Shown piece after piece: positions 1 to 64,000 of a stretch of DNA of 64,000 nt. A model generated the notes under the pieces. That model had not been told where the DNA came from, searched no databases, and worked only from the letters and a program-made list of their open reading frames with translations. This DNA comes from Herminiimonas arsenitoxidans (GTDB taxonomy: Bacteria > Pseudomonadota > Gammaproteobacteria > Burkholderiales > Burkholderiaceae_D): contig NZ_LT671418.1 in NCBI RefSeq assembly GCF_900130075.1, positions 2,294,001-2,358,000 on the forward strand, given 5' to 3'. The position numbers and the translations under genes are program-made. Numbering within the stretch: the first letter of the stretch is position 1; every line of letters starts with the position of its first letter.

Positions 1-38
1 GCGACAGGCGCTTGAAAAGTTACAGGTTGCGACGACAT
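1..38 (-). CDS. bioB: biotin synthase, N-terminal fragment (cut by window edge)
   Basis: Only the first codons lie in the window. On the minus strand a Shine-Dalgarno AGGAG sits 8 bases before an ATG that opens MSSQPVTFQAPV, an N-terminus of the kind seen in betaproteobacterial biotin synthases. It follows bioD by about 40 bases in the same direction, which is where bioB would be expected. BioB is the radical SAM enzyme that inserts sulfur into dethiobiotin, the last step of biotin synthesis. The identification rests on context and a short N-terminus, because the Fe-S cysteines lie outside the window. Confidence 0.6.
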   Translation of the reverse strand, partial: MSSQPVTFQAPV

Positions 39-80
39 CGAAAAACTCCTGACTAAAATTTAAATCGGGTATTCGCCAGA

Positions 81-791
81 TCAGGCCTTGGGCCAATTCG
101 GCAAACACGAAAAATCCAGATACGAAGCAGCGGCAGCAGGCAAGGGCGCAGCCAAACGCGGCACACAACCCAGCAGCGGCGCGGGCAAACGCGCAACCAA
201 TGCTTCGACATTATCCTCAGCAAATGCCATGCCCGCATCGACTGTATTGGCTACCCAGCCCACCAACTTCAGCCCACGCGCAGCAATCGCATCGGCGGTC
301 AGCAGGGCATGATTCAAGCAACCCAACCGCAGCCCGACCACCATTATGACCGGCAAACCCAGTTCTTGGGCTAAATCCGCAGTATCAGCATGATCAGACA
401 AAGGCACGCGGAAGCCGCCGACACCCTCGACCACCACGGCATCTGCCAGCTCACGGACTTGCGCATAACAGCTCTTAATATGCGCGATATCTATAGAAAC
501 ACCTTGCAACTTCGCCGAAACATGTGGTGCAGCCGCCTCATGCAACAGATATGGCGTCGCCAATTTTGGTGGCAAAACCACGTTGGCAGCCTGCGCCAAC
601 GCGTCAGCGTCGTCATTGTGCCAGACCTGACCAGCACTTGTCTGAATTGCAGTTGCTCCAGCGGCAACGCTTTTGATCGCTGCCGCGCGTACGCCTCTTT
701 CCACCAACGCATGCAGCAAGGCAGTGGAAATCATCGTTTTACCGATTTCGGTATCGGTGCCGGTCACAAAACAATTAAAAGTAGCTGTCAT
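81..791 (-). CDS. bioD: dethiobiotin synthetase BioD
   Basis: BioD closes the ureido ring of dethiobiotin from 7,8-diaminopelargonate, CO2 and ATP in the cytoplasm. The 236-residue protein has the BioD P-loop GTDTEIGKT at about residues 8-16, close to the N-terminus as usual, and the later VEGVGGFRVPL stretch typical of the family. The start chosen is the ATG directly before TATFNCFVTG. A longer reading from upstream would run deep into bioF. The gene starts one base after the bioF stop, so the two are probably translationally coupled. It is the fourth gene of the operon ychJ-bioA-bioF-bioD-bioB. Confidence 0.95.
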   Translation of the reverse strand: MTATFNCFVTGTDTEIGKTMISTALLHALVERGVRAAAIKSVAAGATAIQTSAGQVWHNDDADALAQAANVVLPPKLATPYLLHEAAAPHVSAKLQGVSIDIAHIKSCYAQVRELADAVVVEGVGGFRVPLSDHADTADLAQELGLPVIMVVGLRLGCLNHALLTADAIAARGLKLVGWVANTVDAGMAFAEDNVEALVARLPAPLLGCVPRLAAPLPAAAASYLDFSCLPNWPKA

Positions 792-792
792 C

Positions 793-1977
793 TCAATTCT
801 GCTTTTCCAGTTGGTGCAACACATCGACAAGCTGCGCGACATCGGCGGCGGTATGCGCTGCCGACAAGGTCACACGCAAACGTGCGGTACCGGCAGGTAC
901 AGTCGGCGGACGAATTGCCGGTACCCAGATATTTTGTTCATACAAAGCCGCTGCGATTTTCATCGCCTCATCATTCGCACCGATGACGACAGGTTGAATC
1001 GCGGTATCCGATGCCAAGGCTTGCCAGCGTTGTAGTTGCAAAGCACTGCGCCATTGCGCAATCAAGGTCTGCAAATGCGCACGACGTTCTGCGCCTTCCG
1101 CACCTTCGATAATATCCAGACTGGTCAGCAGCGCATGTGCGACTGCCGGTGGTGCAGCCGTCGTATAAATATACGGACGTGCACGTTGCACCATCCACTC
1201 GATCACACTCTTATGCGCGGCGACAAATGCGCCAGCCACACCAGCCGCCTTGCCCAAGGTCCCCATATAAACCAGATTAGGTGAACGCAAAGCAAAGTGC
1301 TCCAGCACACCGCGCCCATGTTCACCAAGTACACCAAAGCCGTGCGCGTCATCCACCACCAACCACGCATCATGCTGTTCGCACAAAGCCAGCAATTGCG
1401 GCAGGGCGGCCAGATCGCCATCCATGCTGAACACACTATCGGTCACCACCATCTTGTTGCTCGAAGTACTAGCGGCGAGCAAGGCAGCAAGTTTTTCCAA
1501 ATCACCATGCGGATAGACATGCACATTCGCACGCGACAAACGCGCACCATCGATCAGCGACGCATGATTCAGTGATTCAGAAAACAGATCAGCACCGCTG
1601 CCGGACAATGCACTCAAGATTGCAATGTTAGCCATGTAGCCGGTGCAAAAATACAAAGCACGCGCATCTACTATCTGCGGCGATACAAACTCAGCCAGAC
1701 GTTCTTCCAACTCGGCATGCGCGCGTGAATGGCCGCTGATCAAATGCGATGCACCACTACCGGCACCGTAGATGCTGGCACCTTCCTGCAAGGCATTCAC
1801 TATGCGTGGATGCGCAGCCAGACCGAGATAATCATTGCTGCAAAAAGCCAGCATCTCGCGACCATCAACTTGCACGCGTGGTGCGCATGGCGATTCAGTT
1901 GTGCGACGGCGACGACGCAAGCTTTGCGCATCGAGCTGAGCGAGTTGCTGTTCCAGTCCTGCGATCAACTTGCTCAT
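793..1977 (-). CDS. bioF: 8-amino-7-oxononanoate synthase BioF
   Basis: This PLP enzyme condenses pimeloyl thioester with L-alanine, releasing CO2, to give 8-amino-7-oxononanoate (KAPA). The 394-residue length is normal for BioF. Visible family features are the [14 protein letters not shown] segment near residue 45, [11 protein letters not shown] around residue 75, the [12 protein letters not shown] aspartate/histidine motif, and the TLGKA segment carrying the PLP lysine. The ATG overlaps the bioA stop by four bases (ATGA), which marks translational coupling. Nothing is missing relative to the family. Confidence 0.96.
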
Positions 1978-3335
1978 GTGCGCATTACCTTTTCAAAAAC
2001 AGTGTGCGTACGCGCTGCCAAACCATCGATCTCTTCATTATTCAAAATGTAAGGCGGCATCATGTAGACCGTGCGACCAATAGGGCGCAACAACAATTCA
2101 TGTTCAAGCGCAGTCGTGAAGAAACGACGCGAGAAAGTCGCTGCCGCATCCGCATCATCGACCACGGCATCGAATGCCCAGATCATCCCGCGCTGACGGA
2201 AGTTGCTGACTTGTGCATGCGCAGCCAGCGGTGCCAAAGCATCGGTCAAGCGCGCAGCACGCACGCGATTGGCATTGATCACATCATCTTCATCGAAGAT
2301 CGCCAGCGTCGCCAATGCAGCACGACATGCAAGTGGATTGCCAGTGTAAGAATGCGAATGCAAAAATCCACGTGCTACATCGGTATCGTAAAACGCCTGA
2401 TAAATCGCATCGCGTGTCATCACCAAAGACAAAGGCAAATAACCGCCGCTGATACCTTTAGACAGACACAAGAAATCCGGCCAGATCGCCGCTTGTTCAC
2501 ACGCGAAGAAAGTGCCGGTGCGACCGCAACCAACGGCAATCTCATCCGCGATCAAATGCACGTGATAACGATCACATAGCGCACGTATTTCCTGCAGGTA
2601 CACCGGATCGTACATCGCCATGCCGGTCGCGCATTGCACCAGCGGCTCGACGATGATGGCTGCAATATATTTGGAACGATCTTGGAACAAGGCTTCCAGT
2701 TCGACAGCAGCACGACGTGCCACATCGGCGGCCGATTCACCATCGCGTGCGGCACGCGCATCGGGACTCATCACCACATGCGCATGTTGCAACATCGGGC
2801 CGTAAGCATCGCGGAAGATAGGTACATCAGTGACTGCCAGCGCGCCTATTGTTTCACCGTGATAGCTGCCCTTCAGGCAAACGAACTCGCGCTTCTCGCT
2901 CTGCCCATTATTGCGCCACGCATGAAAACTCATCTTCAATGCAATTTCCACCGCCGATGCGCCATCGGATGCGTAAAAACAATGGCCGAGCACATCGCCG
3001 GTACGCGCCGCCAATTGCTCCGACAATTGCACTACCGGCTCATGCGTAAAGCCGGCCAGCATCGCGTGCTCCAACAAATCGAGCTGCAACTTCAATGCGC
3101 TATTGATACGCGGATTGGCATGACCGAATAGATTGACCCACCACGAACTGATGGCATCCAGATAGCGATCGCCGTTGGTGTCGTACAACCATGCGCCGCG
3201 ACCGTGACTGACAGGCACCAGCGGCAAGGTTTCGTGATGCTGCATTTGCGTGCAGGGATGCCACACGCTGCGCAGACTGCGCGCGACCAGATCGGATTGC
3301 TTGCCTGATGGTGTTTGATTCATTGCGTCCAACAT
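1974..3335 (-). CDS. bioA: adenosylmethionine-8-amino-7-oxononanoate aminotransferase BioA
   Basis: BioA transfers an amino group from S-adenosylmethionine to KAPA, forming 7,8-diaminopelargonate. It is a class III PLP aminotransferase of about 453 residues. [23 protein letters not shown], the [16 protein letters not shown] segment, [13 protein letters not shown] and the PLP lysine in [10 protein letters not shown] are all diagnostic of BioA. The start is uncertain: an ATG at 3335 is chosen, another in-frame ATG lies at 3323, and a TTG at 3362 would overlap the upstream gene by four bases. The gene overlaps bioF by four bases. Confidence 0.94.
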
Positions 3336-3358
3336 GACTCCAGATATTCTTTGATGAC

Positions 3359-3745
3359 TCAATCGGGGAACACGCCGTCTATATAAAACCAGCGCCCGTC
3401 TTCTTTTACAAAGCGGCTGACTTCATGCAAACGTTGTGCGCGTCCGCCACTCTTGGAGCGCGCGACGAATTCGACCGTAGCCTCATCCTGCCCGGGGACG
3501 AATTTTTTGACTTCCAGACCCAGCCATTTAGTCGAAGCATCATGCACAAAATCCGTTAGCGGCGGCCGCGTCGATGCGTGCCAGGTCGCATGTACATAGT
3601 GCATCAAACCCAAGGCGTAAGCGCTGTAACGTGAGCGCATCAGAGCCTCGGCCGTCGGTGCTGCTGTGCCGTCGTGATACGGTTGGCAACAAAGCGCATA
3701 ATCTCCGTTGCCACAAGGGCAAGGACTTGCATTTGGTTTTGTCAT
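3359..3745 (-). CDS. YchJ/UPF0225 family SEC-C motif protein
   Basis: A 128-residue protein with an N-terminal SEC-C zinc motif (CPCGNGDYALCCQPYH, residues 9-24) followed by the YchJ-type alpha+beta domain (ALMRSRYSAYALG, WLGLEV, EFVARSKSGGRAQRLHE, GRWFYIDGV). SEC-C motifs bind zinc, and the family's biochemical role is not established. It lies 23 bases ahead of the chosen bioA start and in the same direction, so it probably shares the operon's mRNA. That association could be chance co-transcription, because nothing in the protein points to biotin chemistry. Confidence 0.85.
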   Translation of the reverse strand: MTKPNASPCPCGNGDYALCCQPYHDGTAAPTAEALMRSRYSAYALGLMHYVHATWHASTRPPLTDFVHDASTKWLGLEVKKFVPGQDEATVEFVARSKSGGRAQRLHEVSRFVKEDGRWFYIDGVFPD

Positions 3746-3882
3746 GATCTTGTTTCACTTGCCTATCATGCAATGGCGCGGTGTGATGTAACACCGTTTA
3801 GAATGACACCATGCATTTCCGACGGCTATTGTAGGCGCGCCCGCAGTGAATGTGAATCTTATTGGCTAGCCACGGGACCACG

Positions 3883-4947
3883 ATGAATTTGCTTGAAGCA
3901 CAACTAAATTACCCATTTGACGACACCTTGCCAGATCTTGGCAGCACGTTCGAGATCACGCCCGGCGTAAAGTGGCTGCGCATGGGTCTGCCATTTGCGC
4001 TCAACCACATCAATCTCTGGCTGCTTGAAGATGAGTTCGAATCGGAGAACGGCACCGTGCGCGGCTGGACCGTCATCGATTGCGGCATCTCCAACGACGC
4101 CACGCGCGACGCCTGGGAAAGCATTTTTGCCACGCAGTTAAACGGCCTGCCCATCGTGCGCGTCATCGCCACCCATTGCCATCCTGATCACGTCGGCCTC
4201 GCCGACTGGATCTGCAAGCGCTGGGATGTGCCGCTGTGGATGACGACCGGCGAATACACCTTCGCCCGCATGATGTCCGCCGCGCTGCCAGGCGCTGACG
4301 GCACAGCGATGTTCCCCTTCTTCAAACGCCACGGTCTGGCCGATCCGCAAATGCTGGCAGAACTGGAAGGACGCCGCAGCTATTACCCGACGCTGGTGCC
4401 TAGCGTACCGATCTCATACATACGCATGCACGACACGCAAAGCTTCCGCATCGGCAAGCACGCATGGCGCGTCATCACCGGCTTCGGTCATGCACCAGAA
4501 CATGCGGCGCTGTATTGCGAAGATTTGAACCTGCTGATTTCCGGCGATATGGTGTTGCCGCGGATCTCGACCAATGTCTCGGTCTTTGCAGTCGAACCGG
4601 AATCAAATCCGGTGCAACAGTTTCTCGATTCATTATTGAAGTTCAAAGACTTGCCGGAAGACACGCTGGTACTGCCATCGCACGGCAAACCTTTCCGCGG
4701 CTTGCATACGCGCATACAGCAATTATTCGATCATCACGCAGCTCGATTGGAAGAAGTATTAGCGGTTTGTGTCACACCGCAATCGGCAGCAGACATCGTG
4801 CCGATTATGTTCGTGCGCAAATTGGATGCCCATCAATTGAGTTTTGCACTCGGCGAAGCGCTGGCGCATTTGCACAAGCTTTGGAAGGATGGAATGTTGA
4901 AACGGATTATTTCTAGTGATGGTGTGATTCGGTTTCAGACTTATTGA
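3883..4947 (+). CDS. metallo-beta-lactamase fold hydrolase
   Basis: A 354-residue MBL-fold protein. The metal motif THCHPDHVGLADW is near residue 95, followed by the later ligands in GFGHAPEHAALY and ISGDMVL and the terminal histidine in LPSHGKPFRG. A C-terminal winged-helix-like segment follows (about residues 260-354), as in LACTB2-like proteins, which suggests a thioesterase or endoribonuclease-like hydrolase. No signal peptide is seen. ATG 3883 is preferred over a TTG seven codons upstream because the homologous region begins there. The gene stands alone, divergent from the bio operon. The substrate is unknown. Confidence 0.85.
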   Translation: MNLLEAQLNYPFDDTLPDLGSTFEITPGVKWLRMGLPFALNHINLWLLEDEFESENGTVRGWTVIDCGISNDATRDAWESIFATQLNGLPIVRVIATHCHPDHVGLADWICKRWDVPLWMTTGEYTFARMMSAALPGADGTAMFPFFKRHGLADPQMLAELEGRRSYYPTLVPSVPISYIRMHDTQSFRIGKHAWRVITGFGHAPEHAALYCEDLNLLISGDMVLPRISTNVSVFAVEPESNPVQQFLDSLLKFKDLPEDTLVLPSHGKPFRGLHTRIQQLFDHHAARLEEVLAVCVTPQSAADIVPIMFVRKLDAHQLSFALGEALAHLHKLWKDGMLKRIISSDGVIRFQTY

Positions 4948-5002
4948 TCTGAGCCAAAATAGGAATAGATTCACGCATTTCGAAAAACTATCCTACAAAT
5001 TT

Positions 5003-5260
5003 TTAGTAACCCATCACTAAAGTTGCGATAGCAAAAATTGCAAAGATAATTGCTAGCAATATCCAAATGTAAAAACTCAAGCTAATGCGAGAACTCCAGC
5101 GTTCTTGCATTTCAACGCGTTCAATCCCAGACAAATGTTCGAAGTGATTACCCGCCATGACTTTGAAGGGCTGTTCTTTGACGTTTTTACCCATGCGATA
5201 TCCAACGATAGCTAGCCAACCAGCCCCTAGAGCTAACAAAAGGAAAAGTATCGTGAGCAT
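5003..5260 (-). CDS. small two-helix membrane protein, unknown function
   Basis: An 85-residue protein with a hydrophobic helix at residues 1-22 (LTILFLLLALGAGWLAIVGY), a polar middle with a possible short amphipathic helix, and a second helix at residues 62-83. I recognise no family. It is probably an inner-membrane hairpin protein with the charged loop on one side. It is convergent with the MBL-fold gene. Codon use looks like its neighbours, which supports a real gene, but it could be lineage specific. Confidence 0.55.
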   Translation of the reverse strand: MLTILFLLLALGAGWLAIVGYRMGKNVKEQPFKVMAGNHFEHLSGIERVEMQERWSSRISLSFYIWILLAIIFAIFAIATLVMGY

Positions 5261-5617
5261 TCGTAACCCTTTTCAAAACATGATGGATCAAACAATACAC
5301 CCATCCACAGAGAAGTCCCGCCTACCAACTTGCGCAGAAACTTATATTCCCCAGCTATCAGTCCTGAACACTATCGCCGCGTCTCGGCTTTAAATTCCGC
5401 TTTGACGCTGCCGATTTTGCGGTGCGTGAAATGGATCAGAAATGAAAGCTGTCTGAGCGTAGCGAGTTCTTTCATTTCCCATTTCAGGTACTGCGAAATC
5501 GGGAACCCAAAGGGCAGCGGCTTCGCGGTCGCCTTCTTTTGCTTACTTTTCTTGGCGAAGCAAGAAAAGTAAGTAGCCGCCGGGCTACCCCCGGCATGCT
5601 GAGCCAATTCGTATTAA
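5261..5617. other. intergenic stretch carrying a dispersed repeat
   Basis: I see no convincing protein gene here. The right two thirds is a composite repeat (separate entry). The 78-codon minus-strand reading frame across it is built from repeat sequence and is probably not a gene. Confidence 0.6.
5430..5600. repeat. dispersed composite repeat with two adjacent perfect hairpins
   Basis: The core consists of CTTACTTTTCTTG and its exact reverse complement around a six-base loop (5542-5573), followed immediately by a GTAGCC/GGCTAC hairpin with loop GCCG (5573-5588). The left part includes a TTTC-bounded segment with AGCTGTCTGAGCGTAGCGAG, then the segment that leads into the hairpins. I recognise this layout as a dispersed intergenic element of Burkholderiales genomes, but its copy number cannot be seen in one window. 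It has no transposase and no clear target duplication. The outer boundaries are approximate. Confidence 0.55.
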
Positions 5618-6409
5618 CTAAGGCTTGCGAGACTTCCTCGGCGCATTCGCAAACAACAAATCGTAAAGCCAATTAGGCAACGTACGCAGCACCTTAGCCA
5701 CCACACCCATCTGCCAAGGAATAACACGATAACTGCATCCACTAGCTATCGTAGCAACAGCAACTTCAGCAAACCTCTCCACCGGCATCAAAAACGGCAT
5801 TGCGTAATCATTCACCTGCGTCATAGGCGTATCGATATACCCCGGTGCTATCGTCACAACCTTCACACCACTCTTCTTCAACTCCACACGCAAAGATTCG
5901 CAATAGCTGATAACAGCTGACTTGGACGCGCTGTAAGCACCTGCACCCGGCAAGCCGCGTATGCCAGCAACGCTACCTATGCCAACCAGACGACAGTTTG
6001 TATCTCCGGCAGCGGCTTGCACCTGCATGGTGGTGATGAAGGGCGAGAAGGTGGCGACAGTTGCCATCACGTTAGTAGCGAATACTTGCTCGAAAACTTG
6101 CAGGTCTTCCGCATGTTCCGTCAAAGTGCCACGCGAGATACCGGCGTTGGCGATAACGATATCGATGCCTTGTGCGTACTGGATGAAATCAGCAGCGGCT
6201 AGTACCAGCGCGGCGTGATCATTTACATCGAGCGGATAAATTCTGTGACTTGCTGCGCCGGGAAGGCTGTCGGCGAGTTCATGCAACACTTCACCGCGAC
6301 GCGCGACCAGTCCGAGAATGGCACCTTGCTCTGCGTACTGGCGCGCAAGAGCTGCACCCAGTCCGCTGGATGCACCTGTGATGAATACGCGTTGCACATT
6401 ATTAGTCAT
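5618..6409 (-). CDS. short-chain dehydrogenase/reductase
   Basis: A 263-residue classical SDR. The cofactor motif GASSGLGAALARQY is near residue 11, NAGIS near residue 88, the catalytic serine lies in LVGIGSVAG, and the Tyr/Lys pair is in YSASKSAV. The reaction should be NAD(P)-dependent oxidation or reduction of a hydroxy or keto group, and the substrate cannot be told. ATG 6409 is chosen because it has GGGAG six bases upstream. An upstream GTG lacks this. The C-terminus (WLYDLLFANAPRKSRKP) is basic and may touch the membrane. Confidence 0.88.
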   Translation of the reverse strand: MTNNVQRVFITGASSGLGAALARQYAEQGAILGLVARRGEVLHELADSLPGAASHRIYPLDVNDHAALVLAAADFIQYAQGIDIVIANAGISRGTLTEHAEDLQVFEQVFATNVMATVATFSPFITTMQVQAAAGDTNCRLVGIGSVAGIRGLPGAGAYSASKSAVISYCESLRVELKKSGVKVVTIAPGYIDTPMTQVNDYAMPFLMPVERFAEVAVATIASGCSYRVIPWQMGVVAKVLRTLPNWLYDLLFANAPRKSRKP

Positions 6410-6436
6410 GAATGCTCCCACATGCGCTCCAAATAA

Positions 6437-6467
6437 AAAATCCGCAATCTTGCGAGTTGCGGATTTT
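6437..6467 (-). terminator. intrinsic terminator after dsbA
   Basis: AAAATCCGCAA and TTGCGGATTTT form an 11-bp stem around a nine-base loop. On the minus strand, in which dsbA is transcribed, the descending arm ends in a run of U. It lies between the dsbA stop and the SDR start. Confidence 0.8.
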
Positions 6468-6507
6468 ACTCATGCGATCTTTTGCTGAAAAAATCAGCGA
6501 GGTAATC

Positions 6508-7167
6508 TTACTTTGCGGATTTTGTAACCAGCCAGTCCATGACTTGCAAGGTTGCGTCATGCAAGACGCCTTCCGGACGATTGCCGAGCGATGCGCCGAC
6601 AATGGATGGCGAAGTGATGTAACGACCATCGATCGCGATCATAGGAACGCCATCAACCTTGTACGCGGCTTGCAATTGCGTCGCGCGTTGTACCTTGGTT
6701 TGTACGCCGAAGGAGTTGTAGACCTCGGCAAACTTCTTAGGATCAACGCCTTGCTTGGCGATGAAGTCGGCGATCTGTTTATCCGTATCCAGCGGTTGGC
6801 GTTCTACGTGGATCGCGCGGAATACTTTGCCGTGGATGGAGTTAACCAGGCCCATGGCTTCCAGCGAATAGTAGAGCTTTTGCTGCGGAATGAAGGTATC
6901 GCGGAAAGCGACTGGCACACGTTTGAAGACGATCTTGTCGCCTTGTTTTTTCACCCAGGATTCGAGTGCTGGTTCGAGCGCGCTGCAATGCGGGCAGGAG
7001 TACCAGAAGAATTCGGTGACTTCGACTTTCTTGCCGCTATCGGTTTGCTGTACTTTTTCCAGCGTACGGTAATCGGTGCCATTGACCGGTGCGGTCGGCG
7101 ATGCGCCGGCGGTCGCAGCAAACAGACTCAGACTTGCGACAGCCAACAGGTGTTGAATAAAACGCAT
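6508..7167 (-). CDS. dsbA: thiol:disulfide interchange protein DsbA
   Basis: A periplasmic oxidoreductase of 219 residues that donates disulfides to exported proteins. A Sec signal peptide covers residues 1-22 (cleavage after TAGA or GAS). The thioredoxin-fold active site is CPHC at about residues 58-61 within FFWYSCPHC, and the cis-proline is in VDGVPMIAIDGRY. Length and motifs match DsbA of beta- and gammaproteobacteria. The gene follows the SPOR-domain gene by 14 bases in the same direction and is probably co-transcribed with argS and the SPOR gene. A strong hairpin ends the transcript. Confidence 0.94.
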   Translation of the reverse strand: MRFIQHLLAVASLSLFAATAGASPTAPVNGTDYRTLEKVQQTDSGKKVEVTEFFWYSCPHCSALEPALESWVKKQGDKIVFKRVPVAFRDTFIPQQKLYYSLEAMGLVNSIHGKVFRAIHVERQPLDTDKQIADFIAKQGVDPKKFAEVYNSFGVQTKVQRATQLQAAYKVDGVPMIAIDGRYITSPSIVGASLGNRPEGVLHDATLQVMDWLVTKSAK

Positions 7168-7181
7168 GAGATTCCTTTCAG

Positions 7182-7793
7182 TTATTTGCCGATGCGCACC
7201 ACTGCGACATCGACGCCATTATCAGACAGCTTACCGCGTACTCGGTTCATTGTTTCCAACTGACCAAACGGGCCGACACGCACACGATACAGTGCGCCGG
7301 TTTCCGCCTTATATTCGGAGACAGTTGCCTCGAAACCCAGCAAAGCCAATTTTGCCTTCATGTTCTCTCCATCTGCTCTTTCGCGGAAAGCGCCAGCTTG
7401 CAGATAGTAGATCCATTTTTCATCAGCGCTCTCGGCCTTGGCTGTAGCTTCTACCTTGGCTTGCGCTTTGTCTTTTGCCTGCGTTGCCTTGTCGACTACC
7501 GGTGCTTTGGTGGTATCAATAGATGCAGACGGGTCGGTAGTCTCTACCGGTTTAGGCTGCTTCTTGCCGTACAAAGGCTTGTTCGGATCGGACAAGTCGT
7601 TGGTGGCTGGCGGCAGCTGCGTCGAGCGTTCTGGCTGCGCACCGGTTTTATTGGTGAACGGCAATGGCGTTTTGGAAATGACCAAAGCCACACCAACCGC
7701 TATACCCAAACCGATGATGAGGCCAAGTATCAAGCCGAGCAAAGTACCGCCGGCCTGCTTTTTAATATCCCGCTGTTTCATATCTTTACTCAT
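7182..7793 (-). CDS. SPOR-domain membrane protein
   Basis: A 203-residue protein. A short basic cytoplasmic N-terminus is followed by one membrane helix (about residues 16-40, GGTLLGLILGLIIGLGIAVG), then a proline-, lysine- and alanine-rich linker, and a C-terminal SPOR domain (about residues 130-203, YYLQAGAFRERADGENMKAK to RVRVGPFG). SPOR domains bind glycan strands lacking stem peptides at the septum, so this is probably an FtsN-like cell-envelope protein. ATG 7793 has AGGAA upstream, and the gene starts 10 bases from the argS stop. Confidence 0.87.
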   Translation of the reverse strand: MSKDMKQRDIKKQAGGTLLGLILGLIIGLGIAVGVALVISKTPLPFTNKTGAQPERSTQLPPATNDLSDPNKPLYGKKQPKPVETTDPSASIDTTKAPVVDKATQAKDKAQAKVEATAKAESADEKWIYYLQAGAFRERADGENMKAKLALLGFEATVSEYKAETGALYRVRVGPFGQLETMNRVRGKLSDNGVDVAVVRIGK

Positions 7794-7803
7794 AGAGTTC
7801 CTG

Positions 7804-9543
7804 TTACATCCGGGTCGGTGCCGAAACACCAATCAAGGCCAGACCGTTACGTAATACTTGTCGTGTTGCATGCATCAGGGCAATGCGTGCCATCTTCAAT
7901 GAGACATCATCTACCAGCACGCGTTCTGCATTGTAGTAGCTATGTAATTCGCCTGCTAAATCGCGCAGATAAAACGCGACCTGATGCGGGCCCAATTCTT
8001 CCAATGCCTTTTGCAGCATCTCTGGATATTCGGCGAGCTTGGCGAGCAGCGATGCTTCGCGCGGTGCGGTCAATGGCGACAGATCGACATTCACCAACGC
8101 GGCTTCATCAAAGTCAGCACCTTCAGCTTGTTTCAACACCGAGCAAATACGCGCGTGTGCATATTGCACGTAATAGACCGGATTCTCGTCGCCTTGCGTC
8201 AATGCGATATCGACGTCAAACACGAATTCGGTATCGGCCTTGCGCGAGATCAGGAAGAAACGTACTGCATCACGGCCGCGGGTCAGATCGCGTACTTCGC
8301 CTTCAACTACTTCGCCATTCGACCATTCGATCAAATCACGCAATGTGACGTAGGAGCCGGCACGTTTGGAAATCTTCACTTCTTCGCCGTTACGCATGAC
8401 GGTGACCATCTTGTGCAAGACGTAATCCGGATAGCCTTGCGGAATACCGATATCGAGCGCCTGCAAACCGGCGCGCACACGCGCTATCGTGCCGTGGTGA
8501 TCGCTGCCCTGCACATTGATTGCTTGCGTAAAGCCGCGTTGCCATTTGACTGTGTGATACGCGACGTCAGGGACGAAGTAGGTGTACGTACCGTCGGACT
8601 TCTTCATCACGCGATCTTTGTCGTCGCGGTAGTCGGTGGTACGCAACCACAGCGCGCCATCCAGCTCATACGTCTTGTCTGCCTTGATCAAGGCATCGAC
8701 TGTTTGCGCAACTTTGCCGTCGTTGTACAAAGACGATTCGAGATAGTAGTTATCGAACTTGACGCCAAAGGCTTGCAAGTCCAGATCCTGCTCGCGACGC
8801 AGATAAGCGACGGCGAATGCGCGTATCGATTCGATGTCATCGATGTTGCCGCTGGCGGTTACCGGCAAGCCATCGCTGGCAGAAACTGTTTTCTTCGCGA
8901 GGAAGTCGTTGGCGATGTCTTGTATGTAGTCGCCGTTGTAGGCCGACTCAGGCCAGCCATCTACACCCGGCTTCAAACCTTTGGCGCGTGCCTGTACCGA
9001 AGTTGCGAGTGTGGCGATCTGTACGCCGGCATCGTTGTAATAAAACTCGCGGGTGACCGCATAACCTTGCGCCTGGAACAAAGACGACATCGCATCGCCC
9101 AATGCGCCCTGACGACCATGACCTACATGCAAAGGACCGGTTGGGTTGGCGGAGACGAATTCGATGATGACTTTTTTATCATTGCCGAGATTGCTCTTGC
9201 CGTATTCCGCACCTTGCTGCAAGACGGCTTTGACCACGCCTTGGCGCGATGCTGCGGTCAGACGCAGGTTGATAAAACCCGGACCGGCGATATCAGCCGA
9301 TTCGATCAGATCACGATTAGCCGGATTGTCGAGCAGTGCGGCGACCAGCGCCTGCGCTACTTCGCGTGGATTTTTCTTGAGCGGTTTGGCAATTTGCATT
9401 GCCAGATTGCAAGCTACGTCGCCATGCGATGGATCGCGTGGACGTTCCAATGTGATGGTTGGCTGCAAATCGGTACCGGCCACCAGTGGTGCGACGGCGG
9501 CTTGGAAGAGTTCGGTGAGGCGTTGTTTTTGTGCTGCGAGCAT
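7804..9543 (-). CDS. argS: arginyl-tRNA synthetase
   Basis: A class I aminoacyl-tRNA synthetase that charges tRNA-Arg. At 579 residues it is a full-length ArgS: an N-terminal additional domain (about 1-110), the HIGH-type motif in [15 protein letters not shown], a KMSKS-equivalent KISKR, and a C-terminal anticodon-binding DALR domain ending in [15 protein letters not shown]. argS-SPOR-dsbA form a likely operon. Confidence 0.97.
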
Positions 9544-9620
9544 GGAGTTGTTTCTGACGGTACAAGACCGAATATTGAATAGGAATAAACGTAGACGGAA
9601 TTATACTGGCTAGCCAGCTC

Positions 9621-10019
9621 TCATCCGTCCAATTTGTCGCTGCAATACGATCCGATAAAGCGTGACATCTGGAAAGCCTGCGGCTCCCACGGCACATCCG
9701 AGAGTCGATGTCCCGCCAAAAAGATGTAAGTACACGCTATCACGATTTCGCCTGATTCTATTACAACATCTACAGAATCGCGACGATATTCACTGCCTTC
9801 GAAAGCGTCCAGCGCAGCGATATCTTCCGCATCCACATCGAAGTAAACCACGCCTTCCACCGCCGCATCCGACCGCGTAATCATGCCGGGATAAGTATCG
9901 TCAGCCAAGGCATATCGGGCATAACCTTGCGCCGTCGCTGCTGCGGATCGGTAATCGCCGCGCACGACGCGCTGCCAGATTTCCGGAAACATCAGGGAGC
10001 CGTAGGTAAATATATGCAT
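9621..10019 (-). CDS. gamma-glutamylcyclotransferase-like (AIG2/GGCT fold) protein
   Basis: A 132-residue protein with the family signature FTYGSLM at residues 4-10, the GYARYALADDTYPGM segment, and the conserved acidic residue in LDAFEGSEYRRDSV. Members convert gamma-glutamyl amines or peptides to 5-oxoproline, or have related cyclotransferase activity. The substrate is not predictable. The start is placed at the ATG just before HIFTYGSLM, since the longer upstream reading adds an unrelated hydrophobic, cysteine-rich stretch. It is a lone gene 78 bases downstream of argS on the opposite side. Confidence 0.85.
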   Translation of the reverse strand: MHIFTYGSLMFPEIWQRVVRGDYRSAAATAQGYARYALADDTYPGMITRSDAAVEGVVYFDVDAEDIAALDAFEGSEYRRDSVDVVIESGEIVIACTYIFLAGHRLSDVPWEPQAFQMSRFIGSYCSDKLDG

Positions 10020-10218
10020 AACAACTGATTGAATAAATGAAATAGATGCAACAGAGAAACATGACTGCGCCGAGGCGCATCCATAGCATCCTGACATGTG
10101 ACTTCGTATTCTAAGGGAAGTGCCTGTTTCTGGCGCGGCGTGAAATTGCTTGGCTCAACTGCTTGGATGCGGAGGAAAAATCAACCCGGATACACGCGAT
10201 GGCATCCGGGCAAGTTTG

Positions 10219-10995
10219 TTACTGGCGAGTCGTGTTGGTATGAAACGGCGCCTCGTCATCCGACGACATGATGCCGTCCAATGCCGCTACGCGTTTTGCC
10301 AGCGATTCTGCGCTATCGACCAGACGCTCGGCCGCTTCCGCCACCAGCGCAATACTGCCAAAGGCAATCGCTTCGGCCACGCCCGCATGCAAGAGCGCCG
10401 TCACCGACAGGTAATCGAAGGTTTGGTAATGGCAAAACCAGAAGCGTCGCGACAAACCCTGAATCGAACGCAAGCTGCCGGTGAGGAATTCATTGCGCGC
10501 GCAATTCAGGCACAGTTCATTGAATTCCTTATCGCAACGGATGAACAACATCTTGTCGGCGGATAGTGCCGAGCGCCGGAAATTTTCCCCCAGCATGGCG
10601 AACTGACGACGTTGCTCCTGCGTTGCGCGACGCGCTGCATTTTGAAAAACCAGTCTATCTATTTCACGCCGTACTTCCAGCAGACGCAGTTGCGCGACCG
10701 GATTGATCTCGGTCACATAAATGCCGCGCTTGGGCTTCACCACCAGCAAATGTTCAAAGCAAAGCTTGCGCACTGCTTCGCGCACAGGCGTGCGACCGAA
10801 ACCGGCGATGTCGCTCAGGAAGGCTTCATTGACATCCGTGCCTGGTTGAATCTCCATCGTGACGATGGCTTCTTCTATACGACGGTAAGCACGTTCTGCC
10901 GAACTGGCAACCGAAGGACGTGGCGACGTTAAGGGCTGACGCTCAAGCTGGATGTCGGCGAGGCTGACAGGTTTGGGAGCAATACGATTAGACAT
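10219..10995 (-). CDS. GntR-family (FadR/FCD) regulator of the malonate operon
   Basis: A 258-residue regulator with an N-terminal winged helix (about residues 35-100; GRTPVREAVRKLCFEHLLVV is the recognition region) and a C-terminal all-helical FCD effector domain. It is the last gene of the tct-mdc operon, 45 bases after mdcH. By position and family it corresponds to MdcY/MatR-type regulators, which repress malonate genes until malonate or malonyl-CoA is present (established for those families, inferred here). It is clearly paralogous to the GntR at 27741-28487: both share EFNEL, ARNEF and GLSRRFW blocks. An AT-rich ATGTATATAT lies at its start. Confidence 0.87.
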   Translation of the reverse strand: MSNRIAPKPVSLADIQLERQPLTSPRPSVASSAERAYRRIEEAIVTMEIQPGTDVNEAFLSDIAGFGRTPVREAVRKLCFEHLLVVKPKRGIYVTEINPVAQLRLLEVRREIDRLVFQNAARRATQEQRRQFAMLGENFRRSALSADKMLFIRCDKEFNELCLNCARNEFLTGSLRSIQGLSRRFWFCHYQTFDYLSVTALLHAGVAEAIAFGSIALVAEAAERLVDSAESLAKRVAALDGIMSSDDEAPFHTNTTRQ

Positions 10996-11040
10996 GTATA
11001 TATTCTTTTCTTTTTTCTGATTCTTGTTGCACGGATTTTA

Positions 11041-11958
11041 TTACGTGGAAAGTCGTGTCTCTACCCATTTGACGATACCATCTAGGGTACGAAAATCTTC
11101 TACTGAACGCGCCTCAACGGGTGCAGCCATTTCATCAAACATGCGACTCAGCGCACGACCGGGGCCTAGCTCCAGCACTACGGTCACACCGCGTTCCACA
11201 GTCGCATTCATGCAATCCTGCCAGCGCACCGGCTCGGCAATTTGTGCCGACAAGGTAGACGCGATCGTGCTCGCGTCCGTCGGTATGCCATTTATACCGG
11301 CCAGTACCGGCGCCGCAAGTGGATGCAAAGTCATCGTCGTCAGCAATTGCCGGAAGGGCTGTACCGCCGCCTGCATGACCGAGGTATGCGACGGTATCGC
11401 CACATCCAGCGCCTTGCACCAATGACCAGCGGCTGTGATACCTACAACTGCGCGCTCGATATCGGCACGTACACCACCAAGTACGAAATGATCTTCACCA
11501 TTGATGATGGCAAGTTCCAGATCATATTGTTGGCATAGCATGCGCATCGCTGCGGCATCCAAACCTTTCACCGCCAGCATGCCTGCATCCTTAGGCGCAA
11601 CCTGATCCATCAAGAGCGCACGTTGTGGCACCAGCACCGCCATCTCTTGCACATTCCATGCACCGGCACATCCATAAGCAGCAAGTTCTCCGACGCTATA
11701 ACCGATAAATAATTCCGGCTGCGGCAAACTTTCTTGCAATGCGGTCCAGGTTGCAATCGCTGCGCCGCAGATTAGTAATTGCGCATTACGGTTATTAAAT
11801 AAATTTTCACCGCGTGCTGCAAGATCGACTACATCGATGCCCAGTGCATCGGAATAAGTTTTCAACCAATCGCGCGCAGCGGAAGACTGCAAGGCGAGAT
11901 CGAACATCTGCGGATGCTGTGCGCCTTGACCTGGGCATGCAATCGCCAATCCGCTCAT
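11041..11958 (-). CDS. mdcH: malonate decarboxylase epsilon subunit, malonyl-CoA:ACP transacylase MdcH
   Basis: MdcH loads malonyl from malonyl-CoA onto the decarboxylase acyl carrier protein to start the cycle. The 305-residue protein has the acyltransferase motif PGQGAQHPQMF at the N-terminus and the catalytic serine in IGYSVGELAAYG, with the partner histidine in AIPSHTSVMQ. It differs from FabD in length and in the context of an mdc operon. Its ATG overlaps the mdcB stop by four bases. Confidence 0.92.
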   Translation of the reverse strand: MSGLAIACPGQGAQHPQMFDLALQSSAARDWLKTYSDALGIDVVDLAARGENLFNNRNAQLLICGAAIATWTALQESLPQPELFIGYSVGELAAYGCAGAWNVQEMAVLVPQRALLMDQVAPKDAGMLAVKGLDAAAMRMLCQQYDLELAIINGEDHFVLGGVRADIERAVVGITAAGHWCKALDVAIPSHTSVMQAAVQPFRQLLTTMTLHPLAAPVLAGINGIPTDASTIASTLSAQIAEPVRWQDCMNATVERGVTVVLELGPGRALSRMFDEMAAPVEARSVEDFRTLDGIVKWVETRLST

Positions 11959-12824
11959 ACGGTCATACTCCGTTCGCTCAAGCCATCAATGAACAAGGTC
12001 GCCGCCAACATATCGGCAGTGCCGCCCGGACTCAAACGACGTGCAATGAATTGATGATGTATCTGCGCCGCACGCTGCTGCCAATCCAGCGTGTATACGC
12101 CACCGTCTGCAAGGAAGGAAAGCGCAGCAGTGCGCGCATAGTGCAAACCATGTGCACCACCTCTATGCAATAAATTCGTATCTTCCAACGAAGCCATGAT
12201 GGCGAAGAAAGCCTGGCAACGTGCAGCAGTATCGTTGCCACCTGCATTACGCACAGCCATGATAGCGGGCAAGCCAATTTTGAAAACGTGTGGAAATCCC
12301 GCAGCCGCTTCACCGCGTGCGCCACCGACAGCATATTGTCGGCACACGACACTGCCGTTGCTATTGCTGCCGTTCCTGCTATCTGCCGCCTTGATGTCAT
12401 CGGCCCAACTATCAATCAGCAATTGCGGCAGATCAACACGATGCTCACTCACATCGGCGTTGCCCAAGGTCGCGCACAACAAACCAAGATTGAAGATTGC
12501 ACCGCGATGCGTATTGATGCCTGCAGTTGCGCGCAACATTCTGGCTTCCGCTACCAGACCTAATTGCACCAACTCTGCGAAGTCAGCATCACGTGCACCG
12601 GCTTGATAAATTGCGCTGAAAAAATGGCGCAGCGAAAACAGACTCTTCACAAAAGATGCGGGCGTCATGTCATCGTGACTGCCGTTGTCTATCTTGCTGA
12701 CCAAACCCGGCTTGGGATACAGACACATCTCATCGTAGAGAGCGCGCACGGCAGCTTGTACGACTTGTTGCGTACGCAGTGTCGTGACTGTGGTCGATAT
12801 CAATGCCATGCCGGCTGCTTCCAT
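11955..12824 (-). CDS. mdcB: triphosphoribosyl-dephospho-CoA synthase MdcB
   Basis: MdcB builds the 2'-(5''-triphosphoribosyl)-3'-dephospho-CoA prosthetic group precursor from ATP and dephospho-CoA (CitG/MdcB family). The family signature PKPGLVSKIDNGSHDDM lies near residue 40, followed by the conserved GINTHRGAIFNLG and later the HYAR stretch. ATG 12824 has GGAG upstream; a second in-frame ATG at 12809 is also possible. Either start overlaps the end of mdcG by 10-25 bases. A much longer open frame upstream is the antisense-free overlap with mdcG and is not coding in this frame. Confidence 0.9.
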   Translation of the reverse strand: MEAAGMALISTTVTTLRTQQVVQAAVRALYDEMCLYPKPGLVSKIDNGSHDDMTPASFVKSLFSLRHFFSAIYQAGARDADFAELVQLGLVAEARMLRATAGINTHRGAIFNLGLLCATLGNADVSEHRVDLPQLLIDSWADDIKAADSRNGSNSNGSVVCRQYAVGGARGEAAAGFPHVFKIGLPAIMAVRNAGGNDTAARCQAFFAIMASLEDTNLLHRGGAHGLHYARTAALSFLADGGVYTLDWQQRAAQIHHQFIARRLSPGGTADMLAATLFIDGLSERSMTV

Positions 12825-13486
12825 ACGCACTCCATCGATGTGAGCGTGACGCCAGCCAAGGTTTTGACCAGCACCAATCGGGTATTCGCCAACAATTCTT
12901 TCCATGCGACGGCACGACCATCCGGAAAAATCATTTCGCCATCCAGTCGTACGTTGCCTTCTTTTTCCACCGCATCCAGCAAACGCAAAGCGGCACGCGC
13001 CTGTTCTTCCGAATCTGGAATTACCAATAAATCGATATCCGAATTGTCCGCCATGTATTGCGTACCGCTCGCGATTTGCCAGGCTAAAGAACCGTACACA
13101 CGCAACGTCAAACCTATACGTTCTGCATCGGACTGCAAATGCAATAACGTATCGTGCCAAAGTGGCGGCAAGTTGTTTTCAGATGACAGTGCTTCCGATA
13201 ACGATATCGCATCGTCGACATCGCGTATAACCGATGCCGGCACACAAAAGGAGAGTGAACGCGCCGCCTCTGTACGCGGCATACGCAAACCAAGTGGTAC
13301 AAGATCTGCACCATCATCAGGCTGCCTGCTACGCGCAACAAAGGGTAAACCACGTGCAGCATGTTGCTGTATCGCCTCACGCTGCGTCGCATTATTCAAA
13401 AATATACATTCAGCCGCATCTGGCCAATTAAGCCAGACGCGTGCGTGTCGCTTGAATGCGAATGAAGGCGATTGCAGCTTGATCAT
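12800..13486 (-). CDS. mdcG: phosphoribosyl-dephospho-CoA transferase MdcG
   Basis: MdcG attaches the dephospho-CoA-type prosthetic group to the serine of apo-MdcC. It is a nucleotidyltransferase-like protein of 228 residues. The two catalytic aspartates are visible in DNSDIDLLV at about residues 147-155, preceded by the conserved VYGSLAWQ segment that forms the nucleotide-binding GS motif. The gene sits between mdcE (5 bases) and mdcB (overlap), as expected for the maturation genes of the decarboxylase. Confidence 0.9.
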   Translation of the reverse strand: MIKLQSPSFAFKRHARVWLNWPDAAECIFLNNATQREAIQQHAARGLPFVARSRQPDDGADLVPLGLRMPRTEAARSLSFCVPASVIRDVDDAISLSEALSSENNLPPLWHDTLLHLQSDAERIGLTLRVYGSLAWQIASGTQYMADNSDIDLLVIPDSEEQARAALRLLDAVEKEGNVRLDGEMIFPDGRAVAWKELLANTRLVLVKTLAGVTLTSMECVWKQPAWH

Positions 13487-13491
13487 TTTTG

Positions 13492-14199
13492 TCAGGTTCT
13501 ATGCTCGCGCACCAGTTTTGCTATCTTTACTGCACCCGTGCGGCCGCCACGACTGGTACCTAATTCGCGACGATGATCGATAGTGTTTTTCTTTGCCAAT
13601 GCTGTTTTCAAACAGACGTCCAGCGGACCTTCCCAAATCGCTTCGACCGCACCCAGTGCAACGAAGTTATGCGCACCCGGTCCGAGTATCGGTGAGGTAC
13701 GGCAGAGCGCTTCCAATTCTTCCAGCGGTAATTTGGTAATACGCGACATCGCCGGCAAAGCCATCACGCGGATCTGCGCACCGGGCACGGCATAGGTCTC
13801 GTCTGCCATCATGCCGAACGACAGGAAACCGCCGCTGACTGCTTCGCTATACACCACGCTCAACAGTTGATGCCCACGTGTACGCGCCACTGCAAAGCAT
13901 TTCGCCAGATGCGCGAGGAAAGGGCTGTTGCCCAATAATTCATCACGACGGGAAAGCTGCTGCCCCTGCGTATCAACCAGCATCAGAATAGGCGCGCCAG
14001 GCTGCTGGTTCATGATGTCTATCACCACATCCGATAACTGCAAGGCGATGTCCACACCGATGGCGGCGTGACCGGAAGTACCGATCACGGCTATCGTCGC
14101 GTCGCCTATCCGTCCTTGTCCACTCAGCACTGCACCGTTGGCGCTGACTGTATGTCCGTCCGGAAAAAGCTGATCACATAATTCTTTCCACTCAAGCAT
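13492..14199 (-). CDS. mdcE: malonate decarboxylase gamma subunit MdcE
   Basis: MdcE and MdcD together form the carboxyltransferase-like malonyl-S-ACP decarboxylase. The 235-residue protein belongs to the crotonase superfamily: the oxyanion-hole segment is in ATIAVIGTSGHAAIGV, and YSEAVSGGFLSFGMMAD is near residue 120. ATG 14199 is chosen because GGAGAGAAG precedes it. It overlaps the mdcD stop by eight bases. A further upstream ATG would overlap by 32 bases. Confidence 0.92.
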   Translation of the reverse strand: MLEWKELCDQLFPDGHTVSANGAVLSGQGRIGDATIAVIGTSGHAAIGVDIALQLSDVVIDIMNQQPGAPILMLVDTQGQQLSRRDELLGNSPFLAHLAKCFAVARTRGHQLLSVVYSEAVSGGFLSFGMMADETYAVPGAQIRVMALPAMSRITKLPLEELEALCRTSPILGPGAHNFVALGAVEAIWEGPLDVCLKTALAKKNTIDHRRELGTSRGGRTGAVKIAKLVREHRT

Positions 14200-15091
14200 G
14201 TTCTTCTCTCCTGACGTGCGCACTCATCTCAAGAAATTCCGGTATCTCTGCCAATGGCACATTCTTAGGTTCGGCGACACCCAATGCCTGCCAGATCTGT
14301 GTCGCATCGGCGCAAGCAGAAAAACGTTGCATACGTGATTGCAGTGCCTGATGTTCTTGCGTGATGGTTTCCAGCGTCAGCGGTTTTGACGCGCCCAGCA
14401 AACTGACTGCAGCATCGCGGAATGCAGCGACATCGTCCGGCACGATCATGTCGGCATCACCCATCAGATAGCGATGCTTGCCACCCATGGTGCGCCAGAC
14501 CAAAGCGCGATCACGTGCATCGAACTCTTCTACACCTTTGGCTGCTTCTATCACTTCGGGGCCAGACACCGACAAGCGGCCTTCTTCCGAAATAATCATG
14601 TGATCGCAACATTTGGCGACGATGCCTATGCCGCCGTAACAACCGTTGGAACCGCCAATCAAGACAATCACGGGTATGCCTGCATGACGCACGTCAAACA
14701 CCGCGCGTTGAATTTCTGAAATCGCGATCAAGCCTGCATTGGCTTCATGCAGGCGCACGCCGCCGGTATCGAGCAAGAGCAACACGGCAGCAGGACGCTG
14801 TACCAGCGCACGCTCCAGCAAGCCGGTCATCTTGGCACCATGGATTTCTCCAACCGAACCGCCCATAAAGGCAGGCTCTTGCGCCGCGATCAAAACCTTG
14901 GCACCACTCAATAATCCTTCACCAATCACGATGCCATCATCGAATGCAACCGGTTGCCCAAGCACAGGAAGATGCGGACTGAAATGACGTTCCGACGGCG
15001 GCAGAATTTCACGGAAGCTGCCGGCATCGAGCAGATCGGCGACACGTCTGCGTGCCGTCCGCTCAAGATAACTTTTATGCTGTTCGCTCAT
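14192..15091 (-). CDS. mdcD: malonate decarboxylase beta subunit MdcD
   Basis: MdcD is the partner of MdcE in decarboxylating malonyl bound to the acyl carrier protein, giving acetyl-S-ACP and CO2. The 299-residue protein resembles acetyl-CoA carboxylase carboxyltransferase subunits: GGSVGEIHGAKMTGLLERAL, LDTGGVRLHEANAGL and the glycine-rich IVLIGGSNGCYGGIGIVAK are visible. It overlaps mdcC by four bases and mdcE by eight. Confidence 0.93.
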   Translation of the reverse strand: MSEQHKSYLERTARRRVADLLDAGSFREILPPSERHFSPHLPVLGQPVAFDDGIVIGEGLLSGAKVLIAAQEPAFMGGSVGEIHGAKMTGLLERALVQRPAAVLLLLDTGGVRLHEANAGLIAISEIQRAVFDVRHAGIPVIVLIGGSNGCYGGIGIVAKCCDHMIISEEGRLSVSGPEVIEAAKGVEEFDARDRALVWRTMGGKHRYLMGDADMIVPDDVAAFRDAAVSLLGASKPLTLETITQEHQALQSRMQRFSACADATQIWQALGVAEPKNVPLAEIPEFLEMSAHVRREEHA

Positions 15092-15402
15092 TGTGTACTC
15101 CTGAATTCTTCCACCGCTTGCATCAGGCGCAAGCTCACAACCGCAGGCGTGGCACCCGCATCGTTGATGGTGATGACCAGATTGGCGAGGCGATAACGTT
15201 CAGCGCAAGTGCGTGTAACCGCACGCCAGGTTTCATCGAAACCGTGCACCGAGGTTTCAATCACGAACTTCACCTTGTCGTTCAACTCCGCTGGTTCGAA
15301 CAGCACTTCCAGATTGCCGGAACCAACTACGCCGACCAGACCGCTGCCTATGCTGTGATCCGGGTTGGCACAAGGACCGATTTCAAATTCAAGTGTTTGC
15401 AT
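15088..15402 (-). CDS. mdcC: malonate decarboxylase acyl carrier protein, delta subunit MdcC
   Basis: A 104-residue acyl carrier protein that carries acetyl or malonyl on a phosphoribosyl-dephospho-CoA arm attached to serine. The likely attachment site is Ser28 in VGVVGSGNLEVL, by analogy to the studied Klebsiella-type protein. It lies between mdcA (six bases) and mdcD (four-base overlap). Size and position fit the family exactly. Confidence 0.92.
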   Translation of the reverse strand: MQTLEFEIGPCANPDHSIGSGLVGVVGSGNLEVLFEPAELNDKVKFVIETSVHGFDETWRAVTRTCAERYRLANLVITINDAGATPAVVSLRLMQAVEEFRSTQ

Positions 15403-15408
15403 GGATGC

Positions 15409-17067
15409 CTACCAATTTCTGAATCTGTTAGGGGGTTGATAGAGATTGCCTGACCATCTGACCAAATCCTTCATGGACTTCGCGGCCAGCAGATCACGTG
15501 TCGCCAGCGAGACATCGACACCTATATCTTCCGGACGCTGAATCACACCGCGATCGCGCAAGTTATCGACTACACGTTGATCGCGCTTCATACCGACTTC
15601 GGTAAAGCCAGCGACACCGCGCACCGCTTGCTCGCGCTCTTGCGGATTGCTGCATTTATGCAAATGCGCGATGCCTTCTTCGGTCACGATCTGCGTGACG
15701 TCATCGCCATAAATCATGACTGGTGGCAGATCGAGCGAGAGGTCTTCCATCAACTGCCATGCATCCAGCTTTTCGGTAAAAGTAGGACTCATTTTTTCGC
15801 GGAAAGATTCGACCATCTGCACTACCAGCTTGCGGCCGCGCGGCATGGTGGCGCCTGTGGCTGCCGCCGATTCCTGGCCGGCCTTCAACCACGGATAACT
15901 GACGTGACGACGTGCACGTGACTCGGAACCGAAGTTGGGTGCGCCGCCAAAACCAGTGATGCGATTGAGCGTAGCGGTTGAGCTATTGCCTTGCGTATCA
16001 ACCTGCAAAGTCGAGCCGATGAAGAGGTCAGCGTAGTGACCTGCGATCTGACAGAACACGCGATTCGAACGCATGCTGCCGTCCGGCCCGTTGAAGAACA
16101 CATCGGGACGTGCTCGCACGTACTCTTCCATACCAAGTTCTGAGCCGGCGCAATGTATGCCTTTGACGAAACCGGATTCAATCGCCGGAATCAGTGTCGG
16201 ACAAGGATTGACCGTCATGTAATTGCAGATCTTGCCGCGCAAACCGAGTGACTCGGCATACGTCGGCAGGATCAATTCAATCGCAGCCGTATCGAAGCCA
16301 ATGCCGTGATTCAAGCGCGTAACGCCATACGGTGCATACAAACCCTTGATGACCATCATCGCCATCAGAATTTGTGTCTCGGTAATCTGTGCCGGATCGC
16401 GGGTAAAGATCGGTTCTATGTAATGCGGCTTGGGTGCCTGCACCACATACGAGACCCAATCACCAGGCACATCGACACGCGGTACGGTATCAACGATTTC
16501 ATTGACTTGCGCGATGATGATGCCGTTCTTGAATGCTGTGCCTTCGGCGACAGCCGGCGTGTCTTCGGTATTCGGCCCGGTGTACAAATTGCCATTGGCA
16601 TCTGCACTTTGTGCGGCTATCAGCGAGACGCGCGGTGTCAGGTCCATGAAGTAGCGACCGTACAGTTCTAGATAGGTGTGGATCGCACCGACATTGATTT
16701 TTCCAGCTTTGATCAGGCGCGCCAGCCGCACGCCTTGTTCACCGGAGTAACAAAAATCAAGGCGCGATGCGACTCCACGTTCGAACACATCCAGATGCGA
16801 GGCCAAAGCCAGATTCGATTGAATGATGTGCAGATCGTGCACAAGATTTGCATCGAGTTTGGATAAAGCCAGTGCCAGAAAATCGGCATGCTTCTGGTTG
16901 TTGCCTTCGACGCACACGCGGTCACCAGATTCTATGACCGAGTGCAGCAATGCAGCGATATTCTCTGCCGCGACTACTTTGCCGTTGGCGTGCGGCGCAC
17001 CACGTTTAAGGCGCGCCGCTGTGTTACGTGCCAGCGTATCCCACTGAAAGTCCGGGGACATTTTCAT
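15409..17067 (-). CDS. mdcA: malonate decarboxylase alpha subunit, acetyl-S-ACP:malonate ACP transferase MdcA
   Basis: MdcA exchanges the acetyl group on the carrier protein for malonate, releasing acetate, and is related to CoA transferases. The 552-residue length is normal. Family segments include DRVCVEGNNQKHADFLA near residue 50, YSGEQGVRLARLIKAG near residue 107, and LNHGIGFDTAAIELILPTYAE in the middle. The ATG overlaps the tctA stop by four bases, which ties the transporter and enzyme genes into one operon. Confidence 0.95.
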   Translation of the reverse strand: MKMSPDFQWDTLARNTAARLKRGAPHANGKVVAAENIAALLHSVIESGDRVCVEGNNQKHADFLALALSKLDANLVHDLHIIQSNLALASHLDVFERGVASRLDFCYSGEQGVRLARLIKAGKINVGAIHTYLELYGRYFMDLTPRVSLIAAQSADANGNLYTGPNTEDTPAVAEGTAFKNGIIIAQVNEIVDTVPRVDVPGDWVSYVVQAPKPHYIEPIFTRDPAQITETQILMAMMVIKGLYAPYGVTRLNHGIGFDTAAIELILPTYAESLGLRGKICNYMTVNPCPTLIPAIESGFVKGIHCAGSELGMEEYVRARPDVFFNGPDGSMRSNRVFCQIAGHYADLFIGSTLQVDTQGNSSTATLNRITGFGGAPNFGSESRARRHVSYPWLKAGQESAAATGATMPRGRKLVVQMVESFREKMSPTFTEKLDAWQLMEDLSLDLPPVMIYGDDVTQIVTEEGIAHLHKCSNPQEREQAVRGVAGFTEVGMKRDQRVVDNLRDRGVIQRPEDIGVDVSLATRDLLAAKSMKDLVRWSGNLYQPPNRFRNW

Positions 17068-18572
17068 GCTACGACCTCCACTACTTTAGTGCGCTTGCCC
17101 AGCAAGCTGGAAATCAATGGCCATACCAAGGTAATCAATGCCAGCGTAGTGATCGTGCCGACCAGATAGTTGGACCAGAAGATGCTCATGCCACCATGCG
17201 ACAACAACATGGTTTGGCGGAAGGCGTCTTCTGCCTTGTCGCCCAACACCATCGCCAACACCAAAGGTGCCAATGGATAGTCCAGCTTCTTCAACACATA
17301 ACCAACTGCGCCGAACAAGACCATCAACCACACATCGAACATCGCGCCATGCACGGTATAAGCACCGATCGCACACAACAAAATGATGATGGGAGCAACG
17401 ATGGTGAAAGGCACACGTAGAATCGCAGCGAAGAAAGGCACGGTACTCAAGACCACGATCAAGCCGACCACGTTACCGAGATACATACTGGCGATCAAAC
17501 CCCAGACAAAATCCTTCTGCTCGACGAACAGCATCGGCCCCGGTTGTAAACCCCACACCATCAAGCCACCCAATAACACTGCTGCTGTTGCCGAACCCGG
17601 AATACCGAGTGCGAGCATAGGCAGCAACGCTGTCGTGCCGGATGCATGTGCTGCGGTTTCCGGTGCTAATACGCCTTCCAGGCTGCCCTTGCCGAACTGA
17701 TCTTTCTCTTTTGAGAAACGTTGTGCGATGCCGTAACCCATGAAGGATGCCGCCGTCGCACCGCCTGGCGTGACACCCATCCATGCACCGACCAGAAAGC
17801 TGCGAACCAGCGATGCCCAGTAACGCGGCAACTGACGCCATGTCTGCAAGACGACCTTGAGATTAATACCAGCCTGCTTGCCGCGGAAGGCCAAACCTTC
17901 TTCCATCGTCAACAGAATTTCACCTATGCCGAACAAACCGATCACGACAATCAGGAAGTCGACACCACGCAACAGCTCATCAAAACCAAACGTCATACGC
18001 AGGCCGCCAGTGATGGTATCCATACCGATGGTGGCAAGACCGAAACCCAGCATCATCACGAGTATGGTTTTGAATGGCGAACCGCCACCCATGCCAACAA
18101 AGCTGCAAAAAGTCAGCAGATAAACTGCGAAGAATTCCGGTGGACCAAACTTCAACGCGAACGAAGCAACCAGCGGTGCGAGGAAGGTGATCAAGACCAC
18201 CGAGAAAAACGCACCGATGAACGAACCGCTAAAAGCTGCAGTCAATGCTTCGCCGGCTTTGCCTTTCTGCGCCATCGGATAACCGTCGAAGGTCGTTGCC
18301 ACCGACCACGGCTCGCCCGGAATGTTGAACAAAATCGAAGTAATCGCACCACCGAACAAAGCGCCCCAATACAGGCACGACAACAAAATGATGCCGGCCG
18401 TCGGCTCCATCGAAAACGTCAGCGGCAATAGAATCGCCACGCCATTTGGCCCGCCCAATCCCGGCAATACGCCGATCAGGATGCCCAGCGTGACGCCTAT
18501 GAACATCATCAAAATATGCTGTCCCGTGAGGGCGACAGAAAACCCGTGCATCAAATAACCCAACTCTTCCAT
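17064..18572 (-). CDS. tctA: tripartite tricarboxylate transporter large permease TctA
   Basis: A 502-residue integral membrane protein with about 11-12 helices and the two TctA repeats. The first has GVLPGLGGPNGVAILLPL and the second GVTPGGATAASFMGYGIAQR, both typical of the family. With TctB and the periplasmic TctC it forms a sodium- or proton-coupled carboxylate importer. Its position, overlapping mdcA by four bases, makes malonate the likely substrate; this is an inference from operon context. AAGGAGA precedes the start. Confidence 0.92.
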   Translation of the reverse strand: MEELGYLMHGFSVALTGQHILMMFIGVTLGILIGVLPGLGGPNGVAILLPLTFSMEPTAGIILLSCLYWGALFGGAITSILFNIPGEPWSVATTFDGYPMAQKGKAGEALTAAFSGSFIGAFFSVVLITFLAPLVASFALKFGPPEFFAVYLLTFCSFVGMGGGSPFKTILVMMLGFGLATIGMDTITGGLRMTFGFDELLRGVDFLIVVIGLFGIGEILLTMEEGLAFRGKQAGINLKVVLQTWRQLPRYWASLVRSFLVGAWMGVTPGGATAASFMGYGIAQRFSKEKDQFGKGSLEGVLAPETAAHASGTTALLPMLALGIPGSATAAVLLGGLMVWGLQPGPMLFVEQKDFVWGLIASMYLGNVVGLIVVLSTVPFFAAILRVPFTIVAPIIILLCAIGAYTVHGAMFDVWLMVLFGAVGYVLKKLDYPLAPLVLAMVLGDKAEDAFRQTMLLSHGGMSIFWSNYLVGTITTLALITLVWPLISSLLGKRTKVVEVVA

Positions 18573-18609
18573 GAATGTCTCCTTCTATGGATATCTTTAT
18601 TAGCGGTAT

Positions 18610-19116
18610 TCAGTACCCGAATGCCGCTTCAAGTGGGCCCTTGATCAACGGAACCATGAATTGAATTTCGAACAACCAGAACACGACTGCTGCGACTGCC
18701 AAACTGACGCTTGCCGATTTCAGCCAACTGTATTTACCCAACACGCGCATGAAGCCACCGATCAACAAAATCGCTGCGATATACATGCCGAGAAATTGCG
18801 CCACGATGACGAAGCCGATGATAGGCACCAGTACTTGCAGTACCGGCTTGATCTGTTCACGCGTGACGAAAGATGAATTGCTGAGCGCCTTGTTGCGTGT
18901 GCTGTTGTACATAACGAACAAGGCTGCAATACACATGATCACGCCGATGCGGAAGGGGAAATAACCGGACTTGGGTCCGGTAGTTCCCCAGCCTGCGCCG
19001 CGGTGATAGCTATCCCACATCAGCACACCACCGGCGATGAAAAATGCCAGCGCACAGGCGAGTTCCGCCACACCGTGTTTGATAAGAACACGGCCCTCTT
19101 TTTCATTGCTATCCAT
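18610..19116 (-). CDS. tctB: tripartite tricarboxylate transporter small subunit TctB
   Basis: A 168-residue membrane protein with four or five helices (about residues 14-34, 48-66, 88-108, 110-128 and 135-160). The GYFPFRIGVIMC segment after the first periplasmic loop is typical of TctB. It lies 37 bases before tctA and 15 after tctC. TctB is the small accessory permease subunit of the tripartite importer. Confidence 0.9.
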   Translation of the reverse strand: MDSNEKEGRVLIKHGVAELACALAFFIAGGVLMWDSYHRGAGWGTTGPKSGYFPFRIGVIMCIAALFVMYNSTRNKALSNSSFVTREQIKPVLQVLVPIIGFVIVAQFLGMYIAAILLIGGFMRVLGKYSWLKSASVSLAVAAVVFWLFEIQFMVPLIKGPLEAAFGY

Positions 19117-19131
19117 TTGTAGACGCTCCGT

Positions 19132-20136
19132 TTATTGAGGCGCTGCCAGGAAACCTGCTTTTTTCAACAAGTCGTAATGCATGTCTGCATCGGTCTGGAG
19201 GAATTTCTGCAAAGCTGGGCCGGTGAGGAGGGCATCTTTGAAAGCATTGCGATTGGAGAATTCTTTCCATTCTGGTGTTGCAACTATCTTCTTCATCTGA
19301 TCGACGTAATAAGCAACCTGATCCGGTTTGACACCAGAAGGCAGGAACACACTACGTTGCATCAGATAAGTCACGTTCAGGCCAACCGATTTGCAAGTTG
19401 GAATGCTGGACCATGATTCCGTCGCAGTAACTTTGTCGGTTTGTGCCATCGGTTTGTCATCGAACACACACAGCGGACGCAGTTGACCAGCACGCCATTG
19501 CGAAACGGCTTCAACCGGATTGTTGACGGAGACATCGATGTGATTGCCGACCAATTGCGTCGCCACATCGCCGCCGCCTTTGTATGGGATGTAATTGAAT
19601 TTAACGCCTGCTGCTTGTTCTATCGCGGCGAACAAGAGATTGTCTTCACGCTTGGAACCGGCACCACCGGCACGAATTTCACCTGGCTTGGCTTTGGCTG
19701 CTGCCAACAATTCAGCGGCAGTTTTATATGGTGAAGCGGCATTTACCCACAGTACAAATTCATCCATCACCAGATTGGCGACCGGCGTCATGTCTTTCCA
19801 TGTGAAAGGGACATTCGCCGTCAGCGGCAACATATACATGTGCGATGCAGAAATCAGAATCTTGTTTGGATTGCCTGGCGAAGTTTTCAAATCGATGAAA
19901 CCTTCCGCACCACCGGCACCACCTTTAGGCGTCACGATGTATGGCTTGTTGGCAAGACTGTGTTTGACGACGATACTGGACATCAAACGTGCCATTTGAT
20001 CGGTGCCGCTACCGCTACCGGAAGGCAAGACCATTTCGACGGCTTTGGTTGGTTCCCACGCGAAGGCCGTGGAGCAGAGCATGGTTGCGGCGACGAAAGA
20101 AAGCGACGCACGTGTGGCGTTGAGGCGGTTGAACAT
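19132..20136 (-). CDS. tctC: tripartite tricarboxylate transporter substrate-binding protein TctC
   Basis: A periplasmic binding protein of 334 residues of the Bug/TctC type. A Sec signal peptide occupies residues 1-26 (ATRASLSFVAATMLCSTAFA). VLPSGSGSGTDQMARLM follows, then the ligand loop VTPKGGAGGAEGF and YIPYKGGGDVATQLVGNHID. ATG 20136 is chosen because AGGAGACA lies just upstream and the signal peptide starts there. As first gene of the operon it presumably captures malonate or a related dicarboxylate. Confidence 0.92.
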   Translation of the reverse strand: MFNRLNATRASLSFVAATMLCSTAFAWEPTKAVEMVLPSGSGSGTDQMARLMSSIVVKHSLANKPYIVTPKGGAGGAEGFIDLKTSPGNPNKILISASHMYMLPLTANVPFTWKDMTPVANLVMDEFVLWVNAASPYKTAAELLAAAKAKPGEIRAGGAGSKREDNLLFAAIEQAAGVKFNYIPYKGGGDVATQLVGNHIDVSVNNPVEAVSQWRAGQLRPLCVFDDKPMAQTDKVTATESWSSIPTCKSVGLNVTYLMQRSVFLPSGVKPDQVAYYVDQMKKIVATPEWKEFSNRNAFKDALLTGPALQKFLQTDADMHYDLLKKAGFLAAPQ

Positions 20137-20766
20137 GTTTTGTCTCCTGATTATTTTGCCGCGCAAACTCGTAAATCGCACGGTCTGGTTGGTGGTGCTT
20201 TTGCACCTGATTGATATATTCTGCTTATATATTAGTTGTGTCAATCAATTTTACAGGTTTTTTAATTCATCGAATTTCGACCGAAATACAACAATTATCT
20301 GAGTCAAGAATGCAGATTTTGACTGGCTCATCTTTTCCGCTAAAGCACTAACTTGCTGGGCACCAGGCTTTCCTGAGGGCGGCCAGCAATCACGCCACCT
20401 TGCAGTAACACACGACGCATTACTTAACGGCCTTTACTGGCTGTACATCTGTCGTATTTTGTATACGCGGCAGCGAGTAATCGATGGGCTAAAGAGGGTA
20501 AAGATCGGGATCTTCTGCGGTACAAAATGACCAGACGAAGCTGACCAGTATTCACAATTTCTGCGCCCATAACTAATAGGACTTTCAAGAGTCGCCCCAG
20601 AGGGGAAACACTGCTATCACCCTATTCCGATACTGATTGTTTGACGGTCATCAAAAGAGTGCGACTATGATAATCAATCGCACGGAGAAATATTTGTGAT
20701 ATCTTAGATGGACATAATTAATATATAAATCGTTTCGAGACCCATTCCCATCCTCTGGAGGAGACT
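20137..20766. other. divergent control region between the malonate operon and the ABC importer operon
   Basis: No protein gene is supported in these 630 bases. The left end carries the tctC promoter and AT-rich dyads. The right end carries a possible promoter (TTGACG at 20641, TATGAT at 20666, spacer 19) and GATATCTTAG at 20698, similar to the shared element. GGAGGAGA precedes the importer start. The middle has no recognisable signal. Confidence 0.6.
20211..20244 (-). promoter_or_regulatory. tctC-mdc operon promoter with candidate GntR operator
   Basis: On the minus strand TTGACA (20239-20244) is separated by 17 bases from GAATAT (20216-20221), about 70 bases before the tctC start. The spacer and -10 are an AT-rich array (plus-strand ATATATTAGTTGTGTC at 20227-20242). 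This matches 14 of 16 positions of the element overlapping the hydroxylase promoter at 29385-29400. A GntR/FCD protein is the likely binder. Confidence 0.55.
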
Positions 20767-22047
20767 ATGAAAAAGCCCGTTTCATCGCTTCAAAGACGTA
20801 CCGTTTTAAAAGCTGCCGGTGCTGGCATCGCGACCGGATTACTTGGCATCCCTGCCTTCGCACAAAACAAACCTTTACGCGTCGGCATCATTGCACCGCG
20901 TGGCGGTGTCGCCGGCACTATCGGCGAATGCGGCTTGCGCGGAGTCGAATGGACCACTGCCCGCATCAATGCGGCCGGTGGTATCGGCGGCCGCAAAGTC
21001 GAACTGGTGATCCAGGAAGAGACTTCACCGAAAGACACCATCGATCGCTTCCGCAAACTGGTGCTACAGGAAAAAGTGGATTGCGTACAAGGCATCGTGT
21101 CCTCCGGCGTCAGCCTGGCGCTGGCACCGGCCGCTGAAGATTCGCGCATGCCAACCATTTTCTGGGATGGCACCACGCAGGACGGCGTGAAAGAAACCAT
21201 GCCTAAGCCTAAGTATGTATTCCGCAGCACGGATAACGAGTGCGAAGCGGTGATGGCCTCGCTGCTGGCGATCAAACATTTCAAAGGCAAGTTCAAGCGC
21301 ATCGCTTGCGTCAACCCTGATTACTCGTATGGCCGCAATACCTGGACCGCATTCCAGGCGCTGTTGAAGAAATACGGCATCGAACACGAAGTCGTATCCG
21401 AACAATGGTCGAAGATCGGCAACCTAGACCTCACCGCCAACGTCGCTGCACTGAAGGCTGCCAAGCCTGACCTGATTTTTTCATCGCTGCTGTTTGCCGA
21501 TTTGCCGGTCTTCATGAAACAGGCGCACAACGCCGGTCTCACCGAAGGTACACGCTTCGTCTTGCCGGCCGCCGGCTGGCAACACACCGCGATGAAAAAA
21601 GAGTTCACACCTGAAGGCATCGTCTGGGGTCATAACACGATGTACTTCGATGATCCGAAAGCATCGGCAACGCAGAAGGAATTCGTCAAATGGTATGCCG
21701 ACAAGTACAAGGATTACCCGCACTGGGAAGCTGACCGCGCGTATTTCTCCATGATGGTCTACAAGGCTGGCCTAGAGAAAGCACTGGCAGCGAAAAAATC
21801 CTGGCCTACAGCGGAAGAAATTTGCCTGGCGATACCAGGTGTGCAGATCGAGTCGCTCGGCGGTAAAGGTGCAATGCGCGCCGACCATATTGCCAACCAG
21901 ACTTTCCATCAGGGCTTGTCGACCAATAAAAATAACTACGACTTCCCGACACTGGCATCAGTCGAGACCATGTATTCCGACCAATTGCAGAAACCGACAG
22001 GCGCGGATTTCTGGGAATGGCTGAATACCGCAAACTTCAAGATCTAA
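20767..22047 (+). CDS. ABC transporter substrate-binding protein (LivJ/HAAT type)
   Basis: A 426-residue periplasmic-binding-fold protein (type 1). The N-terminus has a twin-arginine-like signal (QRRTVLKAAGAG, cleavage after AFA), so it may be exported folded through Tat. RVGIIAPRGGVAGTIGECG and GIVSSGVSLALAPAAED resemble branched-chain amino acid, amide or urea receptors. The ligand is unknown. It heads a five-gene importer operon with 72 bases before the first permease. GGAGGAG lies seven bases before ATG. Confidence 0.88.
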   Translation: MKKPVSSLQRRTVLKAAGAGIATGLLGIPAFAQNKPLRVGIIAPRGGVAGTIGECGLRGVEWTTARINAAGGIGGRKVELVIQEETSPKDTIDRFRKLVLQEKVDCVQGIVSSGVSLALAPAAEDSRMPTIFWDGTTQDGVKETMPKPKYVFRSTDNECEAVMASLLAIKHFKGKFKRIACVNPDYSYGRNTWTAFQALLKKYGIEHEVVSEQWSKIGNLDLTANVAALKAAKPDLIFSSLLFADLPVFMKQAHNAGLTEGTRFVLPAAGWQHTAMKKEFTPEGIVWGHNTMYFDDPKASATQKEFVKWYADKYKDYPHWEADRAYFSMMVYKAGLEKALAAKKSWPTAEEICLAIPGVQIESLGGKGAMRADHIANQTFHQGLSTNKNNYDFPTLASVETMYSDQLQKPTGADFWEWLNTANFKI

Positions 22048-22119
22048 CACCTGACAAAGAGGAGGGAACTTCCCTGGCCAATACTTAGTAATTAGTATCA
22101 GCCAGGGAGGGGTGTATCT

Positions 22120-23001
22120 ATGGCTCCGTTTTTTAATATCCTTTTGGCCGGCATCTTCCAGGCAGCAGTCTTGTTCCTGGTCGCATCCGGTTTGCAACTC
22201 ATCTTCGGCGTGCAGCGCATCATCAACCTGGCGTGCGGATCGATTTATGCGCTCGGCGCATATTTCGGCATCTTCGTCACTTCATGGGCATTGAGCAAAG
22301 GCTTGCCGGTTCATTTATTTCCATTCGTCCTGCTCGGCGCCGGCATCGTCATCGGCCTGATCGGCATCCCGCTGGAAAGACTGATACGCACTATTTACAA
22401 CCGTCCTGAATCCTTCCAGTTGCTGCTGACCTTTGCAGTGATGTTGATGTTTCAGGATGTACTGCGCTTCTTCTGGGGTGCCGACCCGCAGCAATTGCCG
22501 AACGTTTCGATGACCTTCGGCACCATGTCGGCCTTCGGTGTCAGCATGCCGACCTATAACGTGATGGTGATTGCAGTTGCAGTTGCACTCGCGATCGGCA
22601 TGGCTTATTTCCTCGGCAAAACCAAGACTGGCAAGATCCTGCGTGCTACTGCAGAGAATCGTGAAACCAGCGCGGCAATGGGCATCAATGTGACCCGCGT
22701 GTATGTGATGGTGTTCACCCTCGGCACCATGCTCGGCACGATAGGTGGCGCACTGGTGATCCCGAATGCAGCGGCATCGCTGGAAATGGGCGTCGAACTG
22801 GTGGTCGAGGCATTTGCGGTGGTCGTCATCGGTGGTCTCGGCAGCATGAAAGGCGCAGCAGTCGGTGCCCTCATCGTCGGCCTGATACGCGCACTCAGCG
22901 CCATGTATTACCCGGAAGCTGAAATCCTGGCTATCTATGCAATTGTGTTGGCGGTCCTGATCTGGAAGCCGGCAGGTCTCTATGGAAAGGCTGAAGCATG
23001 A
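22120..23001 (+). CDS. branched-chain amino acid-type ABC transporter permease LivH
   Basis: A 293-residue permease with about eight helices. FLVASGLQLIFGVQRIINLACGSIYALGAY is the expected LivH N-terminal region, and GKILRATAENRETSAAMGINV is the cytoplasmic coupling loop. VVEAFAVVVIGGLGSMKGAAVGAL is the usual C-terminal signature. The stop overlaps the next gene's start by four bases. It forms the membrane channel with the LivM-type protein that follows. Confidence 0.9.
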   Translation: MAPFFNILLAGIFQAAVLFLVASGLQLIFGVQRIINLACGSIYALGAYFGIFVTSWALSKGLPVHLFPFVLLGAGIVIGLIGIPLERLIRTIYNRPESFQLLLTFAVMLMFQDVLRFFWGADPQQLPNVSMTFGTMSAFGVSMPTYNVMVIAVAVALAIGMAYFLGKTKTGKILRATAENRETSAAMGINVTRVYVMVFTLGTMLGTIGGALVIPNAAASLEMGVELVVEAFAVVVIGGLGSMKGAAVGALIVGLIRALSAMYYPEAEILAIYAIVLAVLIWKPAGLYGKAEA

Positions 23002-24032
23002 GAACCGATACCGTACACAGTGCGCCTATTACGGCGCCGGAAGAATTGGAGTTCGTTGCACCACCGGGTATCTCCCGTGTCAAACTGATCGCAGGCGGCC
23101 TGGTCGTCGCCATGCTGGCGGTTGCACCACTGGTCGTCAGCCAGTACTACATGACGCTGTTGATTCCATTCTTTGCTTATGCCGTGATCCTGCTCGGCTT
23201 CAACCTGCTGTTCGGCTATGGTGGCTTGCTGTCCTTCGGTCATGCACTCTTCATCGCGATCGGTGCGTATGCAGCAGCGGCTATGGTGGCCAAGACCGGC
23301 ATGGTGTCATTCGAGCTGATGTTGCTGACCGCAATCGTGGCATCGACCATTATTTCGATACCGATAGCATGGCTGGCGAGTCGTTTTACAGGCATCTTCT
23401 TCGGCATGCTGACTTTGTCATTCGGTATGCTGTTCCACTCCTTCCTCAACAAGTTCTATTACATCACCGGTGGTGACAGCGGCATGCGCGTGCCACGCCC
23501 GACCTTGTTCGGAATGGAGCTGGATCAGTTCGACAAGACAGCTTTCCTCGGCGGGCCGTTTTACTACTACTGCCTAGTAATGATTCTGTTACTGACACTG
23601 GTGATGTGGCGCATCGTGCGTTCTCCTTACGGCATACACCTGATGGCTTCGCGGGACAATGCGGTGAAGGCACTGTACCTCGGCGTCAAAATTCGTAGCG
23701 TACGTGCGATTGCATTTGTCATTTCAGCCGTCTACGCATCGATAGGCGGCGTGATCCTCGGCGTGAATACCGGCCTAGCCGATCCTGAACTGGCTTACTG
23801 GACGCACTCCGGCCACCTCGTTTTCATGGCGGTACTCGGCGGCTATCAAGAGTTCCTCGGTCCAGTATTGGGCGCCTTCGTCTTCATCCTGCTGCAGGAT
23901 GAATTGTCGTCGCTCACGCAATATTGGCGTTTCTTCCTCGGTGCGATCCTGGCGATCCTGGTGATAGTTCTACCCGGCGGCATCATGGGTGCGATCCACA
24001 AATTCAAGTCGAAGAAGGGAGAGCAAGCATGA
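22998..24032 (+). CDS. branched-chain amino acid-type ABC transporter permease LivM
   Basis: A 344-residue permease of the LivM type. LLGFNLLFGYGGLLSFGHALFIAIGAY (about residues 46-75), the loop GIHLMASRDNAVKALYLGV, and the C-terminal GGYQEFLGPVLGAFVF are family features. An extended hydrophilic N-terminus of about 25 residues precedes the first helix. It overlaps both neighbours by four bases (ATGA), so the five genes are probably translated together. Confidence 0.9.
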   Translation: MRTDTVHSAPITAPEELEFVAPPGISRVKLIAGGLVVAMLAVAPLVVSQYYMTLLIPFFAYAVILLGFNLLFGYGGLLSFGHALFIAIGAYAAAAMVAKTGMVSFELMLLTAIVASTIISIPIAWLASRFTGIFFGMLTLSFGMLFHSFLNKFYYITGGDSGMRVPRPTLFGMELDQFDKTAFLGGPFYYYCLVMILLLTLVMWRIVRSPYGIHLMASRDNAVKALYLGVKIRSVRAIAFVISAVYASIGGVILGVNTGLADPELAYWTHSGHLVFMAVLGGYQEFLGPVLGAFVFILLQDELSSLTQYWRFFLGAILAILVIVLPGGIMGAIHKFKSKKGEQA

Positions 24033-24796
24033 GTACCAATGATGTATTGCTCCATGCAACGCAGATCTCGCGTCACTATGGCGACTTCATCGCGCTCCAC
24101 AATGTGGACCTCTCAGTCTCGCGCGGTGAATTCGTTTCCGTAGTCGGGCCTAACGGTGCCGGTAAGACCACGCTGGTCAACGTACTGACCGGCTTGCATC
24201 AGCCAACTACCGGCAACGTCCATTTCAATGGTTCCAATATTGCCGGTGTCGGTGCGGTTGATCTTGCAACGCGTGGCCTCGCACGTGCCTTCCAGCTCAC
24301 CAGTATTTTCCCTGAACTGACGGTACGCGAAACGATAGCCGTCTCTGCCTGTTCGTATTTGAATATGCGCTGGAACGGCTTCGGCCATTTGTTCGGCAAC
24401 CGCAAGGTCAACGATATCGTCGTCCGTACCGCCGATGCCTTCGGCCTGTCGCCATGGCTGGATACCAAGGGCGGTTCCCTGCCGCATGGCCGTCGCAAGC
24501 TGCTCGACGTGGCGAGTGCTTTTGCACTGCATCCGAAAGTCATGCTGCTGGACGAACCGACTGCAGGCGTTTCCACCGCCGATAAACACGGCGTCATGGA
24601 AACCCTGTTACGTGCCGCCAAACATATGGGAATTGAAGCAATCATGCTGGTAGAACACGATATGGATCTGGTATCGCGCTATTCGACACGCATCATTGCG
24701 ATGCAGGGCGGCAAGAAGATCGCCGACTTGCCGCGCGATGAATTTTTTGCCAATGAAGAAGTAATGTCCATCGTCGTCGGCAAAGGAGCGCACTGA
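24029..24796 (+). CDS. branched-chain amino acid-type ABC transporter ATPase LivG
   Basis: A 255-residue ATPase: Walker A GPNGAGKTT near residue 39, Q-loop region around RAFQLTSIFPELTV, signature region HGRRKLLDVASAF replacing the usual LSGGQ, and Walker B VMLLDEPTAGV. The C-terminus has the LivG-type extension. The start is placed at the ATG overlapping the LivM stop; a longer upstream reading is out of register with the family. The weakened signature (GRRKL) is common in LivG proteins. Confidence 0.9.
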   Translation: MSTNDVLLHATQISRHYGDFIALHNVDLSVSRGEFVSVVGPNGAGKTTLVNVLTGLHQPTTGNVHFNGSNIAGVGAVDLATRGLARAFQLTSIFPELTVRETIAVSACSYLNMRWNGFGHLFGNRKVNDIVVRTADAFGLSPWLDTKGGSLPHGRRKLLDVASAFALHPKVMLLDEPTAGVSTADKHGVMETLLRAAKHMGIEAIMLVEHDMDLVSRYSTRIIAMQGGKKIADLPRDEFFANEEVMSIVVGKGAH

Positions 24797-25503
24797 TGTC
24801 CCTCGCACTTGAAAACGTCAATGTCATCCTGGCCGGCAATCCGGTCATGCGCGATATCTCTATGCGCATCGAGCCGGGTGAACTGGTATGCCTGGTCGGG
24901 CGCAACGGTGCCGGCAAGTCCACCACCTTCCGCTCCATCATGGGTTTCCAGCCGCTGAAATCCGGCGCGATCAAATGGAAAGGCGACGCAATCAACGGCA
25001 TGCCTACGCACAAGATCGTTGAACTCGGCCTCGGCTATACGCCAGAAGGCAGCGATGTATTTGGCGACCTCACGGTTGAAGACAATATCGCGCTGCCGAC
25101 CTGGACGCGCAAATCGGCACGCAGTGCGCAAGAGCGTATCGATGAAGCGTATGCAGTCTTCCCCAAGCTCAAGCAATACCTGCATCGCGGTGGGCAACAG
25201 CTATCCGGCGGCGAACGCAAGATGGTATCGATCGCCCGCGCACTCGCACTGGATCCTGAACTCTTGTTGCTGGATGAAGCCTTCGAAGGTTTGTCACCGG
25301 CCATCATCCCGACCATTAGCGAAGGCTTGCAAAGTATTTTGAAACAGGGACGCGGCGTGTTGCTGGCCGAATCCAACTTCTATCACTTGCCGCCTTTTGC
25401 AGATCGCCTGTATGTGATCGAACGTGGTGAGATCGTGTTTGAAGGAACACTGGCGCAAGCCGAAGCCGATACAGCGACGATGAAGATCATCAAGGGAACC
25501 TGA
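24796..25503 (+). CDS. branched-chain amino acid-type ABC transporter ATPase LivF
   Basis: A 235-residue ATPase: Walker A GRNGAGKSTT near residue 36, signature LSGGERKMVSIARALALDPE near residue 135, and Walker B LLLLDEAFEGLSP. GLGYTPEGSDVFGDLTVEDN is the LivF-type segment after the Q-loop. Its ATG shares one base with the LivG stop (TGATG). It closes the importer operon and is followed by a strong terminator. Confidence 0.92.
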   Translation: MSLALENVNVILAGNPVMRDISMRIEPGELVCLVGRNGAGKSTTFRSIMGFQPLKSGAIKWKGDAINGMPTHKIVELGLGYTPEGSDVFGDLTVEDNIALPTWTRKSARSAQERIDEAYAVFPKLKQYLHRGGQQLSGGERKMVSIARALALDPELLLLDEAFEGLSPAIIPTISEGLQSILKQGRGVLLAESNFYHLPPFADRLYVIERGEIVFEGTLAQAEADTATMKIIKGT

Positions 25504-25563
25504 GGCCACCGAAGTCGGCCTGTACACAATGCAGGTCGGCAAATTGGCAAAGGTGAAGATGTA

Positions 25564-25589
25564 AAAAGGGCTGCAGATGCAGCCCTTTT
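25564..25589. terminator. bidirectional intrinsic terminator
   Basis: AAAAGGGCTGCA and TGCAGCCCTTTT pair perfectly around a GA loop, followed by TATTTT and preceded by A-rich sequence. It lies between convergent livF and the iron-dependent alcohol dehydrogenase, so it can end both transcripts. Confidence 0.85.
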
Positions 25590-25614
25590 ATTTTCCTGCT
25601 TTCATTTACCCCGC

Positions 25615-26853
25615 TTAGTCGCCAAGCTTGCCATGCCATGCTGCATCGATGATGTGTGCATAGGTAGCGGGCACATCTTTTACCGGGAAAGCCTTGGCCA
25701 AACGGGTCACCGCCAGCGCATCCTGCGTGAGTCCTGCCAGATGCTCCTGGCCGACACCAAATGCCTGCAAAGTCGTCGGGATGCCGAGCTGACCGATCAG
25801 GTCGCGTATCAATACCGGCAACTGACGCAAGGCACTCGCTTGGTCTTTGGTATCGATGCCGAACAGGCGCGCAACTTCCAGCAATTCCGTTGCACGCACT
25901 GTGCGCAAGGCGTCCAGCACGTATGGCAACATCACCGCATTGGTACTGCCGTGCGTGGCGTGCGTCAGTCCGGCAACTGCATAAGCAATACCGTGTACTG
26001 CATTCAAACCCGCACCGCCGTATGACAGTGCAGCATAGTGGCTGGCATATGCCATGCCTATGCGCGCTTCGGTATCGCTGCCGTCCTTGTAGGTGCGCAT
26101 CAAGAAACGTGCGCACAGAGCTATCGCTTCACGCGCAAACAACATGGTCAGCGAAGAACGTCCGCTATAGCCGGGATCGACCTGACCGCCGCGATCGAAT
26201 TCAGCCGAATCCAGAGTCAGGTAAGACTCCACTGCATGGGTTAAGGCATCCACACCTGAATCCGCAGTCACGCGCGGCGGGCAGGTATAAGTAAATTCCG
26301 GATCGATCAGTGCAATCACCGGGCGCAAGACGTTATCCATCACCGCGACTTTGGTCGCGTTAGACGGATCAATCAGGATCGCACCGGGTGTCGCTTCGGA
26401 ACCGGTACCGGCTGTTGTGGGCAATGCAATCAAGGGCAAAGCCTTGGGTGCAGCAGGCAGGGCGCCGATAAAGTTTTTTACCGGCAAACCGTCGGGTATC
26501 GTCACACACAAAGCTTTAGCCAGATCAATATTGCTGCCACCGCCGAGGGCGATGATGTGATCCGGTTGCGTCGCGCCGATTTGTGCGCGTATCAATTTGG
26601 TCGCGTCATCGCACAAGGTCGTGGTTGGATCGGCTGCGCCACCATCAAACACGATAGTCGAAATACCCAGTGCTTCAGCCGCAGCCAGGTACTCGCGCAC
26701 CCAGGGTGTTTGCTTGCTGAAAAAAGTATCCGTCACCAGCACACCGGATTTATAGCCGAGGCGCTCCAATAAGGCAGGTAATTGCGCGCGGCTACCGCAA
26801 CCAAGGACAACCCGTGCAGGCGGGCAAAAATGGATCAAATCATTACTTCTCAT
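25615..26853 (-). CDS. iron-containing alcohol dehydrogenase
   Basis: A 412-residue group III alcohol dehydrogenase. The NAD(P)-binding GGGSNIDLAKAL follows HIIALG, then PTTAGTGSEATPGAIL. Metal ligands are the aspartate and histidine of DSGVDALTHAVESYL and the histidines of HGIAYAVAGLTHATHG. It should interconvert an alcohol and aldehyde or ketone with NAD(P)H. ATG 26853 is chosen because GGAG precedes it and the family homology begins there. It overlaps the upstream hydrolase by 11 bases, so the two are a pair. The substrate is not known. Confidence 0.9.
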   Translation of the reverse strand: MRSNDLIHFCPPARVVLGCGSRAQLPALLERLGYKSGVLVTDTFFSKQTPWVREYLAAAEALGISTIVFDGGAADPTTTLCDDATKLIRAQIGATQPDHIIALGGGSNIDLAKALCVTIPDGLPVKNFIGALPAAPKALPLIALPTTAGTGSEATPGAILIDPSNATKVAVMDNVLRPVIALIDPEFTYTCPPRVTADSGVDALTHAVESYLTLDSAEFDRGGQVDPGYSGRSSLTMLFAREAIALCARFLMRTYKDGSDTEARIGMAYASHYAALSYGGAGLNAVHGIAYAVAGLTHATHGSTNAVMLPYVLDALRTVRATELLEVARLFGIDTKDQASALRQLPVLIRDLIGQLGIPTTLQAFGVGQEHLAGLTQDALAVTRLAKAFPVKDVPATYAHIIDAAWHGKLGD

Positions 26854-27631
26854 GGGAACTCCGCAGGGTTGGAAGATCAGATAAAAAAGCGCGCATTTCG
26901 TCAACAACGCGCGCTGTGTTTTGCGTGAGGATGCTGTGCATCGCATCGTCTATCGTGCTCAGTTGTGCTTGTGGCAAACCGCGTTTTAATAACTGCGCAT
27001 GCACATAAGGCGAGTCTTCATCGGCGCTGCCATGTACGATCAGAACCGGCAAATCCATCGTCGGCAACAAAGCGCGCTGATCGCTTTGGCTAATGCTTTG
27101 CCAACTCCAGGCGACTGCGTCACGGTCTGCCGCATCGCGCAAACCCAGTCTTTGTTCCCGCGCCGTGATTTCTTGCAGCAAGGCGCCATGCTCGGTGGCA
27201 TGGAACCAACTGGTTTGCTGCAATACCGGGCTACCCGACATCAGGATCAAAGCTTGCGGCAGGGGCACGCCCTGTTCCTTCAGCAAAGCCATGGTCGCCA
27301 ACGTGACCGACACACCCATGCTCCAGCCGGCTAGTACATAGCGCGGCGTAGTCACATAGCGGGTAATGACTTTAGCGATTTCTTTGGCGAACTCGTCGAG
27401 ACTGTAATCTGCGTCGCCATGCCCGCGAAAAGCCTGGCCACGTCCGCGCATATTCGGTAATACCCAGCGAACTTGATCGCCCAAGGCCTCGGTTACTGGC
27501 TGCCAGCTGGCACGTGTTCCCTGGATTCCATGCAACGCTACGATCGTGACTGCACCATCACCGCGACAAACCACGTCCATTGGATCGTCTTGCTGTACAG
27601 AAATCTGATTGAAATTTATCATACTAGTCAT
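26843..27631 (-). CDS. alpha/beta hydrolase
   Basis: A 262-residue alpha/beta-fold hydrolase. The nucleophile elbow is GWSMG around residue 100, preceded by the oxyanion segment LHGIQGTRASW. The acid is probably in IVHGSADEDSPY and the histidine in DDAMHSIL. It should cleave an ester, lactone or C-C bond. Alternative starts are three codons apart (MTSMINF). It overlaps the alcohol dehydrogenase by 11 bases and is divergent from a GntR gene, a common layout for a small catabolic operon with its regulator. Confidence 0.87.
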   Translation of the reverse strand: MTSMINFNQISVQQDDPMDVVCRGDGAVTIVALHGIQGTRASWQPVTEALGDQVRWVLPNMRGRGQAFRGHGDADYSLDEFAKEIAKVITRYVTTPRYVLAGWSMGVSVTLATMALLKEQGVPLPQALILMSGSPVLQQTSWFHATEHGALLQEITAREQRLGLRDAADRDAVAWSWQSISQSDQRALLPTMDLPVLIVHGSADEDSPYVHAQLLKRGLPQAQLSTIDDAMHSILTQNTARVVDEMRAFLSDLPTLRSSHEK

Positions 27632-27740
27632 ATATAAGATGAATTACAGTAGGCAAAACTGTTTTTTAAAACCATAATTGCAAGCATGCACAACAAGCTG
27701 TATCTCCCATCCAGACTGACCACAACCATTTGATCGCCCC

Positions 27741-28487
27741 ATGACAGCCACCAAAAAAGCGCCACGCAAATCAGGTGCAACAAAAACTGCAAAGCAGACA
27801 AAAATGTCGTCCCCTCAATCTGCAATGCAAGACATGGCCGAACCCAAGCTCAAGCTGACTGATATCGCTTACGAACAAATCGAAGAAGCGATCATCACCT
27901 TGCGCATTCCGCCTGGATCAGTGATTTCCGAACTGACCTTGAGCGAGATGCTGAATATCGGTCGCACCCCAATTCGTGAAGCCATCCAGCGTCTGGCGCG
28001 TGAGCACTTATTGCTGGTACTGCCACAACGCGGCTTGCTGGTTCCTGAAATCGATCTGCGCAAACAACTCAAGCTGCTGGAAACACGTCGTGAAGTAGAG
28101 CGCCTAGTCTGCAAGAGCGCCGCGCGCCGCGCATTGCCTGAAGAACGTGAGCGCTTTGCGCGATTGCACGATGAATTCATACATTCCGCAGCTACCGACG
28201 ATGACGTTGCCTTCTTGCGCTCCGACCGGGAATTCAATGAATTGTCGCTAGTTGCAGCGCGTAATGAATTTGCCGAAGGTGCGATGCGCTTGATGCATGG
28301 TCTATCACGTCGCTTCTGGTACTTCCACTACAAACAAGCTGCCGACGTACCTGAAATGGCACGCTTGCATGCCGCAGTCGCAGGAGCCATTGCCAAAGGT
28401 GATGTGAATGCAGCCGGCGAAAGTCTCGACCTGCTGCTGGATAACATCGAAACCTTCACCAAAGCCACACTGATGTCGGATATGTAA
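27741..28487 (+). CDS. GntR-family (FadR/FCD) regulator
   Basis: A 248-residue regulator. A basic, lysine-rich N-terminus of about 35 residues precedes the winged helix (about 38-105; GRTPIREAIQRLAREHLLLV is the recognition helix), and an FCD domain follows. EFNELSLVAARNEF and GLSRRFWYFHYKQ match the mdc-operon GntR closely, so the two are paralogs. It is divergent from the hydrolase-alcohol dehydrogenase operon with 109 bases between, containing an ATATATAAG stretch, and it probably controls this locus. The effector is unknown. Confidence 0.88.
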   Translation: MTATKKAPRKSGATKTAKQTKMSSPQSAMQDMAEPKLKLTDIAYEQIEEAIITLRIPPGSVISELTLSEMLNIGRTPIREAIQRLAREHLLLVLPQRGLLVPEIDLRKQLKLLETRREVERLVCKSAARRALPEERERFARLHDEFIHSAATDDDVAFLRSDREFNELSLVAARNEFAEGAMRLMHGLSRRFWYFHYKQAADVPEMARLHAAVAGAIAKGDVNAAGESLDLLLDNIETFTKATLMSDM

Positions 28488-28491
28488 TGAC

Positions 28492-28513
28492 AACGCCGGG
28501 CATGCCCGGCGTT
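28492..28513. terminator. palindromic terminator between convergent genes
   Basis: AACGCCGGGC and GCCCGGCGTT pair around AT, a perfect 22-base palindrome. It lies between the end of the GntR gene and the end of the hydroxylase gene, with a short T-rich tail on either side. The tails are weak, so it may be less efficient than the other terminators here. Confidence 0.6.
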
Positions 28514-28519
28514 ATTGCA

Positions 28520-29338
28520 TCAAATCACCAGACCGCGATCGATGGTTGCTTCTTCTTCCTTGGTCAACTGCGGGCCGTCCAGCGTTACGCGAGAATCGTC
28601 GTAACGGAAGCGCTTGATGATCGGCTTGAGATCTTCCTTGATGTGCTTTTCGCTATAGCCGTTGAACAGATGGCCCAGCAAACCGCGGTCCAGATCTGTC
28701 GTACCCATCACCCAGTCAGCAATCGGGAAGGTCAGGTTCATGTTGTACTTCATCATGATCCCTTGATTGTGATGTGCAGTATGGTGACGACGGATCGTAT
28801 TGATGAACGGGACGTTGCGTACAAACCAGTTCTCATGCACGTGACAGCAATAGTGGAATGTTTCGTAGATCAAATACTGCGCAACCATCGTCATGAACAG
28901 GATGTAACCTGCGTTCGCATTGATGATGATTGATGCCAGATAACCCAGCGTCAAGCCACCCACACCCAAGGTAATCAAGACGCGCCACGGGAAAAACACA
29001 ATGCGGAATTCACGTGTTGTATCTATCGTCGCTTCATTGTCAGTGAAGTATTGATGATGTTGACGGGTATGCCGGTCGTAAATCGCACGCAATGCATAGA
29101 CATCGATTTTGCGATGCATGACAAAGCGGTGCATGGCCCATTCGACAAAATTACCTGCCAAAAATACCGGAATAACGATCAACCATTCCCAGCCTGCATT
29201 CTGCAATTGCGTCAGGCAATACCAGATTGCGGCTATACCGGTCGCGTACATCACGCCGATATGCAATAAACCGTTGTAAAGCGGACTGATGTCGGCCTTG
29301 TATTGTTCGCGGAATTTCCGCTGGCGTTCACTCATCAT
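28520..29338 (-). CDS. sterol desaturase/fatty acid hydroxylase superfamily membrane protein
   Basis: A 272-residue integral membrane di-iron enzyme. Histidine clusters are HRFVMH (about residue 71), RHTRQHHQY, HYCCHVHEN and RRHHTAHHNQG, the pattern of the superfamily that hydroxylates or desaturates lipids and sterols. Four or more helices surround them. ATG 29338 has GGAG seven bases upstream. The gene has a strong promoter of its own, with a dyad similar to that of the mdc operon. It is probably linked in function to the hydrolase and dehydrogenase next to it, but the substrate is unknown. Confidence 0.87.
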   Translation of the reverse strand: MMSERQRKFREQYKADISPLYNGLLHIGVMYATGIAAIWYCLTQLQNAGWEWLIVIPVFLAGNFVEWAMHRFVMHRKIDVYALRAIYDRHTRQHHQYFTDNEATIDTTREFRIVFFPWRVLITLGVGGLTLGYLASIIINANAGYILFMTMVAQYLIYETFHYCCHVHENWFVRNVPFINTIRRHHTAHHNQGIMMKYNMNLTFPIADWVMGTTDLDRGLLGHLFNGYSEKHIKEDLKPIIKRFRYDDSRVTLDGPQLTKEEEATIDRGLVI

Positions 29339-29645
29339 GATAAATCTCCAGAAGTAGATGAATTATTCTTATTGTGTATGACTGATATATTAGTTATATC
29401 CGAAGACACTGTCAAGCATCTGTTTCGATTCTGTTGGCGCGCGCTGTTTTACCTGCTAATGTGCAACTGCGTAGTTGATATGCACATAACAAACAAGAAA
29501 ACCGGGAGACAGGGATGAAGACAGCCAGCACCCTGCGGTTGATATAGCCGTCCGCAGCGCCGCATCGAGCAATACCCGAATGCAATACATGCAATAGAGA
29601 AACCGGCCTCGCCTTTTATCTTGAAAGTCACTGGAGAATTTGCCC
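29339..29645. other. intergenic region between the hydroxylase and terC
   Basis: The left end carries the hydroxylase promoter (separate entry). The terC leader of about 230 bases shows a CTGCGG/CCGCAG stem but no clear riboswitch. It lacks the loop sequences I would expect of the yybP-ykoY manganese type often found before terC genes. No gene is supported. Confidence 0.5.
29384..29415 (-). promoter_or_regulatory. hydroxylase promoter with overlapping dyad operator
   Basis: On the minus strand TTGACA (29410-29415) and TAATAT (29387-29392) have a 17-base spacer, a near-ideal sigma-70 promoter. A dyad GATATA-N5-TATATC (29384-29400) sits on the -10, a position that suits repression by the neighbouring GntR regulator. 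The start site would lie about 45 bases before the hydroxylase ATG. Confidence 0.65.
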
Positions 29646-30407
29646 ATGCTTGAACTGATCTCAGATCCACAAATCTGGATGGCCTTCATTACCTTGACCG
29701 CACTGGAGCTGGTGCTGGGCATAGACAACATCATTTTTATTTCGATATTGGTCGACAAGCTTCCGGTCGAACGACGAGAATTCGCGCGCAAGCTGGGCTT
29801 GTTCATCGCCATGTTCATGCGCATAGGCTTGCTGATGGTATTGGCCTGGATAGTCGGCCTGACGGCACCACTATTTACCGTCATGAATCAGGAAATCTCG
29901 GGGCGAGACTTGATACTGATAGGTGGCGGACTATTTCTGATCTGGAAAAGTACGGGGGAGATCCATCAATCGCTGGAAGGTGAAGAGGGCCACACGTCGA
30001 GCACGGTCAAGGCCACCTTCACTGCCGTGATTCTGCAGATCATGGTGGTCGATATGGTGTTTTCGCTGGACTCCATCATTACGGCGGTCGGCATGGTTGA
30101 GCAGATCGAAGTGATGGTAGCCGCAGTGATTTCTTCCGTTGCCTTGATGATGCTGTTTGCCGGACCGATCGGCCGCTTCGTCTCACGCCATCCATCGATC
30201 AAGATTTTGGCGCTGGCATTCCTGGTCGCCATTGGTATTGTGCTGATTGCTGAAGGCTTCGATCAACACATACCCAAAGCCTATATCTATAGCGCGATGG
30301 CATTTGCACTGGTGGTGGAGTTGATCAACATCCGCATGCGTTCACGCGCCAAACCCGTGCATCTGCATGCGCCGTATGCGTCCGACGAAGCAGCAACGGA
30401 TAAATAA
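29646..30407 (+). CDS. TerC family membrane protein
   Basis: A 253-residue protein with seven or so helices. The conserved aspartate-bearing signatures ELVLGIDNIIFISIL (first half) and DMVFSLDSIITAVG (second half) identify TerC. Family members include manganese exporters and tellurite-resistance proteins. ATG 29646 has GGAG nine bases upstream; the preceding TTG is a worse start. It stands alone between a terminator and a divergent region. A basic, histidine-containing tail (HLHAPY) ends the protein. Confidence 0.88.
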   Translation: MLELISDPQIWMAFITLTALELVLGIDNIIFISILVDKLPVERREFARKLGLFIAMFMRIGLLMVLAWIVGLTAPLFTVMNQEISGRDLILIGGGLFLIWKSTGEIHQSLEGEEGHTSSTVKATFTAVILQIMVVDMVFSLDSIITAVGMVEQIEVMVAAVISSVALMMLFAGPIGRFVSRHPSIKILALAFLVAIGIVLIAEGFDQHIPKAYIYSAMAFALVVELINIRMRSRAKPVHLHAPYASDEAATDK

Positions 30408-30413
30408 AAAAAC

Positions 30414-30442
30414 GGCGCGATAAAGAAAGTCTTTATCGCGCC
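30414..30442. terminator. bidirectional intrinsic terminator
   Basis: GGCGCGATAAAGA and TCTTTATCGCGCC form a 13-bp perfect stem with an AAG loop, flanked by A-runs on the left and a T-rich right side. It lies between terC and the convergent sulP gene. Confidence 0.85.
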
Positions 30443-30467
30443 ATTTCTTTATCCAGTAGTTTTTCGA

Positions 30468-32153
30468 TCAGGCGGTTTTCCGCATCGCCAGTATCGCTTC
30501 ATGATCAGTCATGAAGATATGCTCCTGCCCCAAGGCCTTGATCCAGCCCGCATTATCCAGCACATCCCACACCTGCTTCTTGATGGCAGACACATACAAA
30601 GTAATACCTTGACTGTGCAAAGTTGCATGCAAGGATTCCAGCGTATCGACGCCACTGGCATCGATATCATTGACCGAACCTACACATAGCAATACCGAAC
30701 GGATATCGTGATCGGCGCTGCAACGCGCAACCACAAAACGCTCCAACGCTGCACCAGTCAGAAAGTTGAGCGCAGCATCGATACGCACCGCCAGCACACC
30801 GGGAGCCAGTCGTGGCAATTCAAAGCGCAGGCTGTCGCGCAAAGTGCCATCTTCATGCTCGCTGACTTCAATAATGCGCGGCTGCATGTGACGATACAGA
30901 TAAGACACCATCGTCAGCGTAATACCCGCGACCACACCCCAATGCAAACGCGGCATCGCGATTATCGTCACAACAAAGGTCACTATCGCAATCGCCGCAT
31001 CATCGCGCGAGATTACAAACAAGCGCTTGAATGCAGAAAAATCGAACAAGCCAAATACCGGCACGATAATCATCGCCGCCAATACCGCGCGCGGCAGGTA
31101 ATACAGCAGATCTGCCAAAAACAATAAACTGAACAACACGCACAAGGCACTGAACAAGGTTGACCACGCGCTAGTCGCACCTGCATACAGATTAAGCGCC
31201 GAACGCGAAAAAGAACCGCTGACCGGGAAGGCACCGCTGAAACCACTCGCCATTTTCGCCAAACCCTGACCGATCAATTCCTGATTCTCATCCCAACGCT
31301 CACGTCGCTTGCGTGCCAACACGCGGCAACTCGACATCGCTTCGGTAAAACTGATCAAAGCCAGCACCAAAGCCGCCGACCACAGATCGCGATGCTGATC
31401 GAATGAAATCGCTGATGGCCAAACTAGTGGTGGCAAACCCTTGTCGATATCGCCAACGATCGCTGCGCCAGTCGCGTTGTAGCCGACCGCCCAGCTTAAT
31501 GCGGTGCCGAGTATCGTCACCAGCAAAATTCCAGGGAAACGCGGAAAGAAACGCTTGCTCGCGATCAGCAAAATCAAGGAGCCTATGCCGAATAGGCTGG
31601 TCATCAGCATGATGGAAGGTGCATCGATGACGCGTGCAAATACATCACCTATATTCGCCACGAACAAATCGGGCACACCGATCAAGGCCGGCAATTGCGA
31701 CATCATGATGATGATGGCCGCCGCATTGATAAAGCCGATGATGACCGGCTGCGACACCAGATTCGCCAAACCACCGAGCCGAAATGCACCGAGCAAAAAC
31801 TGTATCCCGCCGGTATAAATCGATAACCAGATTGCCAACGTCACCCATTGCATACTCGCCGGTACTGCCATCGGTGACAACGAACCGAACACCAGCAAAC
31901 TGGTCAGCGCCGCCGGACCAACCGCCAGCAAGGCTGACGAGCCCCACAAGATACCAATCACACTCGGAATCAAGGCCGCATACAAACCGGTTGCTGCCGG
32001 CATCCCGGCCAAAGTCGCATACGCCACCGCTTGCGGAATCAAGACCAGACCAACGCTGATACCTGCCCACGCATCGTTCTTCAACGAAGCAACAGTCGGC
32101 CGCGGCCAATTAAGGAAAGGGAAAAACCGTTTGATGTCGAAACCAGAATTCAT
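30468..32153 (-). CDS. SulP-family anion permease with STAS domain
   Basis: A 561-residue permease: about ten helices over residues 25-420, including LIPQAVAYATLAGMPAATGLYAAL in the first half, and a C-terminal STAS domain (about 440-550; LLCVGSVNDIDASGVDTLESL). SulP proteins import sulfate, bicarbonate or dicarboxylates. The exact anion is not predictable. It is a lone gene bounded by a terminator on its 3' side. Confidence 0.9.
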   Translation of the reverse strand: MNSGFDIKRFFPFLNWPRPTVASLKNDAWAGISVGLVLIPQAVAYATLAGMPAATGLYAALIPSVIGILWGSSALLAVGPAALTSLLVFGSLSPMAVPASMQWVTLAIWLSIYTGGIQFLLGAFRLGGLANLVSQPVIIGFINAAAIIIMMSQLPALIGVPDLFVANIGDVFARVIDAPSIMLMTSLFGIGSLILLIASKRFFPRFPGILLVTILGTALSWAVGYNATGAAIVGDIDKGLPPLVWPSAISFDQHRDLWSAALVLALISFTEAMSSCRVLARKRRERWDENQELIGQGLAKMASGFSGAFPVSGSFSRSALNLYAGATSAWSTLFSALCVLFSLLFLADLLYYLPRAVLAAMIIVPVFGLFDFSAFKRLFVISRDDAAIAIVTFVVTIIAMPRLHWGVVAGITLTMVSYLYRHMQPRIIEVSEHEDGTLRDSLRFELPRLAPGVLAVRIDAALNFLTGAALERFVVARCSADHDIRSVLLCVGSVNDIDASGVDTLESLHATLHSQGITLYVSAIKKQVWDVLDNAGWIKALGQEHIFMTDHEAILAMRKTA

Positions 32154-32241
32154 ATTGGGAAAATACTGTTCAGAAATATTGCTTGATTAAATTGACTCAG
32201 CTCACTGCAGCTTACCGCCGCGCAACGCTGTTTTATTGCTC

Positions 32242-32505
32242 ATGACCTACTCGTTTTACCGCGACTATGAGCGCGCGTACAATAAGCCGATGGATATCAC
32301 ACTGCCAGAGCTGGAAGAAGCGATCAACTATTGGCGCAACTTGCGTCCCTCACTAGGTGAGGAGCGCGCGCTATCGCCGGAAGTCAACGAACTGGCAAAG
32401 CTGTACGCGCTAATGATCTTCCATCAACAAAAATCCATCTCCTACACATCTTTGGATCAGGCTTGCCGACAATTGATCGATGCCTGGCGCAAACAAACTG
32501 CCTGA
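32242..32505 (+). CDS. DUF3717 family protein
   Basis: A small soluble protein of up to 87 residues. ITLPELEEAINYWRNLRP and LAKLYALMIFHQQKSI match the DUF3717 family of Burkholderiales, whose function is unknown. ATG 32242 gives an 18-residue N-terminal extension; ATG 32290, directly before DITLPELEE, gives the usual family start. A TACAAT at 32277 may be a -10 hexamer that would favour the shorter form. It ends two bases from the convergent radical SAM gene. Confidence 0.7.
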   Translation: MTYSFYRDYERAYNKPMDITLPELEEAINYWRNLRPSLGEERALSPEVNELAKLYALMIFHQQKSISYTSLDQACRQLIDAWRKQTA

Positions 32506-32507
32506 AA

Positions 32508-34019
32508 TCAACTTACCGCCATGTGCTGCGCCTGGCGTTGCAACAAGGCTTTCTCCGTCTTACGCGCCGCCTGTGCCTTCAGCTTGGTATTGGCTTGCCC
32601 CGCATAATCGCTACGCAACACATCGCTCGCCTCTTCCTCATCCATGCCTTCCGTCACCAGCCATTGTGCGACCAGCACCGCCAGCCGTTCCAATGCAATC
32701 CGGTTGGTCGCATCGGTAGTCGCATACAACCAATTCGATAAACGCATGAAGTTGGCAAATGGCGAATCCGATGCAGACGCGTGCAATATCAACGGCAAGG
32801 TATGTGCAAAACGTCCCGAGTTGGCAATCAAATCCCAGTAGCGGGCAAAGCGTACCAACTGCTGCATCGCATTGAAGTCGATACGATCCGTCGCCAAGAT
32901 CGTGTACGGTGGATGCGGATCAAACACCAGGCCGTAAGTTTCGGTATGGCGAATAATCGGTGTGCCACGCAAGCGCTTCAAGATACCGAATTGAATTTCA
33001 TGCGGCTTCAGTTCCAGCAAACGATCAAAGCCTTGTGCGAAGCTGGCTATATCTTCACCCGGCAAACCGGCAATCAAATCAACGTGCAAATGCGCATGCG
33101 AGTTCTCGCACAGCCAACGGATATTTTCCGCTGCTTTTTCATTATTCTGTTTGCGACTGACCAAGGTCTGCACATCGGGATTGAAACTCTGGATGCCGAT
33201 TTCAAACTGCAGCGTACCGGCCGGGAATTTCTTGATGCCTTCTTTCAAGGCATCCGGCAAATGATCGGGCACCACTTCAAAGTGGGCATAGACCGGATCT
33301 TCCGGATACGCTTCTAGCTTGTCGAGGAAGAACTGCATGATCTTCAAGCTGGATTTGATATTTAGATTGAAAGTACGATCGACGAATTTGAACAAGCGTG
33401 CGCCGCGCGCATGCAGCGATTCCAGCTCACTCAGGAATTTATCCAGATCGAAAGGCCATGCGGTCTTGTCCAGTGCTGACAAACAGAATTCGCATTTGAA
33501 CGGACAACCGCGCGACGCTTCTACATACAGCGTGCGGTTCTTGATGTCGTCTTCGGTGTACAAGTCATACGGCATGTTCAACTCAGCCAATGGCGGTTGC
33601 ACACCGGCATGTATCTTCATCAATGGCTTTGGACCGTGCAAGATCTGTTTGCACAATTGCGGGAAGGTGACGTCGCCCCAACCAGTGACCAGATAGTCCG
33701 CCAGTTGCACGATACTCTGCTCGGATGACTCATACGACACTTCCGGCCCGCCCAGCACGATCACCACTTCCGGCGCGACGCGCTTGAGCAGGGCGACCAG
33801 CTTGGTGGTTTCTTCCACATTCCAGATATAGACGCCGAAACCGATGATGCGTGGCTTGTTTTGCAATAGCTTTTCAGCCATATCGGTCGTACGCGCGCCG
33901 ATGACGAATTCCTGCAATTGCGTGACGTCCTGCAAGTCGCCCATGTTTGCCTGCAGATAGCGCAAACCCAGCGATGCATGCGTGTAACGGGCGTTGAGTG
34001 TGGAAAGCAGTATGGTCAT
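32508..34019 (-). CDS. B12-binding-domain radical SAM protein (DUF4080 type)
   Basis: A 503-residue protein. An N-terminal cobalamin-binding-like domain (about residues 1-130, VIVLGGPEVSYES) precedes the radical SAM core with CPFKCEFC at about residues 175-182. The later GIQSFNPDVQTLV and DLIAGLPGEDIASFAQGF are typical. The C-terminal region after residue 380 is DUF4080-like. Such proteins catalyse radical reactions, some of them methylations, and the substrate is not known. A basic C-terminal tail is present. Confidence 0.87.
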   Translation of the reverse strand: MTILLSTLNARYTHASLGLRYLQANMGDLQDVTQLQEFVIGARTTDMAEKLLQNKPRIIGFGVYIWNVEETTKLVALLKRVAPEVVIVLGGPEVSYESSEQSIVQLADYLVTGWGDVTFPQLCKQILHGPKPLMKIHAGVQPPLAELNMPYDLYTEDDIKNRTLYVEASRGCPFKCEFCLSALDKTAWPFDLDKFLSELESLHARGARLFKFVDRTFNLNIKSSLKIMQFFLDKLEAYPEDPVYAHFEVVPDHLPDALKEGIKKFPAGTLQFEIGIQSFNPDVQTLVSRKQNNEKAAENIRWLCENSHAHLHVDLIAGLPGEDIASFAQGFDRLLELKPHEIQFGILKRLRGTPIIRHTETYGLVFDPHPPYTILATDRIDFNAMQQLVRFARYWDLIANSGRFAHTLPLILHASASDSPFANFMRLSNWLYATTDATNRIALERLAVLVAQWLVTEGMDEEEASDVLRSDYAGQANTKLKAQAARKTEKALLQRQAQHMAVS

Positions 34020-34166
34020 GAGGCGGCAGTAACAACGAAACAGCCATTTTACGCCGCTCTATCCAAAACCAGAGCGGATTTGGCACAACTGACAACATGC
34101 GCTCTTATAATGATCCAGCTGCACGCACCTGCGTCGGCAAGCGACACACTACATTTACCGTGTTCC

Positions 34167-34994
34167 ATGATCAGATTCCCACACCTTTTGCGCTACGCTG
34201 CCTGCTTGCTCTTGTGCATGGTCAGCACTGTCCATGCCGCATCACGCATCAGCGAAGTCAGCAACGACGCCTGCAATACGATGCGCCAGCAGGGCGTCTT
34301 GCAAAAAGATGCGCCTGTCACTTGTGCGCAACTACGCATCGTGCATTTTTCCTATCTGGATTTCGATGGCAAATTGCGTGACGATGGCGAAATCATGGTG
34401 ATGGCAGCGGCAGCCGAACACGTACAAGCGATCTTCGATACGCTATTGAAACGCAAATTCGCTATCGCCGGCGCACGCTTGATGGACCACTACCACGGCG
34501 ACGATCTGGCCGCCATGCGCGACAACAACACCTCCGCCTTTAACGACAGACGCATCACCAACGGCAACGCGCCATCGCTGCATGCTTATGGTTTGGCAAT
34601 CGATATCAATCCGATACAAAACCCGTATCTGCAATTTGAAGCAGACGGCAAGGCTGTCTACAGCCCGACTGCCGGCAGCAAGTACGCCAATCGCCTGTCC
34701 ATCCGTCCCGGCAAACCTGCGCGCAAGGGCATGGCGGAAGAAGTGGTCGATGTCTTTGCCGAGCACGGCTTTTTGATCTGGGGCGGCAACTGGGATGCAC
34801 CTATTGATTATCAGCATTTTCAAGTCAGCCGCCCTTTGGCAGAACGTCTGGCGGCCTTGCCTGTTACGCAGGCGCGCGCCGTTTTCAATGCGTATGTCGA
34901 GCGCTATCGTTCCTGCGTACTAAGCCGCAAGGATCAGAATCGCATCGCCGCCCAGGCGACTTGTGCAACTTCTGTTGAACGCGGCAGCCCTTAA
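34167..34994 (+). CDS. M15-family D,D-peptidase, exported
   Basis: A 275-residue protein with a signal peptide at residues 1-25 (LLRYAACLLLCMVSTVHAA). The zinc motif SLHAYGLAIDINP (SxHxxGxAxD) lies around residue 140 and the last ligand is in YQHFQV, as in M15 D-alanyl-D-alanine carboxypeptidases or L-alanoyl-D-glutamate peptidases. It should act on peptidoglycan in the periplasm. ATG 34167 is chosen for the signal peptide. Upstream readings add an unrelated stretch overlapping the divergent gene. Confidence 0.83.
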   Translation: MIRFPHLLRYAACLLLCMVSTVHAASRISEVSNDACNTMRQQGVLQKDAPVTCAQLRIVHFSYLDFDGKLRDDGEIMVMAAAAEHVQAIFDTLLKRKFAIAGARLMDHYHGDDLAAMRDNNTSAFNDRRITNGNAPSLHAYGLAIDINPIQNPYLQFEADGKAVYSPTAGSKYANRLSIRPGKPARKGMAEEVVDVFAEHGFLIWGGNWDAPIDYQHFQVSRPLAERLAALPVTQARAVFNAYVERYRSCVLSRKDQNRIAAQATCATSVERGSP

Positions 34995-35097
34995 TCGCAT
35001 CTATCTATACCTAAGACTTGACGAAGCAGCAGGGTGAGTGTGTACTCTCATCAAAACCCGGCATTCAAGAACATATACATTTTCGGAGACTTTATTC

Positions 35098-36063
35098 ATG
35101 CTCATCAATTGCGTCGCCTATCAGGACGGCAATAAATTATCCGACATTCCCATCGAGGAAATCAGTGACTATCTGCAACGTCCAGACTGCTTCGTCTGGG
35201 TTGCGTTGAAAGATGCAGAACCGGCAGAGCTGGAACAGATGCAGGAAGAATTCAATCTGCATGAGCTCGCGGTGGAAGATGCGCGCAATGGTCATCAACG
35301 TCCGAAAATAGAAGAATATGGTGATTCGCTTTTTACCGTGGTCAAGACTGCGGAAATGATAGATGGCGAATTACAAATAGGCGAGATCGATATTTTCACC
35401 GGCAAGAATTATGTCTTGTCAGTACGCAATCGCAGCAATCAAGGTTTCCTTGGTGTGCGCGCACGTTGCGAACAGGAGCCGGAGCAATTGCGCAAAGGCT
35501 CGGCCTTCGTGCTGTATGCCTTGATGGATGCGGTAGTCGATCGCTACTTCCCGGTGGTGGAAAGTCTGGAAAGCGAACTGGAAAAGATCGAAGACAAGAT
35601 TTTTGAAAAAGGTCTGGCGCGTCTGAACATCGAACGTCTATACGATCTGAAACGACAAGTGGTGATGCTCAAGCACGTGGTTGCACCACTGATGGAAGCG
35701 GTCGGAAAATTATCTGGCGGACGCGTACCGGTACTGTGCGAAAGCACGCGCGATTACTTTCGCGATGTCGGCGATCATCTGTATCGCATCAATGCGCTGA
35801 CCGACGCGATCCGCGAAACCGCCGCCACTGCGATTCAGGTTAACTTGTCGATGGTGACGATTGAAGAAAGTGAAGTGAATAAACGTCTGGCCGCATGGGC
35901 TGCGATTTTTGCGGTGGCTACCGCCTTCTTCGGCCTGTGGGGCATGAACTTCAAGTTCATGCCGGAACTGGACTGGAAGTACGGCTACCCCATCTCAGTG
36001 CTGCTGGTGGTCTGCGTCTGCAGCTATCTGTATTACCGCTTCAAAAAATCCGGCTGGCTATAG
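35098..36063 (+). CDS. corA: magnesium and cobalt transport protein CorA
   Basis: A 321-residue CorA: cytoplasmic domain to about residue 255, two C-terminal helices, and the GMN signature in FGLWGMNFKFMPELDW between them. It forms a pentameric Mg2+ (or Co2+/Ni2+) channel. ATG 35098 is preferred, preceded by GGAGA. An upstream reading adds 20 unrelated residues. The C-terminus ends in basic residues (YYRFKKSGWL) as usual. Confidence 0.92.
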   Translation: MLINCVAYQDGNKLSDIPIEEISDYLQRPDCFVWVALKDAEPAELEQMQEEFNLHELAVEDARNGHQRPKIEEYGDSLFTVVKTAEMIDGELQIGEIDIFTGKNYVLSVRNRSNQGFLGVRARCEQEPEQLRKGSAFVLYALMDAVVDRYFPVVESLESELEKIEDKIFEKGLARLNIERLYDLKRQVVMLKHVVAPLMEAVGKLSGGRVPVLCESTRDYFRDVGDHLYRINALTDAIRETAATAIQVNLSMVTIEESEVNKRLAAWAAIFAVATAFFGLWGMNFKFMPELDWKYGYPISVLLVVCVCSYLYYRFKKSGWL

Positions 36064-36097
36064 CTAAGCAAAACCGCGCGGCAACGAGAGCCAAGTT

Positions 36098-37723
36098 TTA
36101 TTTCGTTGTACCGCGCGCAATACCTTCCAACATACTGAGCGCAACGGCTTCCGCTACACGTATGCCGTCGATCGCCGCCGACATAATGCCGCCGGCATAA
36201 CCAGCACCTTCACCGGCGGGGAACAAACCGCGCGTGTTGATGCTCTGCAAATCGTCGTCGTTACGCTTGATGCTAATCGGCGATGAGGTACGTGTTTCCA
36301 CACCGGTCAACACCGCATCGTTCATCGAAAATCCCTTGATCTGTTTTTCAAATGCCGGCAATGCTTCGCGTATCGCGGCTATCACGTAGCTCGGCAATGA
36401 CGTATTCAAATCGCCAAGCTTGACGCCCGGTTTGTATGACGGCATCACAGAGCCGAATTCCGTCGAAGGACGATCTGCGATAAAGTCACCCACTAACTGC
36501 CCCGGCGCATCATAATTGCCGCCGCCAAGTTCGAACGCGCGTGATTCCCACTGACGTTGAAACTCCATGCCGGCCAAAGCATGACCAGGATAATCGGCTG
36601 GCGTGATGCCAACCACGATGCCTGCATTCGCATTACGCTCATTGCGCGAGTACTGACTCATGCCGTTAGTGACGACGCGACCTGGCTCGGAAGATGCGGC
36701 AACAACCGTACCGCCCGGGCACATACAGAAGCTGTAAACCGAACGGCCATTGCTGGCGTGATAAACCAGTTTGTAATCGGCTGCACCCAAGACCGGATGG
36801 CCGGCGTTCGGCCCCAAACGACATGCGTCGATCAGTGATTGTGGATGTTCAATGCGAAAGCCGATAGAAAACGCTTTCGGCTCAAGGTAAATGCCACGTG
36901 CGTGCAGCATCTCAAAAGTATCGCGCGCACTGTGACCGATAGCCAAGACAACGTGATCGGTTTCTATATGCGAGCCATCAGCCAGTTTGAGGCCGCAAAC
37001 CTTACCGTCTGCGATTTCAATATCATCGACCTTGCTCTCGAAACGGAATTCGCCGCCCAGCCTGACGATCTCTTCACGCATCAGCTCGACCATCTTCACC
37101 AGACGGAAAGTACCTATGTGCGGCTTGCTGACGTACATGATTTCTTCCGGCGCATCAGCCTTCACAAATTCCATCAGTACTTTGCGACCGTAATGCTTGG
37201 GATCTTTTACCTGACTCCACAGCTTGCCGTCGGAAAAAGTACCGGCACCGCCCTCACCAAATTGCACATTCGATTCCGGATGCAGTTCACGTTTGCGCCA
37301 CAAACCGAAGGTATCTTTGGTGCGTTCGCGCACTTCCTTTCCGCGCTCCAGAATAAGCGGACGAAAACCCATTTGTGCCAGAATCAGCGCGGCGAAAATG
37401 CCGCAAGGGCCGAAACCAATCACGACCGGACGCATGGTCAGGTCGGCAGGCGCTTGCGCCACAAAATGGTAACTGGTGTCGGGCGCAATCGTGACGTGAC
37501 GATTGCCTTGCAAGCGCTTCGCATGCTGGTCTTGATCACGTACTTCGACATCGAGCGTGTAGACCATCACGATCGCGTTTTTCTTGCGCGCATCGTAACC
37601 ACGACGAAAAACCGTGTGCTTGATCAGGTCGCCTGCATTGATACCAAGTCGCGCAATAATCGCGGCTAGCAGGTCTTCTTCGGAGTGGTCTAAAGGGAGT
37701 TGAACGTCAGTGAGTCGCAGCAT
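36098..37723 (-). CDS. FAD-dependent dehydrogenase of unknown substrate (COG2509 type)
   Basis: A 541-residue cytosolic flavoprotein. A short N-terminal domain precedes the Rossmann motif GFGPCGIFAALILAQMGFRPLILERG (about residue 98). NVQFGEGGAGTFSDGKL and FCMCPGGTVVAASSEPGRVVTNGMS are family motifs. The C-terminus has LFPAGEGAGYAGGIMSAA. I recognise the family but not its reaction; members are often annotated as electron-transfer or YtfP-like flavoproteins. It is convergent with corA. Confidence 0.85.
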   Translation of the reverse strand: MLRLTDVQLPLDHSEEDLLAAIIARLGINAGDLIKHTVFRRGYDARKKNAIVMVYTLDVEVRDQDQHAKRLQGNRHVTIAPDTSYHFVAQAPADLTMRPVVIGFGPCGIFAALILAQMGFRPLILERGKEVRERTKDTFGLWRKRELHPESNVQFGEGGAGTFSDGKLWSQVKDPKHYGRKVLMEFVKADAPEEIMYVSKPHIGTFRLVKMVELMREEIVRLGGEFRFESKVDDIEIADGKVCGLKLADGSHIETDHVVLAIGHSARDTFEMLHARGIYLEPKAFSIGFRIEHPQSLIDACRLGPNAGHPVLGAADYKLVYHASNGRSVYSFCMCPGGTVVAASSEPGRVVTNGMSQYSRNERNANAGIVVGITPADYPGHALAGMEFQRQWESRAFELGGGNYDAPGQLVGDFIADRPSTEFGSVMPSYKPGVKLGDLNTSLPSYVIAAIREALPAFEKQIKGFSMNDAVLTGVETRTSSPISIKRNDDDLQSINTRGLFPAGEGAGYAGGIMSAAIDGIRVAEAVALSMLEGIARGTTK

Positions 37724-38155
37724 GCTTGTTTCTAGCCAATCTTGTAAAAATCTTCTGCCTATGTCGGTCGGCAGCGCGCTATTTTACTCCACTCGTTTTT
37801 ATTCGAAGACAAAGACCGCGTACCGAACAAATCCGCGCAATGCATCACGCTACATATGCGAAATCATGATTTAACAATATTTTTCGATTCTTCAGACATG
37901 TCAGATGTGCAAAACATGTGAAATCTGCTCTTGTAATACGCGAACACTTCTCTATGAAAAACTAACTTTTTCAGCCGCGCAACGCATACATGTACAAATA
38001 CGGCGAAATCGTAACCGTCGTTGACTCATGGAAACTATTTGTTTAAGGTGAATCAGTGCAAGGCCACAGCCTTACAGGGGCCTTACAGCAACCGCAACTA
38101 TCCGTTAAAAATAGACGTTCTCAGAACGCATAACAGAGACTGCAAGGAGGTGCAC
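37724..38155. other. intergenic region upstream of cheW
   Basis: No protein gene is supported. The region holds tandem CCTTACAG copies near 38070-38090 and a short dyad CGTTCT-C-AGAACG at 38116-38128. A strong AAGGAGG precedes cheW. I do not see a clear sigma-28 promoter. The rest shows nothing. Confidence 0.5.
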
Positions 38156-38653
38156 ATGGCCGCAAACAGCACACAATCCGTCACCGATGCAATGTCAGGC
38201 GAATCGCTGGAATTTTTATCTTTCACACTGGGTAACGAAGAGTACGGCGTTTCCATACAAAAAGTGCAGGAACTGCGCGGTTACGATACCGTCACGCGCA
38301 TCGCAAATGCTCCCGACTTCATCAAGGGCGTCGTCAATCTGCGCGGCATCATCGTGCCTATCATCGACATGCGCATCAAGTTCAATCTCGGCTCACCGAC
38401 TTACGATCAATTTACCGTTGTCGTGATACTCAACATCGGCGGTCGCGTGGTGGGCATGGTGGTCGATAGCGTGTCCGACGTCATTACCTTGACACCTGAG
38501 CAAATCAAACCTGCACCGGAAATGGGCGGCGCACTGGCTACCGATTATCTGGTTGGCCTGGGCACCGTCGATCAGCGCATGTTGATTCTGGTCGATATCG
38601 ACAAGCTGATGTCCAGCAACGAAATGGGTTTGATCGAACAGCACGCGTTGTAA
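38156..38653 (+). CDS. cheW: chemotaxis coupling protein CheW
   Basis: A 165-residue CheW. An N-terminal extension of about 14 residues precedes [38 protein letters not shown] and [14 protein letters not shown] are the diagnostic segments. CheW links receptors to the CheA kinase at the membrane. It is followed by two receptor genes in the same direction with about 100 and 80 base gaps. No CheA, CheY or CheR is seen nearby, so the partner kinase must be elsewhere. Confidence 0.94.
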
Positions 38654-38757
38654 AGCCCCAGTCACGTCCAACCCATCCCTGCGGATGGGTTCGCGCCTGC
38701 AGCACAATCATCTGCGACTACCCTGCTCCAACTACAACCTGTTTGCTTGGGATACAT

Positions 38758-40461
38758 ATGTTAAAGAATATAACGATCAAATCGCTACTCTTGTTTGCGA
38801 TGGGGATTCTATCCATCTTGCTGATTGCAACTGGCGCGCTGGGACTGACCTCGCTGGACACGACCAACAAGGCTTTGAAGAGCGTGTATGAAGATCGCAC
38901 GGTGGCACTGGGAGAATTGAATGTCGTCATCACACTGCTGACCATCAATCAACTCGATTTGGCCGCATCGATTTACGGTGATCCCAACCTGGTCATACCG
39001 AAAATGGATGCGATAGAAAAACGCACCAAGGAAATTCACAAGGCCTTCGCCGACTACATGCAGACTAAATTGACACCAGCTGAAAAAGAGCTGGCTGACA
39101 AATTTTCTGCCAGCCACAAAATTTTTCTCGACAAAGCATTGCTGCCAGCCATTGCAGCATCACGCGGCGGCAATGTCTTGCGCGTGACTGAAATCGTCAA
39201 CGGCCCGATGGAAGAGTTAGTCAAGCCGGTACGTGATGATGTACACGGCTTGATCGACTTTCAATTGCAGGAAGCAAAAAAAGAATTCGAGGAATCGCAA
39301 ACACGCTTCACCCTGGTACGTAATCTCTCGCTCGGATTCATTGCCTTCGGCGTATTGCTTGCCGCCTTCATGGCCTTCTGGCTGATACGTCTGATCGTGC
39401 GTCCGCTGCGCGAAGCAGTGCAGGTTGCCAAGAGCGTTGCCGCCGGCGATCTGACACAACAGATCAGAGTGCAATCATCCAACGAAACCGGGCAGTTGCT
39501 GCAAGCGATCAAGGATATGAATGACAGCTTGTCCAAAACCGTCAGCGCAGTACGACATGGCACAGAAACCATCACCACCGCTTCCGGCGAAATCGCCTCC
39601 GGCAATGCCGACCTGTCCAGCCGCACAGAATCACAAGCAGGTTCACTGGAAGAAACCGCCAGCTCGATGGAAGAACTGACCTCAACCGTGCGCCAGAATG
39701 CAGACAATGCACTGCAGGCAAATCAACTGGCAGCCTCCGCCTCCGAAGTTGCCGTCAAGGGTGGCCAGGTCGTCAGTGATGTCGTGCAAACGATGGGCTC
39801 CATCAAGGATAGTTCACGCAAGATCGTCGACATCATCGGCGTCATCGATGGCATCGCTTTCCAGACCAACATCCTGGCTTTGAATGCCGCAGTTGAAGCC
39901 GCACGTGCCGGCGAACAAGGTCGCGGCTTTGCAGTGGTGGCGTCCGAGGTACGCAATCTCGCACAACGCTCCGCCGCCGCCGCCAAGGAAATCAAAGCGC
40001 TTATCGGTGACTCTGTACACAAAGTAGAAGAGGGCAGCCTGCAAGTCACGCAAGCCGGCAAGACGATGGAAGAAATCGTCAACAGCGTCAAACGCGTGAC
40101 CGACATCATGAGCGAAATCACCGCCGCCAGTCAGGAACAAACTGCCGGGATAGAACAAGTGAACCAAGCCATTGCGCAAATGGATCAAGTCACGCAACAG
40201 AATGCCGCACTGGTAGAACAAGCGGCCGCAGCAGCAGTAGCGCTGCAACAAGAAGCCGGCAGTCTGTCGCAAGTCGTGAGCGTATTCAAACTGGGTACCG
40301 ACAGACAAGAAGTGACAACGCATGCCCGCGTTACACCGATTTCCAGTGCGACTGCTAAAACAAAAAACAAGATCCTGCCTGCGCGACACGAGCAGGACGC
40401 GACAGCAACGCCCAAGCTCACCATGGCTACGGGTACTGACAACGATTGGAAAGAATTCTAA
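38758..40461 (+). CDS. methyl-accepting chemotaxis protein with C-terminal tether
   Basis: A 567-residue receptor: helix near residues 8-30, periplasmic four-helix-bundle domain to about 190, second helix 191-213, HAMP to about 265, and a long signalling domain with the conserved hairpin tip [22 protein letters not shown]. The C-terminus ends in DNDWKEF. That pentapeptide resembles the CheR/CheB docking tether NWETF of the E. coli receptors, after a flexible linker. The ligand is unknown. ATG 38758 starts directly before the first helix. Confidence 0.92.
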
Positions 40462-40539
40462 AGAAACCCGCCCCACCGTCCCATCACATCTTGCAGTAAC
40501 GAACACGGTTCTGCGGTTCTGAATTCATAGGAGAGAAAT

Positions 40540-42291
40540 ATGCAGTGGTTTCAACAATTACGCGTAACGGTCAGACTTATTCTTTGTTTTTTGATAGTCG
40601 CAGCAGTAGGTGGTGCGATCGGTGCACTTGGTATTTTTCACATGAGCAACATCAATGCATCGACCGAAAGTCTGTACAACAATGAGTTGCACGCATTGAA
40701 GGCGGCGCAGGAAGCCAACATCGATCTGATCTACGCCAGTCGTGCCCAGATGACGCTGCTGTCGGCCTCTACTCGCAGTGATCGCAACGCCGGCATCAAG
40801 GAATTGACGAGCTCTTTGCAGCATCTTGAAGAGCAACTCGCCAAAGTCAAACCACTGTTTCAAGACACCAAGGAAGGGCAGGAGCTTTATCAGCAATATG
40901 AAAGCCTGATGCCACCGTTGAAACAAGGTCTGATGGATTTCATCGCATTGATTTCCAAACAGTCCTTGGATAACTCTCAATTCGACGGCAACGTGAGTGA
41001 GAACAGCGCGCAATTGCTGAAGAGCTCGCGCGGCGTTGAAAAAGTGCTGCAAGACATGGTGCGCTACAGCGACCAGCGCGCCAAGGCCAGCGTGGATCAA
41101 GTCGGCAATACGTACCAAACATCACGTCTATTGATCGCTGTACTGGCACTGGCCGGCATTATCGTCAGCGTTGGCTTGGGCATGCTGGTCGCACGTCAAT
41201 TGGCGCGTCAATTAGGTGGTGAGCCTGGTTACGCCGCAGCCGTCGTGAGTCGCATTGCCGATGGCGATCTGACAGGCGAAGTGGAAACACGTTCAGCGCA
41301 TGCCGGCAGCTTGCTGTATTCCATCAAGCAGATGCAATATCAACTGACCGAAGTCATCGGCAAGATCAAGCAATCGACAGACACTATAGCCACGGCTTCA
41401 GGCCAGATCGCAGTCGGCAATCAGGATCTCTCTTCACGCACGGAAGAACAAGCCGGTTCGCTGGAAGAAACCGCCAGCTCGATGGAAGAACTGACCTCAA
41501 CCGTCAAACAGAATGCCGATAATGCACGTCAAGCGAACCAACTTGCCGTCTCGGCCTCAGAAGTCGCAGTCAAGGGCGGCAGTGTCGTCAGCCAAGTTGT
41601 GCATACGATGGGCTCCATCAATGCCTCGTCACGCAAAATTGTCGACATCATTGGTGTTATCGACAGCATCGCATTTCAAACCAACATCCTCGCGCTGAAT
41701 GCAGCGGTCGAAGCCGCACGTGCTGGCGAACAAGGTCGCGGCTTTGCCGTCGTCGCCAGCGAAGTGCGCAATCTGGCACAACGCAGCGCCAGTGCAGCTA
41801 AAGAGATCAAGATTCTGATCGACGACTCGGTAGGCCAAGTTGATATCGGTAGCAAACTGGTTGATCAAGCTGGCGTCACTATGGGTGAAATCGTCACCTC
41901 GATCAAACGCGTGGTCGACATCATGAATGAAATCACTTCTGCCAGTCAGGAACAAAGCGCCGGCATCGAGCAGGTGAATCGCGCCATCAGCCAGATGGAT
42001 GAAATGACACAGCAAAACGCCGCCTTGGTAGAACAGGCTGCTGCAGCTGCGCAAAGCATGCAGGATCAAGCAGTCGAATTGTCCCGCGCGGTCGGCACCT
42101 TCCGCCTGAATGAGCACGAGGCCACATACTCCGCGCCTCGAATACAAGCGTCTAGCGCATCGACGCATGAGATCGAAGCTCCTGCTCCTGGCAAACCAGT
42201 AACGCCGCCTGCCGCTGCACGCAAAGCAGCTAGCCAACCGCAAAAACCGATTACGGTCGACAAGAACGGTGATGATTGGGAAGAGTTTTAA
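40540..42291 (+). CDS. methyl-accepting chemotaxis protein with C-terminal tether, second copy
   Basis: A 583-residue receptor with a first helix near residues 10-30, a periplasmic helical domain to about 188, a second helix near 190-212, a HAMP-like region, and a signalling domain nearly identical in its core to the preceding receptor ([22 protein letters not shown]). The periplasmic domains differ, so the ligands probably differ. It ends in GDDWEEF, again a tether-like pentapeptide after a proline- and alanine-rich linker. It is 78 bases from the first receptor. Confidence 0.92.
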
Positions 42292-42605
42292 ACAACTAGT
42301 TTGATCTCGGCGGATTGCTATCCGCTGCACTATCACGTTGCATGCACGTCATCCACAACCATCCTTAGCAAGGAATAAGTGGTTTGATTTGCATGCATTT
42401 TTTTATGACACGTTGATGTCGCGTCGCTCACCTGCATAACATCGTATCAATTCCGCACTGATTGCCACGCAATCCGGCACAGACAATTGTCGTTCCACGC
42501 GTATTGAGTGACAATAGTGCGCGTAGCAAGTGGAACGCTTCTTGCAAACGTTTGTCGAAACCAAGCAAGCCTGAACCAACTCATTCTTTCGCCATCAGAT
42601 TCAAC
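42292..42605. other. intergenic region upstream of the SET-domain gene
   Basis: No gene is supported. It contains two copies of TTGCATGCA (42338-42346 and 42389-42397), a GACAATTGTC palindrome at 42482, and an inverted repeat CGTTCCAC/GTGGAACG (42491-42498 and 42530-42537). These could be regulatory, but I recognise none of them. Confidence 0.5.
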
Positions 42606-43118
42606 ATGACCAAATCGAGCAAGACACCGTCCGCAGCATCAGACAAACCCGCCTTCATCGTCAGAAACTCACCCATCCACGGTCGCGGCGTTTTCGCCAC
42701 ACGCAAAATACCGGCCGATACCTTGCTGGTCGAATATGAAGGCGAACGCATCAGTGCCAAGAAAGCGGCCAAACGACATGGCGCCGATCCGGCAAATCCG
42801 TATCACACGTTTTTCTTCAGTCTGGAAAATGGAAAATTGATCGATGGTGGCGTAGACGGTAGCGATGCGCGTTGGATCAACCACGCTTGCGAACCAAATT
42901 GTGAAGCACGCGAAGAAGATGGTCAGGTCTTTATCTATACTTTGCGCGATATCAAGCGTGGCGAAGAATTCAACTACGACTACGGTTTGATCGTAGAAGA
43001 ACGCCAAACCAAAGAAATCAAGAAAGCCTACGAATGTCGCTGTGGCGCAGAAACCTGCCGCAATACGATGTTGGCGCCAAAAGAAAAGAAACGCTCAAAG
43101 AAAAAGAAGAAAGACTGA
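42606..43118 (+). CDS. SET-domain protein lysine methyltransferase-like
   Basis: A 170-residue protein made of an almost bare SET domain. HGRGVFATRKI, ARWINHACEPNCEA (SAM and substrate binding), GEEFNYDYGL, and the post-SET cysteines in ECRCGAETC are all visible. SET proteins use S-adenosylmethionine to methylate lysines. The C-terminus (about 20 residues) is highly lysine-rich. ATG 42606 starts before MTKSSKTPS. The target protein is unknown. The gene is followed by a terminator. Confidence 0.87.
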   Translation: MTKSSKTPSAASDKPAFIVRNSPIHGRGVFATRKIPADTLLVEYEGERISAKKAAKRHGADPANPYHTFFFSLENGKLIDGGVDGSDARWINHACEPNCEAREEDGQVFIYTLRDIKRGEEFNYDYGLIVEERQTKEIKKAYECRCGAETCRNTMLAPKEKKRSKKKKKD

Positions 43119-43120
43119 TA

Positions 43121-43151
43121 AAAAAAACCGGAGTAAGGCTCCGGTTTTTTT
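43121..43151. terminator. bidirectional intrinsic terminator
   Basis: ACCGGAG and CTCCGGT pair around TAAGG with A-runs on one side and T-runs on the other. It lies between the SET gene and the convergent gdx gene, and can stop both. Confidence 0.85.
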
Positions 43152-43157
43152 ATGGAA

Positions 43158-43478
43158 TCAGCCTGGGCTGAAAATTTTCAAACCTGCGATGCCACAAACA
43201 ATCAGCAAGATACAGAAAATACGCACTGCAGTTACCGCATCACCCAGCAATACCATTCCCAGGATTACCGTACCGACCGTACCGATACCGGTCCAGACCG
43301 CATACGCAGTTCCTACCGGCAAAGTCTTCATGGCGATGCCCAGCAAAGCAACACTGACCACCATTGCAAGCACAGTACCAACAGTAGGCCATAGCTTGGT
43401 AAAGCCCTCGGTATATTTGAGGCCGATTGCCCATCCCACTTCGAGCACGCCTGCGATTACGAGAATAAGCCAAGACAT
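43158..43478 (-). CDS. gdx: guanidinium exporter Gdx/SugE, small multidrug resistance family
   Basis: A 106-residue four-helix SMR protein. [20 protein letters not shown] (about residues 13-32) is the Gdx signature with the essential glutamate and tryptophan, and [18 protein letters not shown] is the third helix. Gdx proteins export guanidinium in exchange for protons. ATG 43478 has AGGAG nine bases upstream; the longer reading is an artefact of the leader. A guanidine-II riboswitch lies directly upstream, which supports guanidinium as the substrate. Confidence 0.93.
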
Positions 43479-43499
43479 GAATAGATCTCCTATAAAGTC

Positions 43500-43544
43500 A
43501 AAGGCCGTCCCCGAATGTTGATGGAGCGGTGGGGTCGTCCCCAC
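43500..43544 (-). promoter_or_regulatory. guanidine-II (mini-ykkC) riboswitch
   Basis: Read on the minus strand, the leader holds two hairpins with ACGR loops: GTGGGG-ACGA-CCCCAC (43529-43544) and GGGG-ACGG-CCTT (43501-43512), separated by 16 bases. The twin ACGR loops are the defining feature of the mini-ykkC motif. The linker contains GCTCCAT, complementary to the GGAG of the AGGAG ribosome site at 43487-43491. Guanidine binding would then free the ribosome site and raise Gdx translation. The second stem includes two G-U pairs, so it is weaker. Confidence 0.82.
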
Positions 43545-43593
43545 TTCCTTGTTCTGCCAGCGAACATGCGAGATACATGGCGGCATATATATC

Positions 43594-43608
43594 GCACCAT
43601 TATAGTGC
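43594..43608 (-). promoter_or_regulatory. NtrC-like site overlapping the gdx -10 element
   Basis: On the minus strand GCACTATAATGGTGC fits the NtrC consensus GCACY-N5-RGTGC. The central TATAAT may also serve as a -10 for gdx. The distance to the ATG is about 116 bases, leaving room for the riboswitch. No sigma-54 promoter is seen downstream, so an activating role is not certain; the site could also be a coincidence. Confidence 0.5.
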
Positions 43609-43840
43609 AAAAATATGCGCTAAGCCAGAAATATGGATCTTGTGCCGAGTAAAATCGGCAAACTGACATGCTTGCAACCGGCATGCTGCGGCTGAAACAA
43701 CAGGGAAAAAGAACTTATGCGAGTAGTTACTCTCTTTTACAGCCCCGTAGATTCAGGAACGAGGCCGAAAAGATCATCTTATGCAAATAATCTATATCTG
43801 TTATTTGAAAAGGAAATTGGTGCGACGCGGCAATACTTCA

Positions 43841-43917
43841 TATACTTCAGTTGTCTCCTCTATGTCTCCTCCTTTGATATAGATTTAGCCCGCCTCCTGC
43901 GCGGGCTTTTTTTTGCC
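43841..43917 (+). ncRNA. tandem small RNA copy 1, 16S-tail mimic with terminator
   Basis: A 77-base repeat with TATACT as probable -10 at its left edge and TTGGTG 18 bases before it. The transcript would start near 43853 and run about 60 bases. It has CUCCUC, then CCUCCUUU (matching the 16S rRNA 3' tail), then an intrinsic terminator GCCCGC-N7-GCGGGC with eight T. A further CTCCT lies in the terminator loop. It resembles the betaproteobacterial toxic small RNA class, which blocks translation through anti-Shine-Dalgarno pairing. The function here is inferred. Confidence 0.7.
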
Positions 43918-43974
43918 CAGAATTATAGAATTAAGCAATTACGTTTGGCTACATGCAGCAATTCACTGACATAA

Positions 43975-44068
43975 CTGCTGACATATCAAAATGATCACAT
44001 CCCATGGTATTCACATTGTGAATGTCCGATATCATAAAAGGAAAGTAGCCTGATAACACGGCCGTCCT
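43975..44068. other. spacer between the two small RNA copies
   Basis: It holds a perfect 15-base palindrome ATTCACA-T-TGTGAAT (44009-44023) and a CTGACATA direct repeat. The palindrome lies about 20 bases before the position expected for the -35 of the second copy, so it may be an operator. No gene is seen. Confidence 0.4.
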
Positions 44069-44145
44069 TATACTTCAGTTGTCTCCTCTATGTCTCCTCC
44101 TTTGATATAGATTCAGCCCGCCTCCTGTGCGGGCTTTTTTTTGCC
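44069..44145 (+). ncRNA. tandem small RNA copy 2, 16S-tail mimic with terminator
   Basis: This copy differs from copy 1 at two of 77 bases: T to C before the terminator stem and C to T within its loop. The stem, T-run and all anti-Shine-Dalgarno blocks are unchanged. TATACT is again at the left edge, but the -35 region (GTAGCC) is poor, so this copy may need an activator or may be weakly expressed. The copies start 228 bases apart. Confidence 0.67.
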
Positions 44146-44161
44146 TAATCGATACAGATAC

Positions 44162-44743
44162 TCATTTTTTCGCTCTTTTTGGCGAGACATGGCAAAAGCA
44201 ATCAACCGCATGATCATTCACCATGCCGATAGCCTGCATATAGGCGTAAATGATGGTCGACCCTACGAATTTAAAACCGCGCTTGGCCAGATCTTTGGAC
44301 AAACGATCTGACAATTCTGTCTTTGCCGGTGTTTCCTTCGCGCTAAGCCACGCATTCACTAGTGGCTTGCCATCTACATACGCCCACAAGAATGGATCCA
44401 GCCCGCCGACTTCCTCGCGCAAGCGCAGATAAGCTTGCGCATTGGTAATAGTAGCAGCCACTTTCAGTTTATTGCGCACGATGCCTGGGTCGGCTAGCAG
44501 CGAGGCAACTTTTTTCGCATCGTAACGCGCTATTTTTTCTGCATCCCACTGATCAAAGGCCGCGCGATAAGTCTCGCGCTTATTGAGTATCGTCGACCAG
44601 CTCAGTCCTGCTTGTGCACCTTCCAGATTCAGCATTTCAAACAAGCGTGTTTCATCATGGCAAGGCACGCCCCATTCTTCATCGTGATATGCGAGGTAGA
44701 GAGGATTGGCTGGATTGGCCCAACTGCAACGAGTAAGTGTCAT
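44162..44743 (-). CDS. tag: DNA-3-methyladenine glycosylase I
   Basis: A 193-residue Tag-family base-excision glycosylase that removes 3-methyladenine from alkylated DNA. RCSWANPANPLYLAYHDEEWGVP is the N-terminal signature; the zinc site uses Cys6 with His/Cys near the C-terminus (NDHAVDCFCH). GLSWSTILNKRETYRAAF is the glycosylase segment. The stop lies 17 bases beyond the second small RNA, on the opposite strand. Confidence 0.93.
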   Translation of the reverse strand: MTLTRCSWANPANPLYLAYHDEEWGVPCHDETRLFEMLNLEGAQAGLSWSTILNKRETYRAAFDQWDAEKIARYDAKKVASLLADPGIVRNKLKVAATITNAQAYLRLREEVGGLDPFLWAYVDGKPLVNAWLSAKETPAKTELSDRLSKDLAKRGFKFVGSTIIYAYMQAIGMVNDHAVDCFCHVSPKRAKK

Positions 44744-44978
44744 GTTCGATAAATAGAATTAGTTGAGAAACGGCGTCAGTGATGCATCATTATCGCCCAT
44801 GCGCGCTAGCTCATCGTTTTGCACAAGGCTTGTACAAATCCCTGCCTTGATCAAGAATGGCGCCTTCTATGGATGGCGCAGCAATTTCTGCCATCCGGCA
44901 TCCAGACTGGAATCTCATGCGTTTTACCCTAGCCCTTCATCCACAATCGCTACATAGCGCGCTCACTCTCCGCGCAAG

Positions 44979-46229
44979 ATGGGCATGATGTCGAATCTAC
45001 AAACACGTACAGTTGCCGTTATCGGCGGCGGCCCGGCCGGTTTAATGGCGGCCGAAGTTCTGGCTGCTCACGGCATCAGCGTCGATCTGTACGATGCGAT
45101 GCCATCCGTCGGCCGCAAATTCCTGCTGGCCGGTAAAGGCGGCATGAACCTCACACATACCGAAGCAAGCGAACCCTTCCTGTCGCGCTACGGCGCGCGC
45201 GCGCAGCAGATTGCCCCCATGCTGCAAACCTTCGATCCGGAAGCATTGCGCGCATGGGTGCACGACTTGGGCATACCCACCTTTGTCGGCAGCTCCGGTC
45301 GTGTCTTTCCCACCGATATGAAAGCCGCACCTTTATTACGTGCATGGCTGAAGCGACTGCGTGACACTCGCGTGCGCTTCCATATGCGACATCGCTGGTT
45401 AGGGTGGAATGATGATCACAGCCTGCGCTTCAATACACCGGACGGAGAACTGACGGTCCAAGCCGATGCAATCGTGCTCGCACTTGGCGGCGGTAGTTGG
45501 GCAAGACTCGGCTCCGATGGCACATGGGTACCATTACTGGAGCAACAAGGCATAACGACTGCACCATTGAAACCAGCCAACTGCGGCTTCGACATAGCAT
45601 GGAGTACGCACTTCCAGGAGCGTTTTGCCGGTCAGCCTATCAAGCCTGTCGTTGCAAGCTGTGTCGATATGCACGGCGTCACACATCAACGGCAGGGCGA
45701 ATTCGTCGTGACGGCAACAGGTGTTGAAGGCAGCTTGATTTATGCACTGTCGGCACACTTGCGTGATCAGATAGCCGCACAAGGCGAAGCAATACTGACA
45801 CTAGACCTCGCTCCAGGTAAAACGCTGGAACGCGTGATGGAGGAAGTTGCGCACCCACGCGGCTCGCGTTCGATCGCCAGTCATCTGCAAAGCAAAGTCG
45901 GCATCGCCGGTGTCAAAGCAGGGCTGTTGCATGAATGCGTAAGCAAGGCAGATTATGCGCAGCCGCACAAACTCGCTGCCGCCATCAAGGCTTTACCGCT
46001 ACGCTTGATTGCAGCACGTCCTATTGATGAAGCGATCAGCAGCGCCGGCGGCGTCGTGTTTGAAGCCTTGAATGAACAATTAATGGCGCAAGCAATGCCT
46101 GGCGTATTTTGTGCGGGCGAGATGCTGGATTGGGAAGCGCCTACCGGCGGCTATCTACTCACAGCCTGTTTTGCCAGCGGACGCGCTGCTGGCATCGGCG
46201 CAGTCGCATGGCTGCAAGCGCAAAAGTAA
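44979..46229 (+). CDS. NAD(P)/FAD-dependent flavoprotein, HI0933/TIGR03862 type
   Basis: A 416-residue flavoprotein. VIGGGPAGLMAAEVLAAHGISVDLYDA (about 14-40) is the FAD-binding motif, GRKFLLAGKGGMNLTHTE the family signature, and the C-terminus has FCAGEMLDWEAPTGGYLLTACFASGRAAG. Its reaction is unknown. Three in-frame ATGs lie within ten bases at the start; the first is used here, and none has a clear ribosome site. It is convergent with the AI-2E-type permease. Confidence 0.87.
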   Translation: MGMMSNLQTRTVAVIGGGPAGLMAAEVLAAHGISVDLYDAMPSVGRKFLLAGKGGMNLTHTEASEPFLSRYGARAQQIAPMLQTFDPEALRAWVHDLGIPTFVGSSGRVFPTDMKAAPLLRAWLKRLRDTRVRFHMRHRWLGWNDDHSLRFNTPDGELTVQADAIVLALGGGSWARLGSDGTWVPLLEQQGITTAPLKPANCGFDIAWSTHFQERFAGQPIKPVVASCVDMHGVTHQRQGEFVVTATGVEGSLIYALSAHLRDQIAAQGEAILTLDLAPGKTLERVMEEVAHPRGSRSIASHLQSKVGIAGVKAGLLHECVSKADYAQPHKLAAAIKALPLRLIAARPIDEAISSAGGVVFEALNEQLMAQAMPGVFCAGEMLDWEAPTGGYLLTACFASGRAAGIGAVAWLQAQK

Positions 46230-46258
46230 TGCGATAAGAAAGAATTGTTTGCTCGCGC

Positions 46259-47272
46259 TTACACCAAGCCGCGATCACTCAACTCTTTCTTCACATACGC
46301 GTAGAACACCGGTGCTGCGATCACGCCGGGAATCCCGAAGATCGATTCCATCACCAACATCGCCGTCAGCAATTCCCAAGTACGTGCATTGATATGCTGA
46401 CCGATGATTTTCGCATTCAGAAAATACTCCAGCTTGTGTATCGTCATCAGGAATATCAGCGAACCAAATGCCGTATGCAGCGAATGCGATAAACCGATAA
46501 TCACCAATATCGTATTGGAAATCAGATTACCAATCACCGGCAACAAGCCGACGAAGAAGGTCACCGCCACCATGGTTTTACGCAGCGGCAATTCGATACC
46601 TGCCAATGGCAACACGATGATCAGATAGATACCAGTTAGCACCGCATTGATACCGGCAATCCGCACCTGCGCGAACACAATATTGCGGAAGGAATCGTGC
46701 AAGATCACCATGCGTGCATGCAGTGCTTCAGCCAAAGGCTTATAGACGCGTGTCGTTGTCGTGTCGTACAAGGCAGCCATCGCACCGATGATCATCCCGA
46801 TCAAAATATGGGCAAAAATTCGACCTGCCTCACTCCCCATCGAGCGTGCTTCCAGTGCATGCGAACGCAGCCAGCTCGTGATCATGGTTTGCAAGGCTGC
46901 CGCATCAACCGGGATATACGCGGCTATCCATAAAGGAATCTGGCTGCGCGAGGCTTCCAGTATGTCTGCCATTTTCTGCAACAACACCGAAATGCGACCG
47001 GCATCGCTACGAAAAAATGTAATCGCGCCCCAGATCGCCACCGCCAGACAAGTCACGATCAAAATACTCAACAAGGCAACCGCGACCACTTGCGCTCTCT
47101 GCCCCACCAGTTTCTTGCTTAATTTAGGGGCCAGCAATTGCACCAGTGAATACACCAGCAAGCCGGAGAACAAGGCCGCCAGCAAACCCTGATGCATGAC
47201 CAACAGCAAGCTCGCTGCTGCCAATAGATAAGAGGCAATCACAACCGGACTGATTTTATTTTGATCGTTCAT
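46259..47272 (-). CDS. AI-2E family (PerM-type) transporter
   Basis: A 337-residue membrane protein with about eight helices. The central helices and the VTFFVGLLPVIGNLISNTILV segment are family features, as is the C-terminal ELLTAMLVMESIFGIPGVIAAPVFYAYVKKEL. Some family members export autoinducer 2 or are Na+/H+ antiporters. The substrate here is not known. It lies 26 bases downstream of creA on the same strand. Confidence 0.85.
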   Translation of the reverse strand: MNDQNKISPVVIASYLLAAASLLLVMHQGLLAALFSGLLVYSLVQLLAPKLSKKLVGQRAQVVAVALLSILIVTCLAVAIWGAITFFRSDAGRISVLLQKMADILEASRSQIPLWIAAYIPVDAAALQTMITSWLRSHALEARSMGSEAGRIFAHILIGMIIGAMAALYDTTTTRVYKPLAEALHARMVILHDSFRNIVFAQVRIAGINAVLTGIYLIIVLPLAGIELPLRKTMVAVTFFVGLLPVIGNLISNTILVIIGLSHSLHTAFGSLIFLMTIHKLEYFLNAKIIGQHINARTWELLTAMLVMESIFGIPGVIAAPVFYAYVKKELSDRGLV

Positions 47273-47298
47273 GATTGGAGCAGGTGAGGTGAAAGAGA

Positions 47299-47778
47299 TT
47301 ATTTCAACGGAATCGGATTGTTGCGCGGCACGGGCACTGCCGTCACACCATTCTTCGGACTGCCGTCTATCAACTTGTCCGAATACGTCAGGTACACCAA
47401 GGTATTACGCACCGGATCAACCACGCGCACGATATGCAGGCGCTTGAACAAGATTGATTGGCGCTCGGAGAAGACATCTTCCTGCTGCGGCAATTTTCCC
47501 TTGAAGGTTAAGGTGTCACCAACCTGACGACAGGCGATCGATGCATCCGCCGTATCTTCCGCCAAACCTACCGTACCGCTCACACCGCCAGTACGCGCCC
47601 GCGATACAAAGCAGGAAACACCCAACACCTTGGGATCGTCATACGCTTCGATCACGATACGATCATTTTTACCTAGCCAGCGAAATGCCGTGCTGACTTC
47701 ACCGATCTGTTGCGCATGTACCGGCACCGCCAACACCGCCGTAGCCGCCAACATGATTCCTGCAAGAATTTTTTGCAT
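47299..47778 (-). CDS. creA: CreA family protein, exported
   Basis: A 159-residue protein. The Sec signal peptide covers residues 1-22 (ILAGIMLAATAVLAVPVHAQ). VSTAFRWLGKNDRIVIEAYDDPKVLGVSCFVSRA is the CreA signature, and the C-terminus has VYLTYSDKLIDGSPKNGVTAVPV. CreA is a conserved periplasmic protein of unknown role. Its start lies upstream of and in line with the PerM gene, so the two may form a transcript. Confidence 0.87.
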   Translation of the reverse strand: MQKILAGIMLAATAVLAVPVHAQQIGEVSTAFRWLGKNDRIVIEAYDDPKVLGVSCFVSRARTGGVSGTVGLAEDTADASIACRQVGDTLTFKGKLPQQEDVFSERQSILFKRLHIVRVVDPVRNTLVYLTYSDKLIDGSPKNGVTAVPVPRNNPIPLK

Positions 47779-48017
47779 GGTGTTCTTTCGCTTAATCGTT
47801 TAACTCAAGATGAGTACATAAGGCTGCGCTTCAAGAGCACTCAACCGGTTTGCAATACAGACAGATTACGCATATAGCCCGGAACTGACCAGTAGCAAGC
47901 CCAAACAAATTGGACACACTGAATCAAAAGCTCACAAGAGCAAAAACCGCGACAGATGCAGCACAACAGCCAACATGTAATAATTCCGCATCCTCAAAAC
48001 TTCTACAGGAAGCAAAC

Positions 48018-48320
48018 ATGATTCTCGAACTCGTCGATATCCGCATCCCGCCAGGCCAGCAAACCGAATTTGACGCGGCCGTACAACGCGGCCTGGAACA
48101 AGTGATCTCCAAGGCAAAAGGCTATAAGTCGCACGTCATCAACAAATGCATAGAAACGCCAGAACGCTACGTCGTGCAAATCTACTGGGAAACACTGGAA
48201 AACCATACCGTTGATTTCCGTGGTTCGCCGGCATTCCAGGATTGGCGCGCGATTGTCGGCCCATTCTTTGCCTCGCCGCCAGTTGTTGAACATTTCAACA
48301 TTTTGTCCAAATCGGCGTAA
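48018..48320 (+). CDS. antibiotic biosynthesis monooxygenase-type (ABM/dimeric alpha-beta barrel) protein
   Basis: A 100-residue ferredoxin-like-fold protein. MILELVDIRIPPGQQTEFDAAV and RYVVQIYWETLENHTVDFRGSPAFQDWRAIVGPFFA fit the ABM domain family, some members of which are oxygenases or heme-binding proteins. No catalytic residue is diagnostic here. ATG 48018 has CAGGAAG upstream; the longer reading has an unrelated N-terminus. A strong terminator follows. Confidence 0.82.
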   Translation: MILELVDIRIPPGQQTEFDAAVQRGLEQVISKAKGYKSHVINKCIETPERYVVQIYWETLENHTVDFRGSPAFQDWRAIVGPFFASPPVVEHFNILSKSA

Positions 48321-48348
48321 TAGCCAGACAATCAGCGACTACGAATAC

Positions 48349-48392
48349 AAAAAAGCCTCCTTGCTGTCACGCGACAGCAAGGAGGCTTTTTT
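48349..48392. terminator. bidirectional intrinsic terminator
   Basis: AAAAAGCCTCCTTGCTGTC and GACAGCAAGGAGGCTTTTT pair over 19 bases around an ACGC loop, with A and T runs on both sides. It lies between the ABM gene and the convergent DUF3144 gene. Confidence 0.92.
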
Positions 48393-48426
48393 AATGCACT
48401 GACCGTATTACACGATCAAACGCACA

Positions 48427-48765
48427 TCACGCTTTTTCTGGATGGTAGCTTTTGAAATTTTCAGCGTAATCGCGGAAATTTTCTTGCAGCATTTTTTCAA
48501 ATTCGCCACGGAAGTAAGCAATGGCAGGATTCAGTTCGGATTTGAACATGTCTGCCGATGGCGCATCGACTGAAGCGGTAAATGCATTGAAGCGCGCTGC
48601 CGCGTACATCATCGCAGCGCAAACCTGGCCGCGATCTGCACCTTTGCAGTTTTCATTCGCCAAATGAACGAAGGTATCAGCGATATCCCAAAACTTGGCA
48701 TTAGGATCCGGTGCTTTACCGGTTGGACGGGTCACATCTTTTGCGTTGAAGTTGTCGGTGCTCAT
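48427..48765 (-). CDS. DUF3144 family protein
   Basis: A 112-residue soluble protein. KFWDIADTFVHLANENC and VCAAMMYAAARFNAFTAS identify DUF3144, of unknown function. The family is common in proteobacteria. The gene stands alone between a terminator and 184 bases of intergenic sequence that show nothing. Confidence 0.83.
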   Translation of the reverse strand: MSTDNFNAKDVTRPTGKAPDPNAKFWDIADTFVHLANENCKGADRGQVCAAMMYAAARFNAFTASVDAPSADMFKSELNPAIAYFRGEFEKMLQENFRDYAENFKSYHPEKA

Positions 48766-48949
48766 GATTTAAAAAGTATGAAATAAGGGTGATTCAGATT
48801 GGAAATAGTTCGCATGCGCCTAGTGCAAAAATGCCATCTTCAAGGCACTATCCACGATAGCGATAGCCGCTGCGGTCTTGCGTGAGCAGCACTATATCTT
48901 AAAAAAGGAAATGCGCTCTTGAGGTCAGACAAGACCTGGAAATCTGCAA

Positions 48950-49402
48950 TCAGTCTTCCTCAACCAAGAACGCCACAAATTCGCCCTGCAACTTGCCTAC
49001 TTCCCGGCCCTCGTATTCCAGCACGGACGTAACCGACATCCGTGCGCGTCCTTTGCGGATCAGCATATTCATAAACCGCGGCCAGTCAGCCGTTTCTTCC
49101 AAATACGAGCGCGCCATGAACGTGCCATTGATAGGCAATAGATACTGCATCGTATTGCTTTGTATGACGAGATTGCTGTTGACACCTTCATGCCTGAGTC
49201 GCGTGTATAACAAGGACCATGCTGCCAGTATCGCCACGGCGGAGGCGCTGCCGCCAAACACGGTTGCCTGATGATTGATATTCGGTGCCAGCGGTGCGGC
49301 GAGTATCACTTCCTCCAGTTGCGCACTGCGTACTTCAACGTGCATCGCTTGCGATAAAGGAATTTGCTCGTGCAGATATTGCTGAAGTACTTGTTGGTTC
49401 AA
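48950..49402 (-). CDS. thioesterase-like (hotdog fold, YiiD C-terminal type) protein
   Basis: A 150-residue protein with the hotdog-fold pattern: HVEVRSAQLEEVILAAPLAPNINHQATVFGGSASAVAILA is the expected helix-containing N-terminal half. Family members act on acyl thioesters. The usual catalytic residue cannot be fixed from the sequence. The stop of the next gene is 11 bases upstream, so it is probably co-transcribed with the DUF1003 gene. Confidence 0.77.
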   Translation of the reverse strand: MNQQVLQQYLHEQIPLSQAMHVEVRSAQLEEVILAAPLAPNINHQATVFGGSASAVAILAAWSLLYTRLRHEGVNSNLVIQSNTMQYLLPINGTFMARSYLEETADWPRFMNMLIRKGRARMSVTSVLEYEGREVGKLQGEFVAFLVEED

Positions 49403-49413
49403 GGTCTATCCTT

Positions 49414-49971
49414 TTATCCGGCAGGTCGATTTTTCTCAATCAGGCTCTTCAGTAATGCAACTTGCTCTTTTTGAATATCCAGCAAGGTGCTCCACTGTCC
49501 TTCCCGCAGCATATCCAGCTTCTCATGCAAGAGCATGATTTCCAACTCGGCCTTCAAATTCACTTCGTAATCGTGTTGTGCCGTCAGACGGTCTTTCTCG
49601 GCCTGCCGATTCTGCGACATCAAGATGATAGGCGCTTGTATCGCTGCCAGCATAGACAACACCAGATTCAACAAGATGTAAGGATAAGGATCGAAGGCCT
49701 TGTCATGTCGAAGCAGGATATAGGAGTTCAGCAATACCCAGACAACCATCACCGCCGCAAACAAACCGATGAAAGTCCACGAACCGCCAAACGATGCAAC
49801 CGCATCTGCTGCGCGTTGACCGCGACTCGTTACTGCATCAGCATCCTTGCCGACATCTCTGGCAATGTGCGTACGCTCGATAACATGATGCGTGACTTTT
49901 TTGGCGCTCTCGTCCAACTGATCGTAGGATTTGCCAAATAGCTTCTTGGCAGCGTCATCGTGCTTATGCAT
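49414..49971 (-). CDS. DUF1003 family membrane protein
   Basis: A 185-residue protein. Two central helices (about residues 63-83, TFIGLFAAVMVVWVLLNSYI, and 92-116) are separated by a short loop with the FDPYPYILLNLVLSMLAAIQAP signature of DUF1003. A coiled-coil-like charged region follows (about 120-180, RQAEKDRLTAQHDYEVNLKAEL). The function is unknown, and it probably sits in the inner membrane. Confidence 0.85.
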   Translation of the reverse strand: MHKHDDAAKKLFGKSYDQLDESAKKVTHHVIERTHIARDVGKDADAVTSRGQRAADAVASFGGSWTFIGLFAAVMVVWVLLNSYILLRHDKAFDPYPYILLNLVLSMLAAIQAPIILMSQNRQAEKDRLTAQHDYEVNLKAELEIMLLHEKLDMLREGQWSTLLDIQKEQVALLKSLIEKNRPAG

Positions 49972-50014
49972 GTTCTACTCCCGCTTCAGGTTGAGTAATA
50001 TGCAAAGTATTCAA

Positions 50015-50647
50015 TCAGCTTGTTTGTGCTGCCAACAACTCCAGGTCTTTAGCCCGTGCCCGTCTCACTGCCGGCCGCGGAACGATGCGATCGATATACT
50101 CACGTATGACCGGCGTTACCTCCAGCAACTTGAACTTCGTGGTCCAGTTCAAGGCGATGCCCCACAGCACATCTGCCGCCGTGAACTTGTCGCCCAATAT
50201 ATACGGGCCTTTGGCTAATTGATCGTTCACGGCTTTGATGACGGTCGCGTAATCGCCATAAGGACTCAGTCCCCTCGGCGCAGGATCGCGCTTCTGCGAA
50301 AAATCAATCAGTGCAGGCTCAAAACAGGAACCGTAAAACACCATCCAGCGCAAATACGGACCGCGCAAAGGATCGCCGATTGCCGGTGCCAAACCTGCTT
50401 CGGGATACAGATCCGCCAAATACATATAAATCGCAGCCTGCTCGGTAATCAAGGCATCGCCATGCTGAATCGCCGGTACCTTACCCATGGGATTGATCGC
50501 CACATAATCAGCCGCCAGCTGTTCTGCAGCTTTGATATTCAAAACATGCAAATCGTAATCAGCGCCCAGTTCTTCCAGCATGATCAATGTGCCAGTCGAG
50601 CGCGTATTCGGTGAATGGAATAAGGTAACGTGACGATCAGTACTCAT
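50015..50647 (-). CDS. glutathione S-transferase
   Basis: A 210-residue GST. The N-terminal thioredoxin-like domain (about 1-80) has FHSPNTRSTGTLIMLEELGADYD, with KVPAIQHGDALITEQAAIYMYLAD as the glutathione-binding segment (conserved VPAL-ES type region). A helical C-terminal domain follows. The substrate is not predictable. Confidence 0.88.
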   Translation of the reverse strand: MSTDRHVTLFHSPNTRSTGTLIMLEELGADYDLHVLNIKAAEQLAADYVAINPMGKVPAIQHGDALITEQAAIYMYLADLYPEAGLAPAIGDPLRGPYLRWMVFYGSCFEPALIDFSQKRDPAPRGLSPYGDYATVIKAVNDQLAKGPYILGDKFTAADVLWGIALNWTTKFKLLEVTPVIREYIDRIVPRPAVRRARAKDLELLAAQTS

Positions 50648-50728
50648 GTCGAATGCTCCTCTTTGTTTTAATAAAGACGACTAGCGAGCTTACATCGTAT
50701 GCGAGCAGCTCGCTTTTTACAGTTCCTG

Positions 50729-51367
50729 TTAGCTACATTCTTTTAATCTGGCGATTTGCCTGTCATGCAGTTTGGCCAGCAATACAACTGCCACTGTTGC
50801 GCCGATGAATGCCATGAACATATCGGATTGCGTATCCCATTGGTCACCTTGCGTACCGAGGAATTCATCCGCGCCTTGTCCCATGATGAGTGCTGCCCAC
50901 CATTCGATCAATTCATACCAGGCACTGATAGCCATCGCGACGCAAATCGACAGGAAGGCGACCATTTTCTTGCCGAAGACAAATTCCCTGCGCACAAAAA
51001 TTTCTTTCGCCACCAAAGCCGGCACCAAACCTTGCCAAAGATGACCGAGCTTGTCGTAGGGATTACGCGCAAGTGAAAACAAATCCTGTACCCAGAAACC
51101 GGCCGGAACATGTGCATAAGTGTACGTACCGCCGATGATCAAGATCAGCGCGTGTATGAAAATCAGGCCATACAACAAGGGCGTTAACGGGAAACTCCTG
51201 TACGACCAAGCCAGAATTGGCAGTGCAATCAACACCGGCATGACTTCCATCAACCACGTCGCACGATCCAAAGGACGGATGCCAGAGATCACCAGCACAA
51301 CAAGCAAAATAGCTGCAGCGGCCAACAGTCGCGTTTGTTGTGGCGTAACAGGATGAGGAGTGTTCAT
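50729..51367 (-). CDS. YjdF/DUF2238 family membrane protein
   Basis: A 212-residue protein with about six helices. MPVLIALPILAWSYRSFPLTPLLYGLIFIHALILIIGGTYTYAHVP and WYELIEWWAALIMGQGADEFLGTQGDQWDTQSDM are YjdF features. The function is unknown; the last conserved segment is rich in acidic and aromatic residues. The gene is alone, with a promoter region of about 180 bases shared with the divergent DUF2946 gene. Confidence 0.87.
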   Translation of the reverse strand: MNTPHPVTPQQTRLLAAAAILLVVLVISGIRPLDRATWLMEVMPVLIALPILAWSYRSFPLTPLLYGLIFIHALILIIGGTYTYAHVPAGFWVQDLFSLARNPYDKLGHLWQGLVPALVAKEIFVRREFVFGKKMVAFLSICVAMAISAWYELIEWWAALIMGQGADEFLGTQGDQWDTQSDMFMAFIGATVAVVLLAKLHDRQIARLKECS

Positions 51368-51550
51368 TGTTCCAGGCGTTCCTTAATTTGCATGATGTGA
51401 TGTTTTAACATTAAGTCTGCAATGCGCAACAGCGAAATCGACCTAACTACCCATTTCATGGAAGGCAAACTATAATACGCCGCAAAGTCGCCGCTACGCT
51501 CAAGCATTGAGTAAGCACCTAAACATCTTTTTCTCCGTCGATACCTTGTA

Positions 51551-51949
51551 ATGAGAATGACGAAAGCCACTCATAGATTTGCTACCTGGATCGCATGTTT
51601 TGCGATTCTGCTGGCATCGCTTGCGCCTTCGATTTCTCACGCTGTTGCTGCCGCCAAAGGCGCACCGAATGCCTGGGTAGAAATTTGTACCGTGGAAGGC
51701 AGCAAGATGATGAAGGTCGATAACGACCAGAATCAGCAAGCGCCTGCACCGGCTGAAAAGGCCATGCACCTCGAGCACTGCGCCTTCTGTTTAACGCACG
51801 CCGGATCATTCGGTTTGCCGCCTTCTGCTGACTTCGCCATGCCGGTCGTCAGTGGTGACCACGTTCTTCCTCCTCTGTTTTATCAAGCATCGCGCCCGCT
51901 GTACGCATGGGTCGTTGCGCAACCGCGCGCTCCTCCGGCTTTTTCCTGA
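51551..51949 (+). CDS. DUF2946 family protein, exported, copy 1
   Basis: A 132-residue protein. The signal peptide spans residues 1-33 (ATWIACFAILLASLAPSISHA). HLEHCAFCLTHAGSFGLPP carries a CxxC with nearby histidines, which could bind metal. The family is often found beside TonB-dependent receptors. Its start codon sits within TAATGAGAATGAC, which resembles half of a Fur box, but the match is weak. It is the first gene of the metal or siderophore cluster. A second copy follows at 52305. Confidence 0.8.
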   Translation: MRMTKATHRFATWIACFAILLASLAPSISHAVAAAKGAPNAWVEICTVEGSKMMKVDNDQNQQAPAPAEKAMHLEHCAFCLTHAGSFGLPPSADFAMPVVSGDHVLPPLFYQASRPLYAWVVAQPRAPPAFS

Positions 51950-52029
51950 TCGTTGCTGAGTACCGATAGCGCGTGCGCCTGATGGCGTTCGTCTGTCGGT
52001 GTATCTTCATATCGAAACAGGAGTTCGCC

Positions 52030-52263
52030 ATGTCAACTCGCCGTAAATTCGTCATCACCCTCAATCTGATCGCGCTGGTCATCGCCGCGCTGTTATTCAG
52101 CATCTATCGCTATGCGTCACTCGCATCGCCATCGTCGCTCGGCCATGCGGTCGAAATGCAGCTCGTGCCACTTCCGGCTCTGAACGCTCATGTTAAATGC
52201 GCACCATCGTGCGTCATCACGAGCCGTGCGGCACTTGGCATAGCCAGTCATTCTGCCCAATAA
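52030..52263 (+). CDS. small membrane protein within the DUF2946 cluster
   Basis: A 77-residue protein with one N-terminal helix (about residues 8-28, VITLNLIALVIAALLFSIY). ATG 52030 has AGGAG seven bases upstream. The C-terminal part has two cysteines (KCAPSCVI). I do not recognise a family. Position between the two DUF2946 genes supports a role in the same process. Confidence 0.5.
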   Translation: MSTRRKFVITLNLIALVIAALLFSIYRYASLASPSSLGHAVEMQLVPLPALNAHVKCAPSCVITSRAALGIASHSAQ

Positions 52264-52304
52264 GAAAGCATGAACTTCTTTATCAGAATAGCTAGGCGAC
52301 TGAC

Positions 52305-52700
52305 ATGACATCGCGTCCTTATCGCCTTGTCCTTGTGAGCTGGATTACATTGCTTGTGATCTTGTTTGGTTCGCTAGCGCCCTCGATTTCGCATGCACTG
52401 AATGCAAAGGGTAAGCAAGCTACGTCGTGGGCTGAAATTTGCTCAGCCGATGGCATGCGCTTTATTCAAACAGATAATCAACCATCTGATTCTTCTGCGC
52501 CGGGCGAGCACGGTTTGCATATGGAAGATTGTCCGTATTGTTTGAACCATGCCGGCGCGCTTGGTTTGCCGCCTTCCAGCGAGTATGTGATACCGCGTGC
52601 CGTTAGCGAGTTCATGTTGCCATCGCTGTTTTATCAATCGCCTCAGCCACTTTTTATATGGACAACGGCACAGTCGCGCGCACCGCCCTTTCTTTCCTGA
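52305..52700 (+). CDS. DUF2946 family protein, exported, copy 2
   Basis: A 131-residue paralog of the gene at 51551. The signal peptide covers about residues 1-32 (LVLVSWITLLVILFGSLAPSISHA). MEDCPYCLNHAGALGLPP keeps the CxxC but lacks the first histidine of copy 1 (HLEHC becomes HMEDC). LPSLFYQSPQPLFIWTTAQSRAPP matches the C-terminus of copy 1. The 41-base gap to the small membrane protein suggests one operon. Confidence 0.8.
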   Translation: MTSRPYRLVLVSWITLLVILFGSLAPSISHALNAKGKQATSWAEICSADGMRFIQTDNQPSDSSAPGEHGLHMEDCPYCLNHAGALGLPPSSEYVIPRAVSEFMLPSLFYQSPQPLFIWTTAQSRAPPFLS

Positions 52701-52804
52701 CTAGCGCTTTACGCCCGTCGAACAACAGCACGATGTTTCGATGATGAGTGAAGCACCCAATGCCGCAAGGCGTTACCTATATTTATTCAGGAAAGAAAGT
52801 AGAC

Positions 52805-55099
52805 ATGTCTTCATCAAGATTTTCACAACGAACAATATTATTTTCCGTGCCTGATCGTTACGCGTCTTCTCGCGTTATTAACATTTGCAACCATGACTAC
52901 ACGCGGATGGCACATTCTTTTAAACCTGCAAAGACAGCTCTTTTGCTAGCCGTGCTGTTTTCTGCGACGGCGATGCCTATGCGTCCGGTGCACGCACAAT
53001 CGACAGCCGAAAAAACCCTTCCTGTTGTTGAGGTGGCAGCACCTATGGCAAACGGCATCATCAATCTGGATACACCGACGACTACCGGTAGCCGCCTAGG
53101 TCTGACACCGCGCGAAACACCTGCGACAGTAACCGTGGTCGATAGAGCCACCATAGATGCACGCGGCGCAGAAGATACGCAGGAAATTCTCAAGGCAATT
53201 CCGGGCGTAAGCGCGCACAACGCGCCCGGCAATATTACCGTTCGTTATCGCGGCTTCAGCGGTGGCTCGGTCAGCCAGTTGTACAACGGTATAGATTTGA
53301 ACTACACGATCGCGAACCGGGCAGTCGATAGCTGGATCTATGATCGCGTCGAAGCCATCGGTGGGCCGTCTAGTTTCTTATACGGTGCCGGTGCCGTTGG
53401 TGGTTCGATCAATTACATTACCAAGATCGCTCAACGTGACGATGTTTCCGAGGGGCGCGTACGTGTAGGAAGCGAGGGCTTGAAGGAGGCATCCATCGGA
53501 TTGAATCGCCGTATAGCAGGTGATGATTCAGGGACGCCATCACATTATTTGCGTATCGATTTGAATGATCACCATTCGGATGGATGGACGGATGGCACTA
53601 AAACACATTCCACCCAATTGGCAACTTCACTGCTGTCAGACTTCGGACGAGGCCTTACGCATACTCTGGCGTATGAATATCAGAATGATGTGGTTGATCG
53701 TCCTTATTGGGGCACGCCTTTGCTAAATCCAATTGCTGGTACCTTGCGGATAGATGACGGCACGCGCTTCAAAAACTACAACAGCGCCGATGGTATTTAT
53801 AAACAACGTGTGCAATGGCTGCGTTCGATCACTGATTTGCAAGTCAATGATGCGCTGCATTTCAAGAATACTTTTTACGCTTATGATGCTCAGCGCGATT
53901 ACCGTAACGTTGAGACTTACCGTTTTAATGCCGACAATACACAAGTCATACGCTCAGGTGCATTCCTACAACGGCATGATCAACGCGTAGTCGGCAATCG
54001 AATTGATGGCACATATAAAGGTGAGCTCGCAGGACTCCGCAGCGATTGGTCCTTTGGTTTGGATATGGCATTAAACAAACAGACTCGCTTTCCGAAAAGT
54101 TTGCCGGGAACGGTGAGTACGGTTGATCCCTACAACTTTGTGACAGAGAACTTCTTTGATATTCCAGGTATGACGCCGGGTTTTGTGCCAAGCATGACAA
54201 ACAAGGTTACAACCACCGCCTTGTACGTGGAAAATCGAACATCTCTGCTACCAGCGTTAAATCTCGTAACGGCATTGCGTCATGAACGTATCGATTTGAA
54301 CTTGATCAATCGTGGTGTTGTGAACGCCAGTAATCCAGCGAGCTATGAGCGCAGTTATAACCCCACGACAGGTCGTGTTGGTCTGGTCTGGGACATCACA
54401 CCAAACGCAATGACTTATATACAGTACGCAACGGCAGCCGATCCACCGGCAGGCTCACTTGCAACCGCGTCTTTTGCGAATGCCATCACCAATACCGAAC
54501 TCACAACAGGACGTCAGTTAGAGATCGGCGCCAAGCTGGATTTCTGGCAAGGAAAAGGAAGTGCGACGGCAGCCATCTACAGTATCGCCCGCAAGAACAT
54601 CGCGACCCAAGATCCCAACAATAGTGCGCTGACGATACTGGTGGGAGAACAAAGCGCCAAGGGTATTGATCTGTCAGTCGGCTTGCAAGCGACACGCCAG
54701 TGGGCAGTACGCGCTGACTTTACCTACGTCAATGCGCAGTACGAAGATTTCAGACAAGGCGGCGTTTCTCTGGCGGGCAATACCCCAACCAACATACCAG
54801 CGACCGTAGCAAATCTGTGGACATCATATGCAATTACGCCGGCTCTACAAGCCAGCATGGGTATACGCCGTGTCGGTAAAGTCTATGCCGATGCTGCAAA
54901 CACGATGGTTTGGCCAAGCTACACACTGCTTGATCTCGGCCTGGCTTATCAGATCAATCGTAATGTCTCCTTGATAGGACGTATCCGTAATGCCACCGAT
55001 AAAATCTATGCTGCCAACACCAGCGTTAGCAGCACTGCCGCCTCTGCCTATCTTGGTGCACCACGCACTGCAGACGTGACGCTGCGTATCACTTTTTAA
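52805..55099 (+). CDS. TonB-dependent outer-membrane receptor
   Basis: A 764-residue receptor from ATG 52805 (AGGAAAG upstream). A second in-frame ATG at 52907 starts a typical signal peptide ending in VHA|Q and may be the true start. The plug domain follows (GSRLGLTPRETPATVTVVDRATIDARG to GAVGGSINYITK), then a barrel ending in an aromatic residue (DVTLRITF). It imports a siderophore, heme or metal chelate through TonB. The ligand is unknown. The PepSY protein and DUF2946 neighbours suggest iron or copper. Confidence 0.9.
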   Translation: MSSSRFSQRTILFSVPDRYASSRVINICNHDYTRMAHSFKPAKTALLLAVLFSATAMPMRPVHAQSTAEKTLPVVEVAAPMANGIINLDTPTTTGSRLGLTPRETPATVTVVDRATIDARGAEDTQEILKAIPGVSAHNAPGNITVRYRGFSGGSVSQLYNGIDLNYTIANRAVDSWIYDRVEAIGGPSSFLYGAGAVGGSINYITKIAQRDDVSEGRVRVGSEGLKEASIGLNRRIAGDDSGTPSHYLRIDLNDHHSDGWTDGTKTHSTQLATSLLSDFGRGLTHTLAYEYQNDVVDRPYWGTPLLNPIAGTLRIDDGTRFKNYNSADGIYKQRVQWLRSITDLQVNDALHFKNTFYAYDAQRDYRNVETYRFNADNTQVIRSGAFLQRHDQRVVGNRIDGTYKGELAGLRSDWSFGLDMALNKQTRFPKSLPGTVSTVDPYNFVTENFFDIPGMTPGFVPSMTNKVTTTALYVENRTSLLPALNLVTALRHERIDLNLINRGVVNASNPASYERSYNPTTGRVGLVWDITPNAMTYIQYATAADPPAGSLATASFANAITNTELTTGRQLEIGAKLDFWQGKGSATAAIYSIARKNIATQDPNNSALTILVGEQSAKGIDLSVGLQATRQWAVRADFTYVNAQYEDFRQGGVSLAGNTPTNIPATVANLWTSYAITPALQASMGIRRVGKVYADAANTMVWPSYTLLDLGLAYQINRNVSLIGRIRNATDKIYAANTSVSSTAASAYLGAPRTADVTLRITF

Positions 55100-55111
55100 T
55101 CGGAGAAATTG

Positions 55112-56644
55112 ATGCGGATCCGCTTGAAACGTTATTTGTTTCTTGTACATAGGTGGCTAGGTATTGTCGCTTGCGTTTTCTTTGCGATGTGGTTTATCTC
55201 GGGCGTAGTGATGATGTATGTCGGCTATCCCAAACTCACGGAACGGGAACGCCTGCAACACTTGCCACCTATTGATGCACAGCTCAATTTGCTTTCTCCC
55301 AAGCAGGCACTTGATGCTGCTGGCATCACGGGTCCCCTATCTGAATTGCGATTGGCTAATGCGAGTGCGGGTAAACCGGTTTATCTGATTTCCCCCACGA
55401 ACAAGAAATCAGATGCAATGGGTAGCAAGCAACCCGCTCGTGTAGGTAGTACGGTAGTCATCGATGCGCAAAGCGGCGAGCGCTTGCGCAATGTAGATGT
55501 TCAACATGCGCTTGCCAGCGCTGCCGCTTATGCAGGCAAGGGCACCACCGTCAGTTACCTTGATAGCGTGGATGAAGATGCATTTACTCACTCACGCGCA
55601 CTTGATGCGCATAGACCGCTGCATCGAATAGAAATCAATGACCAGGATGCGACGCTGGTTTATGTTTCGGGCAAAACGGGGGAGGTCGTAAGAGATGCAA
55701 CCCGCAACGAGCGTATCTGGAACTATGCAGGCGCATGGATACACTGGCTCTATCCGTTTCGTGGCAATGTTTTTAACGCCTATTGGACGGATATCGTTAT
55801 CTACTTATCCATCCTCGGCATCGTAGCCGCGATCACCGGGACGATAGTCGGCATCACGCGTTGGCGATTTTCCAGGCCGTATCGCAATGGCTCGCATTCG
55901 CCCTATCAAAATGGAATCATGAAGTGGCATCACATCGCAGGCTTGCTCTTTGCAGTGATCACGATCACGTGGATTTTCAGCGGCCTGATGTCCATGAATC
56001 CCTGGCGCATCTTTGACAGTGGCGCGCAACCATTACGCACAGAATTAATGCAAGGCGGACCACTGACGATTTCAACGCAAGATGCAGCACCGAAAAACTT
56101 GCTAGCCGCTATTGATCACCCTGTTCGTGAATTGCGCTGGACGCATAACCTTGGGCTCTCCACCGTACTCGCCTATGGCGCAGTAGGTGCACCTTCACTA
56201 CTGGATAGTCACAGCGCAACAGCGCGAACAATTGATCAGAATGCATTGCTAGCCAGTGCACGACAGCTATTGCCAGCATCGGTGGCAAGTGTCGAACAAC
56301 TTGATCATTACGATCTGTATTACTACGCACGTGAACCTCACACGATGGGCGGTGGCAGCGAAAAGCCTTTACCTATACTCCGTGTGATTTTTGATGATCC
56401 GCACGCTACTTGGGTACACATTGATCCGCATACAGGCTTAGTCTTGGGCAAGATCGACAGCCATAAACGCACAAGTCGCTGGCTCTTTGCGATGCTGCAT
56501 AGCTGGGATTGGCTACCACTGCTGGACCGACGTCCGCTATGGGACATACTACTGATCATATTGAGTCTGGGGGGCGCGACACTCAGCATTACCGGTGTCA
56601 TTATTGGATGGCGCAGATTAGGGAAAAAACTCAGAGCAGTTTAA
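55112..56644 (+). CDS. PepSY-associated transmembrane protein
   Basis: A 510-residue membrane protein. Helix 1 is near residues 10-35 (FLVHRWLGIVACVFFAMWFISGVVMMY), with central helices around 220-250 and 275-300 and a last helix near 480-500. HRWLG and WHHIAGLLFAVITITWIFSGLMSMNPW are PepSY_TM features; histidines here may bind heme. The family often reduces imported ferric siderophores (PiuB/FoxB-like). GGAGA precedes ATG 55112, 12 bases after the receptor stop, so the two form an operon. Confidence 0.85.
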   Translation: MRIRLKRYLFLVHRWLGIVACVFFAMWFISGVVMMYVGYPKLTERERLQHLPPIDAQLNLLSPKQALDAAGITGPLSELRLANASAGKPVYLISPTNKKSDAMGSKQPARVGSTVVIDAQSGERLRNVDVQHALASAAAYAGKGTTVSYLDSVDEDAFTHSRALDAHRPLHRIEINDQDATLVYVSGKTGEVVRDATRNERIWNYAGAWIHWLYPFRGNVFNAYWTDIVIYLSILGIVAAITGTIVGITRWRFSRPYRNGSHSPYQNGIMKWHHIAGLLFAVITITWIFSGLMSMNPWRIFDSGAQPLRTELMQGGPLTISTQDAAPKNLLAAIDHPVRELRWTHNLGLSTVLAYGAVGAPSLLDSHSATARTIDQNALLASARQLLPASVASVEQLDHYDLYYYAREPHTMGGGSEKPLPILRVIFDDPHATWVHIDPHTGLVLGKIDSHKRTSRWLFAMLHSWDWLPLLDRRPLWDILLIILSLGGATLSITGVIIGWRRLGKKLRAV

Positions 56645-56803
56645 AACTCGAGTTAAATACACCTTAAGTAAACCGCGCACTCCACAGTCACGATATCTCT
56701 TGCATAGAATTGTGTAGCGATACTTGATGATTAGAAATAAGCGAATGTTACTATTCTGAAACTGCATACAAATATGCATAGCAGTAACAGAGGCGGAAAG
56801 CTT

Positions 56804-57616
56804 ATGACGATAGTCACGGTATTCAACCAGAAGGGCGGCGTGGGCAAAACCACCACTGCACTGAATCTAGCTGCTGCGTTGGCGCGGCGCGGTTGCCGTC
56901 CCTACGGTATTGACCTCGATCCACAAGCCCACTTGAGCGCCATTGCCGGCATCACGGCAAACTCCGGCGACGACACCATCCTCAGTCTGTTCCAGCGTAA
57001 TCGCCCACTGCAAGAGTTAGTGCAAACGTCCGCCACCAGCGGCCTCGGCCTGATTCCCGCACACATGGAATTATCCAAGGTCGATACGCTGTTCGGCAAA
57101 GGCTACAACATCGTCAATATGCTCAACGCCACATTGCGCGCAGAAAAATTCCACGATCCGAATACGCCGGTACTGATCGATTGTTGTCCACTGATAGGCG
57201 TGCTGTCGCTCAATGCCATCTTTGCCTGCGATAGTCTGATCGTGCCGGTATCAGCCGATCATCTGTCAGCAAAAGGTGCGATGCAAATCGAAAAAACCTT
57301 GCGTGCACTGGAGCCGGTCTTGAAGCGTCGCGTCAATCGGCGTTACTTGTTAACGCGCTTCGATGGACGACGCGGCATGGCCTGGGAAGTATTGAAAGTG
57401 CTGGAAGAGAAGTTCGGTGCCGATGTCTGTCGCACTCGCATTGCAGAGAACGTCAGCCTCGCTGAGAGTCCTGCGCACAACAAAACCATTTTTGAGCACG
57501 CACCGAACAGCCGCGGTGCGCAGGATTACGAAACCTTGCTCGATGAACTACTAGCCGACGGCTTTATCCAGCAGCCAGATTCAGCGCGAGATGAGCGTCA
57601 AGATATCGTCGACTGA
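56804..57616 (+). CDS. orphan ParA-family ATPase
   Basis: A 270-residue deviant Walker ATPase. FNQKGGVGKTTTALNLAAALARRG (residues 7-30) is the ParA P-loop with the signature lysine, and later LIDCCPLIGVLSLNAIFACDSLIVPV is the Walker B region. Such proteins position plasmids, chromosomes or protein complexes. There is no adjacent ParB or parS-type repeat. ATG 56804 starts the family region. It overlaps tail to tail with the small gene on the other strand. Confidence 0.85.
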   Translation: MTIVTVFNQKGGVGKTTTALNLAAALARRGCRPYGIDLDPQAHLSAIAGITANSGDDTILSLFQRNRPLQELVQTSATSGLGLIPAHMELSKVDTLFGKGYNIVNMLNATLRAEKFHDPNTPVLIDCCPLIGVLSLNAIFACDSLIVPVSADHLSAKGAMQIEKTLRALEPVLKRRVNRRYLLTRFDGRRGMAWEVLKVLEEKFGADVCRTRIAENVSLAESPAHNKTIFEHAPNSRGAQDYETLLDELLADGFIQQPDSARDERQDIVD

Positions 57617-57790
57617 TTGCGCAATGCCCGGTCGCTGAACAGCGCCTTTGATATCGCAACGCAAGACTTCGCAATGTCGATACATTTGTCGCAGCTTGCG
57701 TTCTGCATCACCACGATCCATACCGCCGATGACTATGCTTTCAAGCTTTTGGCCTTCGCGCGTCTTCACTGAAAAATCGTATTTCAACAT
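57581..57790 (-). CDS. conserved small protein, overlapping the end of the parA-like gene
   Basis: A 69-residue protein (LKYDFSVKTREGQKLESIVIGG at the start, AERKLRQMYRHCEVLRC in the middle), recalling small proteins conserved in Burkholderiales of unknown function. ATG 57790 has AGGAGG five bases upstream. The 3' end overlaps the ParA gene's last 36 bases antisense. The two cysteines (MYRHCEVLRC) are in the conserved part. Antisense overlap is short and may be incidental. Confidence 0.6.
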   Translation of the reverse strand: MLKYDFSVKTREGQKLESIVIGGMDRGDAERKLRQMYRHCEVLRCDIKGAVQRPGIAQSVDDILTLISR

Positions 57791-58129
57791 GACCACCTCC
57801 TACACTTCGCACAAATGGAGCAGTTCGCGTATGTCACCAATCTGGCGCAACGAATTGGCAGATTAACACGCAGTCAAGCATTTGGTTGCCGAAACGTAAC
57901 CTACAGCAACAGAAATGTCCCTATTTTGTGCAAAAAAGCGACTATCTACGCGCAAAACTCTAACTTTTAGCCAACTGCCATCTCAGTTATCAAAAAAACC
58001 TTACTAGGCAGCAATCCATAGCAAATATCACGCCATCTTGTTTCAAAAAGATCGGCTATGCTGATGACGCAACCTTTGTCGCTATGTAAGGTCGCACAAG
58101 ACCCCCACTCATTTTTCCAAGGACTTGTC
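57791..58129. other. intergenic region before the DUF6139 gene
   Basis: No gene is supported in these 339 bases. AAGGAC lies before ATG 58130. I see no clear promoter, repeat or hairpin. Confidence 0.45.
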
Positions 58130-58384
58130 ATGCGCATAGATATTTACCGGAGAGCAGAACACGCAGGCCACTTTTCATACCTCGCAGTGCCGGAAGGCCG
58201 ATTACTTCCAGAAGAAGTCGTCAACACCGATTGGGAACCGACAGATCGCAGCGTCGATCTCGCAGACAATGCAACGCACCTGGCAGACTTTGCGATTGAT
58301 AATCCATTTGGACAAATCAATGCAAAGGGATATGCCATCACCAGCGTCAAAGCACTGCCGAGTAAACCACCTCGCCCTTCATAA
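58130..58384 (+). CDS. DUF6139 family protein
   Basis: An 84-residue soluble protein. RIDIYRRAEHAGHFSYLAVPEG, LPEEVVNTDW and NAKGYAITSVKALP fit DUF6139 of Burkholderiales, of unknown function. ATG 58130 has AAGGAC upstream. The earlier in-frame starts add unrelated sequence. Confidence 0.72.
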   Translation: MRIDIYRRAEHAGHFSYLAVPEGRLLPEEVVNTDWEPTDRSVDLADNATHLADFAIDNPFGQINAKGYAITSVKALPSKPPRPS

Positions 58385-58450
58385 AATATCTAATAAAACC
58401 GTAGCAGATGTCACAGCCCACAACGCGCCCTGAATCCACTCGCGCCGGAT

Positions 58451-58469
58451 AACACCATACGATGGTGTT
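58451..58469. promoter_or_regulatory. perfect inverted repeat upstream of the sugar dehydrogenase
   Basis: AACACCAT and ATGGTGTT pair around ACG. It lies 112 bases before the dehydrogenase start and could be an operator or an attenuator arm. I do not recognise a known family site. Confidence 0.45.
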
Positions 58470-58519
58470 CGCACACTGTGCACTACGCTGTACACCACAT
58501 CTGCAGCAATCTAATTAAT

Positions 58520-58546
58520 CCGCTCGGCACCCGCCGGGCGGTTTTT
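58520..58546 (+). terminator. intrinsic terminator directly before the sugar dehydrogenase
   Basis: CCGC-T-CGGC and GCCG-G-GCGG pair around ACCC, followed by TTTTT. Its right end is only 16 bases before the dehydrogenase ATG. It could end transcription from upstream, or act as an attenuator on the dehydrogenase mRNA. Confidence 0.6.
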
Positions 58547-58562
58547 ATATCGGTGGGCCAGC

Positions 58563-59741
58563 ATGCACACACCATCATTCTCTCTGCACCGTTACGCAAC
58601 ACGCGCACCTTGGTCGCAAGTCATCTGCATGCTGGGAGCGATGATGTGCATGACCTCGGGCGATGCATTTGCACAATCGACAAACAAGATACGTACCGAA
58701 GTCATCGCACAAGGTCTGGATCATCCGTGGGCCGTTGCCTTCATCGATAGCAATCGCATGCTCGTGACCGAACGCTCGGGGAATATGCGCATCGCGCAAG
58801 CAGGCGCAGCACTTTCGGCACCGTTGACTGGTTTGCCGAAGATAGAAGTCGGCGGTCAGGGCGGCTTGCTCGATGTGATTACCGACAGTCGTTTTACCGA
58901 TAATCGCATCATTTATTTTTGCTACAGCGAAGAAGCGAATAGCCACACTGGCGGCAGTGGCAACTCCACCGCGTTGGCATCAGCGCGTTTGTCGAACGAT
59001 TTAAAAAAGCTGGAGCAAGTCAAAGTACTCTTCAGCCAGCAACCCAAGTTCGCCAGCCGTGCCCACTTCGGCTGTCGCATCGTCGAGAACAACGACGGCA
59101 CTTTATTCCTCACGCTGGGCGACCGCTACAGTCGCATGCAGGATGCGCAAACGCTGGACAATCATCACGGCAAAGTCATCCGCATACGCAAGGATGGTTC
59201 GGTACCGCCGGACAATCCATTTGTCGGCACAGTCGGTGCGCTGCCAGAAATCTGGAGCATAGGCCATCGCAACTCACAAGGCGCGACGCTGGGACCGGAT
59301 GGCAGATTGTGGATGCACGAACACGGCCCGCAAGGCGGTGACGAAATCAATCGCCCACAAGCCGGCAAGAACTACGGCTGGCCCATCATCACCTACGGTG
59401 AAAATTACGGCGGTGGCAAAATCGGCGCAGGGCTAACTACCAAAGCAGGCATGGAACAACCGCTCTACCAATGGACGCCATCGATCGCACCATCCGGCAT
59501 GGCATTCCTGCACAGCGATAAATACGGCAAAGCGTGGCAAGGCAATCTGTTTGTAGGCTCGCTCAAGTTCCGCTATCTGGCGCGGCTGGAAATCAAGGAT
59601 GGCAAAGTGGTACAGGAAGAACGTCTGCTGCCGGATCTGGAACAACGCGTGCGCGATGTACGTGTAGGACCGGATGGCTTGCTGTATATAGTGACAGATG
59701 AAGCGCGCGGGCAAGTGCTGCGCTTGGTGCCTGCACCTTAA
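58563..59741 (+). CDS. periplasmic PQQ-type soluble aldose sugar dehydrogenase
   Basis: A 392-residue beta-propeller protein of the soluble aldose dehydrogenase (YliI/Asd) family. A long signal region covers residues 1-39 (cleavage after AFA). GLDHPWAVAFIDSNRMLVTERSG is the first propeller blade, and the catalytic histidine and PQQ-contacting region are around RAHFGCRIVE and HRNSQGATLGPDGRLWMHEHGPQGGDE. It oxidises aldoses in the periplasm with PQQ. A Ca2+ site is expected from the propeller fold. An intrinsic hairpin before the start may control expression. Confidence 0.87.
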   Translation: MHTPSFSLHRYATRAPWSQVICMLGAMMCMTSGDAFAQSTNKIRTEVIAQGLDHPWAVAFIDSNRMLVTERSGNMRIAQAGAALSAPLTGLPKIEVGGQGGLLDVITDSRFTDNRIIYFCYSEEANSHTGGSGNSTALASARLSNDLKKLEQVKVLFSQQPKFASRAHFGCRIVENNDGTLFLTLGDRYSRMQDAQTLDNHHGKVIRIRKDGSVPPDNPFVGTVGALPEIWSIGHRNSQGATLGPDGRLWMHEHGPQGGDEINRPQAGKNYGWPIITYGENYGGGKIGAGLTTKAGMEQPLYQWTPSIAPSGMAFLHSDKYGKAWQGNLFVGSLKFRYLARLEIKDGKVVQEERLLPDLEQRVRDVRVGPDGLLYIVTDEARGQVLRLVPAP

Positions 59742-60107
59742 CCTCGTTTTGCCATCTTTCGCATGCAAAGCGTTTAAATTTACGCTTTGCATCGACGGCT
59801 TTAATCCGCTTCCCATGCGATTTTCAGTACTGTTTTAAGCACCGTTACGTTCTACAAAACTGCTCTGTTCTCAGCGCCGACTACGACATTTTCAGCATTT
59901 TCCTTACTTCGCCATTCTTCCCATACTTCTCGAATCGCATGCCATGCCAGCAGTAAATCAATGGCCCATTGCTGCCATCTTGTCGTGTTTATCGACCAAA
60001 ACAGGAAATATCTTTCACATTCAGCCTGATCTACGACTTTAGTCGTATGCGCAAAGAATGGAGCTGACCTAGAATTCAGCAACTCTTATCTCACGCTCAG
60101 GCCTTTA
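59742..60107. other. intergenic region before the autotransporter
   Basis: It holds a strong ATGCAAAGCG/CGCTTTGCAT inverted repeat (59763-59792), a perfect palindrome (separate entry) and a -10-like TAGAAT at 60070. The small minus-strand frame here (up to 76 codons) has no family match and is not called. Confidence 0.55.
60032..60047. promoter_or_regulatory. perfect 16-base palindrome upstream of the autotransporter
   Basis: TACGACTTTAGTCGTA has two 7-base arms around TT and ends 22 bases before a TAGAAT -10 (60070-60075). This is the place for an activator binding over or just before the -35. The shape suggests a NarL/FixJ-type response regulator, but I cannot name the regulator. Confidence 0.5.
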
Positions 60108-62969
60108 ATGAACATCAGCTACCGCAGCCTCTGGAATCCCACCCTCGGCATCTGGGTGGCCGTGTCAGAAATTGCGCGTGCACGCGGCAAGCGCAGCGGC
60201 GGCAGCCGCACAACGACGTTCGTGGGTAGAAGTGCCGTAGCACTGGCCTTGCTGCTGGGTAGTACAGCAGCCCTGGCGGGTGGAGATGGCGGTTATGGCG
60301 GCGGTTATTCAACTCAGGACGATAAGACGTACGGCTGGACAGCGGGTGACAGCACGACCGGATTGGGAGGACAGGGAGGCAACGGCAACGGTGGCTCGGG
60401 CGGCGGCAGCGGCGGCAGCGGCGGCTTGGGCGGCAGCGGCGGCAGCGACACCATCGTCATGGGAGGTGGCGGTGGCGGTGGCGGTGGCGGCGCTACTGGT
60501 GTGCTCATGGCAATTGACGAGAGCACTAACGCTAGCGCGATCACTGGCGGTCGCGGCGGCGCTGGCGGCTTGGGCGACGGATACGCCGACGGCGGCGGCG
60601 GCGGCGGTGGGGCCGGTGTCGTCGCCGCGACAGGGCTGACCAATTTCACGAACAATAGCACCATCAAGGGCGGCACCGGTGGTTACGGCATGAACTTCGT
60701 CGACATCAACCGCGGCGGCGGCGGCGGCGGCGGCGGCGCCGGTGTATTCGCGCCAGCAGGTCTGATCAATTTTATTAACAATGGCACCATTACCGGCGGC
60801 TTATCTGGCTTCGACGCCGTCGGCGGCCAAGGCTTTTACAGCAGCAACGGCGGCAACGGTGAAGGCGGCGCGGCAGGTGGTGTCTTCAATGGTGTTGGAA
60901 GTCAAGGCGGTGTCGGCATCATAGGCCGCGACATGTCCATCACTAATGCGGGTACCATCAGCGGCGGTTTCGCTACCTCTGGCAATACCCAAGCCAATGC
61001 CATCACCTTCACCGGCGGCAGCAACAGTCTCACGCTGCAAACCCACTCAGTACTTAACGGTGCAATAGGTATCAACAGCGGCGCTACCGCCAGCATCGTG
61101 GCGGGCAACAGCGGTTTGGCCGTGGGCGATGTCATTATGAACGGCAACGCCACCATGAACACCAACGGCAACATCCTGAGCGTCACAGGTGTCATTTCAG
61201 GCACGGGCAGTCTGATCAAAGACGGCATCGGCAATCTGATTCTCACTGGCACCAACACCTACGGTGGTACTACCAGCATCAACGCCGGCATCTTGTCAGT
61301 CAACGGTGCCATCACATCAACCGCCAATGTCAACAACGGTGGCACACTGGGCGGCACCGGTACGGTGGGCAATACCACCATTGCATCAGGCGGCGTGCTG
61401 GCACCGGGTAATTCGATAGGCACACTCAACGTTGCAGGCAATCTGAATTTTGCATCTGGTTCGATTTACCGCGTCGAAGTTGATGCTGCCGGCAACAATG
61501 ACCGCACCAATGTCACCGGCACAGCCAACCTCAACGGCACCCTGGACATTCAAGCCAGCGCCGGCACTTATGCGGCCAATACGACTTACACCATCCTCCA
61601 TGCAACGGGTGGACTGAGCGGCACCTTTACCAGCGTCACATCCAATCTGGCCTTCCTGATACCGACGCTGACTTATGAGCTCGTCTCCGACAATGTCCGC
61701 CTGACCCTGACACGTAATAGCACCAGCTACAGTAGCGTCGCCGTCACACCTAATCAAATTGCAACGTCCACTTCTTTGCAAAGCATGAGCGGTGCGACCG
61801 GCGATCTGGCTAACGTCATGACTGCAGTAACAGGCCTATCCGCTGAACAAGCACGTGCCAGTTATGACGCGATGAGCGGTGCCAGTCTGAGTGCGATGAG
61901 TCGTGCCGGTGCCGGTTTTTCTGCCGGCGTCGGTAGTCAAATGCGCGCGCGTCTGGCGGCAGTCAGTGGTAATAGCTCTTCTGCCACTGCCTTCGAGTCA
62001 CCAGTGCAGTTGAGTGGCAATGATCATGTCTATGATTTGTTTTCTTCGAGTTCTACTGCATCGCAATCTTCATCACGCACTTCCTCTGGCCTCACCGGTT
62101 TGGGTGCATCAGCTGATTCTTCTGTGAACAACTACGGTCGCGGTTTCTGGTTACGCGGTTACGGCAATTATCAATCGACCAGCAGTGATGGCAATGGTGT
62201 CGCTAGTACGGTACGCAGTAATGGCTTGAGTGTGGGTTTCGATACTGAAGTCAGCGAAGGTTTGGTTGTGGGTGTGGCCGGCACCTTCGGTAAATCCAGT
62301 TTACGTTTCGATAGTAACGATACCGGTCGTTCGCGTGATCGTGCGATTGCTGCTTATGCGAGTTACAAGACAGGACCGTGGAACTTCAATGGTTCTGCCA
62401 ACTTTGCTTTTAACAGCAGCAATATGGCAAGACAAATCGCAGTTGGTGCGTTGACGCGTACGGCTACCTCTGCCTTTGATGGCAATACAGCTTCTGTCTA
62501 TGGTGAAGCGACCTACGATATTCAGATGCAGAGTTGGATGTTGCAACCTTTGGCGGCTTTGTCTTTAAGCCGTAGCAAGACTGATGGTTTTACTGAACAA
62601 GGTGCCGGTGCCTTGAATCTGCAGGTGGCGGGACAGACGACTAATTCGGTGAAGACGCTGTTCGGTGCGAAAGCACAATTTGAAGTCGGACAAGTAAAAC
62701 TGGAACCACGGTTAGCATGGGGACATGAGTTTGGCGATGCGAATGCACCGATGACGATGCAGTTTGCCGGATCGGCAGCACCGTCTTTCCTGGTTTCTGG
62801 GGTGAAGCTGCCGCGCAATAGTGTGATTGCTGGTTTGGGAATCAGCAGCAATATCAGCAAAAACAGCAACAGCAACAGCAATCTGTCTCTCTTCGCTGAT
62901 GTTCAGGGCGAGTACAACAGCAGACAGAGCAATGTGGCGCTGTTGGTGGGAATACGCAGTCGCTGGTAA
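60108..62969 (+). CDS. autotransporter with extended signal peptide and glycine-rich passenger
   Basis: A 953-residue type V secreted protein. Residues 1-24 are an ESPR (NISYRSLWNPTLGIWVAVSEIARARGK), followed by a signal peptide to about 57 (LLLGSTAALA). A very glycine-rich passenger follows (about 60-260), then autotransporter-associated beta-strand repeats (LTGTNTYGGTT region), and a C-terminal beta-barrel from about 670 (NNYGRGFWLRGYGNYQ) ending in RSRW. It should be surface exposed. The passenger composition suggests an adhesin. The third-strand ESPR is typical of large autotransporters. Confidence 0.88.
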   Translation: MNISYRSLWNPTLGIWVAVSEIARARGKRSGGSRTTTFVGRSAVALALLLGSTAALAGGDGGYGGGYSTQDDKTYGWTAGDSTTGLGGQGGNGNGGSGGGSGGSGGLGGSGGSDTIVMGGGGGGGGGGATGVLMAIDESTNASAITGGRGGAGGLGDGYADGGGGGGGAGVVAATGLTNFTNNSTIKGGTGGYGMNFVDINRGGGGGGGGAGVFAPAGLINFINNGTITGGLSGFDAVGGQGFYSSNGGNGEGGAAGGVFNGVGSQGGVGIIGRDMSITNAGTISGGFATSGNTQANAITFTGGSNSLTLQTHSVLNGAIGINSGATASIVAGNSGLAVGDVIMNGNATMNTNGNILSVTGVISGTGSLIKDGIGNLILTGTNTYGGTTSINAGILSVNGAITSTANVNNGGTLGGTGTVGNTTIASGGVLAPGNSIGTLNVAGNLNFASGSIYRVEVDAAGNNDRTNVTGTANLNGTLDIQASAGTYAANTTYTILHATGGLSGTFTSVTSNLAFLIPTLTYELVSDNVRLTLTRNSTSYSSVAVTPNQIATSTSLQSMSGATGDLANVMTAVTGLSAEQARASYDAMSGASLSAMSRAGAGFSAGVGSQMRARLAAVSGNSSSATAFESPVQLSGNDHVYDLFSSSSTASQSSSRTSSGLTGLGASADSSVNNYGRGFWLRGYGNYQSTSSDGNGVASTVRSNGLSVGFDTEVSEGLVVGVAGTFGKSSLRFDSNDTGRSRDRAIAAYASYKTGPWNFNGSANFAFNSSNMARQIAVGALTRTATSAFDGNTASVYGEATYDIQMQSWMLQPLAALSLSRSKTDGFTEQGAGALNLQVAGQTTNSVKTLFGAKAQFEVGQVKLEPRLAWGHEFGDANAPMTMQFAGSAAPSFLVSGVKLPRNSVIAGLGISSNISKNSNSNSNLSLFADVQGEYNSRQSNVALLVGIRSRW

Positions 62970-62974
62970 AAATA

Positions 62975-63018
62975 AGTCTGAATGCGTGAATGTTGATTAC
63001 TGCTCACGCATTCAGACT
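62975..63018. terminator. long stem-loop between convergent genes
   Basis: AGTCTGAATGCGTGA and TCACGCATTCAGACT pair perfectly over 15 bases around a 14-base loop. It lies between the autotransporter and the EF-hand gene and could end both transcripts, though it has no strong T tract. Confidence 0.55.
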
Positions 63019-63028
63019 ATGTATTGCA

Positions 63029-63928
63029 TCAAGCTGTTTCGGAAATGACGTTAACGCTGCTGCTTGAGTTGGCAATATCTTGATCGAACTTGCCGTAGGT
63101 CTGTGCCAGTTGCGTCATGATTTTCATCACGGCGTCCATGCTGGTTTTCTTGTCAGTTTCGCTGCTGGCAGTTTTAGAAGCTTCGCTCAATTGATAGGCA
63201 ACCAGTTCCTGCAAGCTGACGGTGCCGTCTTGATTGGTATCGGCTGCTTCGTAGGTTTTCGTGGTGCTGCTTCCGGCTGAACTACCACCGCCACCGCCGC
63301 CTGCTGGTGGAGCTGGTGGTGCACCCGCTGCTTGCTCCGTTGCGCCGCTACCGCTGGCGGCACTTGCCGCACCATTTGGCCCACCCAACTGATCGATACC
63401 AGCGGCCAGTTCTTCCTTAGTGATTTTGTTATCACCGTCGGTATCCAGCGCTTTGAAAATTTCTTCCACCTTGGCCGTATTGGCTTCGGTATCGGTAGAG
63501 TTTTTATCGAAGGCGGCTTGCAGCGATTCCTTGTCGAGATAACCCTGATTCTTGGTATCCAGACTGGAGAAAATATCATCTATCGATGGTGGCGCTGGTG
63601 GCGGCTCACCGGCTCCTGCACGTGCAACGCGCGAACTATCGAATTGCGCATCCAGTTGATCAGCCAATTGCTTGACGCCATCCGTCAGCTCCTGCTTGGT
63701 GATCTTGCCGTCGCTGTCGGTGTCTATCTTGCTGAGGAATTGATCGACATCGGTAGAGGTCGAGCTGCCATCTGCCGAGACTTGCTCCAGCGCCGATTGC
63801 AACGCAGCCTTGTCGATATAACCCTGATTTTTGGTATCGACCTTGGCGAACAAATCGTTCGCTATCTTGGTCGCGTCCGGACGCTGTACGGTCCATGATG
63901 TGCTGCTGCTCACTCCGCCGATTGCCAT
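63029..63928 (-). CDS. EF-hand calcium-binding protein with five EF loops
   Basis: A 299-residue protein with five EF-hand-type loops at about residues 31-42, 69-80, 124-135, 162-173 and 230-241. Loops 2 (DTDSDGKITKQE), 4 and 5 keep the calcium ligands. Loops 1 and 3 (DTKNQGY) lack acidic residues at positions 3, 5 and 12 and are probably degenerate. Loops 1-2 and 3-4 look like an internal duplication. Proline-, alanine- and glycine-rich linkers join the units. No signal peptide is visible. The family resembles XopAW-like EF-hand proteins; the role is unknown. ATG follows GGGAGAAAA. Confidence 0.83.
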   Translation of the reverse strand: MAIGGVSSSTSWTVQRPDATKIANDLFAKVDTKNQGYIDKAALQSALEQVSADGSSTSTDVDQFLSKIDTDSDGKITKQELTDGVKQLADQLDAQFDSSRVARAGAGEPPPAPPSIDDIFSSLDTKNQGYLDKESLQAAFDKNSTDTEANTAKVEEIFKALDTDGDNKITKEELAAGIDQLGGPNGAASAASGSGATEQAAGAPPAPPAGGGGGGSSAGSSTTKTYEAADTNQDGTVSLQELVAYQLSEASKTASSETDKKTSMDAVMKIMTQLAQTYGKFDQDIANSSSSVNVISETA

Positions 63929-64000
63929 GTTTTTTCTCCCATTGATTGACGCCGGCAGAGACCCTATCTCTATGCAGGCGATCTCAGGATGTCAGCGCAA

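Follow-up and report, generated by a model that had tools for sequence, protein, structure and literature searches.

Tandem RF02278 small RNA genes of Herminiimonas arsenitoxidans and GGAGAC ribosome-binding sites of uptake genes as their probable targets

Two small RNA genes lie in tandem at the locus

The window analyzed here, a 64 kb stretch of the Herminiimonas arsenitoxidans genome, contains two 77-bp direct repeats at positions 43841-43917 and 44069-44145, with an offset of 228 nt. Direct comparison of the copies revealed mismatches at 43886/44114 (T/C) and 43900/44128 (C/T) and at no other position, in agreement with a preliminary description of this DNA that was made from its letters alone. 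Both repeats start with TATACT, continue with CTCCTC and CTCCTCCTTT, and end in a 7-bp terminator stem followed by eight T; this order of elements had likewise been pointed out before and is confirmed by the sequence and by a terminator scan. Within the window, CTCCTCCTTT is confined to the two repeats. The covariance search with the Rfam model of betaproteobacterial toxic sRNAs, proposed as a check in the preliminary description, was run and assigns both copies to family RF02278 (“Betaproteobacteria toxic sRNA”) with 67.7 bits for copy 1 and 69.1 bits for copy 2 (E-values 1.7e-11 and 7.4e-12), above the gathering cut-off of 50 and covering model positions 1-64 of 64. The suspected family membership is thereby established. 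Taking the span of the covariance match as the extent of the RNA, copy 1 occupies 43852-43914 (+) and copy 2 44080-44142 (+), each yielding a predicted RNA of ~63 nt, close to the 60 nt expected earlier.

Folding energies amount to -21.6 and -21.7 kcal/mol (z-scores of -5.8 and -5.3), and none of 200 shuffles of either copy was as stable. Each RNA folds into two hairpins with an unpaired 5' end, the second hairpin being the intrinsic terminator. Hairpin 1, missing from the preliminary description, spans 43859-43883 (+) in copy 1 and 44087-44111 (+) in copy 2 and carries the 16S-like CCUCCUUU block in its loop UCCUCCUUU, at 43867-43875 and 44095-44103, respectively. The seed GUCUCCUC, equivalent to Site 1 of the Bordetella RNA S17, is located at 43853-43860 (+) and 44081-44088 (+); in the fold of copy 1, GUCUCC is unpaired and the final UC lies inside hairpin 1. 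Two CU-rich anti-Shine-Dalgarno stretches are thus presented unpaired, GUCUCC in the 5' strand and UCCUCCUUU in the loop. The terminators were identified by terminator scan at 43887-43914 (+, stem-loop 43887-43907) and 44115-44142 (+, stem-loop 44115-44135), both with eight T, and are among three terminator-like sites within 43600-44200, compared with 0.2 expected from shuffles. These repeats and RNA features are not due to chance.

Two-sided changes in stem 1 further support hairpin 1. In 27 hand-picked sequences, which are not independent and were hand-anchored by script, pair 3 of this stem is CG in 18, UA in 6 and UG in 3 cases, and pair 5 is CG in 9, AU in 8, UA in 8, UG in 1 and not paired in 1. 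When 32 sequences were aligned with MAFFT and folded to a consensus with RNAalifold, stem 1 was misaligned, so that solely the terminator (7 pairs) emerged. Folds, terminator scan and stem 1 changes hence agree on the two-hairpin architecture of RF02278, with an intrinsic terminator as second hairpin. RNA identity, structure and conservation, as well as the ribosome-binding site (RBS) association described below, were determined by computation.

RF02278 members in the genome and beyond

The own genome (G000) harbors three RF02278 matches over the cut-off, namely the pair and a third copy at G000:C1:1316128-1316192 (-) (L003/L082, 61.3 bits), and five weaker ones below it. The third copy differs in stem and loop (CCAAC/GUUGG) and adjoins an ORF that resembles a Crp/Fnr-type regulator by eye, with no NCBIfam match. 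Third copies were found in nine genus genomes, including the own one, among the matches listed. One of the five sub-threshold matches, L006 (G000:C1:2494025-2494090, -, 27.9 bits), is the only one of them with the seed at its start; it begins with TGTCTCCTCT, ends in a terminator-like hairpin and is possibly a diverged fourth member.

As expected for RF02278, the same core occurs in Betaproteobacteria: a search of the genome collection with the exact 31-nt core retrieved 15 records, named as Herminiimonas, Oxalicibacterium, Lacisediminimonas, Paucimonas and Oxalobacteraceae/Burkholderiales bacterium. A match at E 1e-4 is present in 78 of the 369 genomes of a class-wide sample, and three of the 369 reach the cut-off, G000 being among those listed. 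Neighboring copies at a distance of at most 1 kb are present in five of 23 other family genomes among the matches listed (G013, G017, G026, G027 and G033), some of these matches being below the cut-off. Expansions include six copies over 16 kb at G017:C113 125971-141581 among the matches listed, three copies with a spacing of 185 nt at G026:C1 961093-961529, and 19 matches at E 0.001 in G034. Features located well upstream, a TTGCATTGCA-like element and a TATAAT-like box, are common to solitary copies of CCACC/GGUGG type (L070, L073 and L074) and hint that these are made as a longer precursor under a different regulator. The double-hairpin family RF02278 is already known, and by its sequence the pair is a further member of it.

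The pair is fixed in the genus

The tandem pair is present at one place in every genus genome examined, the own one and 12 relatives (13 of 13), with a spacing of 206-228 nt. In 12 of 12 relatives it lies between a SET-domain gene and tag, and sugE lies near the pair in eight of the 12 relatives' stretches of ~3 kb. Over the 26 genus copies, the 31 nt from CTCC onwards display a mean column identity of 0.999, compared with 0.39 for the ungapped downstream flank. Selection on the RNA, previously suggested by the positions of the two substitutions, is borne out by this near-invariant stretch in 26 copies from 13 genomes. The terminator loop differs among genus copies. The CTCCT noticed in this loop is therefore present here and not a conserved element, and its candidacy as a third conserved anti-Shine-Dalgarno site was rejected.

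Searching the genome collection with an exact two-copy pattern gave no match, probably because the pattern demanded exact copies and a narrow gap. Outside the genus, a single RF02278 match was found in each of four loci with enough flanking sequence (L011/G027, L023/G028, L043 and L050), a count that leaves out L029 and L042, where the sequence ends too near the sRNA. The SET gene adjoins the match in all four, and tag is nearby in L023 only. These sequences would be explained most simply by a single tandem duplication in the ancestor of the genus. Promoter-stretch identity is 0.66 and 0.67 between orthologues and 0.62 between the two copies within one genome; since the stretches are similarly alike across and within genomes, a tree of the copies is not readable from them.

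The two copies differ in their promoters

Both copies carry a -10 box TATACT whose position is conserved in the genus, located at 43841-43846 (+) for copy 1 and 44069-44074 (+) for copy 2. It is accompanied by a -35-like TTGGTG (43818-43823) at copy 1 and by a weaker TAGCCT (44046-44051) at copy 2. Neither copy's hexamers pass a plain sigma-70 consensus scan, which makes an activator likely. A probable activator site, TATTC-N7-GAAT.TCNGATAT, is located upstream of copy 2 at 44008-44032 (+) and represents the genome's best match, with one mismatch, to a genus consensus close to TATTC-N7-GAATATCNGATAT..GAAAAGGAAATTGG-N14-TCCCTATACTTCA. The corresponding element of copy 1 (43780-43804, +) is degenerate, with 7 of 10 arm positions. 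The spacing of the upstream element, with its center near -65, presumably resembles that of LysR-type sites. In the own genome and in G001, G004 and G011, the inverted repeat is much lost at copy 1 (6-7 of 10 arm positions) and kept at copy 2 (9-10 of 10), and three of these four genomes harbor the poorer -35 (TAGCC) at copy 2. The preliminary description had proposed, from the weak -35 of copy 2, that the copies are expressed under different conditions. A difference between the promoters is evident, and different inputs would fit it.

A further occurrence of the upstream element, with two mismatches, is located at L103 1501-1525 (G000:C1:2643413-2643437, -). An element of this type is near-constant (TATCCACAA..TGAATATC) in nine of 13 genus genomes and precedes an oxalate/formate antiporter gene (TIGR04259) in the own genome; it may instead be part of a local GTGGATA repeat array.

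Related small RNAs in other bacteria

Herbaspirillum and the present organism are members of the same bacterial family, Oxalobacteraceae. Hsnc059, 063, 086 and 107 of Herbaspirillum seropedicae belong to the same Rfam family RF02278 (PMC7011215); the word “tandem” is absent from the main text of that paper. Four homologs are described in Burkholderia cenocepacia as “double-hairpin RNAs” ncS03, ncS05, ncS27 and ncS62, with predicted RBS pairing and targets mostly among transport and metabolism genes (PMC5688073). Over-expression of ncS27, also reviewed in PMC10987360, slows growth, and the name “toxic” stems, as told in PMC5688073, from growth inhibition in E. coli. These RNAs and the present pair share the covariance model, two hairpins, a U-run at the end, several copies per genome, CU-rich unpaired stretches complementary to RBSs, and a small size (three of the four measure 57-67 nt; PMC5688073, Table 1). 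An upstream motif is common to three of the four (PMC5688073). The Burkholderia copies, however, “occur not in tandem” (PMC5688073), whereas two copies here lie in tandem and share an upstream element, and a third copy is distant.

A family relation is stated by the authors of work on S17/S17S of Bordetella pertussis, which has a 5' Site 1 and a loop Site 2 as anti-Shine-Dalgarno stretches and many transporter candidates, as here (PMC11722255). Positions 2-28 of S17S are conserved across a range of Betaproteobacteria, and Sites 1 and 2 are reported to be 100% conserved in a range of species. S17S is Hfq-dependent and represses BP2158 via Site 1 pairing, as shown by compensatory mutations; the candidates include 32 transporter-related genes or operons, and the tested candidates BP0442 and BP1445 showed no effect (PMC11722255). 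RNase E releases S17S from a longer transcript, whereas here the -10 box lies directly before the seed, so that a primary 5' end is expected. NmsRA and NmsRB of Neisseria meningitidis, to which the pair is likened by description, are likewise tandem siblings with UC-rich unpaired stretches, a feature also found in the present pair. They differ by three stem-loops, 70% sibling identity and TCA-cycle targets, and repress metabolic mRNAs, including TCA cycle ones, by Shine-Dalgarno pairing under RelA control (PMC5362039).

GGAGAC ribosome-binding sites precede uptake genes

The complement of the seed, GGAGAC(A), precedes 22 of 701 ORFs (at least 120 codons, starts set by rule) in a sample of 864 kb, comprising the window and 40 stretches of 20 kb. 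No dinucleotide is more over-represented than AC after GGAG at starts, with 22 cases seen vs 10.2 expected (n = 172; p = 6e-4, uncorrected for the 16 dinucleotides). A Pfam scan of 20 of the 22 GGAGAC ORFs identified uptake-system parts in 10 (four TctC, TctA, DctP, DctQ, Peripla_BP_6, SBP_bac_6 and BPD_transp_1), and the proportion is 8 of 12 for GGAGACA. Forty of the 147 ORFs with other GGAG sites were scanned as well; the families listed for them (25 of 63) comprise no TctC, one TctA, a glutamate symporter, an AcrB-type pump and two porins. Predicted targets in the window are a TctA gene (17067-18572, -) with GGAGACA at 18576-18582 before its start, a TctC receptor gene (19135-20136, -) with GGAGACA at 20141-20147, and a periplasmic binding protein gene (20767-22044, +) with the RBS GGAGGAGAC, in which GGAGAC starts at 20760.

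At the scale of the own genome, eight of 11 TctC genes have a GGAGAC RBS at the usual spacing, and nine of 11 if GGAGAC is allowed nearer to the start codon. Similar proportions of the genes examined were obtained for the genus relatives with RF02278 G001 (8/10) and G009 (4/5), and further matched genomes gave 7/7 in G166 (39 genes present), 6/13 in G027 (53 present) and 0/1 each in G026 and G030. The RBS link is mostly missing despite RF02278 in G283 (2/7, 38 present) and G037 (1/8, 115 present). Genomes without RF02278, meaning no match at E 0.001 in a search whose filters lose some weak matches, gave 1/8 in G045 (29 present), 0/8 in G046 (97 present), 0/7 in G057 and 1/3 in G053. GGAGAC was thus found at 36 of 63 TctC genes with and two of 26 without RF02278 (Fisher p = 1.2e-5, kinship ignored), or, with the genus left out, at 16 of 37 vs two of 26 (p = 0.002, the related genomes not being independent). 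The matched set consists of 15 chosen genomes (the own one plus sets of six and eight), with G013, G038, G048 and G055 lacking TctC; all 12 unmatched genomes were searched, and seven of them lack TctC. Four TctC loci that were short or at an edge are left out, one being the only locus of G041, and the TctC genes of G043 and G044 are outside the count. The unmatched genomes with TctC genes belong to other families. The comparison is confounded by descent, so that GGAGACA could simply be the form customary for these receptor genes in their lineage.

Probable mode of action

We assign a probability of roughly three in four to the reading that the tandem RF02278 genes encode seed-pairing repressors of solute-uptake mRNAs with GGAGAC(A) RBSs. 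Each copy, equipped with its own promoter (-10 TATACT) and its own terminator, would give rise to an RNA of ~63 nt with the mostly single-stranded seed GUCUCCUC as its 5' end and a second anti-Shine-Dalgarno stretch in the loop of hairpin 1. Aided by Hfq, the seed would pair with mRNAs having a GGAGAC(A) Shine-Dalgarno site, mainly those of periplasmic solute-uptake systems (TctC/TctA, DctP/DctQ and other binding proteins), and thereby block ribosome entry, so that uptake of organic and amino acids would fall when the RNAs accumulate. From the Burkholderia and Bordetella members, the pair would be expected to be transcribed, to depend on Hfq and to act as repressors in this organism; an hfq gene is present in the genome. 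By analogy with the action of S17 on one target, base-pairing repressors are the most likely identity of the pair, rather than ribosome mimics or toxins.

Our judgement is evenly balanced on a wider idea, namely that the seed GUCUCCUC reads an extended RBS code: receptor genes (TctC, DctP and others) would tend to share GGAGACA in genomes with the sRNA, one RNA family would throttle an entire importer class at the level of translation, and tandem duplicates with diverged promoters, here one with an upstream activator site and the other with a better -35, would provide two inputs for one output. The link between the seed and GGAGACA at tripartite tricarboxylate receptors is suggestive and correlational, judged from sequence. 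A narrow literature search found no paper on it, and the words tripartite, TctC and tricarboxylate are absent from the main text of PMC11722255 on S17. New here are the tandem duplication fixed in one genus, the diverged promoters and this correlational link with its counter-examples. RF02278 takes its name from what over-expression does in E. coli, and its physiological role has been clarified only in part; with the pair fixed in a genus and the seed complement marking a defined class of uptake genes, importer-class control by an extended Shine-Dalgarno sequence becomes testable.

Alternatively, the sRNAs may be real and GGAGACA at TctC a coincidental RBS of the lineage, the true targets being other mRNAs, such as those of the TCA cycle as for NmsR or of sigma-54 regulators as for S17. 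Both of these systems have targets in other classes (PMC5362039, PMC11722255), and G037 and G283 harbor the sRNA nearly without the RBS association. Duplex energies point the same way, as they show no excess over scrambles: the mean seed duplex energy at the 701 starts does not fall below that obtained after scrambling the flanks (11 of 39 scrambles were as low), and the three sites at or below -16 kcal/mol were reached by three of 39 scrambles. We nevertheless regard a coincidence as doubtful, because GGAGACA is concentrated on uptake genes in the own genome, in agreement with the Bordetella candidates and the Burkholderia predictions.

Another view, in part anticipated by the preliminary description, holds that CCUCCUUU mimics the 16S tail, binds Shine-Dalgarno sites broadly and slows global translation in the manner of a growth-arrest factor or toxin. 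In its favor, CTCCTCCTTT matches the 16S-type end of the own genome (TGGATCACCTCCTTT, found at two places), the block is retained in all 26 tandem copies, as had been expected for close genomes, Sites 1 and 2 of S17 are fully conserved in the species compared (PMC11722255), and the family owes its name to growth inhibition in E. coli (PMC5688073). The wider family, however, keeps a different element. Among 77 matches (72 distinct), picked by coordinate among the matches listed plus the window's two with a covariance model that itself favors the seed, GTCTCCTC is found at the start of all 77, and so is the 5' GUCUCCUC, whereas CCTCCTTT, that is the CCUCCUUU block, comes next in 38: all 26 tandem copies, none of nine third genus copies and 12 of 42 matches outside the genus (12 of 26 genomes), being missing from the other 30. 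The element most widely kept in the family is therefore the 5' seed. Across these matches, some lines retain the 16S-like block and others have lost or altered it; in the tandem pair it, too, is under strong constraint. The GU that precedes CUCC in the seed is absent from the 16S-type end TGGATCACCTCCTTT, and it matches the GGAGAC sites of the uptake genes. S17S, moreover, leaves exponential growth of E. coli unimpaired with only a modest effect on stationary-phase entry, and acts on defined targets (PMC11722255). Action at RBSs stands as the likely mode, and 16S mimicry as the core of the function is less supported, with CCUCCUUU in 12 of 51 matches outside the tandem pair and the seed in 77 of 77; broad titration appears improbable to us.

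That one copy is functional and the other a decayed or silent relic might be read from the lost inverted repeat at copy 1 and the weak -35 at copy 2 in the own genome, and is highly improbable given that none of the 13 genomes examined has lost either RNA body, with 31 near-invariant nt between diverged flanks. A short protein-coding gene overlapping copy 1 (ORF 43717-43974, open for 85 codons in the window) was rejected and has a negligible chance, as the 12 relatives begin with another codon or hit a stop in the same frame, with at least one stop in that frame in each.

Neighboring elements

A Guanidine-II riboswitch is located beside the pair at 43500-43546 (-), with 37.7 bits at a cut-off of 32, and precedes a gene for a SugE-type SMR exporter (43158-43481, -). 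Of the five named genus records scanned, L044, L048 and L049 also have it near the pair, and L039 and L045 do not.
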